Assembly: GCA_019637295.1 (NCBI GenBank)
Contig: JAHBVX010000008.1
Location: 1 to 64,000 of the forward strand
Origin: Polyangiaceae bacterium
GTDB lineage: Bacteria; Myxococcota_A; Polyangia; Polyangiales; Polyangiaceae
Direction of reading: 5' to 3'
Length of the DNA: 64,000 bases
In this document: positions 1 through 64,000 of the stretch, piece after piece
How the letters are laid out: the number at the start of each line of letters is the position of its first letter
How positions within the stretch are numbered: position 1 is the first letter of the stretch
The notes under the pieces: generated by a model
Database searches by the model: none
Seen by the model: only the letters and a program-made list of their open reading frames with translations
Told to the model about the DNA's origin: nothing
Program-made: the position numbers and the translations under genes

Positions 1-2595
1 TTCACCGCGCCCGCGGGTGTGCAGACGCTGGAGTTCGAGCTCACCGTCAGCGACGGCAAGGGCGGCAGCCATGTCGACAGCGTCATCGTGCACGTGCTGG
101 AAGACCGGGCCAATGCGCTGTTCGTCGACGGCGACGCCGGCAGCGACACCAGCGGCAACGGCAGCATGGCGAGCCCCTACGCCAGCGTGCGGCATGCGCT
201 GACGCAGGTCGGCAGCACACGCGGCGACCTCTACCTGCGCAGCCGCGCCGGCGGCGCCGCCTACGAGGAAGCGAACGCCACGCTGGCCGTGCCCAGCGGT
301 ACCAGCCTGTACGGCGGCTACGGCGCCAACTGGGAGCGCGACCCGGCGGCGCGCAAGGCCGAGCTGCGCACCAATTCGCAGGGTCTGCAGTACAGCGGCC
401 TGCAGCACGATGTCTGGGTCTCCGGGCTCGACGTGCGCGCCGCCGGCAGCGCCGACGCCAGCGGCAACGCCTATGCGCTGCGCGTCGCCGGCAACGGGCA
501 GGCGAGCGTGACCATCGAGCACAACCGGCTGGTGGCCGGCGACGTGGCCGCCGGCACCGCGGCCACGCCGGGCAGCAGCTATGGCGTGCTGCTGTCGTCG
601 CTGGCCGGCGCGGTCGTGTTCGACAACGAGATCGCGGCCGGCCAGGGCGGCAGCGGCAGCGCCGGGAACAGCGGCAGTCCCGGGGGCAGGGGCAACGACG
701 GTGCTGACGGCAACCGGACAGGCGGCCGCCAGGCCGCCGGTGGCAGCGGCCCCGGCGGTGCCGGTGGCGTGGGCGGTACGCGTGGTGGCGGGCTCGGCGG
801 CAGCGGCGGCGATGGCGGCGGCGGCGGCAACGGCAATGCGCCGCTGGGCGGCGTGATCCTGGGTGGTGGCGGCGGCAGCGGCGGCAATCCGGGCAACGTC
901 GGTTCGCCCGGCGGTTCCGGCGGCCGCGGCCTGCCGGGCTCCGGCGGGCTGGGACGTGGCGGCAACAGCAGCGAGGTCTTCGTCGCGTCCAACGGCACCA
1001 ACGGCGGCACCGGCGGGGCCGGTAGCGGCGGCGGCGGTGGCGGCGGCGGCAATGCCAACGCGTTCGGCACCGTCGGCGGCGGCGGTGGTGGCGGCGGCGC
1101 CGGCGGCGGCGGCGGTGGTGGTGGCGTCGGAGGTCGCGGGGCCGGGGCCTCGGTCGGGCTGTGGCTGCACGCGGTGGCCCAGAGCGAGGTGGAGGACAAC
1201 GTCATCGCCGCAGGAGCCGGCGGCAATGGCGGCGCCGGCGGCGCCGGCGGCAGCGGCGGCGGCGCGGGCTCGGGCGGCGCAGGGGTCGATGCGGGAAGCC
1301 CCGGGCCCGAGGTGGCGTGGCTGCGCGGCGTCCATGGCCCCGGCGGGCAACGGGTGACGGGTGTGTATCGCACCGGCGGCGGCGGCGTCATCGTGGGCGG
1401 GAACTACTCCAAGGGGCTGCAGCTCGGCGCGCTGACCGGCACGAACGCGGGCAACTCCGACGTCTTCGTCGCGCGCTTGACCGCAGACGGCAGCCCCGAG
1501 TGGCTGAACACCTTCGGTGGCGCCGGGGACGACTACCTGACGGCCGCGCTGGCGGTGGACGGCAGCGGTCAGATCTACGCCGGTGGCATGTTCAAGGACG
1601 CGCCGCTGACCTTCGGCCCCCACACCTTGACCCCGACGGACTCGAGCTGGGATGCGTTCGTGGTCAGGTTCTCGAACGCGGGTACGCCCACGAGTGCCTT
1701 CAGGCTCGGCGGGCCGGACACGCAGGCCCTCCGCGGGCGAGTCGCGCTGCACGGCGGCGCGCCCATCTTCGGCGGGCACTTCGGCACGTCCGTCGCGGTC
1801 GCCGGCACGACGCTGACCAGCAAGGGCAGCGAAGACGGCCTGATCACGCGTCTGTACAGCAGCACGAGCGACTGGGCCTTCTCCTACGGCGACGCGAACA
1901 AGCAGCTCGTCTGGGATCTTCACAGCAACGGCTCCTTGATCGCGTTCACCGGCGACGCGTTCGGCAGCTTCACCTTCGGCTCCAGCACCGTGACGAGCGC
2001 GGGCGAGTCGGACGTGCTGCTCGCCGTGCTCGATGGCACGGGCGCTCCGGTCTTCGCGAAGCGATTCGGCGACGGTCAGTCCCAGGTGGGACGCGGCGTG
2101 TTCGTCACGTCGGACTCCATCTACCTGACCGGAGAGTTCCGCGGCGTGCTCAACATGGACGGCAAAGAGGTGACCAGCAAGGGCGAGACGGACCTGTTCG
2201 TGTCCCGTCACGATCACGCTGGACACTGCCAGTGGCTGCGCTCCTTTGGTGCGTCCCTCGACGATCGAGGCGAGCGGGTGCACGTGAGCGCCGGCGGCGC
2301 CGTGTACGTACTCGGCACGTTCCAGGATGCAGTGGACTTCGGCGGCGGTATGGTCACCAGCCAGGACCGCGACGTCATCCTCGTGCGGCTGACGAAGGAC
2401 GGAGACTTCGTGTGGGCAGTGCCGATGGGGGGGCCGGGTAACGACGAAGGACATCACCTGAGCGAGGCGTCGAACGGTAATCTGCTCGTGGCCGGCGCCT
2501 ATCCGCTGCAGCTCTCGGTGCTGGGCCAGAGCCTGGGCAAGCCCCCGCCCACCGACGGCGACATGGACGGCTTCGTGCTCTCGCTGGTCCCCTGA
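1..2595 (+). CDS. Large Gly-rich surface protein with beta-helix and SBBP-type propeller repeats (5' partial)
   Basis: The reading frame is open from base 1, so the start and any signal peptide lie upstream. About 864 residues are visible. Residues 1-35 end a cadherin/PKD-like repeat (FELTVSDG-type motif). Residues about 40-210 resemble a DUF1565 right-handed beta-helix (FVDGDAGSDT, YGGYGANWERD). Residues about 215-435 are almost pure Gly/Ser/Asn/Ala. From about residue 437 to the end there are propeller-like repeats of the form DVFVARL..DG...W...FGG..DD, spaced roughly 50-60 residues apart. The overall build fits an extracellular or cell-surface protein. No enzymatic motif is visible. Base composition shifts near base 1300, where the Gly block meets the propeller, so a domain fusion or even a misassembly there should be kept in mind. 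Confidence 0.75.
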   Translation, partial: FTAPAGVQTLEFELTVSDGKGGSHVDSVIVHVLEDRANALFVDGDAGSDTSGNGSMASPYASVRHALTQVGSTRGDLYLRSRAGGAAYEEANATLAVPSGTSLYGGYGANWERDPAARKAELRTNSQGLQYSGLQHDVWVSGLDVRAAGSADASGNAYALRVAGNGQASVTIEHNRLVAGDVAAGTAATPGSSYGVLLSSLAGAVVFDNEIAAGQGGSGSAGNSGSPGGRGNDGADGNRTGGRQAAGGSGPGGAGGVGGTRGGGLGGSGGDGGGGGNGNAPLGGVILGGGGGSGGNPGNVGSPGGSGGRGLPGSGGLGRGGNSSEVFVASNGTNGGTGGAGSGGGGGGGGNANAFGTVGGGGGGGGAGGGGGGGGVGGRGAGASVGLWLHAVAQSEVEDNVIAAGAGGNGGAGGAGGSGGGAGSGGAGVDAGSPGPEVAWLRGVHGPGGQRVTGVYRTGGGGVIVGGNYSKGLQLGALTGTNAGNSDVFVARLTADGSPEWLNTFGGAGDDYLTAALAVDGSGQIYAGGMFKDAPLTFGPHTLTPTDSSWDAFVVRFSNAGTPTSAFRLGGPDTQALRGRVALHGGAPIFGGHFGTSVAVAGTTLTSKGSEDGLITRLYSSTSDWAFSYGDANKQLVWDLHSNGSLIAFTGDAFGSFTFGSSTVTSAGESDVLLAVLDGTGAPVFAKRFGDGQSQVGRGVFVTSDSIYLTGEFRGVLNMDGKEVTSKGETDLFVSRHDHAGHCQWLRSFGASLDDRGERVHVSAGGAVYVLGTFQDAVDFGGGMVTSQDRDVILVRLTKDGDFVWAVPMGGPGNDEGHHLSEASNGNLLVAGAYPLQLSVLGQSLGKPPPTDGDMDGFVLSLVP
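640..1310 (+). repeat. Low-complexity GGC/GGT-rich block coding poly-Gly segments
   Basis: About 670 bases consist mostly of GGC, GGT, AGC and GCC codons, giving long Gly/Ser/Asn runs inside the surface protein. The bias also creates long spurious open frames on both strands. Such blocks tend to change length by slippage and to collapse in assemblies. Confidence 0.8.
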
Positions 2596-2645
2596 GGCGA
2601 GTCACGCGGGTGGACGTCAGCACGGGAATCGAGCACGGTGGGCGC

Positions 2646-3041
2646 GTGGAGAAGCTGCCCTATTTGACCCTCGTGCTGGCGTTCGCGCTGATCTATGTCC
2701 CGCGGATGTTCGTCCTGCGGGCGCAGGCCAAGGAGCCCGGTGGACTCGACAACGCCCACCCCCGCGCACAGCAAGCCAAGCTGACGGGCCTGGGCGCACG
2801 CGCCCAGGGCGCGCACATGAACGGCTTCGAGTCGTTCGCGCCCTTCGCCGCCGGCGTGCTCGCGTGCGAGCTCGCGCGCGTGGACGTCACCGTCACCGGC
2901 TACCTCGGTGTCGCCTTCGTGGCGGCGCGCAGCGTCTACGTCGCGCTCTACTTGGGCAACGTCCCCACCGCACGGACGGCGGTGTGGATGGTCGGCTTCG
3001 CGGCGGTCATCGCGCTCTTGCTTCGACCGCTGCTCGCCTGA
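2646..3041 (+). CDS. MAPEG family membrane protein
   Basis: A small integral membrane protein of about 131 residues with four predicted hydrophobic segments. The pattern N-x-H-P-R ... G-x-RA-x-G-A-H-x-N-x-F-E-x-F in the first half is the MAPEG signature (membrane-associated proteins in eicosanoid and glutathione metabolism); glutathione-type substrates are the family norm, but the substrate here is unknown. I prefer the GTG at 2646 because the first hydrophobic helix then begins a few residues after the start; a GTG at 2610 in the same frame would add 12 polar residues. It follows the surface-protein gene by about 50 bases and converges on rnr. Confidence 0.8.
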   Translation: MEKLPYLTLVLAFALIYVPRMFVLRAQAKEPGGLDNAHPRAQQAKLTGLGARAQGAHMNGFESFAPFAAGVLACELARVDVTVTGYLGVAFVAARSVYVALYLGNVPTARTAVWMVGFAAVIALLLRPLLA

Positions 3042-3051
3042 GCGCGCTCAG
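3038..3051. terminator. Perfect palindrome holding both convergent stop codons
   Basis: CTGAGCGCGCTCAG is a perfect 14-base palindrome. The MAPEG stop TGA lies at 3039-3041 and the rnr stop (TCA on this strand) at 3048-3050. It could act as a small bidirectional terminator stem, but there is no T-tract, so this is weak. Confidence 0.25.
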
Positions 3052-5387
3052 CGACGACGGCGCTTGGTCTTGGACCCCGCGGCGGACTTCGCGGGCTTGC
3101 CACCTTGGCTCTTGCCGCTCTGGTGCGCGCCCTTGCCCCGAGCCGCGGGACGCGCCGGCGCGCCCCGCGTGGACGGCTTCTGCTCGCTGCCACGACGACC
3201 CCGGCCCGCGACCGGCCGACCGCGCCTCCGCTCGTTCGCGCCGTTGAGGGCGCCTTCCGGCGGAATGCGGCGGGCGTAGGTCTGGCGCCGCAGCACGGCG
3301 ACGTCTTCGATCTCGACGACCACTCGGTCGCCGAGCGAGACTCTATCCCCCGAGCGAACACCGACGGCGCTGAGCTCGTCGTCGTCCAGCTCGTACTGGT
3401 CGGGACCCATGGCGTCGAAGCGCACGAGCACGTCCACGAAGGGCGCGTCGAGGGTCACGAACGCGCCGCTGCCGACCAGCGCGCTGACGGTGCCCTCGAG
3501 CACCTCCCCGATGCGATCGCGCATGTACAGCGTGCGATACAGATCCACGACCTCGCGCTCCACGTTCATGGCCGCGCGCTCGCGCGTGCTCGCCGCCGTG
3601 GCCGCAGTACGAAGGCTCTCGATCGCGCTCGCGCTGGTGTCGGGCTTGTTGCCGCGGATGAGCTGCTTGACCGCGCGATGCGCCTCGATGTCCGGGTAGC
3701 GCCGGATTGGCGACGTGAAGTGGAGATACGCGTCCGAAGCCAGACCAAAGTGGCCCACGTTCACGATGTCGTACACGGCTTGTTTGAGCGAGCGCAGGAG
3801 CAGCATCTCGAGCACGTGCTGTCTGGGATGGTCCGCAATCTTCTTCAGCCAGCGGCCGACGCCGTCGGGCTGGAGCAAATCGTCCAGATCGAAGGGGGCG
3901 GCCAGGGTCTCGCACACGGCCCCTAGGCGCTCGAGCTTCTGCTCGTCCGGGCGCGCGTGGACGCGATAGATCGTCGGCACACGCTTCTCGCTGAGCCAAC
4001 GCGCCACCACCTCGTTGGCAAGCAGCATCAGCTCCTCGATCATCTGATAGGCCGGCTTCATGCCCGGGTCTTGGGTGCGCCGTTCGACCGCGGTGGGCGC
4101 GCCGGTGTTCGGATCGAGCACCACCTTGGCCTCGGGCAAGTCCAGATCGAGCGCGCCGCGCTTCATCCGCCGCTTGCGCAGCTTGCGGGCGACCTCGTCC
4201 ACCGCTCGGAGCCCTTTCTTCATGGCCTCCGCCTGCGCGCTGCGCGGCGCCTGGTCCGAGAAGCCGAGCGCCCGCGCGACGCCGGGGTAGGTGAGCATCG
4301 CCGCCGAGCGCATCACACCCTCCACGATCTCGAACTTCTCGATGCGCGCGTCCCGATCCAGATCACAGATCACGCATAGACACAGTCGATCCGTGTCCGG
4401 AAGGAGCGAGCACACGTCCGAGGCGAGCGCCGAAGGCAGCATCGGAATCGCGCGATCCGGAAGGTAGATGGTACAGCCACGCTCGAGCGCCTCGCGATCC
4501 AGCGCAGAGCCGGGCTGCACGTATTCGCTCACGTCCGCGATGGCGATCCAGGCGCGATAGCCGTCACGCGTGCGCTCCACCCACACCGCGTCGTCGTGAT
4601 CCCTGGCGTCCTCGGGGTCGATGGTGGGCAGGGGGATGCTTCTGAGGTCCACGCGTCCGGTGGCGGGTGACTTGAGCAGCTTGGCGGCGAGCGCCTCTGC
4701 CTCGCGCACCGCGTCTTCGGGATGCGACTCTTCAATCTGCTCGCGGACCAGGATCTTGGCCACCTCGGCGTTCGGCTCCCCCGGGACGCCGAGCACCGCC
4801 ACCAGATCGCCCTCGGCGTTCTCGTCCGGACGCTCGGGGAAGCGAGTGATGCTGACCACGGCCGCGTCGCCGTCTCGACCTTCGCGCAGGCCGCCGCTGA
4901 TGACGATGGGGCCGCGCACCCGGCTGTCGTCGGGCTCGAGCCAGGTGCTCTTGCCGCGGCGGCGGAGCAGGCCCGCGACCCGCGGCTTGCGCCGCTGCAC
5001 GACGCGGTCGACGCGACCCTCCACGCCGCGATGGCTCCGATTGACCACGCTGATGGCGACGCGATCGCCGTGCAGGGCGCCGGCGATGCCGTCCGCGGCG
5101 ACGTACACGTCCTCGCGGCCTACCTCCGTCACGAAGCCGAAGCCACGCGGGTTCATGGAGAGGATCCCCTCCCAGCCCTCGCCCTGCGCCGAGACCGCGG
5201 CCTTGAACCGAGAACCCGATTGGCGCTGGATGGCCCCGTCGAAGCCGAGCTGATCAAGCAGCTCGAGGAACCGGGGATAGGCAGCCTCCGGCACGCCACA
5301 GCGGGAGGCGATCTCACGCGCGTGCAGCGCGCGATCCGCCTCCGCGAGACAGCCGACGATGTCGCCACGGGAAGGAAGGGGTCGCAT
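3048..5387 (-). CDS. rnr: Ribonuclease R (RNase II/RNB family 3'-5' exoribonuclease)
   Basis: A 779-residue cytoplasmic exoribonuclease that degrades structured RNA processively from the 3' end. Order of domains: winged-helix N-terminus (about 5-60), cold-shock OB domains (about 70-220), RNB catalytic domain (about 245-570), S1 domain (about 610-700), and a basic Lys/Arg/Gly tail ending RRRR. The catalytic acidic cluster IDPEDARDHDD is intact, with Asp257, Asp263, Asp265 and Asp266 in the positions of the four metal-binding Asp of E. coli RNase R. I chose ATG 5387 (MRPLPSRG) because the winged helix begins there; an in-frame ATG 18 codons upstream adds an unconvincing extension. It is transcribed divergently from the VKOR-DsbA gene. 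Confidence 0.93.
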   Translation of the reverse strand: MRPLPSRGDIVGCLAEADRALHAREIASRCGVPEAAYPRFLELLDQLGFDGAIQRQSGSRFKAAVSAQGEGWEGILSMNPRGFGFVTEVGREDVYVAADGIAGALHGDRVAISVVNRSHRGVEGRVDRVVQRRKPRVAGLLRRRGKSTWLEPDDSRVRGPIVISGGLREGRDGDAAVVSITRFPERPDENAEGDLVAVLGVPGEPNAEVAKILVREQIEESHPEDAVREAEALAAKLLKSPATGRVDLRSIPLPTIDPEDARDHDDAVWVERTRDGYRAWIAIADVSEYVQPGSALDREALERGCTIYLPDRAIPMLPSALASDVCSLLPDTDRLCLCVICDLDRDARIEKFEIVEGVMRSAAMLTYPGVARALGFSDQAPRSAQAEAMKKGLRAVDEVARKLRKRRMKRGALDLDLPEAKVVLDPNTGAPTAVERRTQDPGMKPAYQMIEELMLLANEVVARWLSEKRVPTIYRVHARPDEQKLERLGAVCETLAAPFDLDDLLQPDGVGRWLKKIADHPRQHVLEMLLLRSLKQAVYDIVNVGHFGLASDAYLHFTSPIRRYPDIEAHRAVKQLIRGNKPDTSASAIESLRTAATAASTRERAAMNVEREVVDLYRTLYMRDRIGEVLEGTVSALVGSGAFVTLDAPFVDVLVRFDAMGPDQYELDDDELSAVGVRSGDRVSLGDRVVVEIEDVAVLRRQTYARRIPPEGALNGANERRRGRPVAGRGRRGSEQKPSTRGAPARPAARGKGAHQSGKSQGGKPAKSAAGSKTKRRRR

Positions 5388-5504
5388 GGGCGGTTCATAG
5401 CCCACTTTCGCGCCCGACAGGATGGTTGGCGAGGGCGGCACACAAACCGCGCGCGCGCGGGCTTTTCACCCCGCCAGCCCCGGAAAACGCTCTAAGCTCT
5501 CGGC

Positions 5505-6665
5505 GTGAACGCATCCGGCTGGATGGCCTTGCTGCGCGGTCTGTGTGCGCTGTCGCTCGCGACGAGCGCCGCCCTGCTCGTGGACTACACCAGCTTCGAC
5601 CCGGCCTTCTGCACGCCGGGCTCCGGTTGCGCGAGCGTGCGCGCGAGCGGCTTCGGCTACCTGTTTGGCGGCAAGGTCCCGGTGCCGGTGATTGGGCTGG
5701 TGGGCTACGGGGTGCTGTACCTGCTCTCGCTCGCCTCGCCACCGTTGCGGCGACGCTACGTCCCACCCGTCGCGATTCTTGGCGGCATCGCGGCGCTCGG
5801 CTTCTTCCTGCTGCAGGCGGTGGTCATCGGGGAGCTGTGCTTCTACTGCGTGGTGGTCGACGTCGCCGGCATGCTGACCGCCGGCGCGGCCTGGATGTGG
5901 GCGCGCGCCGCGCGAAGCGAGCCGACGCCGTCCGAGGAGCTGCTGAGCCCCGCGGCCTTCGGGATTCTGGGCGCCATTGCCGTGGTCTCACCGCTCATTT
6001 GGCCCAAGCTCAAGCCACAGCCACCGGTGCCCCCGCAGATCTCGGCCTACTACCAGTCGGGCAAGATCAACGTCATCGAGTTCGCCGACTTCCAGTGCCC
6101 GTTTTGTCGTTTGCTGCACCCGCGGCTGAAGGCCATCGCGAAGGAGTACGACGGCAAGGTCAATTTCGTTCAGCTCAACATGCCGCTGGAGCGTCACGCC
6201 CTCGCCCTCGGCGCGGCCCGCGCGTTCGTCTGCGCCAAAGCTCAGGGCAAGGGGCCCGAGATGGCGGACGCGCTGTTCGACTCGGAGGACCTGGCGCCGG
6301 CACAGAATCGGCGCGCCGCAGTGAGCCTGGGCCTTGATCTCGACGCGTTCGATGCCTGCGTGGTGGATCCGAAGACGACGGATGGGATCATGGCCGAGGC
6401 CAAGATCCTGAGGGACGCTGGGTTTCAGGGGCTGCCAACCATCTACGTGGGCGCAGTCACCATCGTCGGCGCGCAGAGCGACGAGGTGTTCCGCGAGGCC
6501 TTCGATCGGGCTGCGCGCGGAGAGGGCAACACGGGGGTCCCCGGCTGGGCGTTCCTGACCGTGATCCTCGTCGCTTGTGGCGGCGTGATCGCGTGGGGCA
6601 GGCCCCGTGCCCCCGCGGCCGTAGAGCCCGGGGACTCAGCGCCGGACTCGGATCAGCGCGCCTGA
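5505..6665 (+). CDS. Vitamin K epoxide reductase domain fused to DsbA-like thioredoxin domain
   Basis: A 386-residue membrane protein combining both halves of an oxidative folding pathway. Residues 1-130 form a VKOR four-helix domain with the loop cysteines Cys36 and Cys42 and the quinone-side CFYC pair (Cys112, Cys115). Two hydrophobic segments follow up to about 168. Residues 185-340 form a DsbA/thioredoxin domain with the CPFC active site (Cys198, Cys201) and a cis-Pro motif GLPT near 310. A final transmembrane helix lies around 345-362. Family knowledge: VKOR re-oxidises the thioredoxin partner, which inserts disulfides in exported proteins. The start is GTG. The many Cys-containing lipoproteins in this window are plausible clients, which is inference. 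Confidence 0.9.
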   Translation: MNASGWMALLRGLCALSLATSAALLVDYTSFDPAFCTPGSGCASVRASGFGYLFGGKVPVPVIGLVGYGVLYLLSLASPPLRRRYVPPVAILGGIAALGFFLLQAVVIGELCFYCVVVDVAGMLTAGAAWMWARAARSEPTPSEELLSPAAFGILGAIAVVSPLIWPKLKPQPPVPPQISAYYQSGKINVIEFADFQCPFCRLLHPRLKAIAKEYDGKVNFVQLNMPLERHALALGAARAFVCAKAQGKGPEMADALFDSEDLAPAQNRRAAVSLGLDLDAFDACVVDPKTTDGIMAEAKILRDAGFQGLPTIYVGAVTIVGAQSDEVFREAFDRAARGEGNTGVPGWAFLTVILVACGGVIAWGRPRAPAAVEPGDSAPDSDQRA

Positions 6666-6725
6666 GCCAAGTACCAGCGACGCTCTCCAGCCCGCGCAGG
6701 CCTTACGCCTCACGGGGGCGGCGTG

Positions 6726-6731
6726 TATACT
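6726..6731 (+). promoter_or_regulatory. Candidate -10 box giving a leaderless add transcript
   Basis: TATACT matches the TATAAT consensus at five of six positions and ends five bases before the ATG at 6737. Transcription would then start at or next to the start codon. The -35 region (TTACGC, 6703-6708) is poor. Confidence 0.35.
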
Positions 6732-6736
6732 CAGAC

Positions 6737-7873
6737 ATGGCAAAGCAGAAGACGAATGGGGAGACGGTTCTCCCGGAGCCCATCTCGTTCGAGGTGTTCC
6801 AGGCGCTGCCCAAGTCGGACTTGCACGTCCACCTCGATGGCTCGCTCCGGTTGTCGACCATCCTGGACATCGCCAAGAAGGGCGGCATCGAGTTGCCCGC
6901 GGACACCGAGGAGGGCCTGCGCCAGGCCATCGGCTGCGGCAAGGTGTTCGGCTCGCTGGTCGAGTATCTGCGGGGCTTCGACATCACGCTGCGAGTGATG
7001 CAAACGGAGGAGAGCCTCGAGCGCATCGCGTTCGAGCTGGCCGAAGACGCTCACCTCGAGAACGTGCGCTACATGGAGGTGCGCTACTCGCCCATGCTCC
7101 ACACCCAGAAGAACCTGAAGCTGACCAAGGTCGTCGAGGCGGTGCTAGACGGCTTGCGCCGCGCGCGCGAGACCTACGGCATCAAGGCGAACGTGATCTT
7201 GTGCGGTATCCGCAACATCTCGACGGAGTCCTCCTACGAGATGGCCGAGCTCGCGGTCGCGTACAAGGGCCGGGGCGTGGTTGGCTTCGATCTCGCGGGC
7301 GCGGAGGCAGACAACCCGGCGAAGCACCACAAGCAGGCTTTCCAGCTGGTACGAGACAACAACATCAACTGCACCATCCACGCTGGCGAGGCCTACGGGC
7401 CCGAGTCGGTCGCGCAGGCCATTCACGTGTGCGGCGCTCACCGCATAGGCCACGGCGTGCGCCTGCGCGAGAGCGGCGACCTGCTACACTACGTCAACGA
7501 TCATCGCATCCCGCTCGAGTGTTGCCCGTCCAGCAACGTGCAGACCGGCGCCGTACGCGACCTGAAGAACCACCCCATCAAGCTCTACTTCGACCTGGGC
7601 TTGCGGGTGACCGTCAACACCGACAATCGTCTGATCACCGACACCAGCGTGTCCAAGGAGCTCTATCTGGTGCACAAAGAGATGGGCATGTCCTTCGCCG
7701 ACATCAAGAGCCTAATCCTGTCGGGCTTCAAGTCCGCGTTCCGCCCGTTCCACGAGAAGCAGGCCGCGATGCGCCGCGTCCTGGCGGAGCTGAATCGCTA
7801 CGACGATCACGGCCGGCTGCGCACGGACGCTCCACCGCTCGACTCCGCGCGCCCCACCGCCGCCGTGGGCTGA
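6737..7873 (+). CDS. add: Adenosine deaminase
   Basis: A 378-residue cytoplasmic zinc hydrolase converting adenosine (and deoxyadenosine) to inosine in purine salvage. The metal-binding HxH sits in DLHVHLDGSL (His30, His32). The zinc His and the catalytic Glu follow in TIHAGEAYGPES, then the RIGHGVR motif, and finally a metal-binding Asp in VNTDNRLITDT. Length matches bacterial adenosine deaminases. ATG 6737 is chosen because the conserved N-terminal strand follows within 25 residues; the frame stays open upstream into the preceding gene, but that stretch has no homology pattern. No Shine-Dalgarno sequence is visible, in line with a leaderless transcript. It converges on the dnaJ-like gene with a gap of only 17 bases. 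Confidence 0.92.
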   Translation: MAKQKTNGETVLPEPISFEVFQALPKSDLHVHLDGSLRLSTILDIAKKGGIELPADTEEGLRQAIGCGKVFGSLVEYLRGFDITLRVMQTEESLERIAFELAEDAHLENVRYMEVRYSPMLHTQKNLKLTKVVEAVLDGLRRARETYGIKANVILCGIRNISTESSYEMAELAVAYKGRGVVGFDLAGAEADNPAKHHKQAFQLVRDNNINCTIHAGEAYGPESVAQAIHVCGAHRIGHGVRLRESGDLLHYVNDHRIPLECCPSSNVQTGAVRDLKNHPIKLYFDLGLRVTVNTDNRLITDTSVSKELYLVHKEMGMSFADIKSLILSGFKSAFRPFHEKQAAMRRVLAELNRYDDHGRLRTDAPPLDSARPTAAVG

Positions 7874-7890
7874 ACGACAGCTCTCGAGGC

Positions 7891-8835
7891 CTACAAGCCG
7901 CGGATCCCGGCGCGAACGTCGTCGGTGAGGGCGCCGTCGAGCGTCTGAATGGCGGCGGCGACCTCCGCGCTGTCCGAGTCCGGGAGCCGGACCAGGAAGC
8001 GCACGTACAGATCGCCCACCTTCTTCCCGCGTTTGACGCCCCGCTGCTTGAGCCGCACCACCTGACCGCTCTGGGCGCGCTGGGGCACCGTGAGGGTGAC
8101 GAAGCCGTGCGGCGTAGGCACGCGCACCTTGGCGCCCTTGTACGCCTCACCAGGAGTGATGGGCAGATCCAGGTGCAGGTCTAGCCCGTCGCGCTCGAAG
8201 AACGGGTGCGGCGTGACGCGGATGGCGAGCACGAGATCGCCATGAGGACCACCGAACGCGCCCGGCGCACCGTGACCCCGAACCCGCACGCGATCCCCAT
8301 CCGCGGCGCCAGCGGGGATGCGCACGGTGACTTCGTCTCCCCCGTCCTGCAGGCGCAGCTTGAGGGTCGCGCCGGAGATGGCGCTCGCGAAGTCCACCGT
8401 GATCTCGCTGGCCACGTCGGAGCCCTTGCGAGCCCCGCGCCGACCTCGACCACCACCGAACAAGTCCCCAAACAGATCCCCGATGCCTCCGCCCTCCTGA
8501 CCACCGCGGCGAAAGACCTCCTCGAAATCCACCCCCGCGCCGCCGTTGCGACTGAAGCGCACGCGACCACCCCCACGCTTGAAGGCGCGGGCCGCCTCCA
8601 CGTCGAAGCCGTCCCGCAGGCCATCCTCGCCGAATTCATCGTACAGGGCGCGCTTCTGCGGGTCGCTGAGGGCTTGGTAGGCGCGGTTGATGGACTTGAA
8701 CCGCGCCTCCTTGGCGCTGTCCCCCGGGTTCTTGTCGGGGTGCAGCTCGCCCGCGAGCTTTCGATACGCTCTCTTGAGATCGTCCGCGCTCGCCGAGCGA
8801 CCGACGCCGAGCTCCGAGTAGTAGTCCTTGGGCAT
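7891..8835 (-). CDS. DnaJ-like co-chaperone, CbpA type
   Basis: A 314-residue J-domain protein that would stimulate DnaK ATP hydrolysis. The J domain covers residues 1-70 with the essential HPD at 32-34. A Gly/Phe-rich linker (about 75-135, including GGIGDLFGDLFGGGRG) follows, then the two beta-barrel substrate-binding domains of the DnaJ C-terminal family (about 140-310). The Cys-rich zinc finger of classical DnaJ is absent, which places it in the CbpA class. The start ATG directly precedes the conserved YYSELGV motif. It stands alone on the minus strand, with no dnaK or grpE beside it. Confidence 0.9.
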   Translation of the reverse strand: MPKDYYSELGVGRSASADDLKRAYRKLAGELHPDKNPGDSAKEARFKSINRAYQALSDPQKRALYDEFGEDGLRDGFDVEAARAFKRGGGRVRFSRNGGAGVDFEEVFRRGGQEGGGIGDLFGDLFGGGRGRRGARKGSDVASEITVDFASAISGATLKLRLQDGGDEVTVRIPAGAADGDRVRVRGHGAPGAFGGPHGDLVLAIRVTPHPFFERDGLDLHLDLPITPGEAYKGAKVRVPTPHGFVTLTVPQRAQSGQVVRLKQRGVKRGKKVGDLYVRFLVRLPDSDSAEVAAAIQTLDGALTDDVRAGIRGL

Positions 8836-8896
8836 GGAGGGTAGCCGCCCCGGAAGCTAAGGACGGTTGCCCGGGCGGGCAAGCGACCTTTTCCGC

Positions 8897-9685
8897 TCAG
8901 AGCTCCACCCCGACCGCCAGCGTGGACCGGGTGCCGCTGTACACGAGCGCCACGGAGGCCGCGTCCATGTTCACCTTCACGGTCCTCGCGGCCCAGGCCT
9001 GAAGCTGCAGGTCGAAGCGCAGGGCCGCGCCGGCCAGCTCGAAGCGCAGCCCCGGGCCGAAGGCCGCCGTCGCCATCGGGTACGGCCCCAGGTCGACCCG
9101 GCAGGGCCCTTCGATTTCCCGGCACTCGCTCCTGGCCTCGCTAGCCGTGGTGGCGAGGTCTCCGAAGGGAGCCAGCAGGCCGAAACCAGTAGCCCCGCGC
9201 AGCGTCAGCGCGGTCTTGGCCGAGAGATCGACCACGCCTTCGAGCACGACCCCAGCCGTACCCGCAGCGCCCAGATCGCGCGCGGCCCCGCCATCCTCGT
9301 ACTGCAGCTTGGGGAAGAGCTCCAGGCCGAGGCCGAGACGGAAGCCACGCGACAGATTGACCAGTAAATCCGTACCCAGCACGAAGCTCGTGGGCTCATC
9401 GTGGCTCGTCCCGGAGAGGGAGCTGCAGTCGACGCCTTCGCACTCGAGGTCCGCCCCGCCCTTCCCCGAGTAGAAGCCACCCCGGAGCACGAACACGGCG
9501 CCGGTCCGACGAGACGACTCGCGCGGCTCCTGGGGCGAAGCGGCGCCGTCCATCAGGCTCATGGGGGCGGACGCCGGGGCGTCGGGCGCGGGGGAGACCG
9601 GGGAGAGGGCCATGTCGGGAGCTGCCGAGGCCGCGGCGGACAGGAAGAAGACGGCGGCGGCAGCGCTTACGGTGAGGTGAGTCAT
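8897..9685 (-). CDS. Hypothetical secreted protein, probable outer-membrane barrel
   Basis: A 262-residue protein of unknown function. It opens with a signal peptide (hydrophobic core about 5-18, then SAAASAAP suggesting cleavage near 22), followed by a Pro/Ala/Ser-rich linker to about residue 60. From about residue 62 the sequence alternates small and aromatic or hydrophobic residues with Gly turns (FVLRGGFYSGKGG, FRLGLGLELFP, LRGATGFGLL), typical of small outer-membrane beta-barrels. Two Cys pairs (near 82/87 and 188/195) could form disulfides. It diverges from queE over a 77-base gap in which I see no clear riboswitch. Confidence 0.65.
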   Translation of the reverse strand: MTHLTVSAAAAVFFLSAAASAAPDMALSPVSPAPDAPASAPMSLMDGAASPQEPRESSRRTGAVFVLRGGFYSGKGGADLECEGVDCSSLSGTSHDEPTSFVLGTDLLVNLSRGFRLGLGLELFPKLQYEDGGAARDLGAAGTAGVVLEGVVDLSAKTALTLRGATGFGLLAPFGDLATTASEARSECREIEGPCRVDLGPYPMATAAFGPGLRFELAGAALRFDLQLQAWAARTVKVNMDAASVALVYSGTRSTLAVGVEL

Positions 9686-9762
9686 GCGTCCCCAATCGAG
9701 CGGTGGCCGCCCGGGTTGCTAACAAAGTTCACGCCCCGAGCCTCGTGGTACCCCTAGAGGCC

Positions 9763-10455
9763 ATGACCGCCGCGGTCCTGAAGGTGTCCGAGGTCTTCGA
9801 GAGCCTGCAAGGCGAAGGCGCGAGCGCTGGCGTGCCCTGCGTGTTCTTGCGGCTGGCGACGTGTAACCTGCGCTGCGCCTGGTGCGACACCAAGTACACC
9901 TGGGACTTCAAGCAGTACCGCTACGAGGACGAGGTGCGCGAGGTCGCGGTCGAGGTCGTGGCAACGGAGCTCCGAGCCCTGCGCTCGCGGCGGCTCGTGC
10001 TCACGGGCGGAGAGCCGCTGCTGCAGCAGCCGACGCTCGAAGCTTTGCTGCTCGAGCTGGGTGACGAGTGGACGGTCGAGGTCGAGACCAACGGCACCCT
10101 GGCGCCATCGCCCGCGCTCGCTGCCCGAGTCGATCAGTGGAACGTCTCGCCGAAGCTGGAGAACAGCGGAGAGCCCCTCGCGCGGCGGCTCGATCGCGTC
10201 GTGCTCGATGCCTTCGCGGGCAGCGGCAAGGCGTGGCTCAAGCTGGTGCTCGAGGCCGGCGACACCGACGAGGCGATGGACCTGGTGCGCAGCCTCGGTT
10301 GGCCCCTCGAGCGTGTCCTGTTCATGCCCCAGGCGCGCACGCGGGCCGAGCTCTTGCATCGTTCACCCGCGATCGCGGAGCTGAGCCGCGCCCACGGCGT
10401 TCGCTTCTCGTCGCGGCTGCACCTCGCCCTGTGGGGCGAGCGGCGAGGAGTATGA
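9763..10455 (+). CDS. queE: 7-carboxy-7-deazaguanine synthase (radical SAM)
   Basis: A 230-residue radical SAM enzyme that contracts the ring of 6-carboxytetrahydropterin to 7-carboxy-7-deazaguanine on the way to queuosine. The cluster-binding CNLRCAWC is the C-x3-C-x2-C motif (Cys34, Cys38, Cys41). SLQGEG upstream and TGGEPLLQ downstream are typical of QueE. ATG 9763 puts the conserved VFESLQGEG at residues 11-19; an upstream in-frame start would add an unrelated segment. Its stop overlaps the bioD start by four bases (ATGA), so translation is probably coupled. No queC, queD or queF lies in this window. Confidence 0.9.
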   Translation: MTAAVLKVSEVFESLQGEGASAGVPCVFLRLATCNLRCAWCDTKYTWDFKQYRYEDEVREVAVEVVATELRALRSRRLVLTGGEPLLQQPTLEALLLELGDEWTVEVETNGTLAPSPALAARVDQWNVSPKLENSGEPLARRLDRVVLDAFAGSGKAWLKLVLEAGDTDEAMDLVRSLGWPLERVLFMPQARTRAELLHRSPAIAELSRAHGVRFSSRLHLALWGERRGV

Positions 10456-11195
10456 CGGCTCGGCGCGAGCTCTGCTGGGTGACGGGCACCGACACGGGCG
10501 TGGGTAAGACCTTCGTGTCACGAGGGCTCCTGCGGCAGTGCGCGCGTCGCGGCCTCGCCGTCTTCCCGCTGAAGCTGGTCGAGACGGGGTGTGTGCGCAC
10601 GGCCGCTCGACTCCGCGCCGGCGATGGGGAGGCCCTCGCGCGAGCCGCCGGCCTCGGGCCAGGCGCTGACTCCCTCGTCGCTCCGTTGCGCTTCGAGCTA
10701 CCCGCGTCCCCCGCCGCTGCCGCACGCGCGGCGGGCGCCCCTCTGCAGGCCGAGGCGCTGAGCGCGCTCGTCGCGCGGGCGGCCGAGGCCTCGCAACGAG
10801 TGCTGCTCGAGGGGGCGGGTGGCCTGCTCGCGCCGCTGACGGACACCCTCAGCTTCGCGGACTTCGTGAGCGACGTCGCCACCCGGCTCGGCCTCGACGT
10901 GCGGTTGCTCGTCGTCGCCCGCGACGCTCTCGGCACCCTGAACCACACGCTGCTCACCGTCGAGGCTGCCGAACGTCGCGGTCTGAGCGTCGCCGCCGTG
11001 GTGCTCAACGCGACGAGCGGCGTACGCTGTGCGCTCGATCACCGCGACGAGCTCCTCCGCCTTCGCCCGGAGCTCTGCGTGCTCGGCCCGACGCCGTGGC
11101 GCGCCGACGCGAGCGACGACGACGCGGCGGACGCTCTCGTTTCGGTGGGCATGTCCGAGGCGGTCGCGTTTCCGCGGCTCGTCGATTCGTGCTAA
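10452..11195 (+). CDS. bioD: Dethiobiotin synthetase
   Basis: A 247-residue ATP-dependent carboxylase closing the ureido ring of dethiobiotin, the penultimate step of biotin synthesis. The P-loop GTDTGVGKT is at 12-20, followed by a conserved LKLVETGC segment and the EGAGGLLAPL motif near 118, both characteristic of BioD. The start overlaps the queE stop in ATGA. bioF lies about 44 kb away at 54870, so the biotin genes are scattered here. The ABC-F gene starts 25 bases downstream and may be read from the same transcript. Confidence 0.9.
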   Translation: MTARRELCWVTGTDTGVGKTFVSRGLLRQCARRGLAVFPLKLVETGCVRTAARLRAGDGEALARAAGLGPGADSLVAPLRFELPASPAAAARAAGAPLQAEALSALVARAAEASQRVLLEGAGGLLAPLTDTLSFADFVSDVATRLGLDVRLLVVARDALGTLNHTLLTVEAAERRGLSVAAVVLNATSGVRCALDHRDELLRLRPELCVLGPTPWRADASDDDAADALVSVGMSEAVAFPRLVDSC

Positions 11196-11220
11196 ACGCC
11201 GCCGGCTCCAGGGTTCGGCC

Positions 11221-12836
<1,616 letters not shown>

Positions 12837-12840
<4 letters not shown>

Positions 12841-13442
12841 AGGTCGTGCAGACGCGGTCACGACGCGAGTTCCTGTGCGCGACGGCGGCGCTGGGAGCCT
12901 CAGGCTGCTTGCCCACACGGTCGCTGACGATTCCGCCGGACCTGCCCCGGCGAGGCGCGGCGGATCCGGCGCTGGTGATCGAGGAGATTGGCGACTATCA
13001 GTGCCCGTACTGCAGGGCCGCACAGCCGCACGTCGAGCGCCTACTCGAGCACTACGCCCAGCGCGTCACGCTGGTGTGGCGCAACTACCCGCTGCCCCGC
13101 CACGAGCACGCGGCGCTCGCCGCCGAGGCGGCGCTGGAGGCCCGCGCGCAGCTCGGGGACGATGGCTTCTGGAGGTATCATCGCGTGCTGTTTCGCAACC
13201 AGCACGCCCTCGAGCGCGACGATCTCGAGCGCTACGCCGAGGCCTTCGCCATCGAGCGGAGGCGCTTCTCGCGCGCGCTCGAGCTGCGCATCCATCGTGA
13301 CGCCGTCGAGCGGGACGTCCGCTACGTGGACTCGCTGGAGCTCCCGAGCTTCGGAACTCCAGCGTTCCTGATCGACGGCGACGTGTTCATCGGGGTGTAC
13401 ACTTTTGCGGAGCTGTCTAGCCTCGTGGACCAGCGGCTTTAG
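12837..13442 (+). CDS. DsbA-family thioredoxin-fold lipoprotein, possible Tat substrate
   Basis: A 201-residue protein with a SRREFL twin-arginine motif near residues 8-13 followed by a short hydrophobic stretch and ASGC, a near-consensus lipobox. It may therefore be exported folded and lipidated. Residues about 42-200 form a DsbA-like domain: GDYQCPYCRAAQPH holds a CPYC redox pair, and FGTPAFLIDG carries the cis-Pro. The likely role is thiol oxidation or isomerisation in the periplasm. The start is uncertain: TTG 12837 overlaps the ABC-F stop in TTGA, and GTG 12846 would remove three residues and still keep the Arg-Arg motif. A second DsbA-like domain in this window is the VKOR fusion at 5505. 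Confidence 0.8.
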
Positions 13443-13487
13443 CGGCAGGGAACATCGAGACGGATGAACGTGGACTGGATCAACGAG

Positions 13488-13509
13488 CCATCCCGCCTGC
13501 GCGGGATGG
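13488..13509 (+). terminator. Perfect 9-bp hairpin after the DsbA-like gene
   Basis: CCATCCCGC and GCGGGATGG pair around a CTGC loop, about 45 bases after the stop at 13442. No T-tract follows. It may be a terminator stem or an RNA-protecting hairpin. The rest of 13443-13590 shows nothing else I can support. Confidence 0.4.
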
Positions 13510-13590
13510 AGGCCGCCTGGAGCAGAGCTGGTCCAGAACGACTCGAGATCTTCTTGGCGGTCCGCGACCGGATACCGCAGGATCCCGGGC

Positions 13591-14157
13591 GTGACTTGGC
13601 AGCTTCGAGATGCGCCGTTCCGGTACGCGCTCCAGCGTGTCCCAACGCTCGCGGCTGCGTTGCTCGTGGCGTGCCCGGCCCCTCGCCCGCCAGAGGCGCG
13701 TGCCGGGCGTGACGGCGGGCCCCAGGACGCGAGCGGCGCAAGCCCGCTCATCGGCGAGCCGCGCACGCCGGACGCGACGCCTTCAGCCCACCTGCCGGAG
13801 GCGGGGGACGTCGATGCGGGTTCCGTCGCAGACGCCGAGAGCGCCGCGGACGCCGCCGCAGACGCCAACGACCACGCGCTGTGCACGCGCGCGGTGTGGG
13901 GCCACAGCGCACCCGGAGCGACTTGCACCCGAGACCGTGACTGCGTACTCCGCGCCAGCGAGTGCTGCCCACCCTGCGGACCCGTACCCCGACGAAGCAT
14001 CCGAGCCGCCGTGGTCGGCGCCGACGCGATCTGCCTGGCCGAGTGCCCGCGGTGTGAGAGCTTGGTCTGGAGCAACCTGCGCGCCGAGTGCGTGAAGGGG
14101 CGCTGCGTGGTCGTCGAGCCCCTGTGCCCGACTGCAGCTGATGCCGGGGTCCGATAG
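13591..14157 (+). CDS. Cys-rich putative lipoprotein
   Basis: A 188-residue hypothetical protein. A signal peptide with a lipobox-like LLVAC ends near residue 28, so the mature protein is probably lipid-anchored. Residues about 30-95 are Pro/Asp/Ala-rich and probably disordered. Residues about 95-180 form a compact Cys-rich domain: CTRAVW..., GATCTRDRDCV, ECCPPCGP, CLAECPRC and CVKGRCVV give over ten Cys, suggesting several disulfides. I do not recognise the family. The start is GTG; it is the only one giving a signal peptide. Neighbours are unrelated small envelope genes. Confidence 0.6.
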   Translation: MTWQLRDAPFRYALQRVPTLAAALLVACPAPRPPEARAGRDGGPQDASGASPLIGEPRTPDATPSAHLPEAGDVDAGSVADAESAADAAADANDHALCTRAVWGHSAPGATCTRDRDCVLRASECCPPCGPVPRRSIRAAVVGADAICLAECPRCESLVWSNLRAECVKGRCVVVEPLCPTAADAGVR

Positions 14158-14185
14158 CCAGCCGAGCAGCGCCGCAACCCTCGAG

Positions 14186-14512
14186 CTACTCCGACTCGGG
14201 CGCTGCCTCGGGGTCGGTCTGGTCTGGCGGGGCGGGCTCGGTCTCATCGTCCGGTGGTCCGCCGTACACCGGCGCTACGGGCTCGGGCTGCTGGTTCGAC
14301 GGGGGACCGCCGTAGACCGGCGCCGGCGACGCCGCGCAGCCGGCGACCAGCGCGGCGGAAGCGGCCACGCGAGCGGCGCGCGACAGGCGAGAGAACTCGC
14401 GGATCATCGGTGGGGCCTCGCGCTCGAGCGGGTGAGCGCAGAACGGGCAGCGCTCGTCTTCGTAGCGGACGAAGCGATCACAGCAGGAACAGGGTCGAAC
14501 AGAAGCGTGCAT
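14186..14512 (-). CDS. Small zinc-ribbon protein with internal lipobox
   Basis: A 108-residue hypothetical protein. The N-terminus has two CxxC-like knuckles (Cys8/Cys11 and Cys22/Cys25 in RCPFC), as in a zinc ribbon. A basic stretch and hydrophobic segment follow, ending in LVAGC (Cys59), a good lipobox. The tail repeats PVYGGPP twice and ends in acidic Pro/Glu/Asp residues. An internal ATG at 14407 (MIREFS) with GAGG eight bases upstream would give a normal 73-residue lipoprotein. The gene may thus make a membrane-anchored zinc-ribbon form, a lipoprotein form, or both. Function unknown. Confidence 0.55.
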   Translation of the reverse strand: MHASVRPCSCCDRFVRYEDERCPFCAHPLEREAPPMIREFSRLSRAARVAASAALVAGCAASPAPVYGGPPSNQQPEPVAPVYGGPPDDETEPAPPDQTDPEAAPESE

Positions 14513-14594
14513 GGCGATCCGCCAACTAGACCTCAGCTCGCGAGTGGTGACAAGAGGCCGCGCGCGACGACGAGCCACCACCCGTGCGTCGCCC

Positions 14595-15005
14595 TCACTG
14601 GCCCGTGAGCTTGCCGAGCAGCGCCTTGCTCGCCTCGGCGTCGTAGACCGAGTTCTTCTTGACCTCGACCACCACGGCGGCGTCGACGTCCAGCCAGCTC
14701 GCGCTGTCGGTCGCCTTGCGCAGCTGTCCGAAGCGCCAGTCACGAAAGTCCGCCGTGCCCAGCTTCGGGATCGTGGCGAAGACGGACAGGTCACCTTTGC
14801 TGCCCGACGCGCTCAGGGTCTCGTGCTTGCCGCGGCTGGACTTGGGGGGCGAGGGGGGAAACGCGCATGCGAGGTAGCTGCGCTGTCCAGCGGGTTCAAG
14901 GGTCGCGGACGGCGAGCCGCCGTACCCGCGTCGGGCCAGACTGCGGCTCGCCACCTCGGAGATTCCAAGCTGGCCTGGCGTGTGCAATGGATCCCGAGTA
15001 GCCAT
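14595..15005 (-). CDS. Hypothetical protein
   Basis: A possible 136-residue protein of unknown family. The C-terminal half (about 65-136) looks coding, with regular alternation and sensible composition (DLSVFATIPKLG, DVDAAVVVEVKK). The N-terminal half is less convincing, and the start is uncertain; ATG 15005 overlaps the ATG of the divergent esterase gene at 15004. No signal peptide or membrane segment is evident. The gene could be a remnant of a longer protein, or its true start could be a downstream GTG. Confidence 0.4.
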   Translation of the reverse strand: MATRDPLHTPGQLGISEVASRSLARRGYGGSPSATLEPAGQRSYLACAFPPSPPKSSRGKHETLSASGSKGDLSVFATIPKLGTADFRDWRFGQLRKATDSASWLDVDAAVVVEVKKNSVYDAEASKALLGKLTGQ

Positions 15006-15912
15006 GCGAAAGACCGAGCAAGCCTGCGGCACCGTGACTCGCAGGTGGCAACGGCTTCGTGCTCTGGCGTTCACGGTGCTGGTCTCCGGCGCCGCCGCGT
15101 GCTCGGCGCCGCGCGAGATCGAGGACGTGAGCTACGACGCCCGCTTCGAGCGGACGAAGCTGGATCTGTACTTGCCCGACGAGGACGGCCTCCGCCCGAC
15201 GGTGATGCTGATCCACGGCGGCGCGTGGAAGTACGGGGACAAGGGTCAGATGCGGCGCATGGCGCGACGGCTGGCGCGCTCGGGCTACGCCGTCGCGAGC
15301 GTCAACTACCGCCTCCTGCCCGCGGGTCGCTTCCCGCGCAACTTCCAGGACGTCGCCTGCGCGCTCGCGTTTCTGCAGCTCGGCGCCGACGAGTACGGCA
15401 TCGATCCTGCGCGCATCGCCGTCCTGGGGTACTCCGCCGGGGGACACCTCACGGCGATGCTGGGCATGTCCTGGGACGACTCCACCATCGCCCCCGACTG
15501 CGACGCGGGTCCCCCGACGGCGCCCGCGGCGATCGTGCCCGGGGCCGCGGTCTACGACTTCCGCGGTCGGGATCACGCCCTCGTCATCGACTACTTGGGA
15601 GGGTCCGAGTCGGAGGTCCCGGACAACTTCCAGCTCGCGTCGCCCATGGCGCAGATCGGTCCGGGGCGTCCGCCGGCCCTGCTCATCACCGGCGGCGCCG
15701 ACTGGTTCGTGGGCATCGACGACACCCGCGAGATGGGCGCAGGTCTGCGCGCCGCGGGCAACAGCGCGGAGGTGCTGACCCTCGCGGGTGGGGGACACCT
15801 GCTCACTGCTGGACCGGACCCCGGCGACGTCCAGTTTGGCGTGTCCATCGAGACGCCGGAGGCGTGGCTCGCGCTGATCGACTTCCTGGAGCGCACGGTG
15901 GGGGCGCCTTGA
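15004..15912 (+). CDS. Alpha/beta hydrolase lipoprotein (BD-FAE/carboxylesterase type)
   Basis: A 302-residue secreted esterase-like protein. The signal peptide ends in SGAAAC (Cys33), a lipobox-like site. The oxyanion motif HGGAWKYG is at 71-78, the nucleophile elbow GYSAGG has Ser144, and probable acid and base are Asp233 and His265 in GGGHLLT. The HGG motif and early layout match the BD-FAE/hormone-sensitive-lipase-like group acting on small acyl esters. ATG 15004 begins the signal peptide; an upstream in-frame ATG at 14980 gives a poorer N-terminus. Its stop overlaps the TTG start of the next gene by four bases, so the two are probably co-translated. Confidence 0.82.
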   Translation: MRKTEQACGTVTRRWQRLRALAFTVLVSGAAACSAPREIEDVSYDARFERTKLDLYLPDEDGLRPTVMLIHGGAWKYGDKGQMRRMARRLARSGYAVASVNYRLLPAGRFPRNFQDVACALAFLQLGADEYGIDPARIAVLGYSAGGHLTAMLGMSWDDSTIAPDCDAGPPTAPAAIVPGAAVYDFRGRDHALVIDYLGGSESEVPDNFQLASPMAQIGPGRPPALLITGGADWFVGIDDTREMGAGLRAAGNSAEVLTLAGGGHLLTAGPDPGDVQFGVSIETPEAWLALIDFLERTVGAP

Positions 15913-16445
15913 GGGCGGTCCTGCTCGCGGCCACGACGCTGCTGTGGCTCCTGCTCGCGTCGAGGGCCGCGCTGGCGGACCAGCAGCCGGCGAGGAACGC
16001 GATCTCGCACGAGCCCTTCGCCATCCTATCGCGCGGGTTCGTGGTGCAGTTCGAGCGCTTGGTGCTGCCCGAGGTCAGCGTGATCGGCGGCCTGGGCGCG
16101 CGCTTCGCGGCGCGGGACGACTTCACGTCCCAGACGTGGCTCGGCAAGCTCGAGGGCCGCTACTGGCTCAGTGATCGCCCCGGCATGGTGGGCTCGTACG
16201 TCGCGTTCGGCGCTACCGCGGCCCGCACCGCGGTGGAGAACCGCCGCATGGGTCGCGATTTGGGAGCCCTGTGGCAGCTCGAAGAGACGCTGCGCATCGG
16301 CTACCGCTTCGTCGCCTTCGGCTTTCAGGAGATCACGCCGTCGAGCGGCCTCGACGTGATTCACGAGTTCGACGAGCGGGGTCGACTCGCGCCCATCACC
16401 TACGTGACTCTGGGCGTGAACCTGACCGTCGGCTGGATGTTCTGA
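15909..16445 (+). CDS. Hypothetical secreted barrel-like protein
   Basis: A 178-residue protein with a clean signal peptide (hydrophobic core about 5-17, cleavage near ALAD at 24). The mature part has alternating hydrophobic strands ending in aromatic residues (FVVQFERLVLPEVSVIGG, GMVGSYVAFGAT) and closes with GVNLTVGWMF, the terminal aromatic strand typical of outer-membrane barrels. The start is TTG at 15909, overlapping the esterase TGA; no ATG or GTG gives a complete signal peptide. Coupling to the esterase suggests a shared envelope role. Function unknown. Confidence 0.6.
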   Translation: MRAVLLAATTLLWLLLASRAALADQQPARNAISHEPFAILSRGFVVQFERLVLPEVSVIGGLGARFAARDDFTSQTWLGKLEGRYWLSDRPGMVGSYVAFGATAARTAVENRRMGRDLGALWQLEETLRIGYRFVAFGFQEITPSSGLDVIHEFDERGRLAPITYVTLGVNLTVGWMF

Positions 16446-16456
16446 GCGCCGCGAGG

Positions 16457-17074
16457 CTAGCGCTTGCGCATCGACAGGCAGATGCTCCGCACTCGCTCCA
16501 GGTCGGGGTCCGCGCTCGAGGCCACTTCTCGCTCGATGTAGCCGGTGCAGAGCACGTGGGACTCGCCGCCGAGCGGCAGCACGGCGTACACGCGCGCGAC
16601 CCGCTTGAAGGTGTGGATGGTCTGGCCTGGCATGCCCTCGAAGCCGATGCGCACCTCGAAGGCGAGGGCGAGGTGCCTCACGCCGTCCTGCGGGTCGCCC
16701 CGCCCGAGCTCGTCGCTGCCGGGCATTCCCCAGGCGGCTTGCAGCTCCGCGACGCTCCGCGGTGCGGGCTGCCCCACGAACTGCAGCTCGACGATGAGGT
16801 GCGGGGCGAGCGTGACGACGTGACGGCGCGTCTTGACTTGATGATCGCGCCTCGCGTCGGGAGGTAGGACCACGGCGATGCCGAGATCGTCGAGGACAGC
16901 GGCGTCTTTGGGCAGGGCCGGTTCGGCGACGCGCGAGGCCGGTTCGACCGGGGAATCCGTGGGCGGGCTGACCACTATCGCTGGCGCGGGCTGCCGTGGC
17001 TCGGAGCTCGCACCTCGGCCGCAGGCGACAGCAGCAAGGAGGAGCCCCACGCACGCCGCGCGCACGAGGGGCAT
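16457..17074 (-). CDS. Hypothetical lipoprotein
   Basis: A 205-residue protein. The signal peptide ends in the lipobox LAAVAC (Cys18). A Pro/Ser-rich linker runs to about residue 50. The mature domain (about 55-205) is a mix of strands and helices with one Cys pair (HVLCTG and RSICLSMRKR), perhaps a disulfide. I do not recognise the family. It lies five bases downstream of the barrel-like gene 17079-17771 on the same strand, so the two form an envelope operon. Confidence 0.6.
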   Translation of the reverse strand: MPLVRAACVGLLLAAVACGRGASSEPRQPAPAIVVSPPTDSPVEPASRVAEPALPKDAAVLDDLGIAVVLPPDARRDHQVKTRRHVVTLAPHLIVELQFVGQPAPRSVAELQAAWGMPGSDELGRGDPQDGVRHLALAFEVRIGFEGMPGQTIHTFKRVARVYAVLPLGGESHVLCTGYIEREVASSADPDLERVRSICLSMRKR

Positions 17075-17078
17075 GGGC

Positions 17079-17771
17079 TCAGAAGTCTCCCCGCGGACCG
17101 CGCCGGAGGTGATCGCTGAACTCGTCTCTGCGATCGTTCTCCCAGTAGCCGACGCCCAGGCTCAGGGTGAGCTGCTCGAAGCCGCCCAACACTTGCCGAT
17201 ACACGTTCACGTCGACCATGAGCGAGTGGCCAATGGGGATGAGCGCGCCGAAGCGCGGCCCAACCCCGGGTGACACCGCGGCGTAGGACGTGCTGCCGAC
17301 GTGTCCGTGGGGCGCGACGTAGGTGTCGAGCTGCGCCTGGAGCACCTGCAGCGAGAGCCGGCCGTCCACGTAGCCGTAGACCGGGCCCTGGCGCACCTCG
17401 TATCCCACGAAGACCTCGCCGGCGGTCGTCCACAGCTGGTCGACCCGCGCGGTCACGCCGAAGGGCAAGGCGTCCGTCGCGAGGCGCACCTCGCTCACGG
17501 AGAACAGCGACGCCCCCGCGCCGAGCCGCCAGCGGTCGAGCAGGAGGTCCGCCCGCAGGCTCCCGCCCTGCAGCGTTCCCATCCCGCGCAGCCGCGGGCG
17601 CCTGCCTTCGAGGAGCTGCGGCTCGTCCAGGGCGGCGGGGGCGGAGAGCTCCACGCCGTCGAACGACCCTTGACCGAAAGAGTAGTGCACCTGAGCGCCG
17701 AGGGTATCGGCGAGGCTCGGCCCGGCGACGAGGGTCGCGAAGCCGGCTGCCGTGAGGCGCAAGAGTCTCAT
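17079..17771 (-). CDS. Hypothetical outer-membrane barrel-like protein
   Basis: A 230-residue protein with a signal peptide (MRLLRLTAAGF..., cleavage near SLAD at 22). The mature chain shows amphipathic beta-strands with Gly/aromatic turns (LGAQVHYSFGQG, DQLWTTAGEVFVGYEV, VYGYVDGRLSLQV), consistent with a small outer-membrane barrel. There are no Cys in the mature part and no catalytic motif. It is the first gene of a two-gene unit with the lipoprotein at 16457. Function unknown. Confidence 0.6.
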   Translation of the reverse strand: MRLLRLTAAGFATLVAGPSLADTLGAQVHYSFGQGSFDGVELSAPAALDEPQLLEGRRPRLRGMGTLQGGSLRADLLLDRWRLGAGASLFSVSEVRLATDALPFGVTARVDQLWTTAGEVFVGYEVRQGPVYGYVDGRLSLQVLQAQLDTYVAPHGHVGSTSYAAVSPGVGPRFGALIPIGHSLMVDVNVYRQVLGGFEQLTLSLGVGYWENDRRDEFSDHLRRGPRGDF

Positions 17772-17815
17772 CGACTCGGGGTGCTACGCGCGAGCGTCCC
17801 GGATGATCCCCCGGG

Positions 17816-18247
17816 TCATCGAAACGGACTTCTCGTCTTCAGGCTCGGGAAGCGGCTGAAGTCCCGATCCCGTGACCAGAGCTCGGAGACCTCGTGGGCC
17901 AGACAGAGCGCCGCGATGTGTGCGTCGTGCACCCGGGGCCCCACGATCTTCCCGCTGACCAGCAAATCCCGGAGCGTAACCCAGTAATCTGCTGGCTCTG
18001 CGAGCAGCACCACCGTCGGCGACTCGAGCCAGGCGTCGACTTGTTCGATGGCCCCGGCGAGGGGGGTCGGCGGGTCATAGATGCGCGGGTGCGTGACCAC
18101 GCCGAAGAACTCGTGAAGGCAGGGCCCAGGCAGGGCCCACGGCTGCTTCCCTTCCGCCAGGCCCAGGACACATGCCCTTGCCTGATCGTGCCAGGGCGAA
18201 TCCGACCGGTGCGCATACACCAGGATGTTCGTGTCGACGGCGATCAC
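17816..18247 (-). CDS. vapC: PIN-domain ribonuclease toxin, VapC-like
   Basis: A 143-residue PIN-domain protein. The first conserved Asp is in MIAVDTNILVYA (Asp5), a conserved Glu sits in CLHEFFGVV, and two further acidic positions are in RVHDAHIAA and WSRDRDFSRF, giving the acidic pocket that binds Mg/Mn. Family knowledge: VapC toxins cut tRNA or rRNA; the target here is unknown. Its ATG overlaps the antitoxin stop by four bases (ATGA), the usual coupled arrangement. The C-terminal SLKTRSPFR matches many full-length VapC proteins, so the toxin looks intact. Confidence 0.87.
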   Translation of the reverse strand: MIAVDTNILVYAHRSDSPWHDQARACVLGLAEGKQPWALPGPCLHEFFGVVTHPRIYDPPTPLAGAIEQVDAWLESPTVVLLAEPADYWVTLRDLLVSGKIVGPRVHDAHIAALCLAHEVSELWSRDRDFSRFPSLKTRSPFR

Positions 18248-18492
18248 GCTCCGTGCCCGTCGTACAGCTCGTCGCGGATCTTGTCCCAGCCCGCCTCACG
18301 AAACTCGGGACTCAGGCCTCGGCCGCCGAAGCTCGCGTCCCGTAGCCTGAACCGTCCGCGCTTCGCTCTGCGCTCGCCAAGCACTCGCCGCAGGCCGTCC
18401 TCGATCAACTGGCGTAGCGTGACGCCCTCGCGGGCGGCGAGCCGCTTTGCTTCGTCGAACAACGCGTCAGAGATCTCGACGGTCGTCTTCAT
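18244..18492 (-). CDS. vapB: VapB-like ribbon-helix-helix antitoxin
   Basis: An 82-residue protein. Residues 1-45 (MKTTVEISDALFDEAKRLA..., LRQLIEDGLRRVL) form a ribbon-helix-helix DNA-binding domain. Residues 46-82 are a polar, charged tail that would wrap the toxin. It precedes and overlaps vapC. A perfect inverted repeat begins two bases upstream of the start codon, so autoregulation is likely. Confidence 0.85.
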   Translation of the reverse strand: MKTTVEISDALFDEAKRLAAREGVTLRQLIEDGLRRVLGERRAKRGRFRLRDASFGGRGLSPEFREAGWDKIRDELYDGHGA

Positions 18493-18493
18493 G

Positions 18494-18517
18494 GCCGTAT
18501 GGGTATGACGATACGGC
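18494..18517 (-). promoter_or_regulatory. Probable vapBC operator
   Basis: GCCGTAT (18494-18500) and ATACGGC (18511-18517) form a perfect 7-base inverted repeat around a 10-base spacer, next to the vapB start at 18492. The direct repeat GTATGGGT also occurs at 18497-18504 and 18519-18526. This is the expected place for the VapBC complex to bind. Confidence 0.6.
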
Positions 18518-18532
18518 AGTATGGGTGGCGGG

Positions 18533-19530
18533 TCAAGACGCGGCTCGCCAGAACTCCGCCAGCTGGGGCCACAGGGTGGCGGCGGCCTTCTTGCTGATCA
18601 CCGCTCCCACGTGGCCGCCGGGCAGGTGAATGTGCTGCTTGACCTCGCTGCTCACGCGGGAGAGCAGCGCCGCCGCGCTCTTCCAGGGCACGATGTTGTC
18701 GTGCTCGAAGGTGACGGCGAGCACCGGGCAGCGGATGTCCTCGAGGTGCACGGGCGTACCCGAGAGCGTGAACGTGCCGGCGAGCAGCGCGTCGTTGCGC
18801 CACAGCTCCTCGATGTAGCGGCGGTAGCACTCGCCGGGGAACGAGACATTGTCGTTGCCCCAGGTCTCCAGCGCGAGGAAGCCGTTCATGAACTCGTCGT
18901 CCCAGGCGCGGTCGAGCACGCTCACGGCCTTGGACAGGGTCAGCGTGGGCCGCAGCATGTGAAACGCGCTCTGCATCAGCTGCCAGGGCACGTTTCCCGT
19001 CGCCGCGACCACGGCGCCAACGTCGAAGCTCTTGCTGCGCGTCCACGCGCTGAGCATGCCGTCGTCGTGAAAGCCCACCGGCGCGGCCAGCGCGAGCAGC
19101 GACGCTACCCGCTCCGGGCGAGCGGCGGAGTAGATGGCCGCGAGGGTGCCACCCAAGCAATAGCCGAGCACGTGCGCGCGCTCGGAGCCCGCGAGCCGAC
19201 ACGCGACCCGCAGGGCGCGCCCTAGGGTGCGGTCGCACACGTCGTCGAAGGTGACGAAGCGGTCTTCGTCTTCGGGTGTCCCCCAGTCGATGATGAACAC
19301 GTCGAAGCCTTGCGCCACCAGCCACTCCGCCAAGCTCTTGCCGGGCATGAGATCCAGCACGTAGTGGCGGTTGATGAGCGAGGGCACGAGCAGCAGCGGC
19401 GTCGGGTGACTGACTCCGCTCGGGCGCGGGCGGTAGCGGAGCAGGCGCCACTTGTTCTCCCGGTGCACCACGTCCGCCGGGGTCTGTCCGACCGCGGGAG
19501 GAGGGCGCGACATGAAGCGAAGCAGCGGGT

Positions 19531-19534
<4 letters not shown>
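18533..19534 (-). CDS. phaC: Polyhydroxyalkanoate synthase, class III PhaC-like (copy 1)
   Basis: A 333-residue alpha/beta-fold synthase polymerising (R)-3-hydroxyacyl-CoA into PHA at granules. The lipase-like box GYCLGG carries the catalytic Cys126; Asp279 (FEHDN) and His308 (PGGHVGAV) complete the triad. [16 protein letters not shown] and [12 protein letters not shown] are typical PhaC motifs. The length fits class III/IV catalytic subunits (about 350), not class I/II (about 600). ATG 19534 overlaps the acyl-CoA ligase stop in ATGA. The gene is the last of a seven-gene operon starting at 26012. A paralogue lies at 31842. A partner PhaE-like subunit is two genes upstream. Confidence 0.9.
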
Positions 19535-21270
<1,736 letters not shown>

Positions 21271-21271
21271 C

Positions 21272-21571
21272 TCAGCGCGAGCCAGTCGAGGGCGGAAGGT
21301 CCGCGAGCTTTTCTTCCAGATCGAGCAGCTTGCTCTCGAGCTGATTGAGCTTGTGCAGCGCTCGCTCTTGGTCGCGCTTGGTCGGAAGACCAATGTTGCC
21401 CCAGAAGCTGGCCGTTGCCTGATCGGCCTGGGCCTTGAGCTTCATGGTCGCGCTCAGCCACGCGCCCGCAGGCTCGAGCACCAGCGGGCTCTTGAGCCAG
21501 TGCTCCAGGTAGGTCGCGGTCGCGCCCTCCCACGCGTTGAAGTACTTCTTGTAGAGTTCCCAAGGGTTCAT
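21272..21571 (-). CDS. Short PhaE-like PHA synthase partner / phasin-like protein
   Basis: A 99-residue helical protein. [15 protein letters not shown] at the start and a C-terminal coiled-coil ([21 protein letters not shown]) resemble the ends of PhaE, the partner subunit of class III PHA synthases, and of phasins. Typical PhaE is about 300-370 residues, so this is a reduced version. Position directly ahead of the acyl-CoA ligase and phaC supports a role in synthase activation or granule attachment. It follows lipoprotein B by 14 bases. Confidence 0.65.
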
Positions 21572-21585
21572 GTCGATCTCCAGTG

Positions 21586-22461
21586 TCAGAAACCAATGCG
21601 TCGCACTTCGCTGGCGATGGTGAAGTTCGGGTCGGCTTCATCGGGCAGGCTCGTCACGCGCACTACCTCGGCGAAGCACTCGAAGAAGTAGGACACCTGC
21701 CGCCGCGTCGTGGAGTTACCCACGGCGGGCTCCACGGTCACCTTGGTGCGCACCCGGTGGGCTTCGGTGAAGGTGAAGGCGGGCAGCACCAGGTTCCCAG
21801 TCGCGTCCACGCTCACCTCGTAGGTGTCGCGGCCGGCATAGGGCAAGCCGCGGATCGTTGCGCCCTTCACCTCGCCGGCGGACACGAAGCTGGTGCCTGG
21901 CTGGATCGGGAAACGTAAGACCTCCACGGGTGGATCGTAGATGGCGAGGGTCTTGCCCTCGGGCGGATTCTCGTCCCGCGAGGCGATGCCCAGCAGCAAC
22001 AGCCCCTGCTCGCTGTGTCGGCCGATGTTCTCCAGGCTGCCCCCTGCATCGAGGGGCGTCACGAAGGCGTCCGCCGGAAAGCTCGGGCCGTACCACTTGT
22101 CTGCGGCGAGCGCGGGCGTGATGCGCACAGTCGCGTCGTCGGCGTAGTCCGTCGAGAAGGGGAAGACGAGGCCCGACGGGCTCGCGAAGCCCAAGACATC
22201 CACGCTTCGCTCGCTACCCGCCGGGCTCACCAGATAGGACACCGACACGCCGATGGCGGGCTTCACTTCGGCGGCGTCGATGCGGCCGTCCAGATTCGGG
22301 ACACAGGCCAGCGGCGCAGGGCTTCCGCCCGCATAGTCGCGACGGTCCGGCAGCACGGTGGCGTTGTCGCTGCAGCCAGCGCCGAGCACCAGCAGGGCCA
22401 CGGTCCACGAGACTCGCTGCCCAAGTCGAGACGAGAGGGGATCAGAAGTAGAACGCGACAC
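21586..22461 (-). CDS. Lipoprotein B of the PHA operon (paralogue of 25044-26012)
   Basis: A 291-residue putative lipoprotein: a hydrophobic stretch ends in LGAGC (Cys about 30). The mature domain begins CVPNLDGRI...EV, passes AADKWYGPSF, a PPVEVLRFP strand and YEVSVDATGNL, and ends FFECFAEVVRV...ASEVRRIGF. The same landmarks occur in order in the protein at 25044, so the two are paralogues flanking the hydrolase and barrel genes. The GTG start at 22461 is chosen for the strong GGAGG four bases upstream (22466-22470), which lies inside the end of the barrel gene; the genes overlap by 20 bases. Function unknown; an outer-membrane or periplasmic binding role is inferred. Confidence 0.65.
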   Translation of the reverse strand: MSRSTSDPLSSRLGQRVSWTVALLVLGAGCSDNATVLPDRRDYAGGSPAPLACVPNLDGRIDAAEVKPAIGVSVSYLVSPAGSERSVDVLGFASPSGLVFPFSTDYADDATVRITPALAADKWYGPSFPADAFVTPLDAGGSLENIGRHSEQGLLLLGIASRDENPPEGKTLAIYDPPVEVLRFPIQPGTSFVSAGEVKGATIRGLPYAGRDTYEVSVDATGNLVLPAFTFTEAHRVRTKVTVEPAVGNSTTRRQVSYFFECFAEVVRVTSLPDEADPNFTIASEVRRIGF

Positions 22462-24007
22462 GAGTCCTCCAGAGTTGCGCCGGCTTGGCATCCAAGCCGA
22501 GCGCGGGGTTGTCGAGCCCGGACAGCGGAAACAGCGTGGCTTGCTCGAGCGCGAGCTCGAAGCCGTCGCGGCTGCGATAGACGAGGGTCGGGTCGAGCTC
22601 GACGCCGAGGGGGCGCTGCCCGCCCGGCGCGCTCTCGGGGTTCACGGCCCAGGACGCGACCACGGCGACATCGAAGGCGAGGCGGCCCGAGGGCAGGTCG
22701 AACAGCGTCGCCGCCAGGTGGGGTCTCACGTACACCGCGTCGGTCACGGTCCCGATGATCTCGCGGAACAGGATGCGATCGATCCGATAGTCGGGGTGAA
22801 AACGGAAGTTGTTCACTGTCGTGTCGTAGGGTGGGTTGGCTTGGGCGCCGTCCAGATCCCCGGACTGCGGCGCGGGCGCCGTCACCTCGGGGAACGCGCC
22901 GAAGCCGGGCGCGGAGTCTCCGCTCGCGTACCCGCCGTCGAGGCCGCCCGACAACGCAGCGCCTCGCGGCGCCAGCTCGGTCTGCAGCGCGACGCCGAGC
23001 TGCTGGCTCGTGGCGGGCTGACGCGCCAAGACGCCCGGGATCAGCGACGGCTGCTCGATGCGCGCATCGAGGTACGCACCCTCGATCTCGATGCGCCCGT
23101 CGGGCAACACCCAGCGCAGCCAGAGATCCGCCGCCGTCGCGGTGTAGCCGCGGGACATGACTTGATTCGAGTCGATGCGCACGGGCTGCGCCGTGGGCAG
23201 GTACTGCGCGGGCACGTCGCTGCTCTGCCAGCGACGCGACAGATACGCGCCGTAGTCGATGGTGTGCTTGTCGGCGCGGCGACGGAGCTCCCGCCGAAAC
23301 TCGCTCCGGTACTTCATGGCCGCGAAGGTGAGCGTGTGAACCTGCGCGCTGGGAGCGACCCCGAACAGTCGCTGACCGCTGCGCGCCGGGACGAACGGGC
23401 CCGTCGCAGAGAAGTCGTAGGCGGCCGCCCACAAGTGGCCGCCGAGGGGAGTCACGAACGCGATCCGATCGGCCGCGTCCCCGCTGTCGCAGTCGGCGCA
23501 GTCGCCGGCGTTGGTGAGCATGCCGAGGCCCCAGTGGCTGCCCATGCGACCGACGGCGAGCACGCCGAGGGGCGTGAGCGCCTCGCCCCACACGCGCTTG
23601 ACGCGGATCGTGTCCTCCGAGGGCGCTTGGCTGGTCGTGCCGGTGGGCAACCCCTCGGGGCGGCCACCGAGCGCGACGTTGTCCAGCGCGTCGACGCGCA
23701 GCTTGACCTGCGCGCCTCCGCCCGGCGCAACGAAGGACAAGTCCGTACGCAACCGAAGGTCCGCGTGGGTCAGCGTCTGGTCCTTCGGGTCGTCCAGCGG
23801 GACCGGGAAGAGCGGGGCGCCGCTGGGCGTGACTCCCCGATCGAGATCCAGGTTGTAGAGCAGCGCGGCGCGGGTGCGAAAGCCGCCCGACACGTTCACG
23901 ATCGAGTCAGGCGCGCCATCGAGACCCACGCCGTGCTCGGCGAAGCTGTTGGCGGACACCTCGCTCGCGAGCGAGAGCGCGGCGAGCGCCCACGTCACGC
24001 GCTTCAT
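22442..24007 (-). CDS. Outer-membrane beta-barrel protein (TIGR04551-like) in the PHA operon
   Basis: A 521-residue protein with a signal peptide (MKRVTWALAALSLASEVSA). The mature part is rich in amphipathic strands (THADLRLRTDLSFVAPGG, VAVGRMGSHWGLGMLTN, LWAAAYDFSATGP) and ends WRTRVAFYF, a terminal Phe strand typical of barrels inserted by BamA. Long Gly/Asp loops, including a CADCD motif near 170, would face outside. It resembles, from memory, the myxobacterial TIGR04551 family; I cannot confirm that. Its ATG overlaps the hydrolase stop in ATGA. In context it could be a channel or receptor for a hydrophobic substrate. Confidence 0.7.
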   Translation of the reverse strand: MKRVTWALAALSLASEVSANSFAEHGVGLDGAPDSIVNVSGGFRTRAALLYNLDLDRGVTPSGAPLFPVPLDDPKDQTLTHADLRLRTDLSFVAPGGGAQVKLRVDALDNVALGGRPEGLPTGTTSQAPSEDTIRVKRVWGEALTPLGVLAVGRMGSHWGLGMLTNAGDCADCDSGDAADRIAFVTPLGGHLWAAAYDFSATGPFVPARSGQRLFGVAPSAQVHTLTFAAMKYRSEFRRELRRRADKHTIDYGAYLSRRWQSSDVPAQYLPTAQPVRIDSNQVMSRGYTATAADLWLRWVLPDGRIEIEGAYLDARIEQPSLIPGVLARQPATSQQLGVALQTELAPRGAALSGGLDGGYASGDSAPGFGAFPEVTAPAPQSGDLDGAQANPPYDTTVNNFRFHPDYRIDRILFREIIGTVTDAVYVRPHLAATLFDLPSGRLAFDVAVVASWAVNPESAPGGQRPLGVELDPTLVYRSRDGFELALEQATLFPLSGLDNPALGLDAKPAQLWRTRVAFYF

Positions 24008-25017
24008 GGCGTCGCTCCCGGGAAGGGATCCGGCGCGAGGGTGCCGCCGCTCGGCGGCGCTGGCGGCGCTGGCTCCGCCGGCGCGACGGGCCGTGCCTTG
24101 CTTGGCGGCACCAGGGGCAGTGGCGCGCGCTCCGGCTCGAGGAACGCGACGAGATCACGCCGCGAGGCCGCGCTCGCCTCGATCATCGGGAAGTGTCCGC
24201 AGCGCGGATAGACGGTGAGGCGCGCATTCGGCAGTTCCTTCGCGAGGCGCTCGCCGTAGGCCAGGGGCGTGACGCGATCCTCGCGGCCCCAGAGCAGCAG
24301 CGTCGGCTGGTCGATCTCGCGGTATCGACGCTCGATCCGCTCGTAGCGCTGTCCGCGCACGGCGGCCAGCGCCGCCGCCGTCGTGCCCGGGCGCTCGAGG
24401 GCGCGCTCGACGTCTTCGATGAACGACTCGCTGACCTGGCGCGTGTCGTAGAAGGCCAGCATCATCTTGTCGTCCGGACGCTCGCTGTAGAACGCGCTGA
24501 AGAGCAGCTCGCCCAGGCCGCCGGCGCGCGCCCAGTGAAATGTCGTGGGCAGCTGCTGCTCGTAGACCCAGGCGTCGTACAGCGCGAGGCGCGTCACCCG
24601 CGCGGGTTGGTCGAGGGCGAAGCGCAGCGCGACGGAGGCGCCCCAGGAGTGCCCGACCACCGCGGCCTGGGTCACGCCGCGCTGCGTGAGCAGCTGGCCG
24701 ACGAGCTCGGCCTGCGCGCGCGGCGAATAGTCCCCCTCGGGCCGATCCGTCCAGCCAAAGCCCTTGAGGTCGAGCGCGATGACGCGGTGCGACTCGCGCA
24801 GGGCGGGGCGCACGGTGTCCCAGGTCTGCAGCGAAGACGCGAAGCCATGCAGCAGCACCACGACAGGACCGCTGCCCTCGTCCACGAAGCGCACCCGCGC
24901 GCCAGCGACGTTGGCGTAGGTCGCGTCCTTCGGCTCGCCGGGCAGCGCGCCCGAGTGGAACGCCGGCGAGCAGGCCGAGGCGAGCAAGAGCACGAGCAGC
25001 GACGAAGCCGAGCGCAT
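24004..25017 (-). CDS. Alpha/beta hydrolase lipoprotein in the PHA operon
   Basis: A 337-residue lipidated hydrolase. The lipobox is LLASAC (Cys16). VVLLHGFASS supplies the oxyanion hole, GHSWGAS the nucleophile Ser124, GREDRVTP the acid Asp247 and CGHFPMIE the base His275, so the triad is intact. The Pro/Ala-rich tail (about 300-337) may span the periplasm or attach to a partner. ATG 25017 gives the signal peptide directly; the longer upstream frame lacks one. Located between two paralogous lipoproteins and an outer-membrane barrel, and upstream of acyl-CoA ligase and PHA synthase, it plausibly hydrolyses an external ester or lipid. The natural substrate is unknown. Confidence 0.82.
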   Translation of the reverse strand: MRSASSLLVLLLASACSPAFHSGALPGEPKDATYANVAGARVRFVDEGSGPVVVLLHGFASSLQTWDTVRPALRESHRVIALDLKGFGWTDRPEGDYSPRAQAELVGQLLTQRGVTQAAVVGHSWGASVALRFALDQPARVTRLALYDAWVYEQQLPTTFHWARAGGLGELLFSAFYSERPDDKMMLAFYDTRQVSESFIEDVERALERPGTTAAALAAVRGQRYERIERRYREIDQPTLLLWGREDRVTPLAYGERLAKELPNARLTVYPRCGHFPMIEASAASRRDLVAFLEPERAPLPLVPPSKARPVAPAEPAPPAPPSGGTLAPDPFPGATP

Positions 25018-25043
25018 CACGAACCGTCCAGCGCGAGACTCGG

Positions 25044-26012
25044 TCACGGCGAGAGGCGCCGAACCTCGGCGGCCTGTGAGAACTCGACGCTCGGCTCGTT
25101 GTCCTTGGAGCGCACCGTGGCCACGGTGCCGAAGCACTCGGTCGTGAACGCGAAGCTGCGCAGGGTCGTGACCAGGAGCCCCACGGTTCGCGTGAGCGTC
25201 GTCCGCGTGCGCAGCACCGCGAAGTCCGAGAAGGGCGTCTTCAGCGTCCCGTCCGCGTCCACCGTCGTCTCGTACTTCTCCGTGTAGAACGCCGCGATGC
25301 CCTGGGCCACGCCGCTGACGGTGCTCGTGGTCGCCCAGGACTTGCTCAGGGTCAGCGGAAAGTCGAGCACCACGACGGGCGGCGAGTACGACAGCTCCGT
25401 GCGCGTCGCGCCGCCCGTCGGCGAGACCACGCCGCGCAGCAGCAGCGCCTGGCCGGTGATCTCGAACACGCCGAGCAGGTCACTGCCCTCGGCGAGCTCG
25501 GTCGCGTAGCTCGCCCCGGAGAACGAGCCGGCGAACCATTTGCCGGCAAGGGGCTGGGTCTCCACCAGCGCGAGGTGATCGCCGGCGAGGGCGACGGTCA
25601 GATCCCAGGTGCGACTCCCGTCCCCCGCGGTGGTGCCGGAGGTAGCGAAGGTGGCGTTCTGGGCGACCAGGAACTTCGCGTTCAATCCCGCCGCGAGGGG
25701 AACCTCGCTGCGCTCGATCTGACCGTCTTGGTTCGGCAGGCACGTCGTCGTACCGCCGCTCCCGCCCGCGGCAGCACCACCCGAGCCCGAGCCGGCAGCT
25801 CCGCCGCCGCCCGCGCCTGCGCTGGCGCCACCGGCCCCGGCCAGCCCGGCCCCGCCCCCGGCGCCTCCGCTCGGCGTGTAGCAACGCCCGTCGCTGCACA
25901 CGCCGCTGGCGCACTCCGAGCCGCGCACACACTCCGCCTCGTCCGCGCCAGAACCGGCGCACCCGCTCAGCACCCACAGCAAGCCCAGGACCGAAATGTT
26001 GCGCCGCACCAT
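25044..26012 (-). CDS. Lipoprotein A, first gene of the PHA operon
   Basis: A 322-residue lipoprotein: the signal peptide ends in VLSGC (Cys18). A small Cys-containing segment (ECVRGSECASGVCSDGRC) follows, then a Gly/Ala/Ser-rich linker (about 48-88). The main domain starts TCLPNQDGQI...EV and ends TTECFGTVATV...AAEVRRLSP, matching landmark by landmark the paralogue at 21586. A disulfide between the Cys at the start and the ECF Cys near the end is conserved in both and is probable. It is the promoter-proximal gene, 127 bases from the divergent phaR. Function unknown. Confidence 0.68.
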   Translation of the reverse strand: MVRRNISVLGLLWVLSGCAGSGADEAECVRGSECASGVCSDGRCYTPSGGAGGGAGLAGAGGASAGAGGGGAAGSGSGGAAAGGSGGTTTCLPNQDGQIERSEVPLAAGLNAKFLVAQNATFATSGTTAGDGSRTWDLTVALAGDHLALVETQPLAGKWFAGSFSGASYATELAEGSDLLGVFEITGQALLLRGVVSPTGGATRTELSYSPPVVVLDFPLTLSKSWATTSTVSGVAQGIAAFYTEKYETTVDADGTLKTPFSDFAVLRTRTTLTRTVGLLVTTLRSFAFTTECFGTVATVRSKDNEPSVEFSQAAEVRRLSP

Positions 26013-26059
26013 GACCGTGGGCCTTCAATACTGCCGGGTCCGCGTTCGGTCAAGAACAT

Positions 26060-26074
26060 TTGTGCATCGCACAA
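26060..26074. promoter_or_regulatory. Palindromic candidate PhaR site 1
   Basis: TTGTGCATCGCACAA has perfect 6-base arms around ATC. It lies 48 bases upstream of lipoprotein A and 66 bases upstream of phaR, which diverge. The core TGCATCGCA recurs at 31465-31473, upstream of the phasin operon. Confidence 0.55.
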
Positions 26075-26114
26075 TCCATTTTCCGCGTCGGACCGGCATT
26101 GGCTTGCACACCCG

Positions 26115-26127
26115 TGTTGCGGTGCAG
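26115..26127. promoter_or_regulatory. Candidate PhaR site 2, next to the phaR start
   Basis: TGTTGCGGTGCAG agrees at 12 of 13 bases with the minus-strand reading of the site at 31462-31476 and fits TGC-N3-GCA. It ends 13 bases before the phaR GTG, where binding could block phaR expression. Confidence 0.45.
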
Positions 26128-26139
26128 TAGAACCCTCGC

Positions 26140-26682
26140 GTGCCCGTCGTCATCAAGAAGTACAGCAACCGGCGGCTCTACGACACGGAGCACAGCCGGT
26201 ACATCACGCTCGACGAGCTGACGGACAAGATCCGGAGCGGAACCGACGTGACGGTGGTCGACGCCAAGACGAACGAGGACCTGACCCAGGCCACCCTGAC
26301 GCAGGTGATCCTCGAGACGAGCGCGGCGCGGCTGCTGCCCGTTCCGCTCTTGATGCGGCTCATCCGCATGAAGGACGACGCCCTAGCGGAGTTCTTCGGG
26401 CAGTACGTGTCGGGCACCCTCGACCTGTATCTGCAGGCCAAGCAGGGCGCTCAGGCGATCCGGCCCTACTTTCCCTTCGCGTCGGTGCCGTTCTCGGCGG
26501 GCGAGGCGCTCGCGCGGATGTTCACCCAGGGCGCGGCCTGGAGCCCGGCCCGAGCCGAGCCTGCTCCGGCTTCCCCGGAGCCGCCGTCACCTCGCGACGG
26601 CGGCGTGGAGGAGCTGCGCCGGGAGCTCGATGAGCTCAAGCGCGAGCTGCGACGGTCAGCGTCGCCCAAGAAGAAGCGCTGA
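26140..26682 (+). CDS. phaR: PHA synthesis repressor PhaR
   Basis: A 180-residue transcription regulator. Residues 1-60 (VVIKKYSNRRLYDTEHSRYITLDEL, VVDAKTNEDLT, LTQVILE) match the PHB/PHA accumulation regulator DNA-binding domain. Residues about 65-125 contain the helical segment thought to sense PHA. The C-terminus (about 130-180) is a charged, predicted helix ending KKKR. Family knowledge: PhaR binds PHA granules and, when polymer is absent, represses phasin and its own gene. The start is GTG. It is divergent from the seven-gene PHA operon, with two TGC-N3-GCA sites between them, and 5 kb from the phasin operon, which carries a third site. Confidence 0.9.
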   Translation: MPVVIKKYSNRRLYDTEHSRYITLDELTDKIRSGTDVTVVDAKTNEDLTQATLTQVILETSAARLLPVPLLMRLIRMKDDALAEFFGQYVSGTLDLYLQAKQGAQAIRPYFPFASVPFSAGEALARMFTQGAAWSPARAEPAPASPEPPSPRDGGVEELRRELDELKRELRRSASPKKKR

Positions 26683-26687
26683 CGGCG

Positions 26688-26927
26688 TCAAGGCAAGCAG
26701 GAGGCCAGCTGATCGCAGGGCGTCGCGAGCACGCACTCGGCGATCTGTCGCGTAGCGGCGTCGCAGTTGTCCAGGTTCAGCACGCACTGCATGCTCGGGC
26801 AGGTCTCGACCTTGTCGCAGGCCTGTTCGCAGATGTTCTTGCCGCTCTTTTTGTCGTCGTCGTCGCCGCAAGCGCCGAGCAGCGACCCGGAGACCATCAC
26901 GACCAACCACACCAAGGAGCGTCTCAT
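26688..26927 (-). CDS. Small Cys-rich lipoprotein
   Basis: A 79-residue protein. The lipobox is SLLGAC (Cys20) after MRRSLVWL. The mature part starts with an Asp run (DDDD), then has seven Cys spaced as in CEQACDKVETC...QC...NC...EC...PC...SC, suggesting a small disulfide-rich domain. ATG 26927 gives a normal lipoprotein signal; an ATG at 26948 in frame adds seven residues. It converges on phaR with five bases between stops and is divergent from the kinase gene. I do not recognise the family. Confidence 0.6.
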   Translation of the reverse strand: MRRSLVWLVVMVSGSLLGACGDDDDKKSGKNICEQACDKVETCPSMQCVLNLDNCDAATRQIAECVLATPCDQLASCLP

Positions 26928-27024
26928 CAGCCCAGATGCTACTCGCACCGGCGGCCCTCCGGCAACGCGGCATGTGGGTTGTCATCGACATCCCTCCGGG
27001 ACGGCCTGATGATGGTGGGTCACC

Positions 27025-30000
27025 GTGGAGCCCGGCTGGATACTCGCACAGCGCTTCCGCGTCCTCGAGCGCGTGGCGCGCGGAGGCATGGGCAGCGTCT
27101 ACCACGCCGAAGATCTGACGGACGGCGGCAGCGTTGCCCTGAAGCTGCTCGACGGGCCACGCTCCGACGCAGGGGAGCGCTTCGCGCGTGAGGCATCCGT
27201 GCTGGCCAGCCTCACCCACCCGGCCATCGTTGGCTACGTGGCGCACGGTCGGGAGCCGGGGGGCGACGCTTGGCTGGCGATGCAGTGGCTGCAGGGGGAA
27301 CCCCTGTCCGCACGGCTGGCGCGGGGGCCGCTGCCGCCCGCCGTCGCCATCGCGTTGGTGCGACGTGTGGCCGAAGCGTTGGGCGAAGCTCACGCCGCCG
27401 GCGTGGTCCACCGCGACGTCAAGCCGAGCAATCTGTTCTTGGTCGAGGGCGATCCCGCGCGCGTCGTCGTCCTCGACTTCGGCATCGCTCGACGCCTCGA
27501 TCCCGCCGACGACGTGACCGAACCCGGCGTGGTGGTGGGGACCTGGAGCTACATGGCACCGGAGCAGGCGGTCGCGCGTGAGACCGTCGACGCGCGCGCT
27601 GACGTGTTCGCGCTCGGGTGCGTGCTGTTCGAGTGCCTGACCGGGCGCAAGGCGTTCATGGCAGGTCAGCGGACGACCGTGCTCGCCAAGATCCTGCTCG
27701 AGGACCCCCCCGCGCCCAGCGAGCTCGCACGTCACCTGCCGGCGGAGGTCGATCGGTTGGTCGCGCGCTTTCTGTCGAAGTCGCGCGATGAGCGCCCGCG
27801 GAACGGCCGCGATGTCTACCGTGCGCTGCTCGCCCTCGGCGACGTGTCGGCCCTGCCGCCGAGACCCCGCAGCAGCCTGCCCCCGTCGATGGGCGACGCC
27901 GAACGGCGCGTGATCTCCATCGCGCTCGCGCGCGGCGTCATCGAGCCGGACGCCACCGTCAGCGAGAGCGGGGCAGGCAGCGCGGAGGCTGCGCTGTGTA
28001 CGGCGATTGGAGCCGGCGCTTCGGAGACCTACTTCCTGGCCAACGGCACGGCGCTCGTCGTCAGCAGCGTCCGCGAGTTGCCGATGGACGGCGCCCTGTC
28101 CGCCGCCCGGCGGGCCCTCGCGCTCGTTGCCCTGCGCTCCGAGGCGGCCGTCGCGGTCGCCACTGGCTTCGGCGTCGTCACCGGGCGGCAGCCGGTGGGC
28201 GTGGTGATCGAGCGGGGGGTCGAGTTGCTCCGCCGCGCGACGCCGGGCGACGTCCTCGTGGACTCCACCTCCGCGGAGCTGTTGGCCTCGCGCTGCGTGC
28301 TCCGCGCCGAGGCTGGGTCGATGCGGCTGCTGGCCGAGCGGGACGCCATCGACGTGTCGCGACGCTTGCTGGGCAGGCGCACCCCGTTCATGGGCCGAGA
28401 AACCGAGCTGGCCACCCTGGCGCAGGTCGTGAGGACGTCGATCGAGGGACCCCGCTCCCGCGTCTCCGTCGTGCGCGGAGCGCCTGGCGTGGGGAAGAGC
28501 CGGCTGTCGCTGGAGGTCGTGAGCGCCTTCGAGCAATTGGCGCCGGACGGCCTGGTGCTGTTCGCCCGCTGCGACTCGGTGGCGGCCGGTTCACCCTTGT
28601 CGCTCGTTGCTCGTCTGGTGCGGCGCTGGGCGGGGATCGCCACCGGCGAGAGCGTCGCGACACATCAGGGCAAGCTGCGAGATCTGACGCGGGAGATCCG
28701 CTCGCCCGACGAGGCTCGTCGCGCCGCGCTTTTCCTGGGCGAGCTGTTGGGTGCGCCCTTCGCCTCCGGCACCTCCCCCCTGCTCGACGCCGCCCGCGCG
28801 GACGTGCGCCTGATGAACGACGTGCTGCGCGGCGCGCTGCTCGACTTGCTGGCCGCCCACCTCGCCCGCAGGCCCGTGTTCGTGGTGCTCGACGACATGC
28901 AGTGGGGCGACGAACCGAGCATCGCGTTGATGGACGATGCTCTCACCCGCTTCGGCGATCGGCCCCTCTCGGTGCTCGCGCTCGAACGCCCCGGGACGGC
29001 GGACGCCTCGCGTCCGCTGTTCACACGGCATGAACCGGTCCACATCGAGCTCGGGCCGCTCGCCGCGCGGGCCGCACAGCGGCTCCTGCGCAGCGCCCTG
29101 GGCCCCAAGGTCGACCCACAGCTGGTCACCCGGATCATGGGGCTGGCGCAGGGAAACGCGTTCTTCCTCGAGGAGCTCGTGCGCACGGCGGCGGACCGGC
29201 GCAGCATCGCCTCTGCCGAGACCGTCGTGGGTACCGTACAGGCGACCCTCGACGCGCTGGGGCCGGAGGCGCGCCGAGTGCTCCGCGCGGCGAGCGTGTT
29301 CGGCGAACGCTTCTCCGAGGCCGGGGTGAAGGCGCTGCTGGCTGCGGACGCAGGCGCGCAGGTGAGCTCAATCCTGCGCGATCTAGTCGCGCGCGAGGTG
29401 TTGTTGGAAGGAACCAGCGGGACGCTGGAGGGTGGCTCCGAGCTCGCGTTCCGTCACGCGCTGCTGCGAGATGCGGCGTACGCGTGGCTGACAGACACGG
29501 ACCGCGCGCTCGGACATCGGCTCGCCGCCGAGTGGCTGGAGAGTCGACCCGGCGTGGATCCGTTGGTCATCGCGCGCCACCACGCGCTTGGCCGCAAGCC
29601 CGGCAAGGCCATCGCTTGGTATGAACGGGGCGCCGCTCAAGCGCTCGCCGGCAACGACTATGTCGCCGCGGTCCGCATCTGCAAGCTCGCCCTCGACGCC
29701 GGCGCGCGCGGAGCCCAGCGAGGCGCCCTCTTGGTGCTCGACGCGCAGGCGCGTCGCTTCGGCAACGATCAGCAGGCGGCCTACGACTCCGCGACGCGGG
29801 CCCTGCGCGTCCTCTCGAGAGGCAGCGCGCCCTGGTACGAGGCGCTGCGGGAGGCTGCGATGACCGCGGCCAACACCTCACGCTTCGGGGACTCGCTACG
29901 GTACCTGCAGCGCGCGCTCGATACGCCGCCGATCCCCGGGGCCGAGGCCGTGCGGGCGGTCACCTTGCTGCGCTCTGCAGCGGCGGCGCTCGAGGGGGTC

Positions 30001-30879
30001 TCGCACAGACAGGTTCGGGCGCTGCTGGAGTCGGCGCCGGAGGTCGCGGCGCTCGCCGCCGGGGACGCTCACGTGCGCGCCTGGTGGCACAACTGCCACT
30101 CGTTGCTCGCCCACTGCGCTGGAGACACCCTCGAGTATCTGAAGGAGACTCGACTCGGCGCCGAGGCTCAGCAAGAGCTCGGGGACCTGCGCAGCGCGTG
30201 CTTGATGCAGATGAACCTCGGCTACGGCCTGGCAGAGGTCGGTGACTTCGCGGGCGCCGACGCTCAGCTCCGCGCGTCGATGAGCGCAGCCGAGCCGCTC
30301 GGGCTCACGCGAACCGTCGCCTATGCGCGCCACAACTTGGGGTATGCGCTGCACGGCGCGGGCAAGCTCGACTTGGCGTGCGAGGTCGAGTCTCGAGCGG
30401 TCGAGGACGGCGTGAACCTGAAGGCGGCAGCGCTCGAGGTCGCATCGCGCTGCTACCTCTCTGCCATTCTGTTGGATCTCGGCGACGCCCAGCGCGCGCT
30501 CGAGCAAGCCGAGCGCGCCAGCGCTTTGGCGGAGCAACGCACCGTCGTCACGATGGCTCAGGCCACGCTTGCGCGCGCGTGCGTCGCCACCGGCGACCCA
30601 GCACGCGCCCTCGAGCTCGCTCGAGCCGCCTGGGCGCCCTTCGCCGCGGGCAGCGGCTTTGGTGAGCAAGAGAGCCTCGTGCGCCTCGCGCTGTGCGAGG
30701 CCCTCGCGGCGCTCGGGCGACACGAAGACGCGGCACTCGAGTCGTCGTCGGCGCGGGAGTGGCTGCTGGCCCGCTCCACGCGGATCACCGACGCCGAGCT
30801 GCGACGCGCGTTTCTCCACGCCGTGCCTCACCACCGGCGATTGCTCGAGCTGGCCGCGACGCTGGTGGACGCGCCCTGA
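27025..30879 (+). CDS. Ser/Thr protein kinase fused to cyclase-like domain, AAA ATPase and TPR repeats
   Basis: A 1284-residue regulator. Residues 1-275 form a Hanks-type kinase: ARGGMGSVYHA loop, VALKLL Lys, VVHRDVKPSN catalytic loop and DFGIAR. About 290-440 resembles a class III nucleotide cyclase fold without its catalytic residues (VISIALA..., ALAVATGFGVVTG). From 452 comes an AAA16-type ATPase with Walker A GAPGVGKS (about 486) and Walker B VLDDMQWGD (about 620). Residues about 800-1284 are TPR-like helical repeats. No membrane segment is visible. This order is frequent in large myxobacterial kinases. It starts with GTG. It sits inside the PHA island, but a link to PHA control is only positional. 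Confidence 0.88.
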   Translation: MEPGWILAQRFRVLERVARGGMGSVYHAEDLTDGGSVALKLLDGPRSDAGERFAREASVLASLTHPAIVGYVAHGREPGGDAWLAMQWLQGEPLSARLARGPLPPAVAIALVRRVAEALGEAHAAGVVHRDVKPSNLFLVEGDPARVVVLDFGIARRLDPADDVTEPGVVVGTWSYMAPEQAVARETVDARADVFALGCVLFECLTGRKAFMAGQRTTVLAKILLEDPPAPSELARHLPAEVDRLVARFLSKSRDERPRNGRDVYRALLALGDVSALPPRPRSSLPPSMGDAERRVISIALARGVIEPDATVSESGAGSAEAALCTAIGAGASETYFLANGTALVVSSVRELPMDGALSAARRALALVALRSEAAVAVATGFGVVTGRQPVGVVIERGVELLRRATPGDVLVDSTSAELLASRCVLRAEAGSMRLLAERDAIDVSRRLLGRRTPFMGRETELATLAQVVRTSIEGPRSRVSVVRGAPGVGKSRLSLEVVSAFEQLAPDGLVLFARCDSVAAGSPLSLVARLVRRWAGIATGESVATHQGKLRDLTREIRSPDEARRAALFLGELLGAPFASGTSPLLDAARADVRLMNDVLRGALLDLLAAHLARRPVFVVLDDMQWGDEPSIALMDDALTRFGDRPLSVLALERPGTADASRPLFTRHEPVHIELGPLAARAAQRLLRSALGPKVDPQLVTRIMGLAQGNAFFLEELVRTAADRRSIASAETVVGTVQATLDALGPEARRVLRAASVFGERFSEAGVKALLAADAGAQVSSILRDLVAREVLLEGTSGTLEGGSELAFRHALLRDAAYAWLTDTDRALGHRLAAEWLESRPGVDPLVIARHHALGRKPGKAIAWYERGAAQALAGNDYVAAVRICKLALDAGARGAQRGALLVLDAQARRFGNDQQAAYDSATRALRVLSRGSAPWYEALREAAMTAANTSRFGDSLRYLQRALDTPPIPGAEAVRAVTLLRSAAAALEGVSHRQVRALLESAPEVAALAAGDAHVRAWWHNCHSLLAHCAGDTLEYLKETRLGAEAQQELGDLRSACLMQMNLGYGLAEVGDFAGADAQLRASMSAAEPLGLTRTVAYARHNLGYALHGAGKLDLACEVESRAVEDGVNLKAAALEVASRCYLSAILLDLGDAQRALEQAERASALAEQRTVVTMAQATLARACVATGDPARALELARAAWAPFAAGSGFGEQESLVRLALCEALAALGRHEDAALESSSAREWLLARSTRITDAELRRAFLHAVPHHRRLLELAATLVDAP

Positions 30880-30898
30880 GCGCGCCGCCGCGAGGCCT

Positions 30899-31417
30899 TC
30901 AATTGCACTCGTCGTTGTCTTTGGCGTGCGGCTCCAGCCCCGCGCAGCTGATGATCACGTTGTGCGGCTGGAAGGTGCTGGGCACGAAGATGGTCACGGT
31001 CTCGCCCGCGAGCAGTTGCTGAAAGTGCGCCGCGGTGACCGTGACGGAGTGACTGTGCTGCGAGGTGCCCTTGATGTTGTACACCTGCGACGAGCCGTCC
31101 AAGACGTGCTCGAGCGGGATCTGCAGCTCGTGGCCGTGTCGGCAGGTGATCTGCGCGTCGATCATGGCGTCGCACGACGCCGACGTGCCGCCTGCGGTGC
31201 CGCCGCTGCTGGTGCTGCCGCCGCTGCTGGTGCTGCCGCCGCTGCTGGTGCTGCCGCCGCTGCTGGTGCTGCCGCCGCTGCTCGTGCTGCCGCCCGCGCC
31301 TGCGCTCCCGCCGCTGCCGCTCTCGCCACCCTCCGAGTCCGAGCCGCAGCCCAAGAGCGCGCTGCCGCCGAGGGCGGCGACGGAGGTGAGGAACTCGGTG
31401 CGGCTCAGCGGTTTCAT
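30899..31417 (-). CDS. Lipoprotein with Gly-Ser repeat linker and His-rich beta domain
   Basis: A 172-residue protein. The signal peptide ends in ALLGC (Cys24), with a weak FLTS-type stretch before it. Residues about 28-82 are a Gly/Ser linker including five GGSTSS repeats. The C-terminal domain (about 85-172) has a HGHELQIPLEH segment, TSQHSHSVTVT, and FQPHNVIISC, so five or more His and three Cys are arranged in strands. This suggests a cupredoxin-like or metal-binding beta-sandwich, by pattern only. ATG 31417 begins the signal peptide. It diverges from the phasin operon, and the PhaR-like motif lies 48 bases upstream, so it may share that control. Confidence 0.65.
   Translation of the reverse strand: MKPLSRTEFLTSVAALGGSALLGCGSDSEGGESGSGGSAGAGGSTSSGGSTSSGGSTSSGGSTSSGGSTSSGGTAGGTSASCDAMIDAQITCRHGHELQIPLEHVLDGSSQVYNIKGTSQHSHSVTVTAAHFQQLLAGETVTIFVPSTFQPHNVIISCAGLEPHAKDNDECN
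31201..31290 (-). repeat. Five tandem 18-base repeats coding GGSTSS
   Basis: The unit CCGCCGCTGCTGGTGCTG occurs five times in a row; the last copy has one substitution (CTC for CTG). Each unit encodes six residues of the linker of the lipoprotein at 30899. Near identity at DNA level suggests recent expansion by slippage. Confidence 0.9.
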
Positions 31418-31461
31418 CGGGGCACACTCTAGCGCAACGCTCCGGTCCACCCAACGGCGCA

Positions 31462-31476
31462 TGCTGCATCGCAACA
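31462..31476. promoter_or_regulatory. Candidate PhaR site 3, upstream of the phasin operon
   Basis: TGCTGCATCGCAACA contains TGCATCGCA, identical to the core of the palindrome at 26060-26074, and read on the minus strand matches 26115-26127 at 12 of 13 bases. It lies 8 bases upstream of a TTGACA -35 box. Confidence 0.55.
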
Positions 31477-31483
31477 TTTCTTC

Positions 31484-31489
31484 TTGACA
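31484..31489 (+). promoter_or_regulatory. -35 box of the phasin-phaC2 operon
   Basis: TTGACA is a perfect sigma-70 type -35 hexamer. The -10 is weak (TACTTC at 31507-31512, spacing 17). The candidate PhaR site immediately upstream could block polymerase. Confidence 0.45.
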
Positions 31490-31566
31490 TGGTCGCGGTC
31501 GAGGCTTACTTCTTCGCCCACGACAGCGGCATTCATCGCTGTTTATTGGTACAAATGAGGTATCCC

Positions 31567-31839
31567 ATGTTCACGCCGGGTTTTTCGCAACCGCAGCAAT
31601 TCTTCACCGCCTGGAGTCAGGCCGCCAAGGAACACCTCGGCCGGCTCGAGACCCTGCAAGCCCAGCTCCACAAGCAGCAGGGGCAGAACGTCGAGCGCGC
31701 CTGCGACGCCATCGACGAGAGCGCCAAGCTGATGAAGGAGTCGCTGACCTACTCGCAAACCCTCGCCCTCGAGTGGCAGAAGCTCGGCGTCGAGGCGATG
31801 AAGCAGTCCATCGACCTGATGAAGTCGCAGGGAGTCTGA
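31567..31839 (+). CDS. Phasin
   Basis: A 90-residue all-helical protein coating PHA granules. The N-terminus MFTPGFSQPQQFFTAW is followed by amphipathic helices (LGRLETLQAQLHKQQ, SLTYSQTLALEWQKLGVEAMKQS) typical of phasin-type granule proteins. ATG 31567 has GAGG six bases upstream; an ATG at 31555 in frame would add four residues. It is the first gene of the phasin-phaC2-SDR-symporter operon, and phaC2 starts two bases after its stop. A phasin is the classical PhaR target. Confidence 0.8.
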   Translation: MFTPGFSQPQQFFTAWSQAAKEHLGRLETLQAQLHKQQGQNVERACDAIDESAKLMKESLTYSQTLALEWQKLGVEAMKQSIDLMKSQGV

Positions 31840-31841
31840 GC

Positions 31842-32801
31842 ATGCCGGCGGAGCCGACCCCCAAGGACACTCTGCTGCAGGATGGCACGGCACGGCTGCT
31901 CCGCTTTCGCCGCAACGGTGCGGCGAAGGCGGGGCCCCCGGTTCTGCTCGTACCATCGCTCATCAACCGCTGGTATGTGCTCGACCTGCGGGAGGGAGCC
32001 AGCTTGGCGGGCGCGCTCGTCGACGGGGGCCTGGACGTGTTCTGTCTCGACTGGGGAGTCCCGAACGACGAAGATCGCTTCTTGGAGTGGGACGACGTCG
32101 TCGAGCGGCTCGAGCGCATGGTACGGCGCGTACGGCGCGAGACCCGGTCAACGCACATCGGGCTGCTGGGCTACTGCATGGGCGGCACCCTCAGCAGCAT
32201 CGTCGCGGCCCTCGAGCCCGAGCGCATCGCGGCGCTAGTGAACCTGGCCGGCCCCGTCGACTTCTCCCACGCTGGCTTCCTCGGTCACATGACCAATCCG
32301 CGCTGGTTCGATCCGGAGGCCATCGCCAGCGCGGGCAACATGCGGGCGGAGCAGATGCAGGCGGGCTTCGTGGCGCTTCGGCCCACGGCGCCGCTCGCGA
32401 AGTGGGTCAGCCTGCTCGACAAGCTCAGCGAGCCACAGAAGCTCGAGGCCTTCGCCGCGCTCGAGGAGTGGGCGAGCGCCAACATCGCGTTCCCCGCGGC
32501 GGCCTACGTCCGCTACATCCGCGACCTCTATCAGCACAATCAGCTCGTGCGCGGCGAGCACCGGGTCCGTGGTCGGCGCGTGGACCTCGGGGCCATCCGC
32601 TGTCCGCTCTTGACGGTCGTGACGGACCGTGACGCCATCTGCCCAGCGCCCGCCGCACAGGGCCTAGGCCACCACGTCGGGTCCCGCGATCAGTCCCTGC
32701 TGGTGATCCCCGGCGGGCACGTCGGCGCGGTGGTCGGACCCCGCGCCCGAGAGCTGCTCTATCCGAAGCTGGTCGAATTTTTCCTGGAGAAGGCATCATG
32801 A
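31842..32801 (+). CDS. phaC: Polyhydroxyalkanoate synthase, class III PhaC-like (copy 2)
   Basis: A 319-residue PHA synthase catalytic subunit. The box GYCMGG carries Cys112; Asp264 (TDRDAI) and His293 ([10 protein letters not shown]) complete the triad. It shares long motifs with copy 1 at 18533 (VPSLINR-YVLDL, DWG-P-DEDRF), so the two are paralogues. Start ATG 31842, with GGGAG upstream inside the phasin gene. Its stop overlaps the SDR start in ATGA. No full-length PhaE lies beside it; the phasin may serve as partner. Confidence 0.9.
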   Translation: MPAEPTPKDTLLQDGTARLLRFRRNGAAKAGPPVLLVPSLINRWYVLDLREGASLAGALVDGGLDVFCLDWGVPNDEDRFLEWDDVVERLERMVRRVRRETRSTHIGLLGYCMGGTLSSIVAALEPERIAALVNLAGPVDFSHAGFLGHMTNPRWFDPEAIASAGNMRAEQMQAGFVALRPTAPLAKWVSLLDKLSEPQKLEAFAALEEWASANIAFPAAAYVRYIRDLYQHNQLVRGEHRVRGRRVDLGAIRCPLLTVVTDRDAICPAPAAQGLGHHVGSRDQSLLVIPGGHVGAVVGPRARELLYPKLVEFFLEKAS

Positions 32802-33544
32802 AGCTGCAAGAGCTGAAGGTCATCGTCACCGGCGGCGCGCGGGGCATGGGCGCGCACTTTGCGCGCGAGCTGTTCGCGTCTGGCGCTCGCGTCGCGGCGG
32901 TGGACGTGGACGAAGCGGGGCTCGAGGCGCTGCCAGCGGGGATCGCGCGCCGGCGGCTCGACGTCTCGGACGAAGCCGCCTGCATCGACGCCGTGCGCTG
33001 GGCGGCCGGCGAGCTCGGCGGGCTCAACGCGCTGGTGAACAACGCGGGCATCCTGCGCGACGGTCTGCTCGTCAAGCGCGACAAGGCCAGCGGCGAGATC
33101 AAGACCTTGAGTCTGCAGGACTGGAACGCCGTCATCGGCGTGAACTTGACCGGCGCGACCCTCATGGCGCGCGAGGTCGTCGCCGAGATGGCGCGCCATG
33201 GCACCCGCCCGGGCGTGATCGTGAACATCTCCAGCATCTCGCGGCACGGCAACCGTGGGCAGTCCAACTACGTCGCTGCCAAGGCCGCGCTCGCGGCCAA
33301 CACCGTCACCTGGGCGCGCGAGTTCGCGGCCTATGGCGTGCGCGCTTGCGCGATCGCGCCGGGCATGGTCGAGACCCCGATGACCCAGGGCATGAACCAG
33401 AAGGCGCGCGACGCGCTGGTCGCAGCCATCCCCGTCGGTCGCATCGGTCTGCCCGAAGATCTGTGGCTCGCGGTGAGGTTCGCCATCGAGTGTGACTACT
33501 TCAACGCCCGCTGCATCGACGTCGATGGCGGGCTGAGCCTGTAG
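32798..33544 (+). CDS. SDR-family oxidoreductase, possible acetoacetyl-CoA/3-ketoacyl reductase
   Basis: A 248-residue short-chain dehydrogenase. The cofactor motif TGGARGMG is at 11-18, NNAG at 81-84, and the catalytic residues are Ser145, Tyr158 (SNYVAAK) and Lys162. Asp57 region and the DVDE after strand two (Asp36/Asp38) hint at NAD(H) rather than NADP(H), but this is weak. Overlap with phaC2 suggests it supplies (R)-3-hydroxyacyl-CoA, as PhaB or FabG-like enzymes do. A 3-hydroxyacyl-CoA dehydrogenase role is also possible. Confidence 0.8.
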   Translation: MKLQELKVIVTGGARGMGAHFARELFASGARVAAVDVDEAGLEALPAGIARRRLDVSDEAACIDAVRWAAGELGGLNALVNNAGILRDGLLVKRDKASGEIKTLSLQDWNAVIGVNLTGATLMAREVVAEMARHGTRPGVIVNISSISRHGNRGQSNYVAAKAALAANTVTWAREFAAYGVRACAIAPGMVETPMTQGMNQKARDALVAAIPVGRIGLPEDLWLAVRFAIECDYFNARCIDVDGGLSL

Positions 33545-33552
33545 GTAGACCG

Positions 33553-35163
33553 ATGGCGCTGTTCGAACTGCTCGCGGCTCGCCCGCTGGTGTGGACCTTG
33601 TTCGCGCTCTACATGGTCGCCACCGGCTGGCTTGCCTGGCGCGGTCACAAGAAGACCACGGACATCGCGAGCTTCGCGGTGGGCTCGGGGGATCTGCCGG
33701 CCTGGGTCGTGGGCGTCACCCTCGCCGCCAGCATCGCGAGCACCGCCACCTTCGTGATCAACCCGGGGTTCGTGTACGTTCACGGGCTCTCCGCGATCGC
33801 GCACCTCGGTGTCGCCGCGGGCATCGGCATCATCCTGGGCCTGTTCACGCTCTCGTTCGGCTTTCGCCGCTTCGGGGCCAAGGTGCGCGCGCTGACCCTG
33901 CCGCAGTGGATGGCCGAGCGCTTCGGCTCGCAGTCGCTGCGTGTCTACTTCGCGCTGGTCAACCTGCTGAGCCTGTCCTTCGTGGTGCTGATCATCGGCG
34001 GGATCAGCATCGTGATGCAGCAGACCCTGGGGCTCTCGAACACGGCCAGCCTGGTGCTCACCGTGGCCTTCGTCTTCAGCTACGTGTTCGTCGGCGGCAC
34101 CTACGCGCACGCCTACACCAACACGCTGCAGGGCGTGGTCATGGTCGTCGTCGGTGCCATCATCGTCCTCAGCGGCGTGAAGTACTTGAGCGGCGGCCCC
34201 GAGGCCGTGAGCGCGGCGCTCGCAGCGCAGGATCCGAACTTGGTCACTTGGGTGAACCCCAAGAGCCCGCTGTTCGGCAGCACCTTCAGCGTATGGATCA
34301 GCGGCTTCCTGATCGGGTTCGCGCTGGTGTGTCAGCCGCACATCTTGACCAAGGCCCTGTACGTCAAGACCGACGCCGAGGTCCGCCGCTACCTGGGTGT
34401 GTGCGTCGGCGTGTCGCTGGTCTTCAGCGCCTTGTTGCTGGTGGGCCTGTACGCGCGGCTGATGGGCCTGGGACCGGAGTCCTTCGTGAGTCCGGTCACC
34501 GGCGCGTTCAGTCAGGATCGGGTCATGGCCGTGTACCTGGCGGAGACCTTCGGACCGGCGTCGCTCGCGGTGGTCACCGTCGCCCTGCTGGCTGCGGGCA
34601 TGAGCACCCTGGACGGCATCTTGGTGGCGCTGTCCAGCATCGCCGCCAACGATCTGTTCACGCCCCTCGCGGAGCGTCGCTGGCTCGCGGGCATGAGCGC
34701 CGAGCGCCGCGCTCACGTGGCTCACCGAGCCAGCCAGGTCATTCTGGTCGTCATCGGGGTCGTCGCGTTCGCCATAGCCCTCCACCCGCCGCCGCTGCTC
34801 GGCATCTTCGGGATGGTTGGCGTCTATGGCATCGTCGCGGCGAGCGCGGTGCCGATCGCCGGAGGCATCTTCCTGCCGAGCCTGAGCGCGCGGAGCGCAT
34901 GGATCGCGTCCGTCGTGGGACTGGTAGTTCATTTTGGCCTGTTCGGCGCGGGAACGTGGGCCGCACGAGGCGCCACGGACGCCCGTCACTTCCCCGTGCT
35001 GGGCGCAATCCTCGATGGCAACGCCGTCCAGGGCGGGCTCTTGAACCCCGCGGTGACAGCGACCTACGCGCTCCTGGCCAGCGCGCTCGTCGTCGCCATC
35101 GCGTTCGCCCTCAGCGCGCTCGGGCTCGAGCGCCCCAAGGTCGCCACCGCGCCGCTGGTCTGA
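33553..35163 (+). CDS. Sodium/solute symporter (SSS family, PutP-like)
   Basis: A 536-residue inner-membrane transporter with about 13 hydrophobic segments along its whole length. ASIASTATFVINPGFVYVHG, GLFTLSFGFRRFG and LLAAGMSTLDGILVALSSIAANDL match the sodium:solute symporter family. The AAGMSTLDG motif in the eighth-ninth helix region contributes to the Na+ site in this family. Start ATG 33553, eight bases after the SDR stop. Position at the end of the phasin-phaC2 operon suggests import of a carboxylate or similar precursor, though PutP relatives transport many solutes. Confidence 0.87.
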   Translation: MALFELLAARPLVWTLFALYMVATGWLAWRGHKKTTDIASFAVGSGDLPAWVVGVTLAASIASTATFVINPGFVYVHGLSAIAHLGVAAGIGIILGLFTLSFGFRRFGAKVRALTLPQWMAERFGSQSLRVYFALVNLLSLSFVVLIIGGISIVMQQTLGLSNTASLVLTVAFVFSYVFVGGTYAHAYTNTLQGVVMVVVGAIIVLSGVKYLSGGPEAVSAALAAQDPNLVTWVNPKSPLFGSTFSVWISGFLIGFALVCQPHILTKALYVKTDAEVRRYLGVCVGVSLVFSALLLVGLYARLMGLGPESFVSPVTGAFSQDRVMAVYLAETFGPASLAVVTVALLAAGMSTLDGILVALSSIAANDLFTPLAERRWLAGMSAERRAHVAHRASQVILVVIGVVAFAIALHPPPLLGIFGMVGVYGIVAASAVPIAGGIFLPSLSARSAWIASVVGLVVHFGLFGAGTWAARGATDARHFPVLGAILDGNAVQGGLLNPAVTATYALLASALVVAIAFALSALGLERPKVATAPLV

Positions 35164-35169
35164 GCTCGC

Positions 35170-36426
35170 TCAGCGCACGACGGGCCCCGGACAGCCATAC
35201 ACGACGTCGATGTCCGTCACCTTGCCGGACTTGATGTCGTCGCAGGCCGCGCCGTGGAAGACGAGCTTGTTCGTGGTCGGGTCGAAGGACCAGCCGTTGT
35301 TCGGGTCCGGGGGGATCTGCGCCGGGTTGTCGTTGAAGTGCACGTACAGCTTGTCCGCGTCCGCAGGCGCGTTGTTGAGCACGAACTCACAGATCGCCAC
35401 CGCGGCGGCGATCTGGTTGAAGGCATTGTTGAGCTCGGCCTGATTGTTCGCGGGCAGCGCTTGGGTCGTGCCGCCCGCGAGGGCGATGGTGTCGATGGCA
35501 GAGGAGTTGACCCCGAGGCCGATGACGTACGTGCGCACGGAGGGCGTCTGCAGCACGAGCGACTGAGCGCCACAGGGGCCGCCGCAGCCGGCGACGCAGG
35601 AGCCGCTCTCCTCCCCATCCGTCAGCAAGATCACCGCGTTGGTCCGCAGCGGATCCGCCAGCGACGGCTCCCCCACCAACGCGGAGAGCGACTTGCCCGT
35701 GCTCGTCTCCGGCAGGCCACTGTCGCACAAGTACTGGACCTTGCCCCCCACCACGGCTTGTCCATTCTGGCTGCCCTGATCGATGGTGTTGCCAAGGAAG
35801 CCGTTGATGTTGACCGCGTTGCTGTCGGCGATGGGCACCACGATGCTGCCCGCCGAGCAACCCGGCAGCAGACAGGACGAGTAGGTCGCGAGACCGAAGC
35901 GGATCTGGGTGTCGAAGGTGGTCGTCACCGCCTGGATCGCGTTCTTCGCGACGTTCCAGCGGCTGTCGCCACCGGCTCCCGACGACATGCTGCCGCTCCG
36001 GTCGAGCAGGATCATGACGTTGGGCGGCAGCTGGGTGAGGGTGAACTCGATCTGACCGCAGCCGTCGGCCGCCTTGCAGACCTTCGTCTGAGTGTCGCAG
36101 GTCTGCTCCGCAGCGCAGTCCTGATCGGTGACGCAGGCTCCCGGCTCCAGGCAGGTGGAAGAGCCCTGGCCACAGAACTTTGGGGGCGCACAGTCGCCAT
36201 CCGCGCCGCATTGCCCGGCCGCTACGCAGGTCATCGTCACGCTGCAGTACCGACCCTGGAAGCAGTCCCCGTCCTTCGTGCAGCTCTTGGCACCGCCGCC
36301 GCTTCCTCCGCCGGAGCCAGCGACACCGCCGCCCCCACCCTGCGCGACTTGGTTGCCATCGTCCGACGCGGAGCAGGCCCCGAGACCGAAGGCAATGAGA
36401 GCAGCGACCCCAAGCACAGCACGCAT
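35170..36426 (-). CDS. VWA-domain lipoprotein with Cys-rich repeats
   Basis: A 418-residue lipoprotein: lipobox GLGAC (Cys17), then a short Gly/Ser linker. Residues about 45-125 hold three to four DxDC...C...C repeats (CTKDGDCFQGRYCS, CGADGDCAPPKFC, CVTDQDCAAEQTC). Residues about 135-320 form a von Willebrand A domain with the MIDAS motif in LLDRSGSMSSG. The C-terminal part has a further Cys-containing domain ending DVVYGCPGPVVR. Start ATG 36426 has GGGAG six bases upstream. Such proteins are common on myxobacterial surfaces and probably mediate metal-dependent protein contacts. Confidence 0.8.
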   Translation of the reverse strand: MRAVLGVAALIAFGLGACSASDDGNQVAQGGGGGVAGSGGGSGGGAKSCTKDGDCFQGRYCSVTMTCVAAGQCGADGDCAPPKFCGQGSSTCLEPGACVTDQDCAAEQTCDTQTKVCKAADGCGQIEFTLTQLPPNVMILLDRSGSMSSGAGGDSRWNVAKNAIQAVTTTFDTQIRFGLATYSSCLLPGCSAGSIVVPIADSNAVNINGFLGNTIDQGSQNGQAVVGGKVQYLCDSGLPETSTGKSLSALVGEPSLADPLRTNAVILLTDGEESGSCVAGCGGPCGAQSLVLQTPSVRTYVIGLGVNSSAIDTIALAGGTTQALPANNQAELNNAFNQIAAAVAICEFVLNNAPADADKLYVHFNDNPAQIPPDPNNGWSFDPTTNKLVFHGAACDDIKSGKVTDIDVVYGCPGPVVR

Positions 36427-36540
36427 CTGAATCTCCCTACCCGCGGGAGGATACACTGGAATCGGCGGGCGTGCCGCTCACCCGGTTACCGACGATCGCG
36501 GTTGCGCGGCGGACCGCCCGAGGTGACGCTGCGCGGCACG

Positions 36541-38730
36541 ATGAGCCGTGCTCGACGACAGCGTCCGCTCCTGCTCGCTGCCCTGGTGGCCGCGGCGCTC
36601 GGGGTGAGCCTGCTCTTGCCCAGGTCCTGGGCCAGCTCCGGGCCGCCACGGGTGCGCACCGGCCTCGTCGTCCAGCGGGACCTCGGCACGCGCCTGCGAG
36701 TCTTCGGCGAGGTGGGCGACTACAAGGCCGAGAGCCGCGAACTCACGTTGATCGTACGCAAGCGAGATGGCTGGCTGGTAGACCTGTGGCGCAAGCGCGC
36801 GCTCCTGCCCACAGTGGAGCAACTCGGCACCACGACGGACATCGACGCGCTGTGGCAGCTCTATCCAGTGGTTCGCGTGGGCAAGACGGATCATCCAGTG
36901 ATGGCCTCGCGCATCGCCATCGTGGGTGACGCGGTCGAGGTGGAGGGCACCGCCGTCGTCGGCAAGACGACCTATCGCGCGGTCACGCGCCACGAGCTCC
37001 ACCCGAGCGAACCCAAGCTGCGACTCGTCACGCGCTGGAGCGTCGAGGGCGGCGGCGCATCCCTGGGCGTGGGTCTGGGTGACTCGCTACGCTGGGGCAA
37101 CGTGCAGTACTTCGTGGAGGGCGTGCAGACGCCGCGCATGAAGTTCAAGGGCAAGGCGCGCTGGATCGGGCGGCGCGGCGCGCAAGGGGACCTGTTGCTA
37201 CGCGCAGCCGACGGCGCTCCGCTGCTGGTGGACTACGGCGCGAAGTTTCGCGGCTTCCAGGGGACCATCACCGCCCTCTATTCGCAGCAAGGCATCCCCG
37301 CCAGCGGCGAGGCAACCACGACCCGCGAGCTGAGCTTCGAGCCGCTACCGCTGCCCGAGGACCGACCTCCGGCGGTGACCGGCACCCTGAGCGCGAAGCT
37401 CGTGGACGAGACGGGTCGCGCGCTGCCAGGGAAGGTCCGCATCGATCGGGTGGGCCGCAAGACGCCTTTGTTCGGAGACGACGGAGGACTCGACGGTGCG
37501 GACCGCTTCGCCTGGACCGGCAATGGCCACTACGAGCGGGCGCTCGCGCCCGGCCGCTACACACTCTTCTTCACCGCGGGCTACGAGCGCGCGGCGCTGC
37601 AGCGCACGGTCGACGTTCGCCCGGGGCAGACGGCGCACGTGGAGGCCTCGTTGCCGCGGGTCATCGACACTCCCGGGTGGGTTGCGGCGGACCTGCACCT
37701 GCATCAAGCGCCGAGCGTCGACGCCGACATCGGCCTGGCCGAGCGCGTGATCTCGATCGTGGCCGAAGGCGTCGAGGTCGCGGTGGCGACGGATCACTAC
37801 GTGGTGACGGATCTCGCGCCCACGGTGCGTGCCCTGCGCCGGGACGGGCTGCTCGCGTCTCCCCTCTCGACCATCGCGGGCTGCGAGGTCAGCACCCTCG
37901 GTCATCGCTTCGGTCACTTCAACGTGTTCCCGCTGCCCAGCGGCGCCAACGTCGTGCATTGGAACACGACGCCGTCCGCGCTCTTCGCCGACGCGCGCAA
38001 GAAGTCCCCGAGTGGGATCATCCAGGTGAACCATCCGCGCTGGGATCCGGCGTTGGGCTACTTCTCGTACTATGGCAAGAGCGAGCAGACCGCGGAGTTC
38101 GTGCGTGCCGGATACGACCCCAACTACGACGCGATCGAGGTGTACAACGGGGACGACGCGCGGGATCTACGCAAGGTCCGCAAGGTGCTCGCCGACTGGA
38201 TGCACCTGCTCGGCAGCGGGCGCCGCTACGTCGGGACAGGCAGCAGCGACTCGCACAAGCTCGCCTTTCTGGATCCAGGTCTGCCTCGCACCATGATTCG
38301 GCACGGCGCGGGCACGAGCGATGCGACCGACGTGAACGCCCCCGTCGAGGAGGTGCTCGCGGCGTTGAAGGCCGGACGCGCCATCGTGACCAGCGGGCCC
38401 ATCCTGGACGTCGACGTGAACGGCGCAGGACCCGGAGAGACGGCTACCGGCGTGGGCGGGCGGGCGACGGTGAACGTGCGCGTGCGCGCCGCCCCGTGGG
38501 TGGACGTGCGCAGCGTCGAGGTCTTCCTGGGTGGGACCGCGAAGCGGGTGCACTTCAGCAACGTGCCACGCTCCACCTCCACGCTCCGGTTCGAGCGCAA
38601 GATCGACGTCCCGGTGAGCGAGCCGACGTTCGTCGTGGTCACCGCGCAAGGAGAGTGGGGGCTGCCGAATGCGTCGCGGGAGGCGACGCAGCCCTTCGCG
38701 TTCAGCAACCCGATTTGGCTCTCGCCATGA
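36541..38730 (+). CDS. CehA/McbA-like PHP-domain metallohydrolase, exported
   Basis: A 729-residue protein with an N-terminal signal or anchor helix (about 10-30). Residues about 35-270 are beta-rich. A carboxypeptidase-regulatory-like segment follows (about 285-375; GTLSAKLVDETGRALPGKV). Residues about 380-640 form a PHP-type metal site: DLHLH, ATDHY, VNHPRW and GSSDSH supply His and Asp ligands. CehA and McbA in this group hydrolyse carbamate esters, but the family is broad and phosphoesterase activity is equally possible. Start ATG 36541 begins the signal segment. Its stop overlaps the next gene's ATG in ATGA. Confidence 0.8.
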   Translation: MSRARRQRPLLLAALVAAALGVSLLLPRSWASSGPPRVRTGLVVQRDLGTRLRVFGEVGDYKAESRELTLIVRKRDGWLVDLWRKRALLPTVEQLGTTTDIDALWQLYPVVRVGKTDHPVMASRIAIVGDAVEVEGTAVVGKTTYRAVTRHELHPSEPKLRLVTRWSVEGGGASLGVGLGDSLRWGNVQYFVEGVQTPRMKFKGKARWIGRRGAQGDLLLRAADGAPLLVDYGAKFRGFQGTITALYSQQGIPASGEATTTRELSFEPLPLPEDRPPAVTGTLSAKLVDETGRALPGKVRIDRVGRKTPLFGDDGGLDGADRFAWTGNGHYERALAPGRYTLFFTAGYERAALQRTVDVRPGQTAHVEASLPRVIDTPGWVAADLHLHQAPSVDADIGLAERVISIVAEGVEVAVATDHYVVTDLAPTVRALRRDGLLASPLSTIAGCEVSTLGHRFGHFNVFPLPSGANVVHWNTTPSALFADARKKSPSGIIQVNHPRWDPALGYFSYYGKSEQTAEFVRAGYDPNYDAIEVYNGDDARDLRKVRKVLADWMHLLGSGRRYVGTGSSDSHKLAFLDPGLPRTMIRHGAGTSDATDVNAPVEEVLAALKAGRAIVTSGPILDVDVNGAGPGETATGVGGRATVNVRVRAAPWVDVRSVEVFLGGTAKRVHFSNVPRSTSTLRFERKIDVPVSEPTFVVVTAQGEWGLPNASREATQPFAFSNPIWLSP

Positions 38731-39641
38731 GCGGGTGCGCGTGGCGCAAGCTGGTGTGCTGCGCGCTGCTCGGCTGTGGGCGCGCGGGTGGCGAGGTCGC
38801 GCCGCTCACGCCCGACGCTGCGCCCGAAGCGACGGCACAGCCATCGCCCCAGACCGACGCAGCGCTGGTGCCCGACGCGGTCGCGCCGGTCCCGGTGGTC
38901 ACCGCGTCGAGCTGGCGGGAACCTCGCGGGCAGCGCGCCTTCGACAACGCCTCCGGGAGGCTGCCGCCCGCGCTCGCCGCTCCCGAGTACGAGTCCGCCG
39001 CGTCCCCGTGCCCCCAGGGCATGGCGCTGGTGGAGGGCCTGCGTTGCCCCGAGCCGGTGCAGGAGTGCTTGCGCTGGGCGGACCCGCCCGGCCAAGCGCC
39101 GCGAGCCTGCGCGGAGTTTGCTGCGCCGTCGCGCTGCGTCGGAACCAGGCATCCGCTGCGCTTCTGCGTCGACGTCCACGAGTACACCCCAGCCAACTGG
39201 GAGTTACCGTTGGTGCACGTCTCGTGGAACGAGGCGTCCCGGCTGTGTCTGCAGCAGAAGAAGCGCTTGTGCTCGGAGACGGAGTGGGAGTTCGCGTGCG
39301 AAGGACCCGATGCGCTGCCGTACCCGTACGGCCACGTGCGCGACGGCGGGCGCTGCAACCACGATCTCGACGAGCTGTTCACGCCTCGCGGCAAGCTAGT
39401 CGACCGCCGGGTCGCGGCCGACGCGCGCCCAGAATGCGCCAGTCCCTTCGGCGTGTTGAACATGGTGGGCAACGTGGACGAGTGGACGACGCGCACCGAT
39501 CCAGGAGTCGCACGTCGCTCGGTCCTGCGCGGCGGGTGGTGGCTCGTGGGTCGCAATCGGTGTCGCGCCTCCACCTCGAGTCACGGTGAGATCTACGCCG
39601 GGCCCCAGACGGGCTTCCGCTGCTGCAAGGCTGCGCGTTGA
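38727..39641 (+). CDS. SUMF1/FGE-fold lipoprotein lacking one catalytic Cys
   Basis: A 304-residue protein. A short signal segment ends LLGC (Cys16-17). Residues about 20-65 are Pro/Ala/Asp-rich. The C-terminal part (about 140-304) has the formylglycine-generating-enzyme fold: LPLVHVSWNEASRLC, RLCSETEWEFACEG, NMVGNVDEWT, VLRGGWW and TGFRCC. True bacterial FGE has two Cys, five apart, after RGG; here the first is Val274 and the second is Cys279. FGE activity is therefore doubtful, and the domain may serve binding. It overlaps the CehA-like gene by four bases and converges with a sulfatase-fold gene. Confidence 0.78.
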   Translation: MSGCAWRKLVCCALLGCGRAGGEVAPLTPDAAPEATAQPSPQTDAALVPDAVAPVPVVTASSWREPRGQRAFDNASGRLPPALAAPEYESAASPCPQGMALVEGLRCPEPVQECLRWADPPGQAPRACAEFAAPSRCVGTRHPLRFCVDVHEYTPANWELPLVHVSWNEASRLCLQQKKRLCSETEWEFACEGPDALPYPYGHVRDGGRCNHDLDELFTPRGKLVDRRVAADARPECASPFGVLNMVGNVDEWTTRTDPGVARRSVLRGGWWLVGRNRCRASTSSHGEIYAGPQTGFRCCKAAR

Positions 39642-39644
39642 GCT

Positions 39645-41933
39645 TCAGATGTCACCCCACACCGTGAGCGCCGCGCCCGTGTCGGGATCGATGCTCGCCG
39701 GTTCGCGTGGTGCGACGCGCGCGGCGAGAGCTCGCGTCTCCGCCTCGAAGGTCCACGTCCACAGCGCCTGTGCCGCGATGGGAAGTCTGTCGAACACGTC
39801 GTTCACACAAGCTGGGTCGACGTCGAGCTGACACAAGCTTGGACGCTTTCCGAACTCACCAGCGAGTCGAAACCCGCCGTGGCGGGTGGCGAAGCGGTCG
39901 CCGAGGGTCACCAGCAGGGGGCGGCCAACCAGCGGGCTCGAGCCCGACGCCATCGCGAACAGATCGTGCCCGCGCAGGGCAACGGGTGGACTCAGCCCCA
40001 GCGCGGACAGCACGGTCTCGGCAATGTCCACGCTGGTGACGTCTGCCTGGGTCTCCGTGTCCGCCAAAGCTCCCGCGGGGAAACGCACGATGAGGGGTAC
40101 GTAGAGGCGCTCCTCGGCGATCGGCGCGGCGGGATCGTAGGGGGGCTCGGGGCCCTCACCCGGGGCAACGTCGCCCACCACGATGAGCAGCGTCCGGTCC
40201 CACTCGCCCTTCTTCTGCAGTGTCGCCAAGAGCTCTCCAAGCGCGTCGTCCTGCTTCTGCAGCGCGACCTGCTCGAGCGCGCGCAGTCTGACCCAGTCCG
40301 GCTCGTCGAGACGACGCTGAGCCTTGTTGCGCCGATTACGCAGCCTGGCGAGGATGATGCCACCCCGGCGGGCGTCGATCAGTCCGCCGTACTCTTCCGG
40401 CGGTAGACGCGAGACCTCTTCGCGCGTCAGGTCCCACGGCGGATGGTTGCCGCGAGCATGAACCACGACGAATCGACGCGGCGCTCGCTCGGCGCCCAGC
40501 TCCTGCTCGAGCCAGCGGGACGCGCGGCGAATGGGCTCGCTGCCCGCCAGATCTCGAACCGGCGACAGCTCCTCGAACTCGTCCCATCCAGCGTCGAAGC
40601 CGAAGGCGCGGAACGTGGTTGGCACGCCCGTGAAGAACGCGGTGCGCCCGCTCGATTGCTTCACGATCTCGCTGATCAGCCGGACACCGCTGGGGATCCG
40701 CGCCGCTGGGTCCTCCAAGGCGTGCGCGCGCGGCGGCAGCCCAGTGAGCATGCTGGCCACCACGGCGCCGGGCACCGTCGTGGGAGCGCGATAGCCGCTG
40801 AACGCGACGCCACCGCGGATCAACCGCGGCAGAGCGGCGAGGTTCTCGCGCGGACCCCAAGGGGGCGTCCGTCGCCGATCGATGCTCGACAGCACCACGA
40901 CCACCACCGTCGTGGCCTGCGGCGATGCGACCGGCGCCGCCTGGCGGGCAACGATCGGGTCACCGAACGCGACCCGCCCGCCCTGGGTGGCGTCGATGGC
41001 GCGTAGCTCGACCATGACGGTCTTGTTCGCGTGCGCCTCGAGCTCGCGTTCGACCGTCGTCCAGGTGGCGCCGCTGCCACCGGTCAGCTTCCGTTCGAGC
41101 AACGTAGTGGGCTCGGCGCCGTCGCTCACGACGCGGAGTGCTGCGGTCCCCGTTCCGGCACCCCAGAAACCGAGCGCGACGTGCAAGCGTGCGTCAGGCG
41201 CCAGCACGACCGGACAGCGCACGGCGCCCGGTGCCCGTAGGACGATGGAGCGCTTTGGTACGCCGTCGATGACCACGTCGCTGACAACGTCTTTCAGCGT
41301 CGGCGCAGCGTACGTCGCGCTGCTGTCGTCCTCCACGCCGAGGCGCAACCAGTCGAGCTCGGCTTGCGGCACGAGTGCACCGCCAGTCCTACCGCTGAAC
41401 AGGATCTGCACCGGGTGCCGCCCTGGAGCGAGCTCCCCGCGAAGCGCCGGGAGCCGATGTATCTTGGTCTCCCCTGGGTTCAGGCGCACCGAGCCTGCGC
41501 GTCGTTCACCGAGGTTCACGGTCATGCGGCGGGCCCCACGACCATGGACGCGCAGCTCGAGGTAGGGATCGTCGACCGGGGTGTCCAGCCACAGGTCGAC
41601 GTTGAGCCGACGACCGAGCACCCGCGTGACCGTCGCTCCGTCGCGCTCGGCGTTCTCCAGGTCCTCGAAGGGGGGTATCTGAAAGGCGCGCTGGCGCTCG
41701 GCAGCCCGCGTACCGAAGTCGAGGGACAAGCCTCGGTGTCGGATCTCGCACAGCGCGAGCTGCTCGACCAAGTCGAACTGCTCCGAACGGCGTGGGGTTG
41801 GCGCCTCGACGACGGGGAGGGCCGCGTCGTGCTCCGGGGAGGGCGGGGGCTTGCGTTCGTCGCACGCGATCGCAAGACCCAGGACGAGGCCCAGACCGAA
41901 TTGGGTCCTACGGAAGCTCGTCGGCGTGCTCAT
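39645..41933 (-). CDS. Sulfatase-fold lipoprotein, probable pseudoenzyme
   Basis: A 762-residue lipoprotein: lipobox LAIAC (Cys24). Residues about 60-335 are a beta-sandwich-rich N-terminal region. Residues about 340-700 have the alkaline-phosphatase/sulfatase fold: VVVVVLSSIDR, then TVPGAVVASMLTGLPPRAHAL, FVVVHARGNHPPW, and LLIVVGDVAPGEG. Compared with active sulfatases, the first metal Asp motif is SSID, the C/S-x-P-x-R nucleophile is TVPGA (about 385), and the late metal-binding DH is DV. The active site thus looks lost. ATG 41933 gives the signal peptide; an upstream in-frame ATG does not. The FGE-fold neighbour ends three bases away on the opposite strand. Confidence 0.78.
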   Translation of the reverse strand: MSTPTSFRRTQFGLGLVLGLAIACDERKPPPSPEHDAALPVVEAPTPRRSEQFDLVEQLALCEIRHRGLSLDFGTRAAERQRAFQIPPFEDLENAERDGATVTRVLGRRLNVDLWLDTPVDDPYLELRVHGRGARRMTVNLGERRAGSVRLNPGETKIHRLPALRGELAPGRHPVQILFSGRTGGALVPQAELDWLRLGVEDDSSATYAAPTLKDVVSDVVIDGVPKRSIVLRAPGAVRCPVVLAPDARLHVALGFWGAGTGTAALRVVSDGAEPTTLLERKLTGGSGATWTTVERELEAHANKTVMVELRAIDATQGGRVAFGDPIVARQAAPVASPQATTVVVVVLSSIDRRRTPPWGPRENLAALPRLIRGGVAFSGYRAPTTVPGAVVASMLTGLPPRAHALEDPAARIPSGVRLISEIVKQSSGRTAFFTGVPTTFRAFGFDAGWDEFEELSPVRDLAGSEPIRRASRWLEQELGAERAPRRFVVVHARGNHPPWDLTREEVSRLPPEEYGGLIDARRGGIILARLRNRRNKAQRRLDEPDWVRLRALEQVALQKQDDALGELLATLQKKGEWDRTLLIVVGDVAPGEGPEPPYDPAAPIAEERLYVPLIVRFPAGALADTETQADVTSVDIAETVLSALGLSPPVALRGHDLFAMASGSSPLVGRPLLVTLGDRFATRHGGFRLAGEFGKRPSLCQLDVDPACVNDVFDRLPIAAQALWTWTFEAETRALAARVAPREPASIDPDTGAALTVWGDI

Positions 41934-41997
41934 GTGCGGCCACAGGTGTTTCAGCTCCCCGTCCGCTGTCAAGCGAGAGGGTCGCGGTGGCGCTCGC

Positions 41998-44900
41998 TCA
42001 CGGTCCCGTCAGCGAGAGTCGGGTCCGGACGCCACCGGAGATCTCGACCGCGTGCGTGCTCTCTTCGCCGGGGGTGCGGAGCTTCACTTCGTGAGTGCCC
42101 GGGTCGAGCTGGATTCGCCGCATCGGCCCGCGCCCGACGAAGGTGCCACCCACGTAGATCGCGTCCTTGCCGGCGATGTCCACTTCGAGCAGCCCCTTGC
42201 CATCGCTCACGTCCGTGCCCGGCGGCAGCGGTAGCGTCTCGATCTTCGCCGGCTTCCCACCTGCCAACGCCGAGGCGCCTTTCGGCGCCGCCGCTGGAGC
42301 GGTCGGGGGAGCGGCGGGTGCTGCCTCGCCGCTGGCTTCGGCCGGGGCCGACTCGGCACCGGGGCTAGCCAGCCCGCGAACCCAAGTGACGACGCCGAAG
42401 CTCGCGCCGCCCGCGATGCCCATCACCGCCAGCACTCGCGCCGTCCCGGCCCAGCCCGCGAAGCGCCCGGCCGCTGGCTTGCGAGACGCGGACACCTTCG
42501 GTGCAGGCTCCGACTCGGGCGCGTCTTGCTCGCTCGCGAGGTCCGCGTCGACGTCAGCTTCGGCTTCGGGCGCTGGAGCTGACGGCTCGTCGTCGGCGCG
42601 TCGCGGAAACGCGATGCGCTTGGTCGACGGCAGCAGCACCGGCTCCTCGCCCGCCTCGGGCTCTGCGTTGCCGCCTGCCTCCGCGAGGGGCTCTTCACGC
42701 GCGAGCTGTTCGCTCGGCGGCGACTCTTCGCGCGCGGCCCGCGGCTCGGGGGCCTCGGCCTTGGGCATGACAATCTTTCGGATCTCCGGGCCGGCCGAGA
42801 CCAACGTGCGTGCCTCGCCGCGGCGGGGCTCCGCCACGGCGGGGCTCGGCTCGATGGTCGGTGACGGTGAGGCGGCGGCTGGAGCTGCCTGCTTCGACGC
42901 TTCGACCTCGCTCGCAACGGCGTCATCCGTCGATGACTCGGCTGGTGGGAGCTCGACGCTGGGCGCCCCACTAGCGTCGTCGAGCGGCTCTGCGGCCCGC
43001 ACGATGACCGGCGCCGCAATGCCCGCCCCGCGCTCGGCAGACGGTGGACCCATGCCGGGGAACGTGCCGGTCTCGGGCGGGAAGGCAGACGACGACGACT
43101 CCGCGCCGGGAGTCATGCTCGGATCGAGCGGCCAGTCCGCGGACACGTGAGTGCTCGGAGCCACCGACAACGCTGACTCGGACGCGGAAGGCGACAGGTC
43201 CAGGGTGAACTGGGCCGGCGCCGGGGAGGGCTGCTCCGCTTCGGGCACATGGGGACGGGGCTCGGGCGCTGCGCTCCGGGGCTCGGGCGCTGCGCCAAGG
43301 TCCACGATCGCGCCCTCGCGAACGACGCTCGTGATCGCGCCTCGACGCGCGACGTCGAGCAGCAGACCCTCGAGCCGATCACGCTCGCTGGGGAGTTCCG
43401 CGAGCAGCACACGCGGAGCTTCCCCCGCCACCAGCCGCTCGATTCGACCCCGCTCCGGCTCGGGAATCGACGTCAGGTAGGCCTGCATCGCTTCCACGTC
43501 GATCTCGAGCTGATCGATGCGCTCCAGGTCGCGTGTGACGATCTCCGTCAGCCGGCGCGCGCGGATGATGTGGGGCGCCAGCCAGGCCTGCAGACTTTGG
43601 TTGATGGCGTCGCGGCAGGGCGTCGTGTCCGGCGTGACCACGAACCGACCAGCGCTGACGCCGAGCAGCGCCATGACGGCGCTCGCGCCCCGGGAGAAGC
43701 CGCCGTCCGTCGAGGTACGTGTGATCTGCACGGGGCGACCCCCGCGCAGCTCGACCTCGTACAGGAAAGCCGCATCACGGAACGAGACCCGGCAATCTCG
43801 ATGCCGAGCGCTGGCGAGCTCCAGGATCAAGCGCGGAGTGAGGCCATCGAGACGCCCGCGCACCACGCCGCCGGCAGCCAGACGTGCTTCCACTCGGGCT
43901 CGCGGTCGCACCACCTCGCGTAGGCGCTCGAGCACCGTCGCGCTGGCCGCTTCCTTCTTGAGGTACCCGTCGGCTCGCGCCCCGAGCTCGCGTACGCGCT
44001 GGAGCAAGTCCTCCTTCCAGGACAACAGCACGACCGGCACGTCTCGAATCGCGACGTCCCGTTTGATCTCGCGGCACAACGCGAAGCCGTCGAGCTTCGG
44101 CATCAGCACGTCACTGATCACGACGTCAGGCCACTGGATCAGACAGTGCTCGAGCGCGCGAGCTCCGTCATGCGCCTCGATGACCTCCATGCCGGCGGCC
44201 TTCAGCATCCCGGACAGGAACCAAACCACCGCGGGGTCGTCATCCGCCACGACCGCGAGGCGCCCCTCCAAACGCACTCGGTCGCTGGCGCGCGCGCCAT
44301 CCTGTCGCTCACCCGCTCGTCGCTCACCACCCCAGGGTGCGAACGGAATGGCCCCTTCGGGGCCACCCGACTCGAACCGCACCGTACCGCCAGAGCGCAG
44401 CGTCGTGATCTCGCGCACGCGCGCGACCGCCGACCACACCGCCGCCATGACGTCCACGCCCTCACCAAAGGGTACCGTCGCGGAGAGGCCAGCGGGCTCG
44501 ACGCCGCTCACCAGACCGCGCCGCACCTCTGCTGCGACGCGACTGGCCAACTCCTCCATCGTCACGTCACCGATCGGCTCACGGGCGCGGATCTCCGAGG
44601 GTCGTCGGGCGACGGACGAGACCGCTCGCATCAGCGTGTCGGGGCTCACGGGCTTGGGCAGCGCGCGCACCGCGCCACGCGACAAGAACGCGGCGGCCGC
44701 CTCGGGAGCAGGGAAGTCCCCGACCACGACCAAGGCGAACGGATCGACGCGATCATCCGCCTGCAGTTGGTCCACCAGTTCTTGGGCGCCGTCCCGGTCC
44801 GCGTCCACGACGATCACGTCTGGCCCCATGCTGCGCGCCAGGGAGACCACCTGCGCCGGATGGTCCCCCCGCTCGTGGTCCAGATCGTCGGAGACCTGCG

Positions 44901-45345
44901 CCGCCGCCAGCGTCTTGCCCAGAGCCTCGCCCCCGAACACCACGACGGAGATGGGGAAGGTGTGGCGAACGGCATCGGCCTCTTGTGGCGCCCCCGACGA
45001 GTCCGCCGGTGCCCCCCAAACCAGCTGGGGCACCCGATCCAGCGCCACGGCCACGTTGCTCAGGCTCCCGGCGCTAGCTCCACTAGCCGCGGCAGCGTGC
45101 TGCAGCGATGCCTCGGCGTGACCGAGAGCGTCGGCCGCGGCGTCGAAGCCCAGCACCCGACTCGCGGCGCCGAGGGCGTGCAACCGCCGGAGCACGTCAT
45201 CCCGTCTCTTGGCAGACTCCGGCCGAGCCTGAAGCTCGTTCAGCGCGCCCCTGAGGACAGCCAAACGCCGGCCAATGCTGGACACGAACTCGGCTTTGGG
45301 ATCCGAGGAACCGCTCAGCGACGTGGGCTGCTCTACGTCCATCAT
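41998..45345 (-). CDS. Multi-domain signalling protein: HPt-like, two receivers, DUF4388, TM, PEGA
   Basis: An 1115-residue protein. An HPt-like helix pair has His56 in RRLHALGAA, but lacks the usual Lys-Gly. A divergent receiver follows (about 132-245; Asp181, Lys231), then a canonical receiver (362-478; Asp412 in ISDVLMPK, DDD at 368-370). DUF4388 spans about 490-575. A long Pro/Glu/Ala/Ser-rich stretch runs to about 960, a transmembrane helix lies at about 967-992, and a C-terminal PEGA domain at about 1050-1113 (DAIYVGGTFVGRGP). The PEGA end would be outside the cytoplasm. ATG 45345 is preferred; a longer frame extends upstream without a domain. It is 67 bases downstream of the LeuB-like gene and may close that operon. 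Confidence 0.8.
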   Translation of the reverse strand: MMDVEQPTSLSGSSDPKAEFVSSIGRRLAVLRGALNELQARPESAKRRDDVLRRLHALGAASRVLGFDAAADALGHAEASLQHAAAASGASAGSLSNVAVALDRVPQLVWGAPADSSGAPQEADAVRHTFPISVVVFGGEALGKTLAAAQVSDDLDHERGDHPAQVVSLARSMGPDVIVVDADRDGAQELVDQLQADDRVDPFALVVVGDFPAPEAAAAFLSRGAVRALPKPVSPDTLMRAVSSVARRPSEIRAREPIGDVTMEELASRVAAEVRRGLVSGVEPAGLSATVPFGEGVDVMAAVWSAVARVREITTLRSGGTVRFESGGPEGAIPFAPWGGERRAGERQDGARASDRVRLEGRLAVVADDDPAVVWFLSGMLKAAGMEVIEAHDGARALEHCLIQWPDVVISDVLMPKLDGFALCREIKRDVAIRDVPVVLLSWKEDLLQRVRELGARADGYLKKEAASATVLERLREVVRPRARVEARLAAGGVVRGRLDGLTPRLILELASARHRDCRVSFRDAAFLYEVELRGGRPVQITRTSTDGGFSRGASAVMALLGVSAGRFVVTPDTTPCRDAINQSLQAWLAPHIIRARRLTEIVTRDLERIDQLEIDVEAMQAYLTSIPEPERGRIERLVAGEAPRVLLAELPSERDRLEGLLLDVARRGAITSVVREGAIVDLGAAPEPRSAAPEPRPHVPEAEQPSPAPAQFTLDLSPSASESALSVAPSTHVSADWPLDPSMTPGAESSSSAFPPETGTFPGMGPPSAERGAGIAAPVIVRAAEPLDDASGAPSVELPPAESSTDDAVASEVEASKQAAPAAASPSPTIEPSPAVAEPRRGEARTLVSAGPEIRKIVMPKAEAPEPRAAREESPPSEQLAREEPLAEAGGNAEPEAGEEPVLLPSTKRIAFPRRADDEPSAPAPEAEADVDADLASEQDAPESEPAPKVSASRKPAAGRFAGWAGTARVLAVMGIAGGASFGVVTWVRGLASPGAESAPAEASGEAAPAAPPTAPAAAPKGASALAGGKPAKIETLPLPPGTDVSDGKGLLEVDIAGKDAIYVGGTFVGRGPMRRIQLDPGTHEVKLRTPGEESTHAVEISGGVRTRLSLTGP

Positions 45346-45412
45346 CCCGCCGGGCCTAACACAGCCGGAGAGGTTGGCAGAATTTTCGGCCCTGGCGAGG
45401 CCTGGAGCACGC

Positions 45413-46501
45413 TCAGGATTCGGCCAACAGCCGCCGCACCGCCGCACCGGCCTCGTGCGTTCGCAAGCTCCCACCGACGTCCACGGTACACTGGCCGAGC
45501 TCGACGGCGCGGGCCACCGCCGCCTCGATCCGCTGCTCTTCTTCGGGCCATCCCAGGTGCGCCAGCATCATTCCGACCGTGAGCAGCGCCGCGAAGGGGT
45601 TCGCCTGGTTCTTACCGGCGAGGGTGGGCGCCGAGCCATGCACCGGCTCGAAGAGGGCCACACGCCCCGGATCGGCGGGATGGACGTTGGCGCTGGCCGC
45701 CATGCCGAGCCCGCCCTGCAGACCCGCACCCAGGTCGGTGACGATGTCCCCGAACAGATTGTTGGTCACAATCACGTCGAACTGGCTCGGATCCTGGATG
45801 ATGTAGAGGCAGAGCGCGTCGACGTAGACGTGGGCCGCCTCGATGTCCGGGTACTCGCGTCGTACCTCGTCGAACACGCGCAGCCACAGTTCGTGAGCGT
45901 GACGAAGCGCGTTGCTCTTGTCGGCCATGTGCACACGCTTCCGGCCGCTGGTCTTGGCGAAGTCGAACGCAGCACGGATGATGCGCTCCACTCCCTTGCG
46001 CGTGTTGATGTCCTCGTTGATGGCAATTTCGTCGAGCGTGCCACGCTTGAGTTGGCCGCCAACGCCCGCGTACGCACCCTCGGTGTTCTCACGGAACACC
46101 ACGAAGTCGACGTCCGCACGGGTTCGACCCTTGAGCGGCACGACCGAGTCGGCGAGCGCCTTCACAGGCCGTATGTTGGCGTACAGGTCGAAACCGAATC
46201 GCATGCCGAACAGGATGTCACGCGCGTGCTCCATCGACGGGACGCGGGGATCGCCGAGCGCACCGAGCAGCACGGCCCTGCACTCGCGCTGAATGGCAAT
46301 GCGCATCTCCTTCGGGAACGTCGTCCCGTCCCGCAAGAACCGCTCTGCGCCAAGGTCGAGGTGCCACAGCTCGATCGGTAGCTTGCGCTCCGACTGATAC
46401 CACTCGAGCACGAGCGACGCCTCGCGGATGACTTCGGGGCCGATGCCGTCGCCCGGGATCAGAGCGATCTTCCTCTTCGCCGTGCTCGCCTCAGCCGCCA
46501 T
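45413..46501 (-). CDS. 3-isopropylmalate/isocitrate dehydrogenase family protein (LeuB-like)
   Basis: A 362-residue NAD-dependent beta-decarboxylating dehydrogenase. IALIPGDGIGPEV opens the fold; LYANIRPV and FRENTEGAYAG are substrate-loop motifs; VHMADKSNALRHAH and VTNNLFGDIVTDLGAGLQGG carry the catalytic Lys and metal-binding Asp; FEPVHGSAPTLAGKNQANP is the cofactor site. It most resembles isopropylmalate dehydrogenase (leucine synthesis), though the GALGDPRVP segment is also seen in tartrate-type relatives, so specificity is open. It lies nine bases downstream of a DUF4388 regulator and in the same run as dapF. No leuA, leuC or leuD is in the window. Confidence 0.85.
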   Translation of the reverse strand: MAAEASTAKRKIALIPGDGIGPEVIREASLVLEWYQSERKLPIELWHLDLGAERFLRDGTTFPKEMRIAIQRECRAVLLGALGDPRVPSMEHARDILFGMRFGFDLYANIRPVKALADSVVPLKGRTRADVDFVVFRENTEGAYAGVGGQLKRGTLDEIAINEDINTRKGVERIIRAAFDFAKTSGRKRVHMADKSNALRHAHELWLRVFDEVRREYPDIEAAHVYVDALCLYIIQDPSQFDVIVTNNLFGDIVTDLGAGLQGGLGMAASANVHPADPGRVALFEPVHGSAPTLAGKNQANPFAALLTVGMMLAHLGWPEEEQRIEAAVARAVELGQCTVDVGGSLRTHEAGAAVRRLLAES

Positions 46502-46510
46502 GGTGAGTTT

Positions 46511-47824
46511 CTATTTGCGTCCGGACACGGCGTCGAGTGCTTCTCGCAAGGCCTGGCCCAGATGCGCCGGATCCGCCGGATCGACGAGCGCCGAGCAGCG
46601 CAGGATTGGCACCCCGGTGGCCGCGCAGGCCTGTTCGAGCACGGCCGGCGGCTCGGCCAAGGGCACCACCGCGACTGCCCCAGCCAAGCTCAAGGACCAG
46701 AGCGGCGCGAACGCATCGAGCAGCGGCAGCCCGACCACTTCGAGCGCCGCGCTCTCCGCGAGGTGCAGTGTGGCGAGCGTGTGCGGCACCGGCGCGGCCG
46801 GAACGTCTTCGGCGGGAGAGATCGCTTCGGCGAACCGCCCGAGGGCGTGCATGGCTGCGGCGAGATCCGCGACGTGACCGGCGAGCACGAGCCGAGCCCG
46901 GCCTCCGAAAGCCGGGTGCGCGAGGCGCCCGAGCATGGCACCGATCAGGGAGGCATGCTCGACGTCGGCAAAGCGTGTGCGCTCGGCGCCGGAGGGGATC
47001 CGCCGAATCGCGCCAACTTCGATCAGGCGGAGCACTTCGACCATGACCTCGAGATCCGGCGCAGCGACGTCGTCGAGTAGCTCGTCCAAGGATCGGGGCG
47101 CCTGCACGGCAGCGAGCACCGTCCGTCCCAACTCGCTCGGCTCGGACTCGGGCTCCCGGGTCGCGAGGAGCGCATCGCCGTCGGCGCAGACCTCCGGGCG
47201 CTTGCGCGCCAGCTCGTCCAGCTGGCGAAGCCCCTCCATCACCAGGTTGTTCAGCGGCTGATCGATGCGACGCAGGCTGCTCGGGGGAGTCGTGGTGAAC
47301 GCGAAGGTGCCGTCGCGCTCGCCGAGTAGACGGATCAACGCCTTCCCGCCCTCGAGGCGCCGATGAGCCGCATCCACGACGTCGCCCTGCACGAGGCGGA
47401 TCTCGCCGCTGCCGCGTGCGGTGGTGACGCTGAGCTGCCCGGTACGGCGGTTCATCCCGAGCAACTGCAGCAGATCGACGATGCCAACCTGTCCCAGGTC
47501 ACCTCGGAAGTCCTCTCGTTCGGCGAGCGCGGGCTCGCGACGAATGGGGAGAGCGAGCAGCCGACGGGCGATCTCGTCGGGATCCCGGCCGACGGAGCGC
47601 TCGGGATCCGCGCCGTCGATCTCCAGGCAGCTGATGTCCAACTCGGCATCGTGCGCCAGGCCCCGAGCGACTACCACTGCGTCAACCGAGGTCGCGAGCA
47701 CACGTTGTTTGGCCTTCTGCCAGTCATCGGCGACCAACACCGTCAGCCCGCGCGAGCGCAGCTGCGACGCGAGGGACCCCAGCGCGTCGAGATCCGAGTC
47801 GACCAAGACCACGGAGCGGGCCAT
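46511..47824 (-). CDS. DUF4388 regulator with receiver-like N-terminus
   Basis: A 437-residue cytoplasmic protein. Residues 1-85 are receiver-like (VVLVDSDLDALGSLASQL), but the phosphoacceptor region reads DAVVVARG, so the Asp is missing. Residues about 105-205 form a DUF4388 domain (GDLGQVGIVDLLQLLGMNRRTGQL, IRLVQGDVVDAAH, LRRIDQPLNNLVMEGLRQLDEL), a family linked to gliding and regulation in myxobacteria. The C-terminal half (about 230-437) is an Ala/Leu-rich helical region of unknown function. The start overlaps the stop of the gene upstream by one base, so they are coupled. Confidence 0.75.
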   Translation of the reverse strand: MARSVVLVDSDLDALGSLASQLRSRGLTVLVADDWQKAKQRVLATSVDAVVVARGLAHDAELDISCLEIDGADPERSVGRDPDEIARRLLALPIRREPALAEREDFRGDLGQVGIVDLLQLLGMNRRTGQLSVTTARGSGEIRLVQGDVVDAAHRRLEGGKALIRLLGERDGTFAFTTTPPSSLRRIDQPLNNLVMEGLRQLDELARKRPEVCADGDALLATREPESEPSELGRTVLAAVQAPRSLDELLDDVAAPDLEVMVEVLRLIEVGAIRRIPSGAERTRFADVEHASLIGAMLGRLAHPAFGGRARLVLAGHVADLAAAMHALGRFAEAISPAEDVPAAPVPHTLATLHLAESAALEVVGLPLLDAFAPLWSLSLAGAVAVVPLAEPPAVLEQACAATGVPILRCSALVDPADPAHLGQALREALDAVSGRK

Positions 47825-49563
47825 CAGACCATCGCTCCCTCGGCCCAGTCGAGCACGACATCGACCAGCGCCGTGTTGGAAGAGTGTACGGCACGAAACA
47901 GCGACCGCTCTCGTCTGCCGAGGAAGGCGTAGCTGCCGTGCTCGGCCACGACCGCGAGCGCTTCCACCCCGGCGGCGCTCGCGGGCGGGGCGACCACGCG
48001 CACCTCGGCGCCGGGCCGCTCGACGGCAGCCGCGCGCACGATCGCCCCCAGGCCGGGACCGGAAGGCGCACTCACCACGAGCAGCGCCGAGCCACCTCGA
48101 AGAGCTTCTCCCACGAGGGCGTGCGCCAGTCCAACCAGGTCCACCAAGGGTAGCTCTATCGCTCGCAGCTCATCCATGGGTACGGCGACGTCTCGCGCGG
48201 CGATGTCCCACAAGAGCGAGTCCAGCAGGTCGTCCAGGGACTCCACGTCGCGGCGGCGGCGGTGCACGATCGAGCTGTGCGCGGCGTCCGCGCGATGTTT
48301 CGCCTTGCGCAGTAGCCCGGACAGGTCCGCCCCGTCGTGCGGGTAGGTCGCGCTGCCGAAGGTAGCGTCGAGGTGGAGCCGGCGTGGCTTGCCGGGAAGG
48401 GCGCGCCCGAGCGCGGCAAGCAACCTTCGGCGACAGTGATGCGCCCCGATGCCGCCGGTCTCGGACAGAAGTAGGTAGAACTCGTGGTCATCGACGCGCG
48501 CCAGCACATCCGTAGCGCGCACGGTGGACAGCGCGCGCTCGGCCAGCTCCACGCTGTGCGCTTCGGGTCCCTCCGGATCCGCGAGGGTGGCAGTGACGAC
48601 CGAGAAGCGTCGACCGTGACGTCGCGCCTTGTCGATCTCGCGCCCCGCCACGTCCACGAAGTACGCGAAGGTGTACGCGCTCGACCCCGGGTCCTTGATG
48701 GCCCCCCGCTGTGCTTGCTCCCGTGCGCCGATCAGGGCGAACGCGGCCGCCGCGTGGCCGGAGACGAGTCCGAGCAGATCGGCCTTGTGCCGAGCGTGCC
48801 ACTCCAAGCCACTGTGAAAGATCAGCCCCACGGACTCGCGCCCCAGCTCCAAGCGCGTCGCTTCGAGCCCGTGCTCCGCCGCGTGGGCCAGCACCATGAG
48901 CTCGTCGCCCACGGCGGGTGCGGACGCCGCGCCATGCTCACTGAGCCGGATCAGCTCGCGCGCGCGCTCGGCCGCGGGAACGTAGACGGCGATCGCCGTC
49001 GCGCCCAGACGCTGCACCACGATGCGACAGAGCGCGTCAGCGGCGGCGCGCCGGGACGGCTCCGCTCCGAGCGTCAGCAGTTCCCGCGCGACCTCGCTCG
49101 CTAGCCGGGCGGCATCCGTGTCTGCAAGCAGGCGCTCGCGCATGACCGAGTCGACGCGGCGCGCCCGCGCCTCGGTCACGGCAGAGAGTATCTCGTCGCC
49201 GGCGGGCGGCGAGATCACGATCCCGGAGGCGCCCAGGGACAGGGCCTGCGCGCCCAGCTCCACCGCATCCGGACGCACCATGGCGACGATGCGTGCGCGA
49301 CCGGCGGCGGCCCGGAGGTGATGGATGAGCGCCACCGCCGCGCCATTGCCCAAGCCGACTTCGACGAAGACCACGTCCGGGGACTCGTGCTGTGCACACT
49401 CCAGCGCGTCCTCTATGCTCGTCGTGAAGCTCGGCGGCTCGGTCGCGCCGACCAGCGCGCGCTCGAACACCGCACGCGTCGCGGGGTCGTCGGTCACGAC
49501 CAGGACGCCGCGAGCGGACGAGGGCCCCGACTCGGGCGGACCGCTCAGACTGCGTCCACCCAT
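47824..49563 (-). CDS. Regulator with receiver-like, GAF-like and degenerate GGDEF domains
   Basis: A 579-residue protein. Residues about 17-130 are receiver-like (VLVVTDDPATRAVFERAL), with Glu in place of the phosphoacceptor Asp in PDVVFVEVG. About 150-300 resembles a GAF-type sensor region. About 310-480 has the GGDEF-domain fold (FAYFVDVAGREIDKARRHGRRFSV), but the signature reads VDDHEF instead of GG(D/E)EF, so cyclic-di-GMP synthesis is doubtful. The last 100 residues are unassigned. ATG 49563 overlaps dapF by 19 bases; the longer upstream frame is antisense-like and rejected. It shares an operon with dapF. Confidence 0.72.
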   Translation of the reverse strand: MGGRSLSGPPESGPSSARGVLVVTDDPATRAVFERALVGATEPPSFTTSIEDALECAQHESPDVVFVEVGLGNGAAVALIHHLRAAAGRARIVAMVRPDAVELGAQALSLGASGIVISPPAGDEILSAVTEARARRVDSVMRERLLADTDAARLASEVARELLTLGAEPSRRAAADALCRIVVQRLGATAIAVYVPAAERARELIRLSEHGAASAPAVGDELMVLAHAAEHGLEATRLELGRESVGLIFHSGLEWHARHKADLLGLVSGHAAAAFALIGAREQAQRGAIKDPGSSAYTFAYFVDVAGREIDKARRHGRRFSVVTATLADPEGPEAHSVELAERALSTVRATDVLARVDDHEFYLLLSETGGIGAHHCRRRLLAALGRALPGKPRRLHLDATFGSATYPHDGADLSGLLRKAKHRADAAHSSIVHRRRRDVESLDDLLDSLLWDIAARDVAVPMDELRAIELPLVDLVGLAHALVGEALRGGSALLVVSAPSGPGLGAIVRAAAVERPGAEVRVVAPPASAAGVEALAVVAEHGSYAFLGRRERSLFRAVHSSNTALVDVVLDWAEGAMV

Positions 49564-50354
49564 CCTGCGTACACCCGGCGAGCGGGGCCTAGGACGCGAA
49601 CCTGCCGTTCGCGCGACACCCAAATGGTGAGCGGGCCCCCGGGCAGCTGCACGGACAGCGCCGTGTCGAACGCCGCGCGCTGCTCGCTGACGGCGGCGAC
49701 GGCCATCGCTGCCGCCCCAGTTCCACACGCCAGCGTACGGCCCACGCCGCGCTCCCAAACCACGAGTCCGAAGGTGGTCGCGTCGCGCTGCTCGGCGAAC
49801 TCGACGTTGCTGCCGTCGGGGAAGCGCGCCGAGACCCCCGGCGCGAGGGCATCGATGTCCGCGCTCGACAGCTGGTGGTCGAAGCAGATCGCGTGCGGAT
49901 TTCCCATCGACACGCGGCTGAAGGCGAGGGCCCGGCTGCCGACCTCGACCCGGAAGCCCTCGAGCAACCGCCCGACGCCCAGGTCACTCACCACCTCGGC
50001 GCTCGCGGCCCCGGTCCGGGTGATCTCGCAGGCACGTGGGCCTGCGTCGGTGTCCACGATCAAGGACTGCCCGTCCGAACCGTCGCGCTCCAGCAGGTGC
50101 AGGGCCACGCAGCGCAGACCATTGCCGCACATCTCGGGGCGCGTGCCGTCGGCGTTGAGCACGACCATACTGGCCCGGCTCTGCCCGGACCGCGGTGCGC
50201 CGACGAGCAGCACCCCATCGGCTCCAATCCCGAAGTGACGGTCGCACAGCGCTGCCACCCGCGCGGATGGCAGGACGTCGTCGCCCGCTCGCTCCACCAC
50301 GATGAAGTCGTTTCCGAGGCCCTCGTACTTCCAGAACTCGAGCTTCGTGCTCAT
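49545..50354 (-). CDS. dapF: Diaminopimelate epimerase
   Basis: A 269-residue cofactor-independent racemase converting LL- to meso-diaminopimelate for lysine and peptidoglycan. The two catalytic cysteines are present: Cys76 in EMCGNGLRC and Cys210 in TLACGTGAAA. FWKYEGLGNDFIVVE at the start and GNPHAICFD near 152 are further family motifs. Full length. The start overlaps the DUF167 stop in ATGA, and the gene overlaps the degenerate GGDEF gene downstream by 19 bases, so a biosynthetic enzyme is translationally linked to regulators. Confidence 0.93.
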   Translation of the reverse strand: MSTKLEFWKYEGLGNDFIVVERAGDDVLPSARVAALCDRHFGIGADGVLLVGAPRSGQSRASMVVLNADGTRPEMCGNGLRCVALHLLERDGSDGQSLIVDTDAGPRACEITRTGAASAEVVSDLGVGRLLEGFRVEVGSRALAFSRVSMGNPHAICFDHQLSSADIDALAPGVSARFPDGSNVEFAEQRDATTFGLVVWERGVGRTLACGTGAAAMAVAAVSEQRAAFDTALSVQLPGGPLTIWVSRERQVRVLGPARRVYAGWVDAV

Positions 50355-50653
50355 TGGACCTCGCAGAGCGACAAGCGCGCTGTAACGTGCTCCGTGCTGG
50401 CGCCATCCACGAACACGACCTTCGCCCGGCTGTGCTGCCCGGACACCACGGTGATGTCTCCGCGACGCACCGCGAGAGCCTCAGCCAGCACCTCGATCAG
50501 CGCGGCGTTGGCGGCTCCCTCGACTGGCGCGGCGCACACGGCGACCTCGACCGCTCCGGCTCGGATCCCGACCACGCGTGCCCGCGAGGCGCGGGGCTTG
50601 ACGTGAACCCGTAGGGTCACGCCGCCATCGCGGGTACCGAGCTCCAGCTGCAC
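50351..50653 (-). CDS. DUF167 (YggU) family protein
   Basis: A 100-residue protein with the small alpha/beta fold of the DUF167/YggU family: LRVHVKPRASRARVVGI, VCAAPVEGAANAALIEVLAEAL, and DITVVSGQHSRAKVVFVDG are its usual motifs in order. Its role is unknown; members often sit beside ygg-type and cell envelope genes. It is the first gene of the dapF operon and is divergent from aroKB across 108 bases. Confidence 0.85.
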   Translation of the reverse strand: MQLELGTRDGGVTLRVHVKPRASRARVVGIRAGAVEVAVCAAPVEGAANAALIEVLAEALAVRRGDITVVSGQHSRAKVVFVDGASTEHVTARLSLCEVQ

Positions 50654-50761
50654 GCGGCCATCTTAGCGCACTCGAGTTCCGCCGGAGTGGGAGTCTCGCC
50701 CTCCGTCCCCGGTCGTCCCGCGACGCTGCGGCGTCCTGGGGTTTGGGCTATAGGGGCGAGC

Positions 50762-52315
50762 GTGCAGTCCATCCTGCTCAGCGGCTTCATGGCAGCGGGC
50801 AAGTCCGCAGCCGGCCGGCAGCTCGCACAGCGGCTGGGGCTAGACTGGCTCGATCTCGACGCGGAGGTCGAGCGCCGCTCGGGTGCGACCGTGTCTGACA
50901 TCTTTCGCGATCGGGGAGAGCGCGGGTTCCGCGAGCTCGAGCGTGACTGTCTGCTCGACGTGCTGGGTCTTCCCGGCGCGCGGGTCGTCTCGTTGGGCGG
51001 TGGAGCGCTGCTCGACCGATCGACCCGACTCGAAGCGCTCGCCCGGGCACGGGTGTTCCACCTTGGCGTCACGGCGTCCACGGCTTTCGCGCGGGCGCGC
51101 GCTGCGCCGCGCCCGCTGCTCGCCTCCGCCACGGACGCCGCGAGGCTGCTGGCGGAGCGACGGGAGGCGTACGCCGAGTGTCACTCGAGCGTCGACGCCG
51201 AGGCGCCGCTCGCGACGGTGGTCGACAGTCTCGCCGCTCTGGCGGAGCGGCGCTTGGTTGCCGTCGCTGCAGGCCTGCAGAGTTACTGCGTGGAGGTTGG
51301 TTCCGGCGTCATCTCGGGCCGCGCGGGAGCTCTGCTCGGGGACGCGACCAGCGCGCTCGTGGTCTCCGACCACACCGTAGCTGCTCTTCATGGCGACTCG
51401 GTGCTGCGCGCGCTTCGGGCCCACGGGCCGGACGTTCGGCTCTGGTGCATGCCGCCGGGAGAGGGCAGCAAGTGCTCGCAGAACCTGTTCGACTTGTGGC
51501 AGGAGCTGAAGGCTTTGCGCGTCGATCGCCGAGGTCGGGTCCTTGCGCTGGGCGGCGGCGTGGTCTCCGACCTCGCCGGTTTCGCGGCTTCCACGTGGCA
51601 ACGCGGGGTCGCCTGGGCGGCGATGCCGACCACGCTGCTCGCCGCCGTCGACGCCTCGGTTGGGGGCAAGACCGCGATCGATCTCGGCGAGGCCAAGAAC
51701 GCTGTGGGCACGTTCTGGCAGCCATCGAGCGTTGTCTGCGACGTGAGCCTGTTGGCAACCGAGCCGCAGTCCGGATTCGTCGCGGGGCTTGCCGAGGTGG
51801 TGAAGTCCGCGTTGATCGGCGATCCGGCTTTGTTCTCGTTGCTCGAGTCGGATCCCGACGGTGTGCTCGCGCGCTCTCCCGAGCTGGTTCTAGAGCTGGT
51901 CGAGCGCAGCATTCGCGTCAAGGCGTCCATCGTCAGCCGTGACGTGCGCGAGTCCGGCGAGCGCCGGCTGCTCAATCTTGGGCACACGGTCGGACACGCC
52001 CTGGAGGCGGCCGAAGGCTACGGGCGTCTGTCTCACGGCTCCGCTGTGTCGCTGGGCATGGTCCTCGCGCTCGAGCTCGGTGTTCGGCTCCGGGTGACCG
52101 CGCCGGAGCTCGTGTCACGGGTCGAGCACTTGCTCCGGGCTCTGGGCTTACCCACCCGCGCAGAGCCCGTCGCCATCGACCGGGCGCTGCACTTGCTAGA
52201 GCATGACAAGAAGCGCGAGGGCGACGCGATTCGTTTCGTGCTCGTGCACGACATCGGCGACGTTCGTGTACACCCGTTGGCTGTGGCGGATTTGCCGGCG
52301 CTGCTGGCTCCGTGA
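50762..52315 (+). CDS. aroKB: Shikimate kinase / 3-dehydroquinate synthase fusion
   Basis: A 517-residue bifunctional enzyme of the shikimate pathway. Residues 1-165 are shikimate kinase: P-loop GFMAAGKSAAG (8-18), LDLDAEVERRSG with the shikimate-binding Asp, FRELE, VVSLGGGAL and a lid Arg in RPLL. Residues about 172-517 are dehydroquinate synthase: LALGGGVVSDLAGFAAS, MPTTLLAAVDASVGGKTAIDL, and the metal ligands in GLAEVVKSALI and NLGHTVGHALE. Both halves look intact. The start is GTG at 50762, chosen because SILLSGFMAAGKS follows at once. A TATAGG sequence ends ten bases upstream, so the leader may be short. Confidence 0.92.
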   Translation: MQSILLSGFMAAGKSAAGRQLAQRLGLDWLDLDAEVERRSGATVSDIFRDRGERGFRELERDCLLDVLGLPGARVVSLGGGALLDRSTRLEALARARVFHLGVTASTAFARARAAPRPLLASATDAARLLAERREAYAECHSSVDAEAPLATVVDSLAALAERRLVAVAAGLQSYCVEVGSGVISGRAGALLGDATSALVVSDHTVAALHGDSVLRALRAHGPDVRLWCMPPGEGSKCSQNLFDLWQELKALRVDRRGRVLALGGGVVSDLAGFAASTWQRGVAWAAMPTTLLAAVDASVGGKTAIDLGEAKNAVGTFWQPSSVVCDVSLLATEPQSGFVAGLAEVVKSALIGDPALFSLLESDPDGVLARSPELVLELVERSIRVKASIVSRDVRESGERRLLNLGHTVGHALEAAEGYGRLSHGSAVSLGMVLALELGVRLRVTAPELVSRVEHLLRALGLPTRAEPVAIDRALHLLEHDKKREGDAIRFVLVHDIGDVRVHPLAVADLPALLAP

Positions 52316-52411
52316 GTTCGTCTGGCGCCTGCGCACCAACACTCACATGGTGCGACTCTGGCGGACGCGCGGGAACCGGTCACTCAGCCCGGCTCTTCGG
52401 GACCGGAATTA

Positions 52412-52417
52412 TATAAG
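52412..52417 (+). promoter_or_regulatory. Candidate -10 box upstream of the 52527 gene
   Basis: TATAAG in an AT-rich patch (aattatataagt) stands out in this GC-rich DNA, 110 bases before the ATG at 52527. No good -35 is visible. The rest of 52316-52526 shows only a 4-bp CCCG/CGGG hairpin. Confidence 0.35.
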
Positions 52418-52526
52418 TGCTCTGGCTTCGCTCGGATTGTTGGCGCGCGCGAGGTTCGCCCGATACACTTTCGTCTTGTTGCGGGTCCGGTGTCTGCCGT
52501 GTCCCGGAGCAGTGAGGTCTACTGCA

Positions 52527-53231
52527 ATGAAACGTCTGCTCAAGGTCATTCCAGTGCTGGCAGCCGGGGTGTTGTTCGGCGCGTCCGGGTGCGCGGACAA
52601 CGAGGGCATGCTCTTCGTGCGGCAAGTGATCGCTCTGCCGGCGGGAAATTGTCAGGCTGCCGCCGATCCTTCCGGCCTGTTCTGGTCGTCCGGCGTACTC
52701 GATCTCGCGCTACGCGACAGCTACGAGGCGTCATTGCTCGTGGGCAATCAACTCGTCCGCCGCGGGTCTCGTGACCTGCTCCGCACTGAGTCCAGCCGCG
52801 TCATCATTCGGGGCGCCGAGGTCGCGTTGCTGAACGATCAGAAGGCCGTGATTTCCGAGTTCTCGGTGCCAGCAGCGGGTTTCATCGACCCCGGGTCTGG
52901 CGATGAGCCGGGCTATGGCGTCACGAGTGCGCTGTTGGTCCCGCCCGGCACTGCCACCGCGGGCACGCGCATCGTCGCGGAGGTGCGCGTGTTCGGCGAT
53001 ACCCTCGGCGGAGACGAGATCACGTCTGCGGCGCTCGCGTTTCCCATCACGGTCTGCAGCGGCTGTCTGATCTCGTACCCTGCGGATGCTGACGACCCCG
53101 CCCAGCCCGGCTACCAGTGCGCGAGCAGCGGGTCCGACACCAGCGGAGATCCGCCTTGTCGGCTCGGGCAGGACGAAGCCGTCGACTGCAGGCTGTGCGC
53201 CGGCGTCTCCCAAGCGTGCCTCGCGCCCTGA
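52527..53231 (+). CDS. Hypothetical lipoprotein
   Basis: A 234-residue protein with a signal peptide ending in GASGC (Cys22). The mature part is beta-rich (LRDSYEASLLVGNQLV, VIIRGAEVALLND, GTRIVAEVRVFG). The C-terminus has a Cys cluster: FPITVCSGCLIS, YQCASS, PCRLG and CRLCAGVSQACL, probably disulfide-bonded. I do not recognise the family. ATG 52527 starts the signal peptide; GAGG lies about ten bases upstream. The next gene starts within its last codons, so they form an envelope pair. Confidence 0.6.
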   Translation: MKRLLKVIPVLAAGVLFGASGCADNEGMLFVRQVIALPAGNCQAAADPSGLFWSSGVLDLALRDSYEASLLVGNQLVRRGSRDLLRTESSRVIIRGAEVALLNDQKAVISEFSVPAAGFIDPGSGDEPGYGVTSALLVPPGTATAGTRIVAEVRVFGDTLGGDEITSAALAFPITVCSGCLISYPADADDPAQPGYQCASSGSDTSGDPPCRLGQDEAVDCRLCAGVSQACLAP

Positions 53232-53797
53232 GCCTCCGCGGGGTCGTCCGTTCGGTCGTCCCCCTGTGTGGTGCGCTGGGTTGGACGGTGAGCGCGAGCG
53301 CCGACCCGCAGCTCAGCGCAGGCTGGGTTTCCGGGGTCGGGGGCGAGGGTGATGCTGACTCGCTCTGGCGGGAGACCACTTGGTTCAACGCGCTTCGCGC
53401 GGAGCTGGTCCTCGGTCGCGACCGGTCTGCGGATCTCGGCCTTGGCCCGTACCTCGAGCTCGGGACGTCGGGGTTCTCGGATGTGCGGCTGGGTTCCGGC
53501 GTCGTCGGCGTGCTTCCGTTGAGTGAAGCCCTCCCGCTCACCCTCGGCGCGGGCGCGACCGCGCGCCGCGATGACGGCCGGTGGACGCCGGGGTTCTCGG
53601 CTTCGGCCATGCTCGGTAGCCGCAGCTACAACTTCCACGCCACCTACGCGATCGCCACCGGGCTGGTCTTGGCGTATCAGCGGGATCTCGACGCGGCGGG
53701 CGCCTCTACGGTCATCGTCGCGCTGCAGCTGGACGGACTACTCTTGGCGATGCCCGTCATCTTCGGCATCTCCGCGGTGCGCGGCAGCTCCGAGTGA
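53216..53797 (+). CDS. Hypothetical exported barrel-like protein
   Basis: A 193-residue protein with a signal peptide (RGVVRSVVPLCGALGWTVSASAD). The mature chain has alternating strands and Gly turns (DLGLGPYLELGTSGF, LPLTLGAGATARR, YAIATGLVLAYQRD), suggesting a small outer-membrane barrel. The GTG at 53216 is the best start; it overlaps the preceding gene by 16 bases, in a different frame. Upstream in-frame sequence lacks a signal. Function unknown. Confidence 0.55.
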   Translation: MPRALSLRGVVRSVVPLCGALGWTVSASADPQLSAGWVSGVGGEGDADSLWRETTWFNALRAELVLGRDRSADLGLGPYLELGTSGFSDVRLGSGVVGVLPLSEALPLTLGAGATARRDDGRWTPGFSASAMLGSRSYNFHATYAIATGLVLAYQRDLDAAGASTVIVALQLDGLLLAMPVIFGISAVRGSSE

Positions 53798-53804
53798 GCT
53801 TGCT

Positions 53805-54158
53805 TCAGCGCAGGGGGGATGGGGTCGCTGGGTTCGTCGTCGCGCCCCGAGGCGGGCCGGCCGGTTCTTCGGGGAGCTCGTCCAGCAGCGCGTCGATTCG
53901 CGAGACTACCTCGCGCAGCAGCGCTTTGGATTTCTCCTCGGCGACTTCGCGTCGCCCCCGTTCCCTCTCCAAGTCGTGCGCGAGGGAGATGGCGACCAGC
54001 AGCAGCGACTGGGGCGCGACCGCGCGCCCGGGGCCGGCTAGCTCGCGCATCCGCGCGTCCACCACGCCCGCTAGGCGCAGCAACTCCGCCTCCTCTGCGG
54101 AAGCGATCACGCGATACGACTGGCCGCCGACGCGCAACTCCACCGGAGCGCGACTCAT
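53805..54158 (-). CDS. zapA: Cell division protein ZapA
   Basis: A 117-residue cytoplasmic protein that promotes FtsZ bundling. VELRVGGQSYRVIASAEEAELLRLAGVVDARM is the ZapA globular head, and residues about 55-95 form a helical coiled-coil (LVAISLAHDLERERGRREVAEEKSK type, with acidic and basic heptads). The Pro/Ala tail is extra. ATG 54158 puts the head at the start; an in-frame ATG upstream adds 17 less plausible residues. It converges with the barrel-like gene seven bases away. The TetR gene lies just upstream on the same strand. Confidence 0.8.
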   Translation of the reverse strand: MSRAPVELRVGGQSYRVIASAEEAELLRLAGVVDARMRELAGPGRAVAPQSLLLVAISLAHDLERERGRREVAEEKSKALLREVVSRIDALLDELPEEPAGPPRGATTNPATPSPLR

Positions 54159-54205
54159 CGTCGCAGACGGTAGCATCGCGAGCGGTCCATGGAAATGGGC
54201 CGCGG

Positions 54206-54709
54206 TCACGGACCCAGGATCGCTTCCAGCGCGCGCTCGACGCCCGCGTCCAGTTCCATGAGCGCGATCGCGTGAGCCGCGCCGGCGAGGGCGCGGGCGC
54301 GAAGTCGGTCTAGTCCCTCCCGCTCCAGGGCTCGAGTCAGGGCCCGCTCGTAGCGGGACGTCATGGCGCGCTCCTCGTGAAAGGTCATCAGCAGCATCAC
54401 CCAGCGCGGACGCCTGCTGACTCCGTCGAGCGCGACCCGGAGTGTCTCGGCGTCCGCGTGGGCCATGGACAGCGCCCGGTCGAGGTCCCGCTCTGCAGTT
54501 TCTATTGCAATTTCACGGGCTTGGGCGAGGCTCCGGTAGTGGGCGTAGAAGGTGTTTCGGCCCACCCGGGCTACGGCGCACACGTCTGCGACGGTGCCGC
54601 GCACGCCCAGCCTCAGCAGCACCTCCGCCATCGCGTCGTGAAGGGCAGCTCGTTGCAGGCCCCAACGCCGCGCTTTGTCCAGACTGCGATCGTACTGGCC
54701 TCGAGGCAT
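54206..54709 (-). CDS. TetR-family transcriptional regulator
   Basis: A 167-residue regulator. Residues about 18-65 form the TetR helix-turn-helix (ALHDAMAEVLLRLGVRGTVADVCAVARVGRNTFYAHY), and about 70-167 is the variable helical ligand domain. Length is slightly shorter than usual (about 190). The gene is divergent from bioF across 160 bases holding two candidate palindromic operators (54711-54726 and 54751-54771), so it may control itself and bioF. TetR-type control of biotin genes is known for BioQ in actinobacteria; relatedness to BioQ is not visible here. Confidence 0.82.
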   Translation of the reverse strand: MPRGQYDRSLDKARRWGLQRAALHDAMAEVLLRLGVRGTVADVCAVARVGRNTFYAHYRSLAQAREIAIETAERDLDRALSMAHADAETLRVALDGVSRRPRWVMLLMTFHEERAMTSRYERALTRALEREGLDRLRARALAGAAHAIALMELDAGVERALEAILGP

Positions 54710-54710
54710 G

Positions 54711-54726
54711 AATACGGGAGGGTATT
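54711..54726. promoter_or_regulatory. Inverted repeat at the TetR start
   Basis: AATAC and GTATT flank GGGAGG, one base before the TetR start codon (54709). It is a candidate operator for autoregulation. Confidence 0.4.
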
Positions 54727-54750
54727 GTAGCGGGTGTGCAAGAGGACGGT

Positions 54751-54771
54751 AGCGTTTTATTAAAATGCGCT
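54751..54771. promoter_or_regulatory. AT-rich palindrome between tetR and bioF
   Basis: AGCG, TTTTA, T, TAAAA, TG, CGCT read as an almost symmetric 21-base element, very AT-rich against the surrounding GC-rich DNA. It is 42 bases from the TetR start and about 100 bases upstream of the bioF ATG. It may be an operator or part of a promoter. Confidence 0.45.
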
Positions 54772-54869
54772 GTGGATCTCGCGGTTGGGTCTTTCCGTGT
54801 GCTCCGCGGCGGCCGCTCTTCGCACGTCGCGGGTTCCCTTGGCTCCCAGTTTCGCCTAGCGTTTCGGCG

Positions 54870-55973
54870 ATGACCTTCGACTCTTGGCTGGAAGAGCGCC
54901 TGCGGGCGCTCGATCAGGCCGGGCTGCTACGGCGGGACGACGGGGCCCGCCCGGGGGTCTGGCTCGATGCATCCAGCAACGACTACCTGGGCTTCGCCCG
55001 GACCGTTTCACGTGCAACACCCGAAGGCACCGCGGGGGCTGGCGCGTCCCGGCTGATCTTCGGAACCCACCCCGAACACCTCGCCCTCGAGCAGGCTCTC
55101 GCAGAGTGGGTCCACGCCCCGGCGGCCCTGTTGTTCTCCAGTGGATACGCGGCCAATGTCGGCCTCCTGGGCGCGCTGGCGCAGCCCGGCCAGGTGATTC
55201 TCTCCGACGCGCTCAATCATGCGTCCATCGTCGATGGCTGTCGCCTTTCGAGGGCAGAAGTGCGCGTAACCCCGCACCGCGACCTCAGCGCCCTCCGAGC
55301 GCAACTCGCGCAAGCGCAACAGCCCGCCATCGTCGTCACGGAGTCCTACTTCTCGATGGACGGAGACAGCCCGGACCTTCCAGAGCTGGCTGAACTCTGC
55401 GAACGGTCCGCCGCCTTCCTGGTCGTGGACGAGGCCCACGCCCTGGGCGTCTACGGCCCCAACGGCGCAGGACTCTGTGCTGCCCAGGGCGTGCGGCCCG
55501 ACGCGCTGGTCGGAACCTTGGGCAAAGCCGTGGGCGCCCAAGGCGCCTTCGTGGCGGGCTCAACCAGGCTGAGGGCATGGCTCTGGAACCGCGCCCGGAG
55601 CTTCGTATTCTCGACGGCTCCCTCCCCAGCGCTGGCCGCCCTCACACTGCAGCAACTCGACCGAACGCGCGCCGCCGACCGTGAGCGCGAGCGACTGAGC
55701 CACCTCGCCGCGGCCTTGCGCGAAGCGCTCCAGAGCCGGGGACTCCGCACCCTCCCCGAGAGCCACGGTCCGATCGTGCCGGTCCTGCCGCCGGACGCCC
55801 AAGGGGCAGCCAGAGCCGAGCGCGCTCTGACTGAAGCAGGCATACTCGCGCGGGCCATACGCCCGCCCACGGTGCCGCCGGGCACGGAGAGGCTGCGACT
55901 CACCGCGCACGCCGATTGGGCCGAGACCGACCCCGAGAGGATCGCGGAGACCATCGCCCAAGCCTGGCGATAA
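54870..55973 (+). CDS. bioF: 8-amino-7-oxononanoate synthase
   Basis: A 367-residue PLP enzyme joining pimeloyl-thioester and alanine in the first biotin-ring step. SSNDYLGFA is near 35, GAGASRLIFGTHPEH near 56, ESYFSMDGD near 158, VVDEAHALGVYG near 186 with the cofactor Asp187, and TLGKAVGAQGA with the PLP Lys219. ATG 54870 starts the conserved N-terminal helix. bioD is 44 kb away, and no bioA, bioB or bioC is in the window. Divergent from the TetR gene. Confidence 0.9.
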   Translation: MTFDSWLEERLRALDQAGLLRRDDGARPGVWLDASSNDYLGFARTVSRATPEGTAGAGASRLIFGTHPEHLALEQALAEWVHAPAALLFSSGYAANVGLLGALAQPGQVILSDALNHASIVDGCRLSRAEVRVTPHRDLSALRAQLAQAQQPAIVVTESYFSMDGDSPDLPELAELCERSAAFLVVDEAHALGVYGPNGAGLCAAQGVRPDALVGTLGKAVGAQGAFVAGSTRLRAWLWNRARSFVFSTAPSPALAALTLQQLDRTRAADRERERLSHLAAALREALQSRGLRTLPESHGPIVPVLPPDAQGAARAERALTEAGILARAIRPPTVPPGTERLRLTAHADWAETDPERIAETIAQAWR

Positions 55974-55982
55974 CGCACCGCG

Positions 55983-56630
55983 TCATACTACGCAGCCGTT
56001 CTCGAGACGAACCACCCGGGCGCCCAGCCGCTCAGCCAAGGCGGGCGCGTGATTGACGACGACGACGAGCGCACCCCGCGCCGACTCCTCCCGAAGGACC
56101 TGCTCGAACCGGGCAGAGCTCTCGGGATCCAGCCCGGTGAACGGTTCATCCAGGAGCAAGACGGAGGGGCGGTGGACCAGCGCACGTGCGAGGGAGATGC
56201 GCTGTCGTTGCCCCCGCGACAGCGTGCCGAAGACGCGATCACCGAAGCGCCGAGCGCCGACCCGATCCACCACGGAGTCCCAAGCTCCGGGGCCGCCGAC
56301 GCCGTACAGCCGAGCCGCCAGCTCGACGTTCTCCCGACCGGACAGCTCCCGATAGCAGAAGGCGTCGTGCGCCACCCAGCCAATCTCCGCGCGCGCGGCG
56401 CGCACGTCCTCCCCAAGCGGTTCGTACCGAACGCGACCCCGGGTCGGACGCAGCAAGGTGCCGACCACGGCGAGCAGGGTACTCTTACCCGCCCCATTCG
56501 GACCTTCCAGAAAGACGAGCGACCCCGCCTCGAAGGTGACCGACGCTCCGCGGAGTGCCGCGGTCGCCCCAAACATGCGGGTCACCCCCTCGACGAGGAC
56601 ACGCTCGACAACGGCCACCCCTGGGCCCAT
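55983..56630 (-). CDS. ABC transporter ATP-binding protein, CcmA-like
   Basis: A 215-residue single ABC ATPase. Walker A is GPNGAGKST (about 40-48), signature [16 protein letters not shown], Walker [15 protein letters not shown], and a terminal His in VVVNHAP. The size and the LSRGQ signature resemble CcmA and other small exporters' ATPases. No permease gene is adjacent: upstream is the divergent MoxR gene, downstream the convergent bioF. The partner must lie elsewhere. Confidence 0.82.
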
Positions 56631-56699
56631 ACCACAACCTACCCCGCGAACGCGCCGCGGTCGTTCCCCTGTCGGTCCCGCCGAGTACCCCGTGCTACG

Positions 56700-57674
56700 A
56701 TGAAACCAATGACGTCCTCAGCGGTCGCCATCAGCACAGAGCGGATCGAGCGGCTCACCGAGTTGAAAAATGCAGTGGAGCAAGCGCTCGAGGGCAAGGG
56801 CGCCGTCGTGGAGCTGGCGCTCGTCGCGATGCTCGCGCGGGGCCATGTTCTGATCGAGGACGTCCCAGGCGTCGGTAAGACCACCCTCGCTCGCGCGCTC
56901 GCGCGAGCCATGGGTGGCGAGATGCGCCGCGTTCAGTTCACCAGCGATCTGCTGCCCAGCGACGTCCTGGGCGTTCCCGTCTACGACCAACGAAGCGGCG
57001 AATTCTACCTGCGCCAGGGACCCATCTTCTCCAACGTCCTGCTGGCGGACGAAATCAACCGCGCGAGTCCGAGAACGCAATCCGCTCTACTCGAGGCAAT
57101 GAACGACGGGCAGGTCTCCCTCGATGGCAAGACCATGCCGCTGCCGGATCCCTTCTTCGTCGTGGCCACGCAGAACCCACAAGACTTTACCGGCACCTTC
57201 CCGCTGCCCGAGTCCCAGCTGGACCGCTTCATGGTGCGACTGCGCATCGGCTACCCGCCACCCTCGGTCGAGACGCGACTCATGCTCGACCCGGGCGGCG
57301 ACCGAGTAAGCAACGTCCCCACGGTGCTCGACCCGCAATCCCTGGTGGAGCTGCAGCGCGAGGTAGACCGCGTGACCGTGGACGCCGCGCTCGGAACCTA
57401 CCTTCAAGCCCTGATCACGGCCACCCGCACCGCCCCCACCCTCGCGCTCGGTGCCAGCACCCGCGCCGGAATGAACCTCTCACGGGCGGCCCGGGCCCGC
57501 GCCCTGCTCAGCGGCCGCCACTACTGCATCGCGGACGACATCCACGACCTGGCCGTCCCCTTGCTCGCACACCGAGTGCGACTCGCCGCGCATGCGGAAG
57601 GATACGTCCCGAGCCGGGAAGAGGCGGAGGCGGCGGTGCGCGACGTGATCGCGCGCGTGCCCGTGCCCCTCTGA
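56700..57674 (+). CDS. MoxR-family AAA ATPase
   Basis: A 324-residue AAA+ protein. Walker A is DVPGVGKTT (54-62), Walker [12 protein letters not shown], sensor motif ATQNP, and the MoxR-type [13 protein letters not shown]. The lid domain follows to the end. ATG 56700 is preferred, with ATG 56709 as an alternative; longer upstream frames are rejected. Family knowledge: MoxR ATPases work as chaperone-like partners of DUF58/VWA proteins. It heads an operon with DUF58 and a transglutaminase-like protein, with one base between the first two genes. Confidence 0.9.
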
Positions 57675-57675
57675 A

Positions 57676-58776
57676 ATGGCCCGCGCGCGCTCGAACCACC
57701 CACCGCTCCCCCAGCCGGCGCTCGACCGCAACCCGAACCCAACCCGGCTCGGGCGCGTGTTGCGTTGGTTTCGACCACCAAGGCGCCTCAAGCTGACGCG
57801 TGAGGGCAAGTATTTCATTGGCATCACCTTCGGCGTCGGCTTCGCGGCGATCAACACCGGAAACAATCTCCTCTACCTGCTGCTCGGAATGCTCCTCTCG
57901 CTGATCGTGGTCAGCGGGGTGATGAGCGAAATGAGCCTCCGCCACCTCACGGTCGTCCGTCGGCTGCCCCCCCGCGCGCAGGTCGGCAGGCCACACCTGG
58001 TCGAGATCGAGGTCTACAATCACAAGACCCGCGTCCCGTCCTACGCCATCGAGATCGAGGACCTGCGCGCTGGTCAACCCGCGGACAAACGCTGCTTCTT
58101 CCTCAAGATAAGCCCGCAATCCGCGCAGGTTGCAGCGTACCGACGCAACCCGGGCAGGCGCGGTCGAGACCGACACATCGGATTCCGCGTCGCGACGCGA
58201 TTCCCATTCGGGTTGTTCGAGAAATCCCGCGAGCTCAGCGCAGACGGCGACCTCATCATCTACCCCGCGGTCGACCCCATCCGACTCAGCTCGGACCAAG
58301 GCGGCGTCAAGCTCGGCCTCGACGGCAACCTCGGACGCGGACACGGCGACGAGATCCTGGGAGTGCGACCCAAGCGCGACGGCGACGACCCTCGCGACGT
58401 GTACTGGCCCAAGAGCACCGTGCCGGAACAGGAAGTCTACCGCGAGCGAGCGCGCGAGACACGCCGCGACGTCGACCTGCACCTCGACAGCATTCACCCC
58501 GGCGATACACCCGACGACGCCTGGTCCGAGCGCTTCGAACGACGCATCCGCGACCTGGCGTCGCGATCCGTCGCCCACCTCAAACGGGGAGACACGGTGA
58601 GCTTGCGAACGTCGACGGGGGAACGCGTTCGCGCCGGCGTCACCCATGGTGCCGATCCCATACTGCGCTTCCTGGCGTTGATCGAGCCCACCGCTGCTTC
58701 ACGCGCGAGGACCGAGGCGCCGCCGCCGAACCTCCCACGGCGCGCACCCGAACAGCCAGCGAGGCCTGCAGCGTGA
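57676..58776 (+). CDS. DUF58 domain protein
   Basis: A 366-residue protein. Two hydrophobic segments near 40-80 (GKYFIGITFGVGFAAIN, LLYLLLGMLLSLIVVSG) anchor it in the inner membrane. The central part (about 110-200) is beta-rich, and the DUF58 core around 210-260 has HGDEILGVRPKRDGDDPRDVYWPKS, the family signature. A conserved Cys common in such proteins is not evident. It sits between MoxR and the transglutaminase-like protein and overlaps the latter by four bases. Confidence 0.87.
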   Translation: MARARSNHPPLPQPALDRNPNPTRLGRVLRWFRPPRRLKLTREGKYFIGITFGVGFAAINTGNNLLYLLLGMLLSLIVVSGVMSEMSLRHLTVVRRLPPRAQVGRPHLVEIEVYNHKTRVPSYAIEIEDLRAGQPADKRCFFLKISPQSAQVAAYRRNPGRRGRDRHIGFRVATRFPFGLFEKSRELSADGDLIIYPAVDPIRLSSDQGGVKLGLDGNLGRGHGDEILGVRPKRDGDDPRDVYWPKSTVPEQEVYRERARETRRDVDLHLDSIHPGDTPDDAWSERFERRIRDLASRSVAHLKRGDTVSLRTSTGERVRAGVTHGADPILRFLALIEPTAASRARTEAPPPNLPRRAPEQPARPAA

Positions 58777-60932
58777 GATTTGGGCTCATTCACCGCATCA
58801 TGACCGACGCCCTGGCGGGCCTCGGGTTGCTCGCGCTCGTGACGAGCGGCGAGTTGAATCGTTGGATGACGCTGCTGGTCGTGCTCGGCGCGGTCGGCGC
58901 CATCGCGCTCCCAGAGCGGTGGCAGGACCGCCCCTGGCTGCGCCAAGCCGCGGTCATCGCGCCGCTGAGCCTGCTCGCCGCTCAACTGTCGCGACTGTTC
59001 CTGGGCGGCAACGTACTGCCCCTCGCGGTGGAGTTCGCCGCCGGGCTACAGGTCGTGCGCCTCGCGACTCGCCGGGGAGCTGCCCACGATCAACAAGTGA
59101 TCGTGCTGGCCTTGCTCCACCTCATCGCCGGCACCGTGCTCGGCGGCGGCCTGGCCTACGGCCTGTGCTTCCTGGGCTTCCTGGTCGTAGCCCCGGGCGC
59201 ACTCGTGCTCAGCCATCTGCGGCGCGAAGTCGAGGGGAACTACCGCCAAGGCGCGCGTGATCGCACCGGCCTTCCGGTGGACGTACCCCGCATCCTGCGC
59301 AGTCGTCGCGTCATCGGAAAGCAGTTCCTGGTCACCACTTGCCTGCTGTCGATCCCGATCTTCTTCTTCACCGCGCTGCTCTTTCTGCTCTTCCCGCGAG
59401 TTGGCCTCAGCCTGCTGCTGCTCAACCACTCGCGGCCGGAGCGCATGATTGGGTTCTCGGATCGGGTCGATCTCGGAGGCGTCGGCAAGCTGCGCAGCGA
59501 TCCGACCATCGCCATGCGCGTCGAAATCCCCGACCTGCCCGAGGAACCCCCGCCCCGTCTGGCCCTCTACCTTCGGGGAACTGCATTCGACGCCTACGAC
59601 GGCCGCGCCTGGTCACGCACCACGACGCAACGGACGACGGCCGACACCAGCGGCACATCCATCCGGCTGCGTCGCTTCCCGCATCCTGCTGTCGACCGCA
59701 AGATGACGATCGACCTCGAGCCCATCGAGCCGCCCGTCTTGTTCCTGCCGCCAGACGCGGTCGCGCTGCGCATCTCACCTCGCGGCACCCCCCTGCTCGG
59801 AGGCGCACCGAGCGTCCTGGCCGGGCCCGAGGGCGAGCTCAAGTACGCCAGCCTGGAGGATCGCGGCATTCGTTACGAGGTCTACCTCGCCGGCCCGGAT
59901 GAACCCCCCCCACCCGCGCTCGCACCCACGGATCGCAGTCGCTACCTCACGCTGCCCCGCAACGTCACGCCCCGGGTCGGTGAGCTGGCGCGGACCTGGG
60001 CTCGAGGCGCCACGAACGATCGCGAGATCGCCCGGCGAATCGAGGCACGGCTGCGCAACGACTACCGCTACGATCTGGAGTCTCCGTCCGGTACGGACCA
60101 CAACCCGCTAGAGCACTTCCTGTTCGAGAGTCAGCGCGGTCACTGTGAGTACTACAGCACCGCGATGGCTGTGTTGCTTCGCACCATGGGAGTCCCGACG
60201 CGCAACGTGACCGGCTTCATGGGCGGCACGTACAACCGCTTTGGCCGCTTCTACGCCGTTCGGCAGGGCGACGCGCACTCCTGGGTCGAGGTCTACCTGC
60301 AGGGAGCGGGCTGGACCCGATTCGACCCGACGCCGCCCGCGGACGCGGCACCGCGCAGCGAGATATCTGGCGTGCTCGCGTTCATGCGCGACATCGTAGA
60401 AGCGGCCGCGCAGCGCTGGAGCCGACATGTCGTTGGCTACGACATGAAGCAGCAGGTCTCGCTGTTCAGATCCGCGCGAGAACGCTACAGTGCGCTGAAA
60501 TCGAACTCGAGACTCGGCGGAGCGCTGTCGTCTCCACGCAGGACAGCGGCGGTCGTCGCGGGCGCGCTGCTCCTCGGATTGGCGCTCGGTTGGTGGCTGA
60601 AGCGGCGAAGGACGACCCCGACGGCAGGCGGTTCACAGCCCCGCGAGGCCGAGCGCGCGGCGCAGCAGGCCGTCGAGCTGTATCGCGCGCTGGAGAGCGT
60701 GATGTCCGAGCTCGGGACGCCTCGCCCGGCAGCCACGCCGCCCCTGGCCCACGCCCGGGCGTTGCGACAGATCGGACACGCCGGGTCGAGCGAGATCCTC
60801 GGCCTCACGCAGATCTACCTGTCCGCCCGCTTCGGTGGCGTCGAACTCGACGAGGGACAGCGCCGGGACTACCTTCAGCGGCTCCGGGTGCTACGCGAGC
60901 AGCCGCGTCAAGCGCGTCCCAGGGCCGCCTGA
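58773..60932 (+). CDS. TgpA-like transglutaminase membrane protein
   Basis: A 719-residue membrane protein. The N-terminal third has about six transmembrane helices (DUF3488-like). The periplasmic transglutaminase-like domain has an intact triad: Cys458 in GHCEYY, His502 in DAHSWVEV and Asp518 in RFDPTP. A further transmembrane helix lies at about 590-608 before a cytoplasmic tail with DUF4129-like features (ELYRALESVMSELG, YLSARFGG). Start GTG 58773 overlaps the DUF58 stop. The MoxR-DUF58-TgpA arrangement is widespread and probably acts on the envelope. Confidence 0.88.
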   Translation: MRFGLIHRIMTDALAGLGLLALVTSGELNRWMTLLVVLGAVGAIALPERWQDRPWLRQAAVIAPLSLLAAQLSRLFLGGNVLPLAVEFAAGLQVVRLATRRGAAHDQQVIVLALLHLIAGTVLGGGLAYGLCFLGFLVVAPGALVLSHLRREVEGNYRQGARDRTGLPVDVPRILRSRRVIGKQFLVTTCLLSIPIFFFTALLFLLFPRVGLSLLLLNHSRPERMIGFSDRVDLGGVGKLRSDPTIAMRVEIPDLPEEPPPRLALYLRGTAFDAYDGRAWSRTTTQRTTADTSGTSIRLRRFPHPAVDRKMTIDLEPIEPPVLFLPPDAVALRISPRGTPLLGGAPSVLAGPEGELKYASLEDRGIRYEVYLAGPDEPPPPALAPTDRSRYLTLPRNVTPRVGELARTWARGATNDREIARRIEARLRNDYRYDLESPSGTDHNPLEHFLFESQRGHCEYYSTAMAVLLRTMGVPTRNVTGFMGGTYNRFGRFYAVRQGDAHSWVEVYLQGAGWTRFDPTPPADAAPRSEISGVLAFMRDIVEAAAQRWSRHVVGYDMKQQVSLFRSARERYSALKSNSRLGGALSSPRRTAAVVAGALLLGLALGWWLKRRRTTPTAGGSQPREAERAAQQAVELYRALESVMSELGTPRPAATPPLAHARALRQIGHAGSSEILGLTQIYLSARFGGVELDEGQRRDYLQRLRVLREQPRQARPRAA

Positions 60933-60941
60933 CGAGGTCGC

Positions 60942-61409
60942 TCAGGCTCGCTTGCGCAGCACCACACGAATGCCGCTCGCGTCATCCCCCGGAGACCAGC
61001 CAACGGCCGCGTGCGCGCCTGGCGACGCCGTGAGGGCGTCGAGCTCGAGATCCGGCTCACCTTGCTCTACCCACGCCAGCACCACGGTGGGCTCTTCATG
61101 AACGGCACCCAGCTGGATCAGCCGCACGGGCACGCCGCTGCGGAGCTCCGCCGCCGTGACCGCGCGCTGCAAGGAGCTGAGTGGTCGGGTGCCGCGGGCG
61201 GGGACCCCGTGCTCGCTGACGCCGGCTGCGGCGAACGACTGCACCACGAGTCGCAGCGAGCCCTCCGCGTCATCCATCGCCTCGTCACCGGCGACCACCG
61301 CGTCGACGCACTCCACGGCGCCCGGGCCCAGGGTCGTTGCCGCGAGCAGCGCGAGCCACGACCCAGCGCGGGAAGCGCGGCGGGTTGGGGTGGAGAACCG
61401 GCGAGGCAC
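60942..61409 (-). CDS. Hypothetical exported protein
   Basis: A 155-residue protein. The N-terminus (MPRRFSTPTRRASRAGSWLALLAATTLGPGA) looks like a signal peptide with a long basic front. The rest (about 40-155) mixes strands and helices (LRLVVQSFAAAG, VPVRLIQLGAVHEEPTVVLAWVEQG, GIRVVLRKRA). I do not recognise it. The start is GTG at 61409. It converges with the TgpA-like gene and lies downstream of a structured 156-base intergenic region. Confidence 0.5.
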   Translation of the reverse strand: MPRRFSTPTRRASRAGSWLALLAATTLGPGAVECVDAVVAGDEAMDDAEGSLRLVVQSFAAAGVSEHGVPARGTRPLSSLQRAVTAAELRSGVPVRLIQLGAVHEEPTVVLAWVEQGEPDLELDALTASPGAHAAVGWSPGDDASGIRVVLRKRA

Positions 61410-61412
61410 GAG

Positions 61413-61492
61413 GCATTTGTAAGCACGCTTCGTACCAGCACCAGTCGGAGCCTCGGTTGCCGGACGGTCAGACAGAACGTGCGGACAAATGC
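61413..61492. repeat. Facing 15-base inverted repeats
   Basis: GCATTTGTAAGCACG (61413-61427) and CGTGCGGACAAATGC (61478-61492) pair at 13 of 15 positions. GGACGG (61462-61467) and CCGTCC (61499-61504) form another arm pair nested across the right copy. Confidence 0.5.
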
Positions 61493-61508
61493 TTCTATCC
61501 GTCCAGCT

Positions 61509-61549
61509 GCAGGCCTCCAGCCTGCCTGCCCGCCGCTGGCGACCGGCGG
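61509..61549 (-). terminator. Two tandem hairpins after the HExxH lipoprotein gene
   Basis: On the minus strand CCGCCG/CGGCGG (61530-61549, 8-base loop) and then GCAGGC/GCCTGC (61509-61525, 5-base loop) follow the stop at 61566. No T-tract follows, so Rho-independent termination is unsure. Confidence 0.4.
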
Positions 61550-61565
61550 CCAGACGGTCATTTCG

Positions 61566-62939
61566 TCAGCTCTTCGACAGTACCAATGACGCCCAAGTCA
61601 GGCTGTCGGCGCATGAACCCGCCGACGTGGGGCCAGCCGAGCCGCGTTGGAAAGGACCCGCGACCACCACCAGGTCCCGTTGGGTGCGGCGCGCTGCGAA
61701 CGGACCAGAGCCCGCGCGCTCTGCGCAAATTTTGCCGCCGGCAGCACGCTGAGCAGCACTGGCGGCGTCCACTGGCGCCGCCGAGCCCAAGATCCCCCGC
61801 GTAAAGGCGACCATGGCTGCCCGCGCGCTCGCTTCGTCGTCGAAGCGCAGCCGCCAAGCCACCGCGGTGCTGCCGCGGTCGGAGAACACCGCCACCTGAT
61901 CGCCACCCCAACCTGCCGCCGACGCGTGGGCGGTCTTCGACGGCATCCACTCCTCGAACACGAGCCGCAAGGTCTGCTCACCCAGCACATCGCGATACAC
62001 CCGCGTGCTCGGTCCACCCGGCGGCGGCGACGGCTCCGGGACACTCTCGCCCACCTCCCCAGCCAGGTACTTCTCGGGATGAAGCACCTGCTCCGTGCTG
62101 ACGGGCAAGCGCGCCCAGGCCGCGTCGACCTCGGCCCAGTCTCCCCGGCGGCGCAGCCAGTGCACGAACGCCAGCCCATCCACGTAAGGCGCGATCACCG
62201 AGCGCTTCACCAGCCGCGGCACGTCGACCAACTCCGGCGCCAGCTCCATCGCGCCCTCCGCCTCCATCCCGAACAAGCTCTCGCTCACGTCGATGGCGCG
62301 CACGCCGCGCGGCCCCAGCAGTGTGTCCATCATGGCGCTGGTCGCATCGCCCTCAGCCAAGGCGTGAATGGCGGCGATGCGATCGCCCGCGCCCTCCTCG
62401 AACTTGACGTGCTTCTCCAGATCCCAGTGCTGATCCTGCAGCGCGTGGACGAGCTCGTGGGCGAGCGTCGCGACTCGCTCCTGGTCCCCCAGGTCCTCGA
62501 GCAAGAACATGGTCTTGATGCGCGGATCGTAGAAGCCCGCGAGCTGCGACTTCATCAACGTGAGCAGCGCCTGCTCGAAGTCGAACACCGCGGGCGCCAG
62601 GCCCCAGGCGAAGAGCAGCTCGTTCTGTGCCTTCACGACGCGCTCGGGGATCTCCCGGCGGATCTGCTCTCGCAGCATCTCGACCATGTCCCCGCGCGAG
62701 ATGGTCTTCCCGCGCACGGGGCCCTTCGCCTCGAGCCGTCGGTAGCGCGAGACCTCCGCGAGCGCCTCAGCCACCACCACGTCGGCGGACGTGCCGGTCG
62801 CAGCGTCTGCCGTGGGCGGCGCGGTCACGACGGGCGCGGCCGAGCGACCGCTAGTCGCTGGCGGCGCGGGTGCGGGCGAACAACTGCCCAGCGCCAGCAG
62901 CGCCCCGCAAACCCGCCACCGTGCGGGGCTCCTTGTCAA
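61566..62939 (-). CDS. Lipoprotein with zincin HExxH motif
   Basis: A 457-residue putative lipoprotein: lipobox ALGSC (Cys20), then a Pro/Ala/Thr linker to about 55. HELVH at 161-165 is the HExxH zinc motif, followed by HALQDQHWDLEKH and, some 30 residues on, AEGDAT, whose Glu could be the third ligand as in gluzincins. Residues about 200-457 lack clear motifs. The likely activity is a metalloprotease. The TTG at 62939 overlaps the rpe TGA in TTGA; no ATG or GTG gives a signal peptide. Long upstream frames run antisense-like through rpe and are rejected. Confidence 0.65.
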   Translation of the reverse strand: MTRSPARWRVCGALLALGSCSPAPAPPATSGRSAAPVVTAPPTADAATGTSADVVVAEALAEVSRYRRLEAKGPVRGKTISRGDMVEMLREQIRREIPERVVKAQNELLFAWGLAPAVFDFEQALLTLMKSQLAGFYDPRIKTMFLLEDLGDQERVATLAHELVHALQDQHWDLEKHVKFEEGAGDRIAAIHALAEGDATSAMMDTLLGPRGVRAIDVSESLFGMEAEGAMELAPELVDVPRLVKRSVIAPYVDGLAFVHWLRRRGDWAEVDAAWARLPVSTEQVLHPEKYLAGEVGESVPEPSPPPGGPSTRVYRDVLGEQTLRLVFEEWMPSKTAHASAAGWGGDQVAVFSDRGSTAVAWRLRFDDEASARAAMVAFTRGILGSAAPVDAASAAQRAAGGKICAERAGSGPFAARRTQRDLVVVAGPFQRGSAGPTSAGSCADSLTWASLVLSKS

Positions 62940-63610
62940 CGGCCGACGCCTCGCTCGGCGGCGTCTCGCAGCGTGCGGAGCGCGCGCCTGCGGTCCGAGG
63001 CGCCGAAGACGGCGGAGCCTGCAACGAGCACGTCCGCGCCGGCGCGAACCACCGCCTCCGCGGTGTCTGGAGCCACGCCCCCGTCGACCTCCAAGCGGAT
63101 GTCCGACCCGCTCTTCTCGATGCGCTCCCGGAGCGCTTCCAGCTTGCGCAACGACGACGTCAGGAAGCGCTGTCCGCCGAAGCCCGGGTTGACGCTCATG
63201 ACCAAGATCAGGTCGACGTCCTCGAGCACGTAGTCGAGGGCGGACTCGGGCGTGTGCGGGTTGAGTACCACCCCCGCCTTCTTGCCCAAGCCGCGAATCG
63301 TCGCCAGCGTGCGCTGCAGGTGCGGACTGGCCTCCACGTGGACGCTGATGACGTCCGCCCCAGCGGCGGCGAAGGCCTCCACGTATCGCTCCGGCTCGAC
63401 GATCATCAGGTGGACGTCCAGCGGAAGCGTCGTCACGCGTCGGGCAGCCTCCACCATGAGGGGACCGAGGGTGATGTTGGGGACGAAGCGCCCATCCATC
63501 ACGTCGACGTGGACCCAGTCGGCGCCGGCCGCCTCCACGTCGCGAATTTCCTCCCCCAGTCGACTGAGATCCGCGCTGAGAATCGACGGGGCCAAGAGCG
63601 GGGGCGGCAT
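62936..63610 (-). CDS. rpe: Ribulose-phosphate 3-epimerase
   Basis: A 224-residue TIM-barrel enzyme interconverting ribulose-5-phosphate and xylulose-5-phosphate. LAPSILSADLSRL opens the fold; HVDVMDGRFVPNITLG carries the metal His and Asp; LDVHLMI the next His; MSVNPGFGGQRF the phosphate loop; and EVDGGV the catalytic Asp. ATG 63610 is preferred (MPPPLLAPSILSAD); an upstream in-frame start adds 38 residues without family support. It is translationally coupled to the HExxH lipoprotein and divergent from the GNAT gene. Confidence 0.92.
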   Translation of the reverse strand: MPPPLLAPSILSADLSRLGEEIRDVEAAGADWVHVDVMDGRFVPNITLGPLMVEAARRVTTLPLDVHLMIVEPERYVEAFAAAGADVISVHVEASPHLQRTLATIRGLGKKAGVVLNPHTPESALDYVLEDVDLILVMSVNPGFGGQRFLTSSLRKLEALRERIEKSGSDIRLEVDGGVAPDTAEAVVRAGADVLVAGSAVFGASDRRRALRTLRDAAERGVGR

Positions 63611-63701
63611 TTCCTTCGGATACACGAGGTGCGCTCGGGCGACCAGTGCAGGAGCGTTTGTTGCCACGCGCGGGCACGCTAAGCTCGGCCTCACCTGGGC
63701 C

Positions 63702-64000
63702 ATGATCACGAGACCACTCGGCAAGCAAGACTACGACCACATCGTTCAGGTCATCGACCGTTGGTGGGGCGGACCCACCAGCGCGCTGGCTCACCCGATC
63801 TTCTTCTACGAGCTCGGCGCTGCAGCGCGCGTGGTGGAGCACGATGGGATCCTCGTCGGCTTCCTGCTGGGCTTCGTCGCGCCGGGCCCCCCCAAGACGG
63901 GCTACGTCCACTTGGTCGGTATCCATCCCGACTATCGCCGCCGCGGCGTCGGCAAGGTCCTGTATCAGAGCTTCGAAGAAGACTGCCGTGCCGGAGGGTG
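63702..64000 (+). CDS. GNAT-family N-acetyltransferase (3' partial)
   Basis: The frame runs from ATG 63702 to the window edge (99 full codons) without a stop. MITRPLGKQDYDHIVQVIDRW is a typical GNAT first helix, VGFLLGFV a central strand, and LVGIHPDYRRRGVGKVLYQSF is motif A with the acetyl-CoA loop RRGVGK. The C-terminal part is missing. The acceptor is unknown. Divergent from rpe. Confidence 0.85.
   Translation, partial: MITRPLGKQDYDHIVQVIDRWWGGPTSALAHPIFFYELGAAARVVEHDGILVGFLLGFVAPGPPKTGYVHLVGIHPDYRRRGVGKVLYQSFEEDCRAGG

Follow-up and report, generated by a model that had tools for sequence, protein, structure and literature searches.

A sulfatase-fold lipoprotein of Polyangiaceae, very probably without catalytic activity, is kept mostly behind a response regulator gene

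The envelope regulator YejM/PbgA/LapC of enterobacteria, which is related to LtaS and EptA, is described in two reports as a member of the alkaline phosphatase (AP) superfamily whose catalytic residues are apparently not properly placed, and as acting on LPS synthesis and regulating LpxC proteolysis (PMC7773988, PMC7157816). The protein presented here, P0002, is like YejM in belonging to the AP superfamily, in its kinship to Thr-type transferases and in apparently lacking a working set of catalytic residues, and by this analogy YejM/PbgA is its nearest known working analogue. It is not a member of the YejM family as such (score of 15.1 against the NCBIfam model NF038282, cut-off 825). YejM acts on LapB/FtsH from the inner membrane, in which its N-terminus is embedded, whereas for P0002 a lipoprotein is predicted, with one N-terminal helix in the model, CBM-like sandwiches and a gene beside that of a response regulator. 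The literature searched contained no description of such a family, and the term 'pseudosulfatase' matched no paper.

With respect to the catalytic members of the superfamily, Thr-type sulfatase-fold proteins of other Polyangiales families align over most of the length of P0002 but keep the active-site Asp, Thr and His, which P0002 does not. Formylglycine-dependent sulfatases have the fold and the PF00884 domain in common with P0002, whereas P0002 is without their Cys/Ser motif and is changed at two of three metal-ligand positions. The neighbouring protein P0001 has PorK/GldK and SUMF2 among its best PDB matches; these have the fold of the formylglycine-generating enzyme (FGE) and are not known as formylglycine-generating enzymes. 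Unlike them, P0001 is here without a known ring or FGE partner.

The window, that is, the whole stretch of 64,000 nucleotides which was analysed, contains the following features around these two genes.

36532..38730, plus strand: gene upstream of P0001 (ORF reading, start uncertain)
38727..39641, plus strand: P0001, FGE-fold predicted lipoprotein without Cys pair (PF03781), probable bystander
39645..41933, minus strand: P0002, sulfatase-fold (alkaline phosphatase superfamily) protein, very probably a pseudoenzyme, predicted lipoprotein, 762 aa
39684..40919, minus strand: P0002 residues 339-750, domain of sulfatase fold in which nucleophile, early metal acid and late His are missing
40926..41798, minus strand: P0002 residues 46-336, two CBM-like beta-sandwiches (separate model and structure match)
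41862..41933, minus strand: P0002 predicted signal peptide and lipobox with Cys24 (conserved Cys24 and lipobox regex)
41998..45345, minus strand: response regulator, recurring upstream partner (start inferred; Pfam run on 41998-45372)

Both P0001 and P0002 exist as open reading frames where a sequence-only reading of this DNA had placed them, and the three-base gap which it gave between their stops (39639-39641 on the plus strand for P0001, 39645-39647 on the minus strand for P0002) was checked on the sequence and is correct. The two fold assignments also stood, each with a Pfam score above cut-off (PF03781, 72 bits against 23.3; PF00884, 56.2 bits against 25). The gene at 36532..38730, which may be PHP-like, gave as its sole Pfam match a weak one to CarboxypepD_reg, below cut-off. 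The gene at 35170-36456 encodes a protein with a VWA domain and an N-terminus rich in Cys, which is probably a lipoprotein.

The structure model of whole P0002 had a mean pLDDT of 92.9 and a pTM of 0.90. Residues 339-745 matched sulfatases and phosphonate hydrolases with Z of about 28-32 among the matches listed, the best of these being 6hhm (VIA Z 31.7, rmsd 3.1, 372 residues aligned); together with the PF00884 match this places the domain in the sulfatase fold. Residues 46-336, when modelled alone (mean pLDDT 92.5), formed two sandwiches of CBM-type fold, as demonstrated by the match to the CBM51 of 2vmh (VIA Z 13.5, 126 aligned, rmsd 2.5). A common fold alone shows no function; the modelled sandwiches are CBM-like by fold and sugar binding is at most a prediction. 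Ahead of the sandwiches the model has a single N-terminal helix (residues 11-21), followed by Cys24, which is conserved at a level of at least 90% in 33 rows. A simple lipobox regex was passed by 66 of 84 family rows and failed by 18. Both proteins had been called lipoproteins in the sequence-only reading, and while these observations support this for P0002, for P0001 the assignment is plausible by eye. In E. coli the Asp after the lipobox Cys decides between sorting to the inner and the outer membrane. As Asp follows the Cys in only 7 of the 66 rows, most copies would by this rule lie in the outer membrane and would need to bridge the periplasm.

For analysis of the active site, P0002 was aligned with 83 relatives of the same bacterial family (84 rows, from 84 of the 104 genomes carrying the gene), two relatives from a family designated f6, 20 other-family relatives and 19 sulfatase-domain proteins of its own genome. 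The 20 comparison rows comprise 17 intact proteins and one degenerate protein of a family designated f4, from the same order, together with one of the class (L115) and one of the phylum (L156); two of the own-genome proteins, L095 and L096, match PF00884 weakly and over part of its length. The nucleophile column was set by counting back from the A-S-x-L-T-G anchor. P0002 has Pro388 at this column and the family rows have Ala (28), Pro (21), Val (17), Ser (7), Thr (5) and others, with Ser or Thr in 12 of 84 and no conserved Ser, Thr or Cys among the 84 rows. The 20 other-family relatives have Thr in 18, Ser in one and Pro in one, the last being the degenerate f4 row, and the own-genome proteins have Thr (15), Ser (3) and Cys (1). 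The early metal acid is replaced by Ser349 in P0002; Asp is found there in 9/84 family rows (L061, L063-L067, L121, L122 and L151) versus an acid (D or E) in 19/20 and 19/19 rows of the comparison sets. All nine early-Asp rows sit in one 21-row subclade of the degenerate family, the residue having been either retained or regained. The late D-H is D588-V589 in P0002, and while Asp588 is present in every one of the 84 family rows, the late His is present in none, versus 19/20 and 19/19 in the comparison sets. For early acid, nucleophile and late His alike, the exception among the 20 is the f4 row.

P0002 therefore has neither the C/S-x-P-x-R motif nor the early acid and late D-H/N metal ligands of formylglycine sulfatases. 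Nor does it have the set which defines the LtaS/EptA type, namely a nucleophilic Thr together with an acid and a D-H pair as metal ligands, and which the other-family relatives display (Thr in 18/20, Asp in 19/20, His in 19/20). The changes in the early metal Asp and in the late DH, now DV, had been read correctly from the sequence. The motif TVPGA had been taken for the nucleophile site in a register off by two, so that Thr386 was picked in place of the true column, Pro388; the family alignment nevertheless shows that the altered active site is real.

Several other residues of the domain are strongly conserved. His497 is kept in 84/84 family rows, and Gly495 and His492 in 82/84 each, His492 also being found in 14/19 own-genome proteins. 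Arg382 is present in 82/84 family rows, with Gln in 15/20 other-family relatives at this position, and Arg494 in 80/84, with Ile in 19/20. On this comparison Arg382, Arg494, Gly495 and His492 are new in the family, the two arginines being near-invariant and placed at the old catalytic edge. In the DSSP assignment of the model, residues 349, 382, 494 and 588 directly follow strands E342-348, E376-381, E487-493 and E581-587, and it is at this strand-end edge that the AP superfamily keeps its active site. From strand position, not from distances, we infer that the four residues would line one cleft. The near-invariance of kept and new polar residues right after what are by this rule active-site strands would also agree with an enzyme whose chemistry was rebuilt on His497, Asp588, Arg382 and Arg494, for example as a metal-independent hydrolase or transferase. 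We regard such an enzyme as unlikely, given the nucleophile column without a conserved Ser, Thr or Cys and the change of two of the three metal-ligand positions. Judged from the alignment, catalysis has very probably been lost in P0002, and a role other than catalysis retained.

Relatives from other families of the order show motifs such as 'IDTLRAD', 'ENWTKPS', 'DPHVPY' and 'SDHGEEF' where the family of P0002 (f1) has lost them. In a 106-row tree the 20 other-family rows fell on one side of a branch with SH-aLRT 99, with the single f4 row (L116) on a long branch next to the intact ones. A hand-picked 47-row tree, rooted by midpoint, took in 20 of the 84 rows of the family and had f1, f6 and f4 together on one side of a branch at 100/100. 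This grouping is compatible with one loss, but given the place of L116, f1, f6 and f4 may stem from one loss or from two. The f4 family has the sulfatase-fold gene in 9 of 13 genomes, and all nine rows (L314, L316-L318 and L320-L324) carry a differently altered site, with Arg at the early acid (9/9), Arg for the late His (9/9) and Arg494 (9/9), while His497 is kept in 0/9 and Asp588 in 6/9. By these alignments not every degenerate lineage has the proposed His497/Asp588 site, and the sequence comparisons support a loss of catalytic residues in the lineages leading to Polyangiaceae and to two other families.

A relative of P0002 was found at E <= 1e-20 in 103 of the 108 genomes of the family, as a single match in 101 of these and as two pieces that complement each other in the remaining two, and by profile search at E <= 1e-30 in 104 of 108. 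In the four genomes without a profile match (completeness 72-90%), a looser search gave weak partial matches (E 1.5e-20 or weaker) which look like other sulfatase-domain proteins. A few copies are partial, as contig ends or pieces, and one genome (G096) has the N-terminal part alone. Named matches at 72 loci came from Sorangium, Polyangium, Minicystis, Labilithrix and Byssovorax and from metagenome bins, the latter mostly titled Polyangiaceae or Myxococcales with one Nannocystis exedens; on these names the family f1 was read as Polyangiaceae, which are soil predatory bacteria. These 72 loci, a second set, were fetched by the pattern HxRG[GAS]HPPW, so that the invariance of those residues is biased in the resulting alignment A2, from which the partial rows L247, L259-L261, L266 and L267 were left out (L149, of 100 bases, was dropped as well); the column counts for the active site given above use loci found without this pattern. 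Among 14 close pairs, dN/dS was 0.015-0.259 for the whole protein and 0.018-0.245 for the sulfatase domain. A decaying pseudogene remnant without function would account for the lost catalytic residues, and yet the frames are open without inner stops in a gene carried by 104/108 genomes (a few copies being partial or in pieces) and the dN/dS values are low throughout that 0.015-0.259 range, which makes such a remnant highly improbable. By these sequence measures P0002 is a maintained, nearly always single-copy protein under purifying selection and not a relic, and the change in its active site is family-wide, not a local decay.

The sequence-only reading had further proposed that P0001 and P0002, as a modifying enzyme and its classical substrate fold, had decayed together. 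Its claim that Val274 and Cys279 of P0001 stand at the positions of the FGE Cys pair is plausible, in that the spacing ahead of the GFRC end fits, and there is no C-x4-C there; the PDB alignments listed did not include a catalytic FGE through the pair, so that the placement rests on spacing and not on a residue-level alignment. The genome holds 46 PF03781 matches in 43 ORFs, P0001 has no C-x4-C Cys pair ahead of the C-terminal GFR, and the count over the 39 readable FGE-domain ORFs is 0 (a C-x4-C in L287 lies off site and was not counted as a pair). The state of P0001 is thus the local norm. Formylglycine maturation, moreover, acts on sulfatases of the Cys/Ser type and a Thr-type sulfatase-fold enzyme is not its substrate; since the nearest intact relatives of P0002 mostly have a Thr nucleophile, its lineage was probably never an FGE substrate nor served by FGE, as far as these sequences indicate. 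The genome does encode one Cys-type protein, L082 (G000:C1:755849-757012), the only one among the 19 aligned own-genome sulfatase-domain proteins. The route of its maturation is puzzling, with no FGE with a Cys pair (0/39 readable) and with none of 14 matches to radical-SAM sulfatase maturases in this genome reaching cut-off.

Linkage between the two genes is poorly conserved. Among the 20 own-genome sulfatase-domain matches P0002 alone has an FGE-domain match less than 10 kb away, the domain starts of P0001 and P0002 being 804 bases apart and the next closest FGE-sulfatase pair in the genome 13 kb. A relative of P0001 was found within 3 kb of the sulfatase-fold gene at 0/40 loci and at 1/56, the single case being L236 (2.4 kb, 32% identity, same strand); relatives lie 4-11 kb away at a few other loci, and at 2.2 kb in genome G052, which is outside both locus sets. 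The adjacency is therefore real here and loose in some near relatives, and on these counts is not conserved in the family. P0001 and P0002 are convergent, tail to tail, and so share no operon, while the start codon of P0001 shares bases with the stop codon of the preceding gene (ATGA at 38727-38730), which ties P0001 to that gene and not to P0002. Relatives of that gene were located downstream of the sulfatase-fold gene, at a distance of up to 3 kb, in 4/40 loci. Co-decay of an FGE and a sulfatase was rejected on the linkage counts, the convergent orientation, the ATGA overlap, the other FGE ORFs without the pair, the Thr-type relatives and the presence of P0002 in 104/108 genomes, the linkages in G052 (2.2 kb) and L236 (2.4 kb) being the observations which speak against this rejection. 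The suggestion of a shared non-catalytic binding role fared differently in its two halves. The nucleophile column agrees with a non-catalytic P0002, but linkage and orientation do not agree with a role shared with P0001. A joint binding role of the pair could draw on the adjacency here and on the relatives at 2.2 kb in G052 and 4-11 kb elsewhere; set against convergent genes, linkage at 0/40 and 1/56 loci, a large FGE paralogue family without the Cys pair in its readable members and the overlap of P0001 with another gene, we hold it to be very improbable. P0001 is probably a bystander.

The upstream neighbour of P0002, at 41998..45345, has a receiver domain (88.2 bits), a weak match to DUF4388 below cut-off, and a C-terminal transmembrane helix followed by a PEGA-like tail, for which the match to PEGA (PF08308) was weak (18.4 bits against a cut-off of 20.8, E 0.0021; 17.9 bits for the protein at L178). 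A relative of this regulator was found on the strand of the sulfatase-fold gene, no more than 3 kb upstream of it, at 30 of 40 loci, made up of 24/29 in f1, 2/2 in f6 and 4/9 in intact lineages, and at 50 of the 58 loci of the second set with enough upstream DNA; the 40-locus set and the 72-locus set share genomes in part and are not independent. These tests did not find the regulator at 10/40 and 8/58 loci. At the Polyangium loci missed by tblastn, the next upstream ORF has receiver domains and a PEGA-like end, and the miss is attributed to the sensitivity of the search. For comparison of the regulators themselves, 20 of the 40 loci chosen for a regulator match and the second-set loci with a match gave 70 rows, of which 68 were counted, namely 67 longer than 450 aa together with the protein of the window; L199, L210 and L249, at which the best match was a short ORF farther away, were dropped from the count. 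Fifty-five of the 68 have the helix and a tail of at least 80 residues, in 10 the helix is followed by a short tail or by none, and three have no clear helix, both f6 loci being among these last 13. In 57/68 rows the end agrees with a loosely defined PEGA-like pattern, and the receiver motif is present in 59/68 (60 matched, L160 being set aside by eye as spurious). Examined by eye, a PEGA-like tail was encoded upstream at each of the seven f4 loci so inspected and, among the intact lineages, at 8 of 14 readable loci (L177, L178, L179, L182, L183, L307, L308 and L310). An upstream PEGA-tailed gene was not found at L180, L181, L184, L185, L192/L226, L223, L228, L328 and L333; L192/L226 has a different upstream gene, and at L169 the regulator is on the other side. 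Two further signalling genes lie upstream at 46511-49758, of which one contains DUF4388 and the other a receiver domain together with GGDEF, and in some relatives these stay near the regulator and the sulfatase-fold gene.

The usual place of the gene, directly after a signalling gene with a membrane anchor, suggests the conversion of an old enzyme to a sensor or scaffold. The reading which the data favour most, and to which we give an even chance, is that P0002 is a conserved pseudoenzyme turned ligand-binding envelope sensor or scaffold, paired with the upstream regulator. Sequence and model support its descent from a lipoprotein that carried CBM-like sandwiches and a metal-binding sulfatase-fold domain of the Thr-nucleophile type, from which nucleophile, early metal acid and late metal His were lost while the gene was kept under purifying selection, mostly remaining directly downstream of a response regulator with helix and PEGA-like tail. 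The old cleft, with His497, Asp588 and the new Arg382 and Arg494, may then bind an anionic envelope or extracellular ligand without cleaving it, candidates being glycans that carry sulfate or phosphate groups and lipid head groups, and the sandwiches may help to hold the polymer. P0002 would report or scaffold the state of this ligand to the regulator tail, the pair acting as an envelope sensor; ligand type, cleft geometry and the contact with the tail are the parts of this proposal which we infer.

Two confident CBM-like sandwiches, many conserved columns outside the old active site, and copies beside which the regulator or its tail is missing would fit with a structural or carbohydrate-binding envelope lipoprotein, in which the sandwiches do the work, the sulfatase fold is a rigid scaffold and the regulator is co-regulated without contact. 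This we consider credible though rather doubtful: Arg382, His497 and Asp588 of the cleft are among the most conserved residues, of which a mere scaffold would need none, and the association with the regulator occurs both in lineages that have the catalytic residues and in lineages that have lost them. Returning to the ligand-binding sensor or scaffold, a more specific form of it, put forward tentatively, is that within the family a Thr metalloenzyme may have become a metal-free, arginine-lined anion receptor with the gene pair kept, two more families having been altered differently, possibly after one loss.

These data indicate that a whole bacterial family keeps a sulfatase-fold protein which is very probably a pseudoenzyme, and that its intact kin elsewhere often stand beside the same kind of gene. 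Since intact relatives exist in other families, it is possible to follow at the level of single residues how catalysis was lost and a new conserved site gained. An envelope-signalling module in these bacteria may consist of a response regulator, which has a membrane helix and a tail facing the periplasm, and a sugar-binding-like lipoprotein, and if this is true the conversion of an enzyme to a sensor would have been caught with its before and after.
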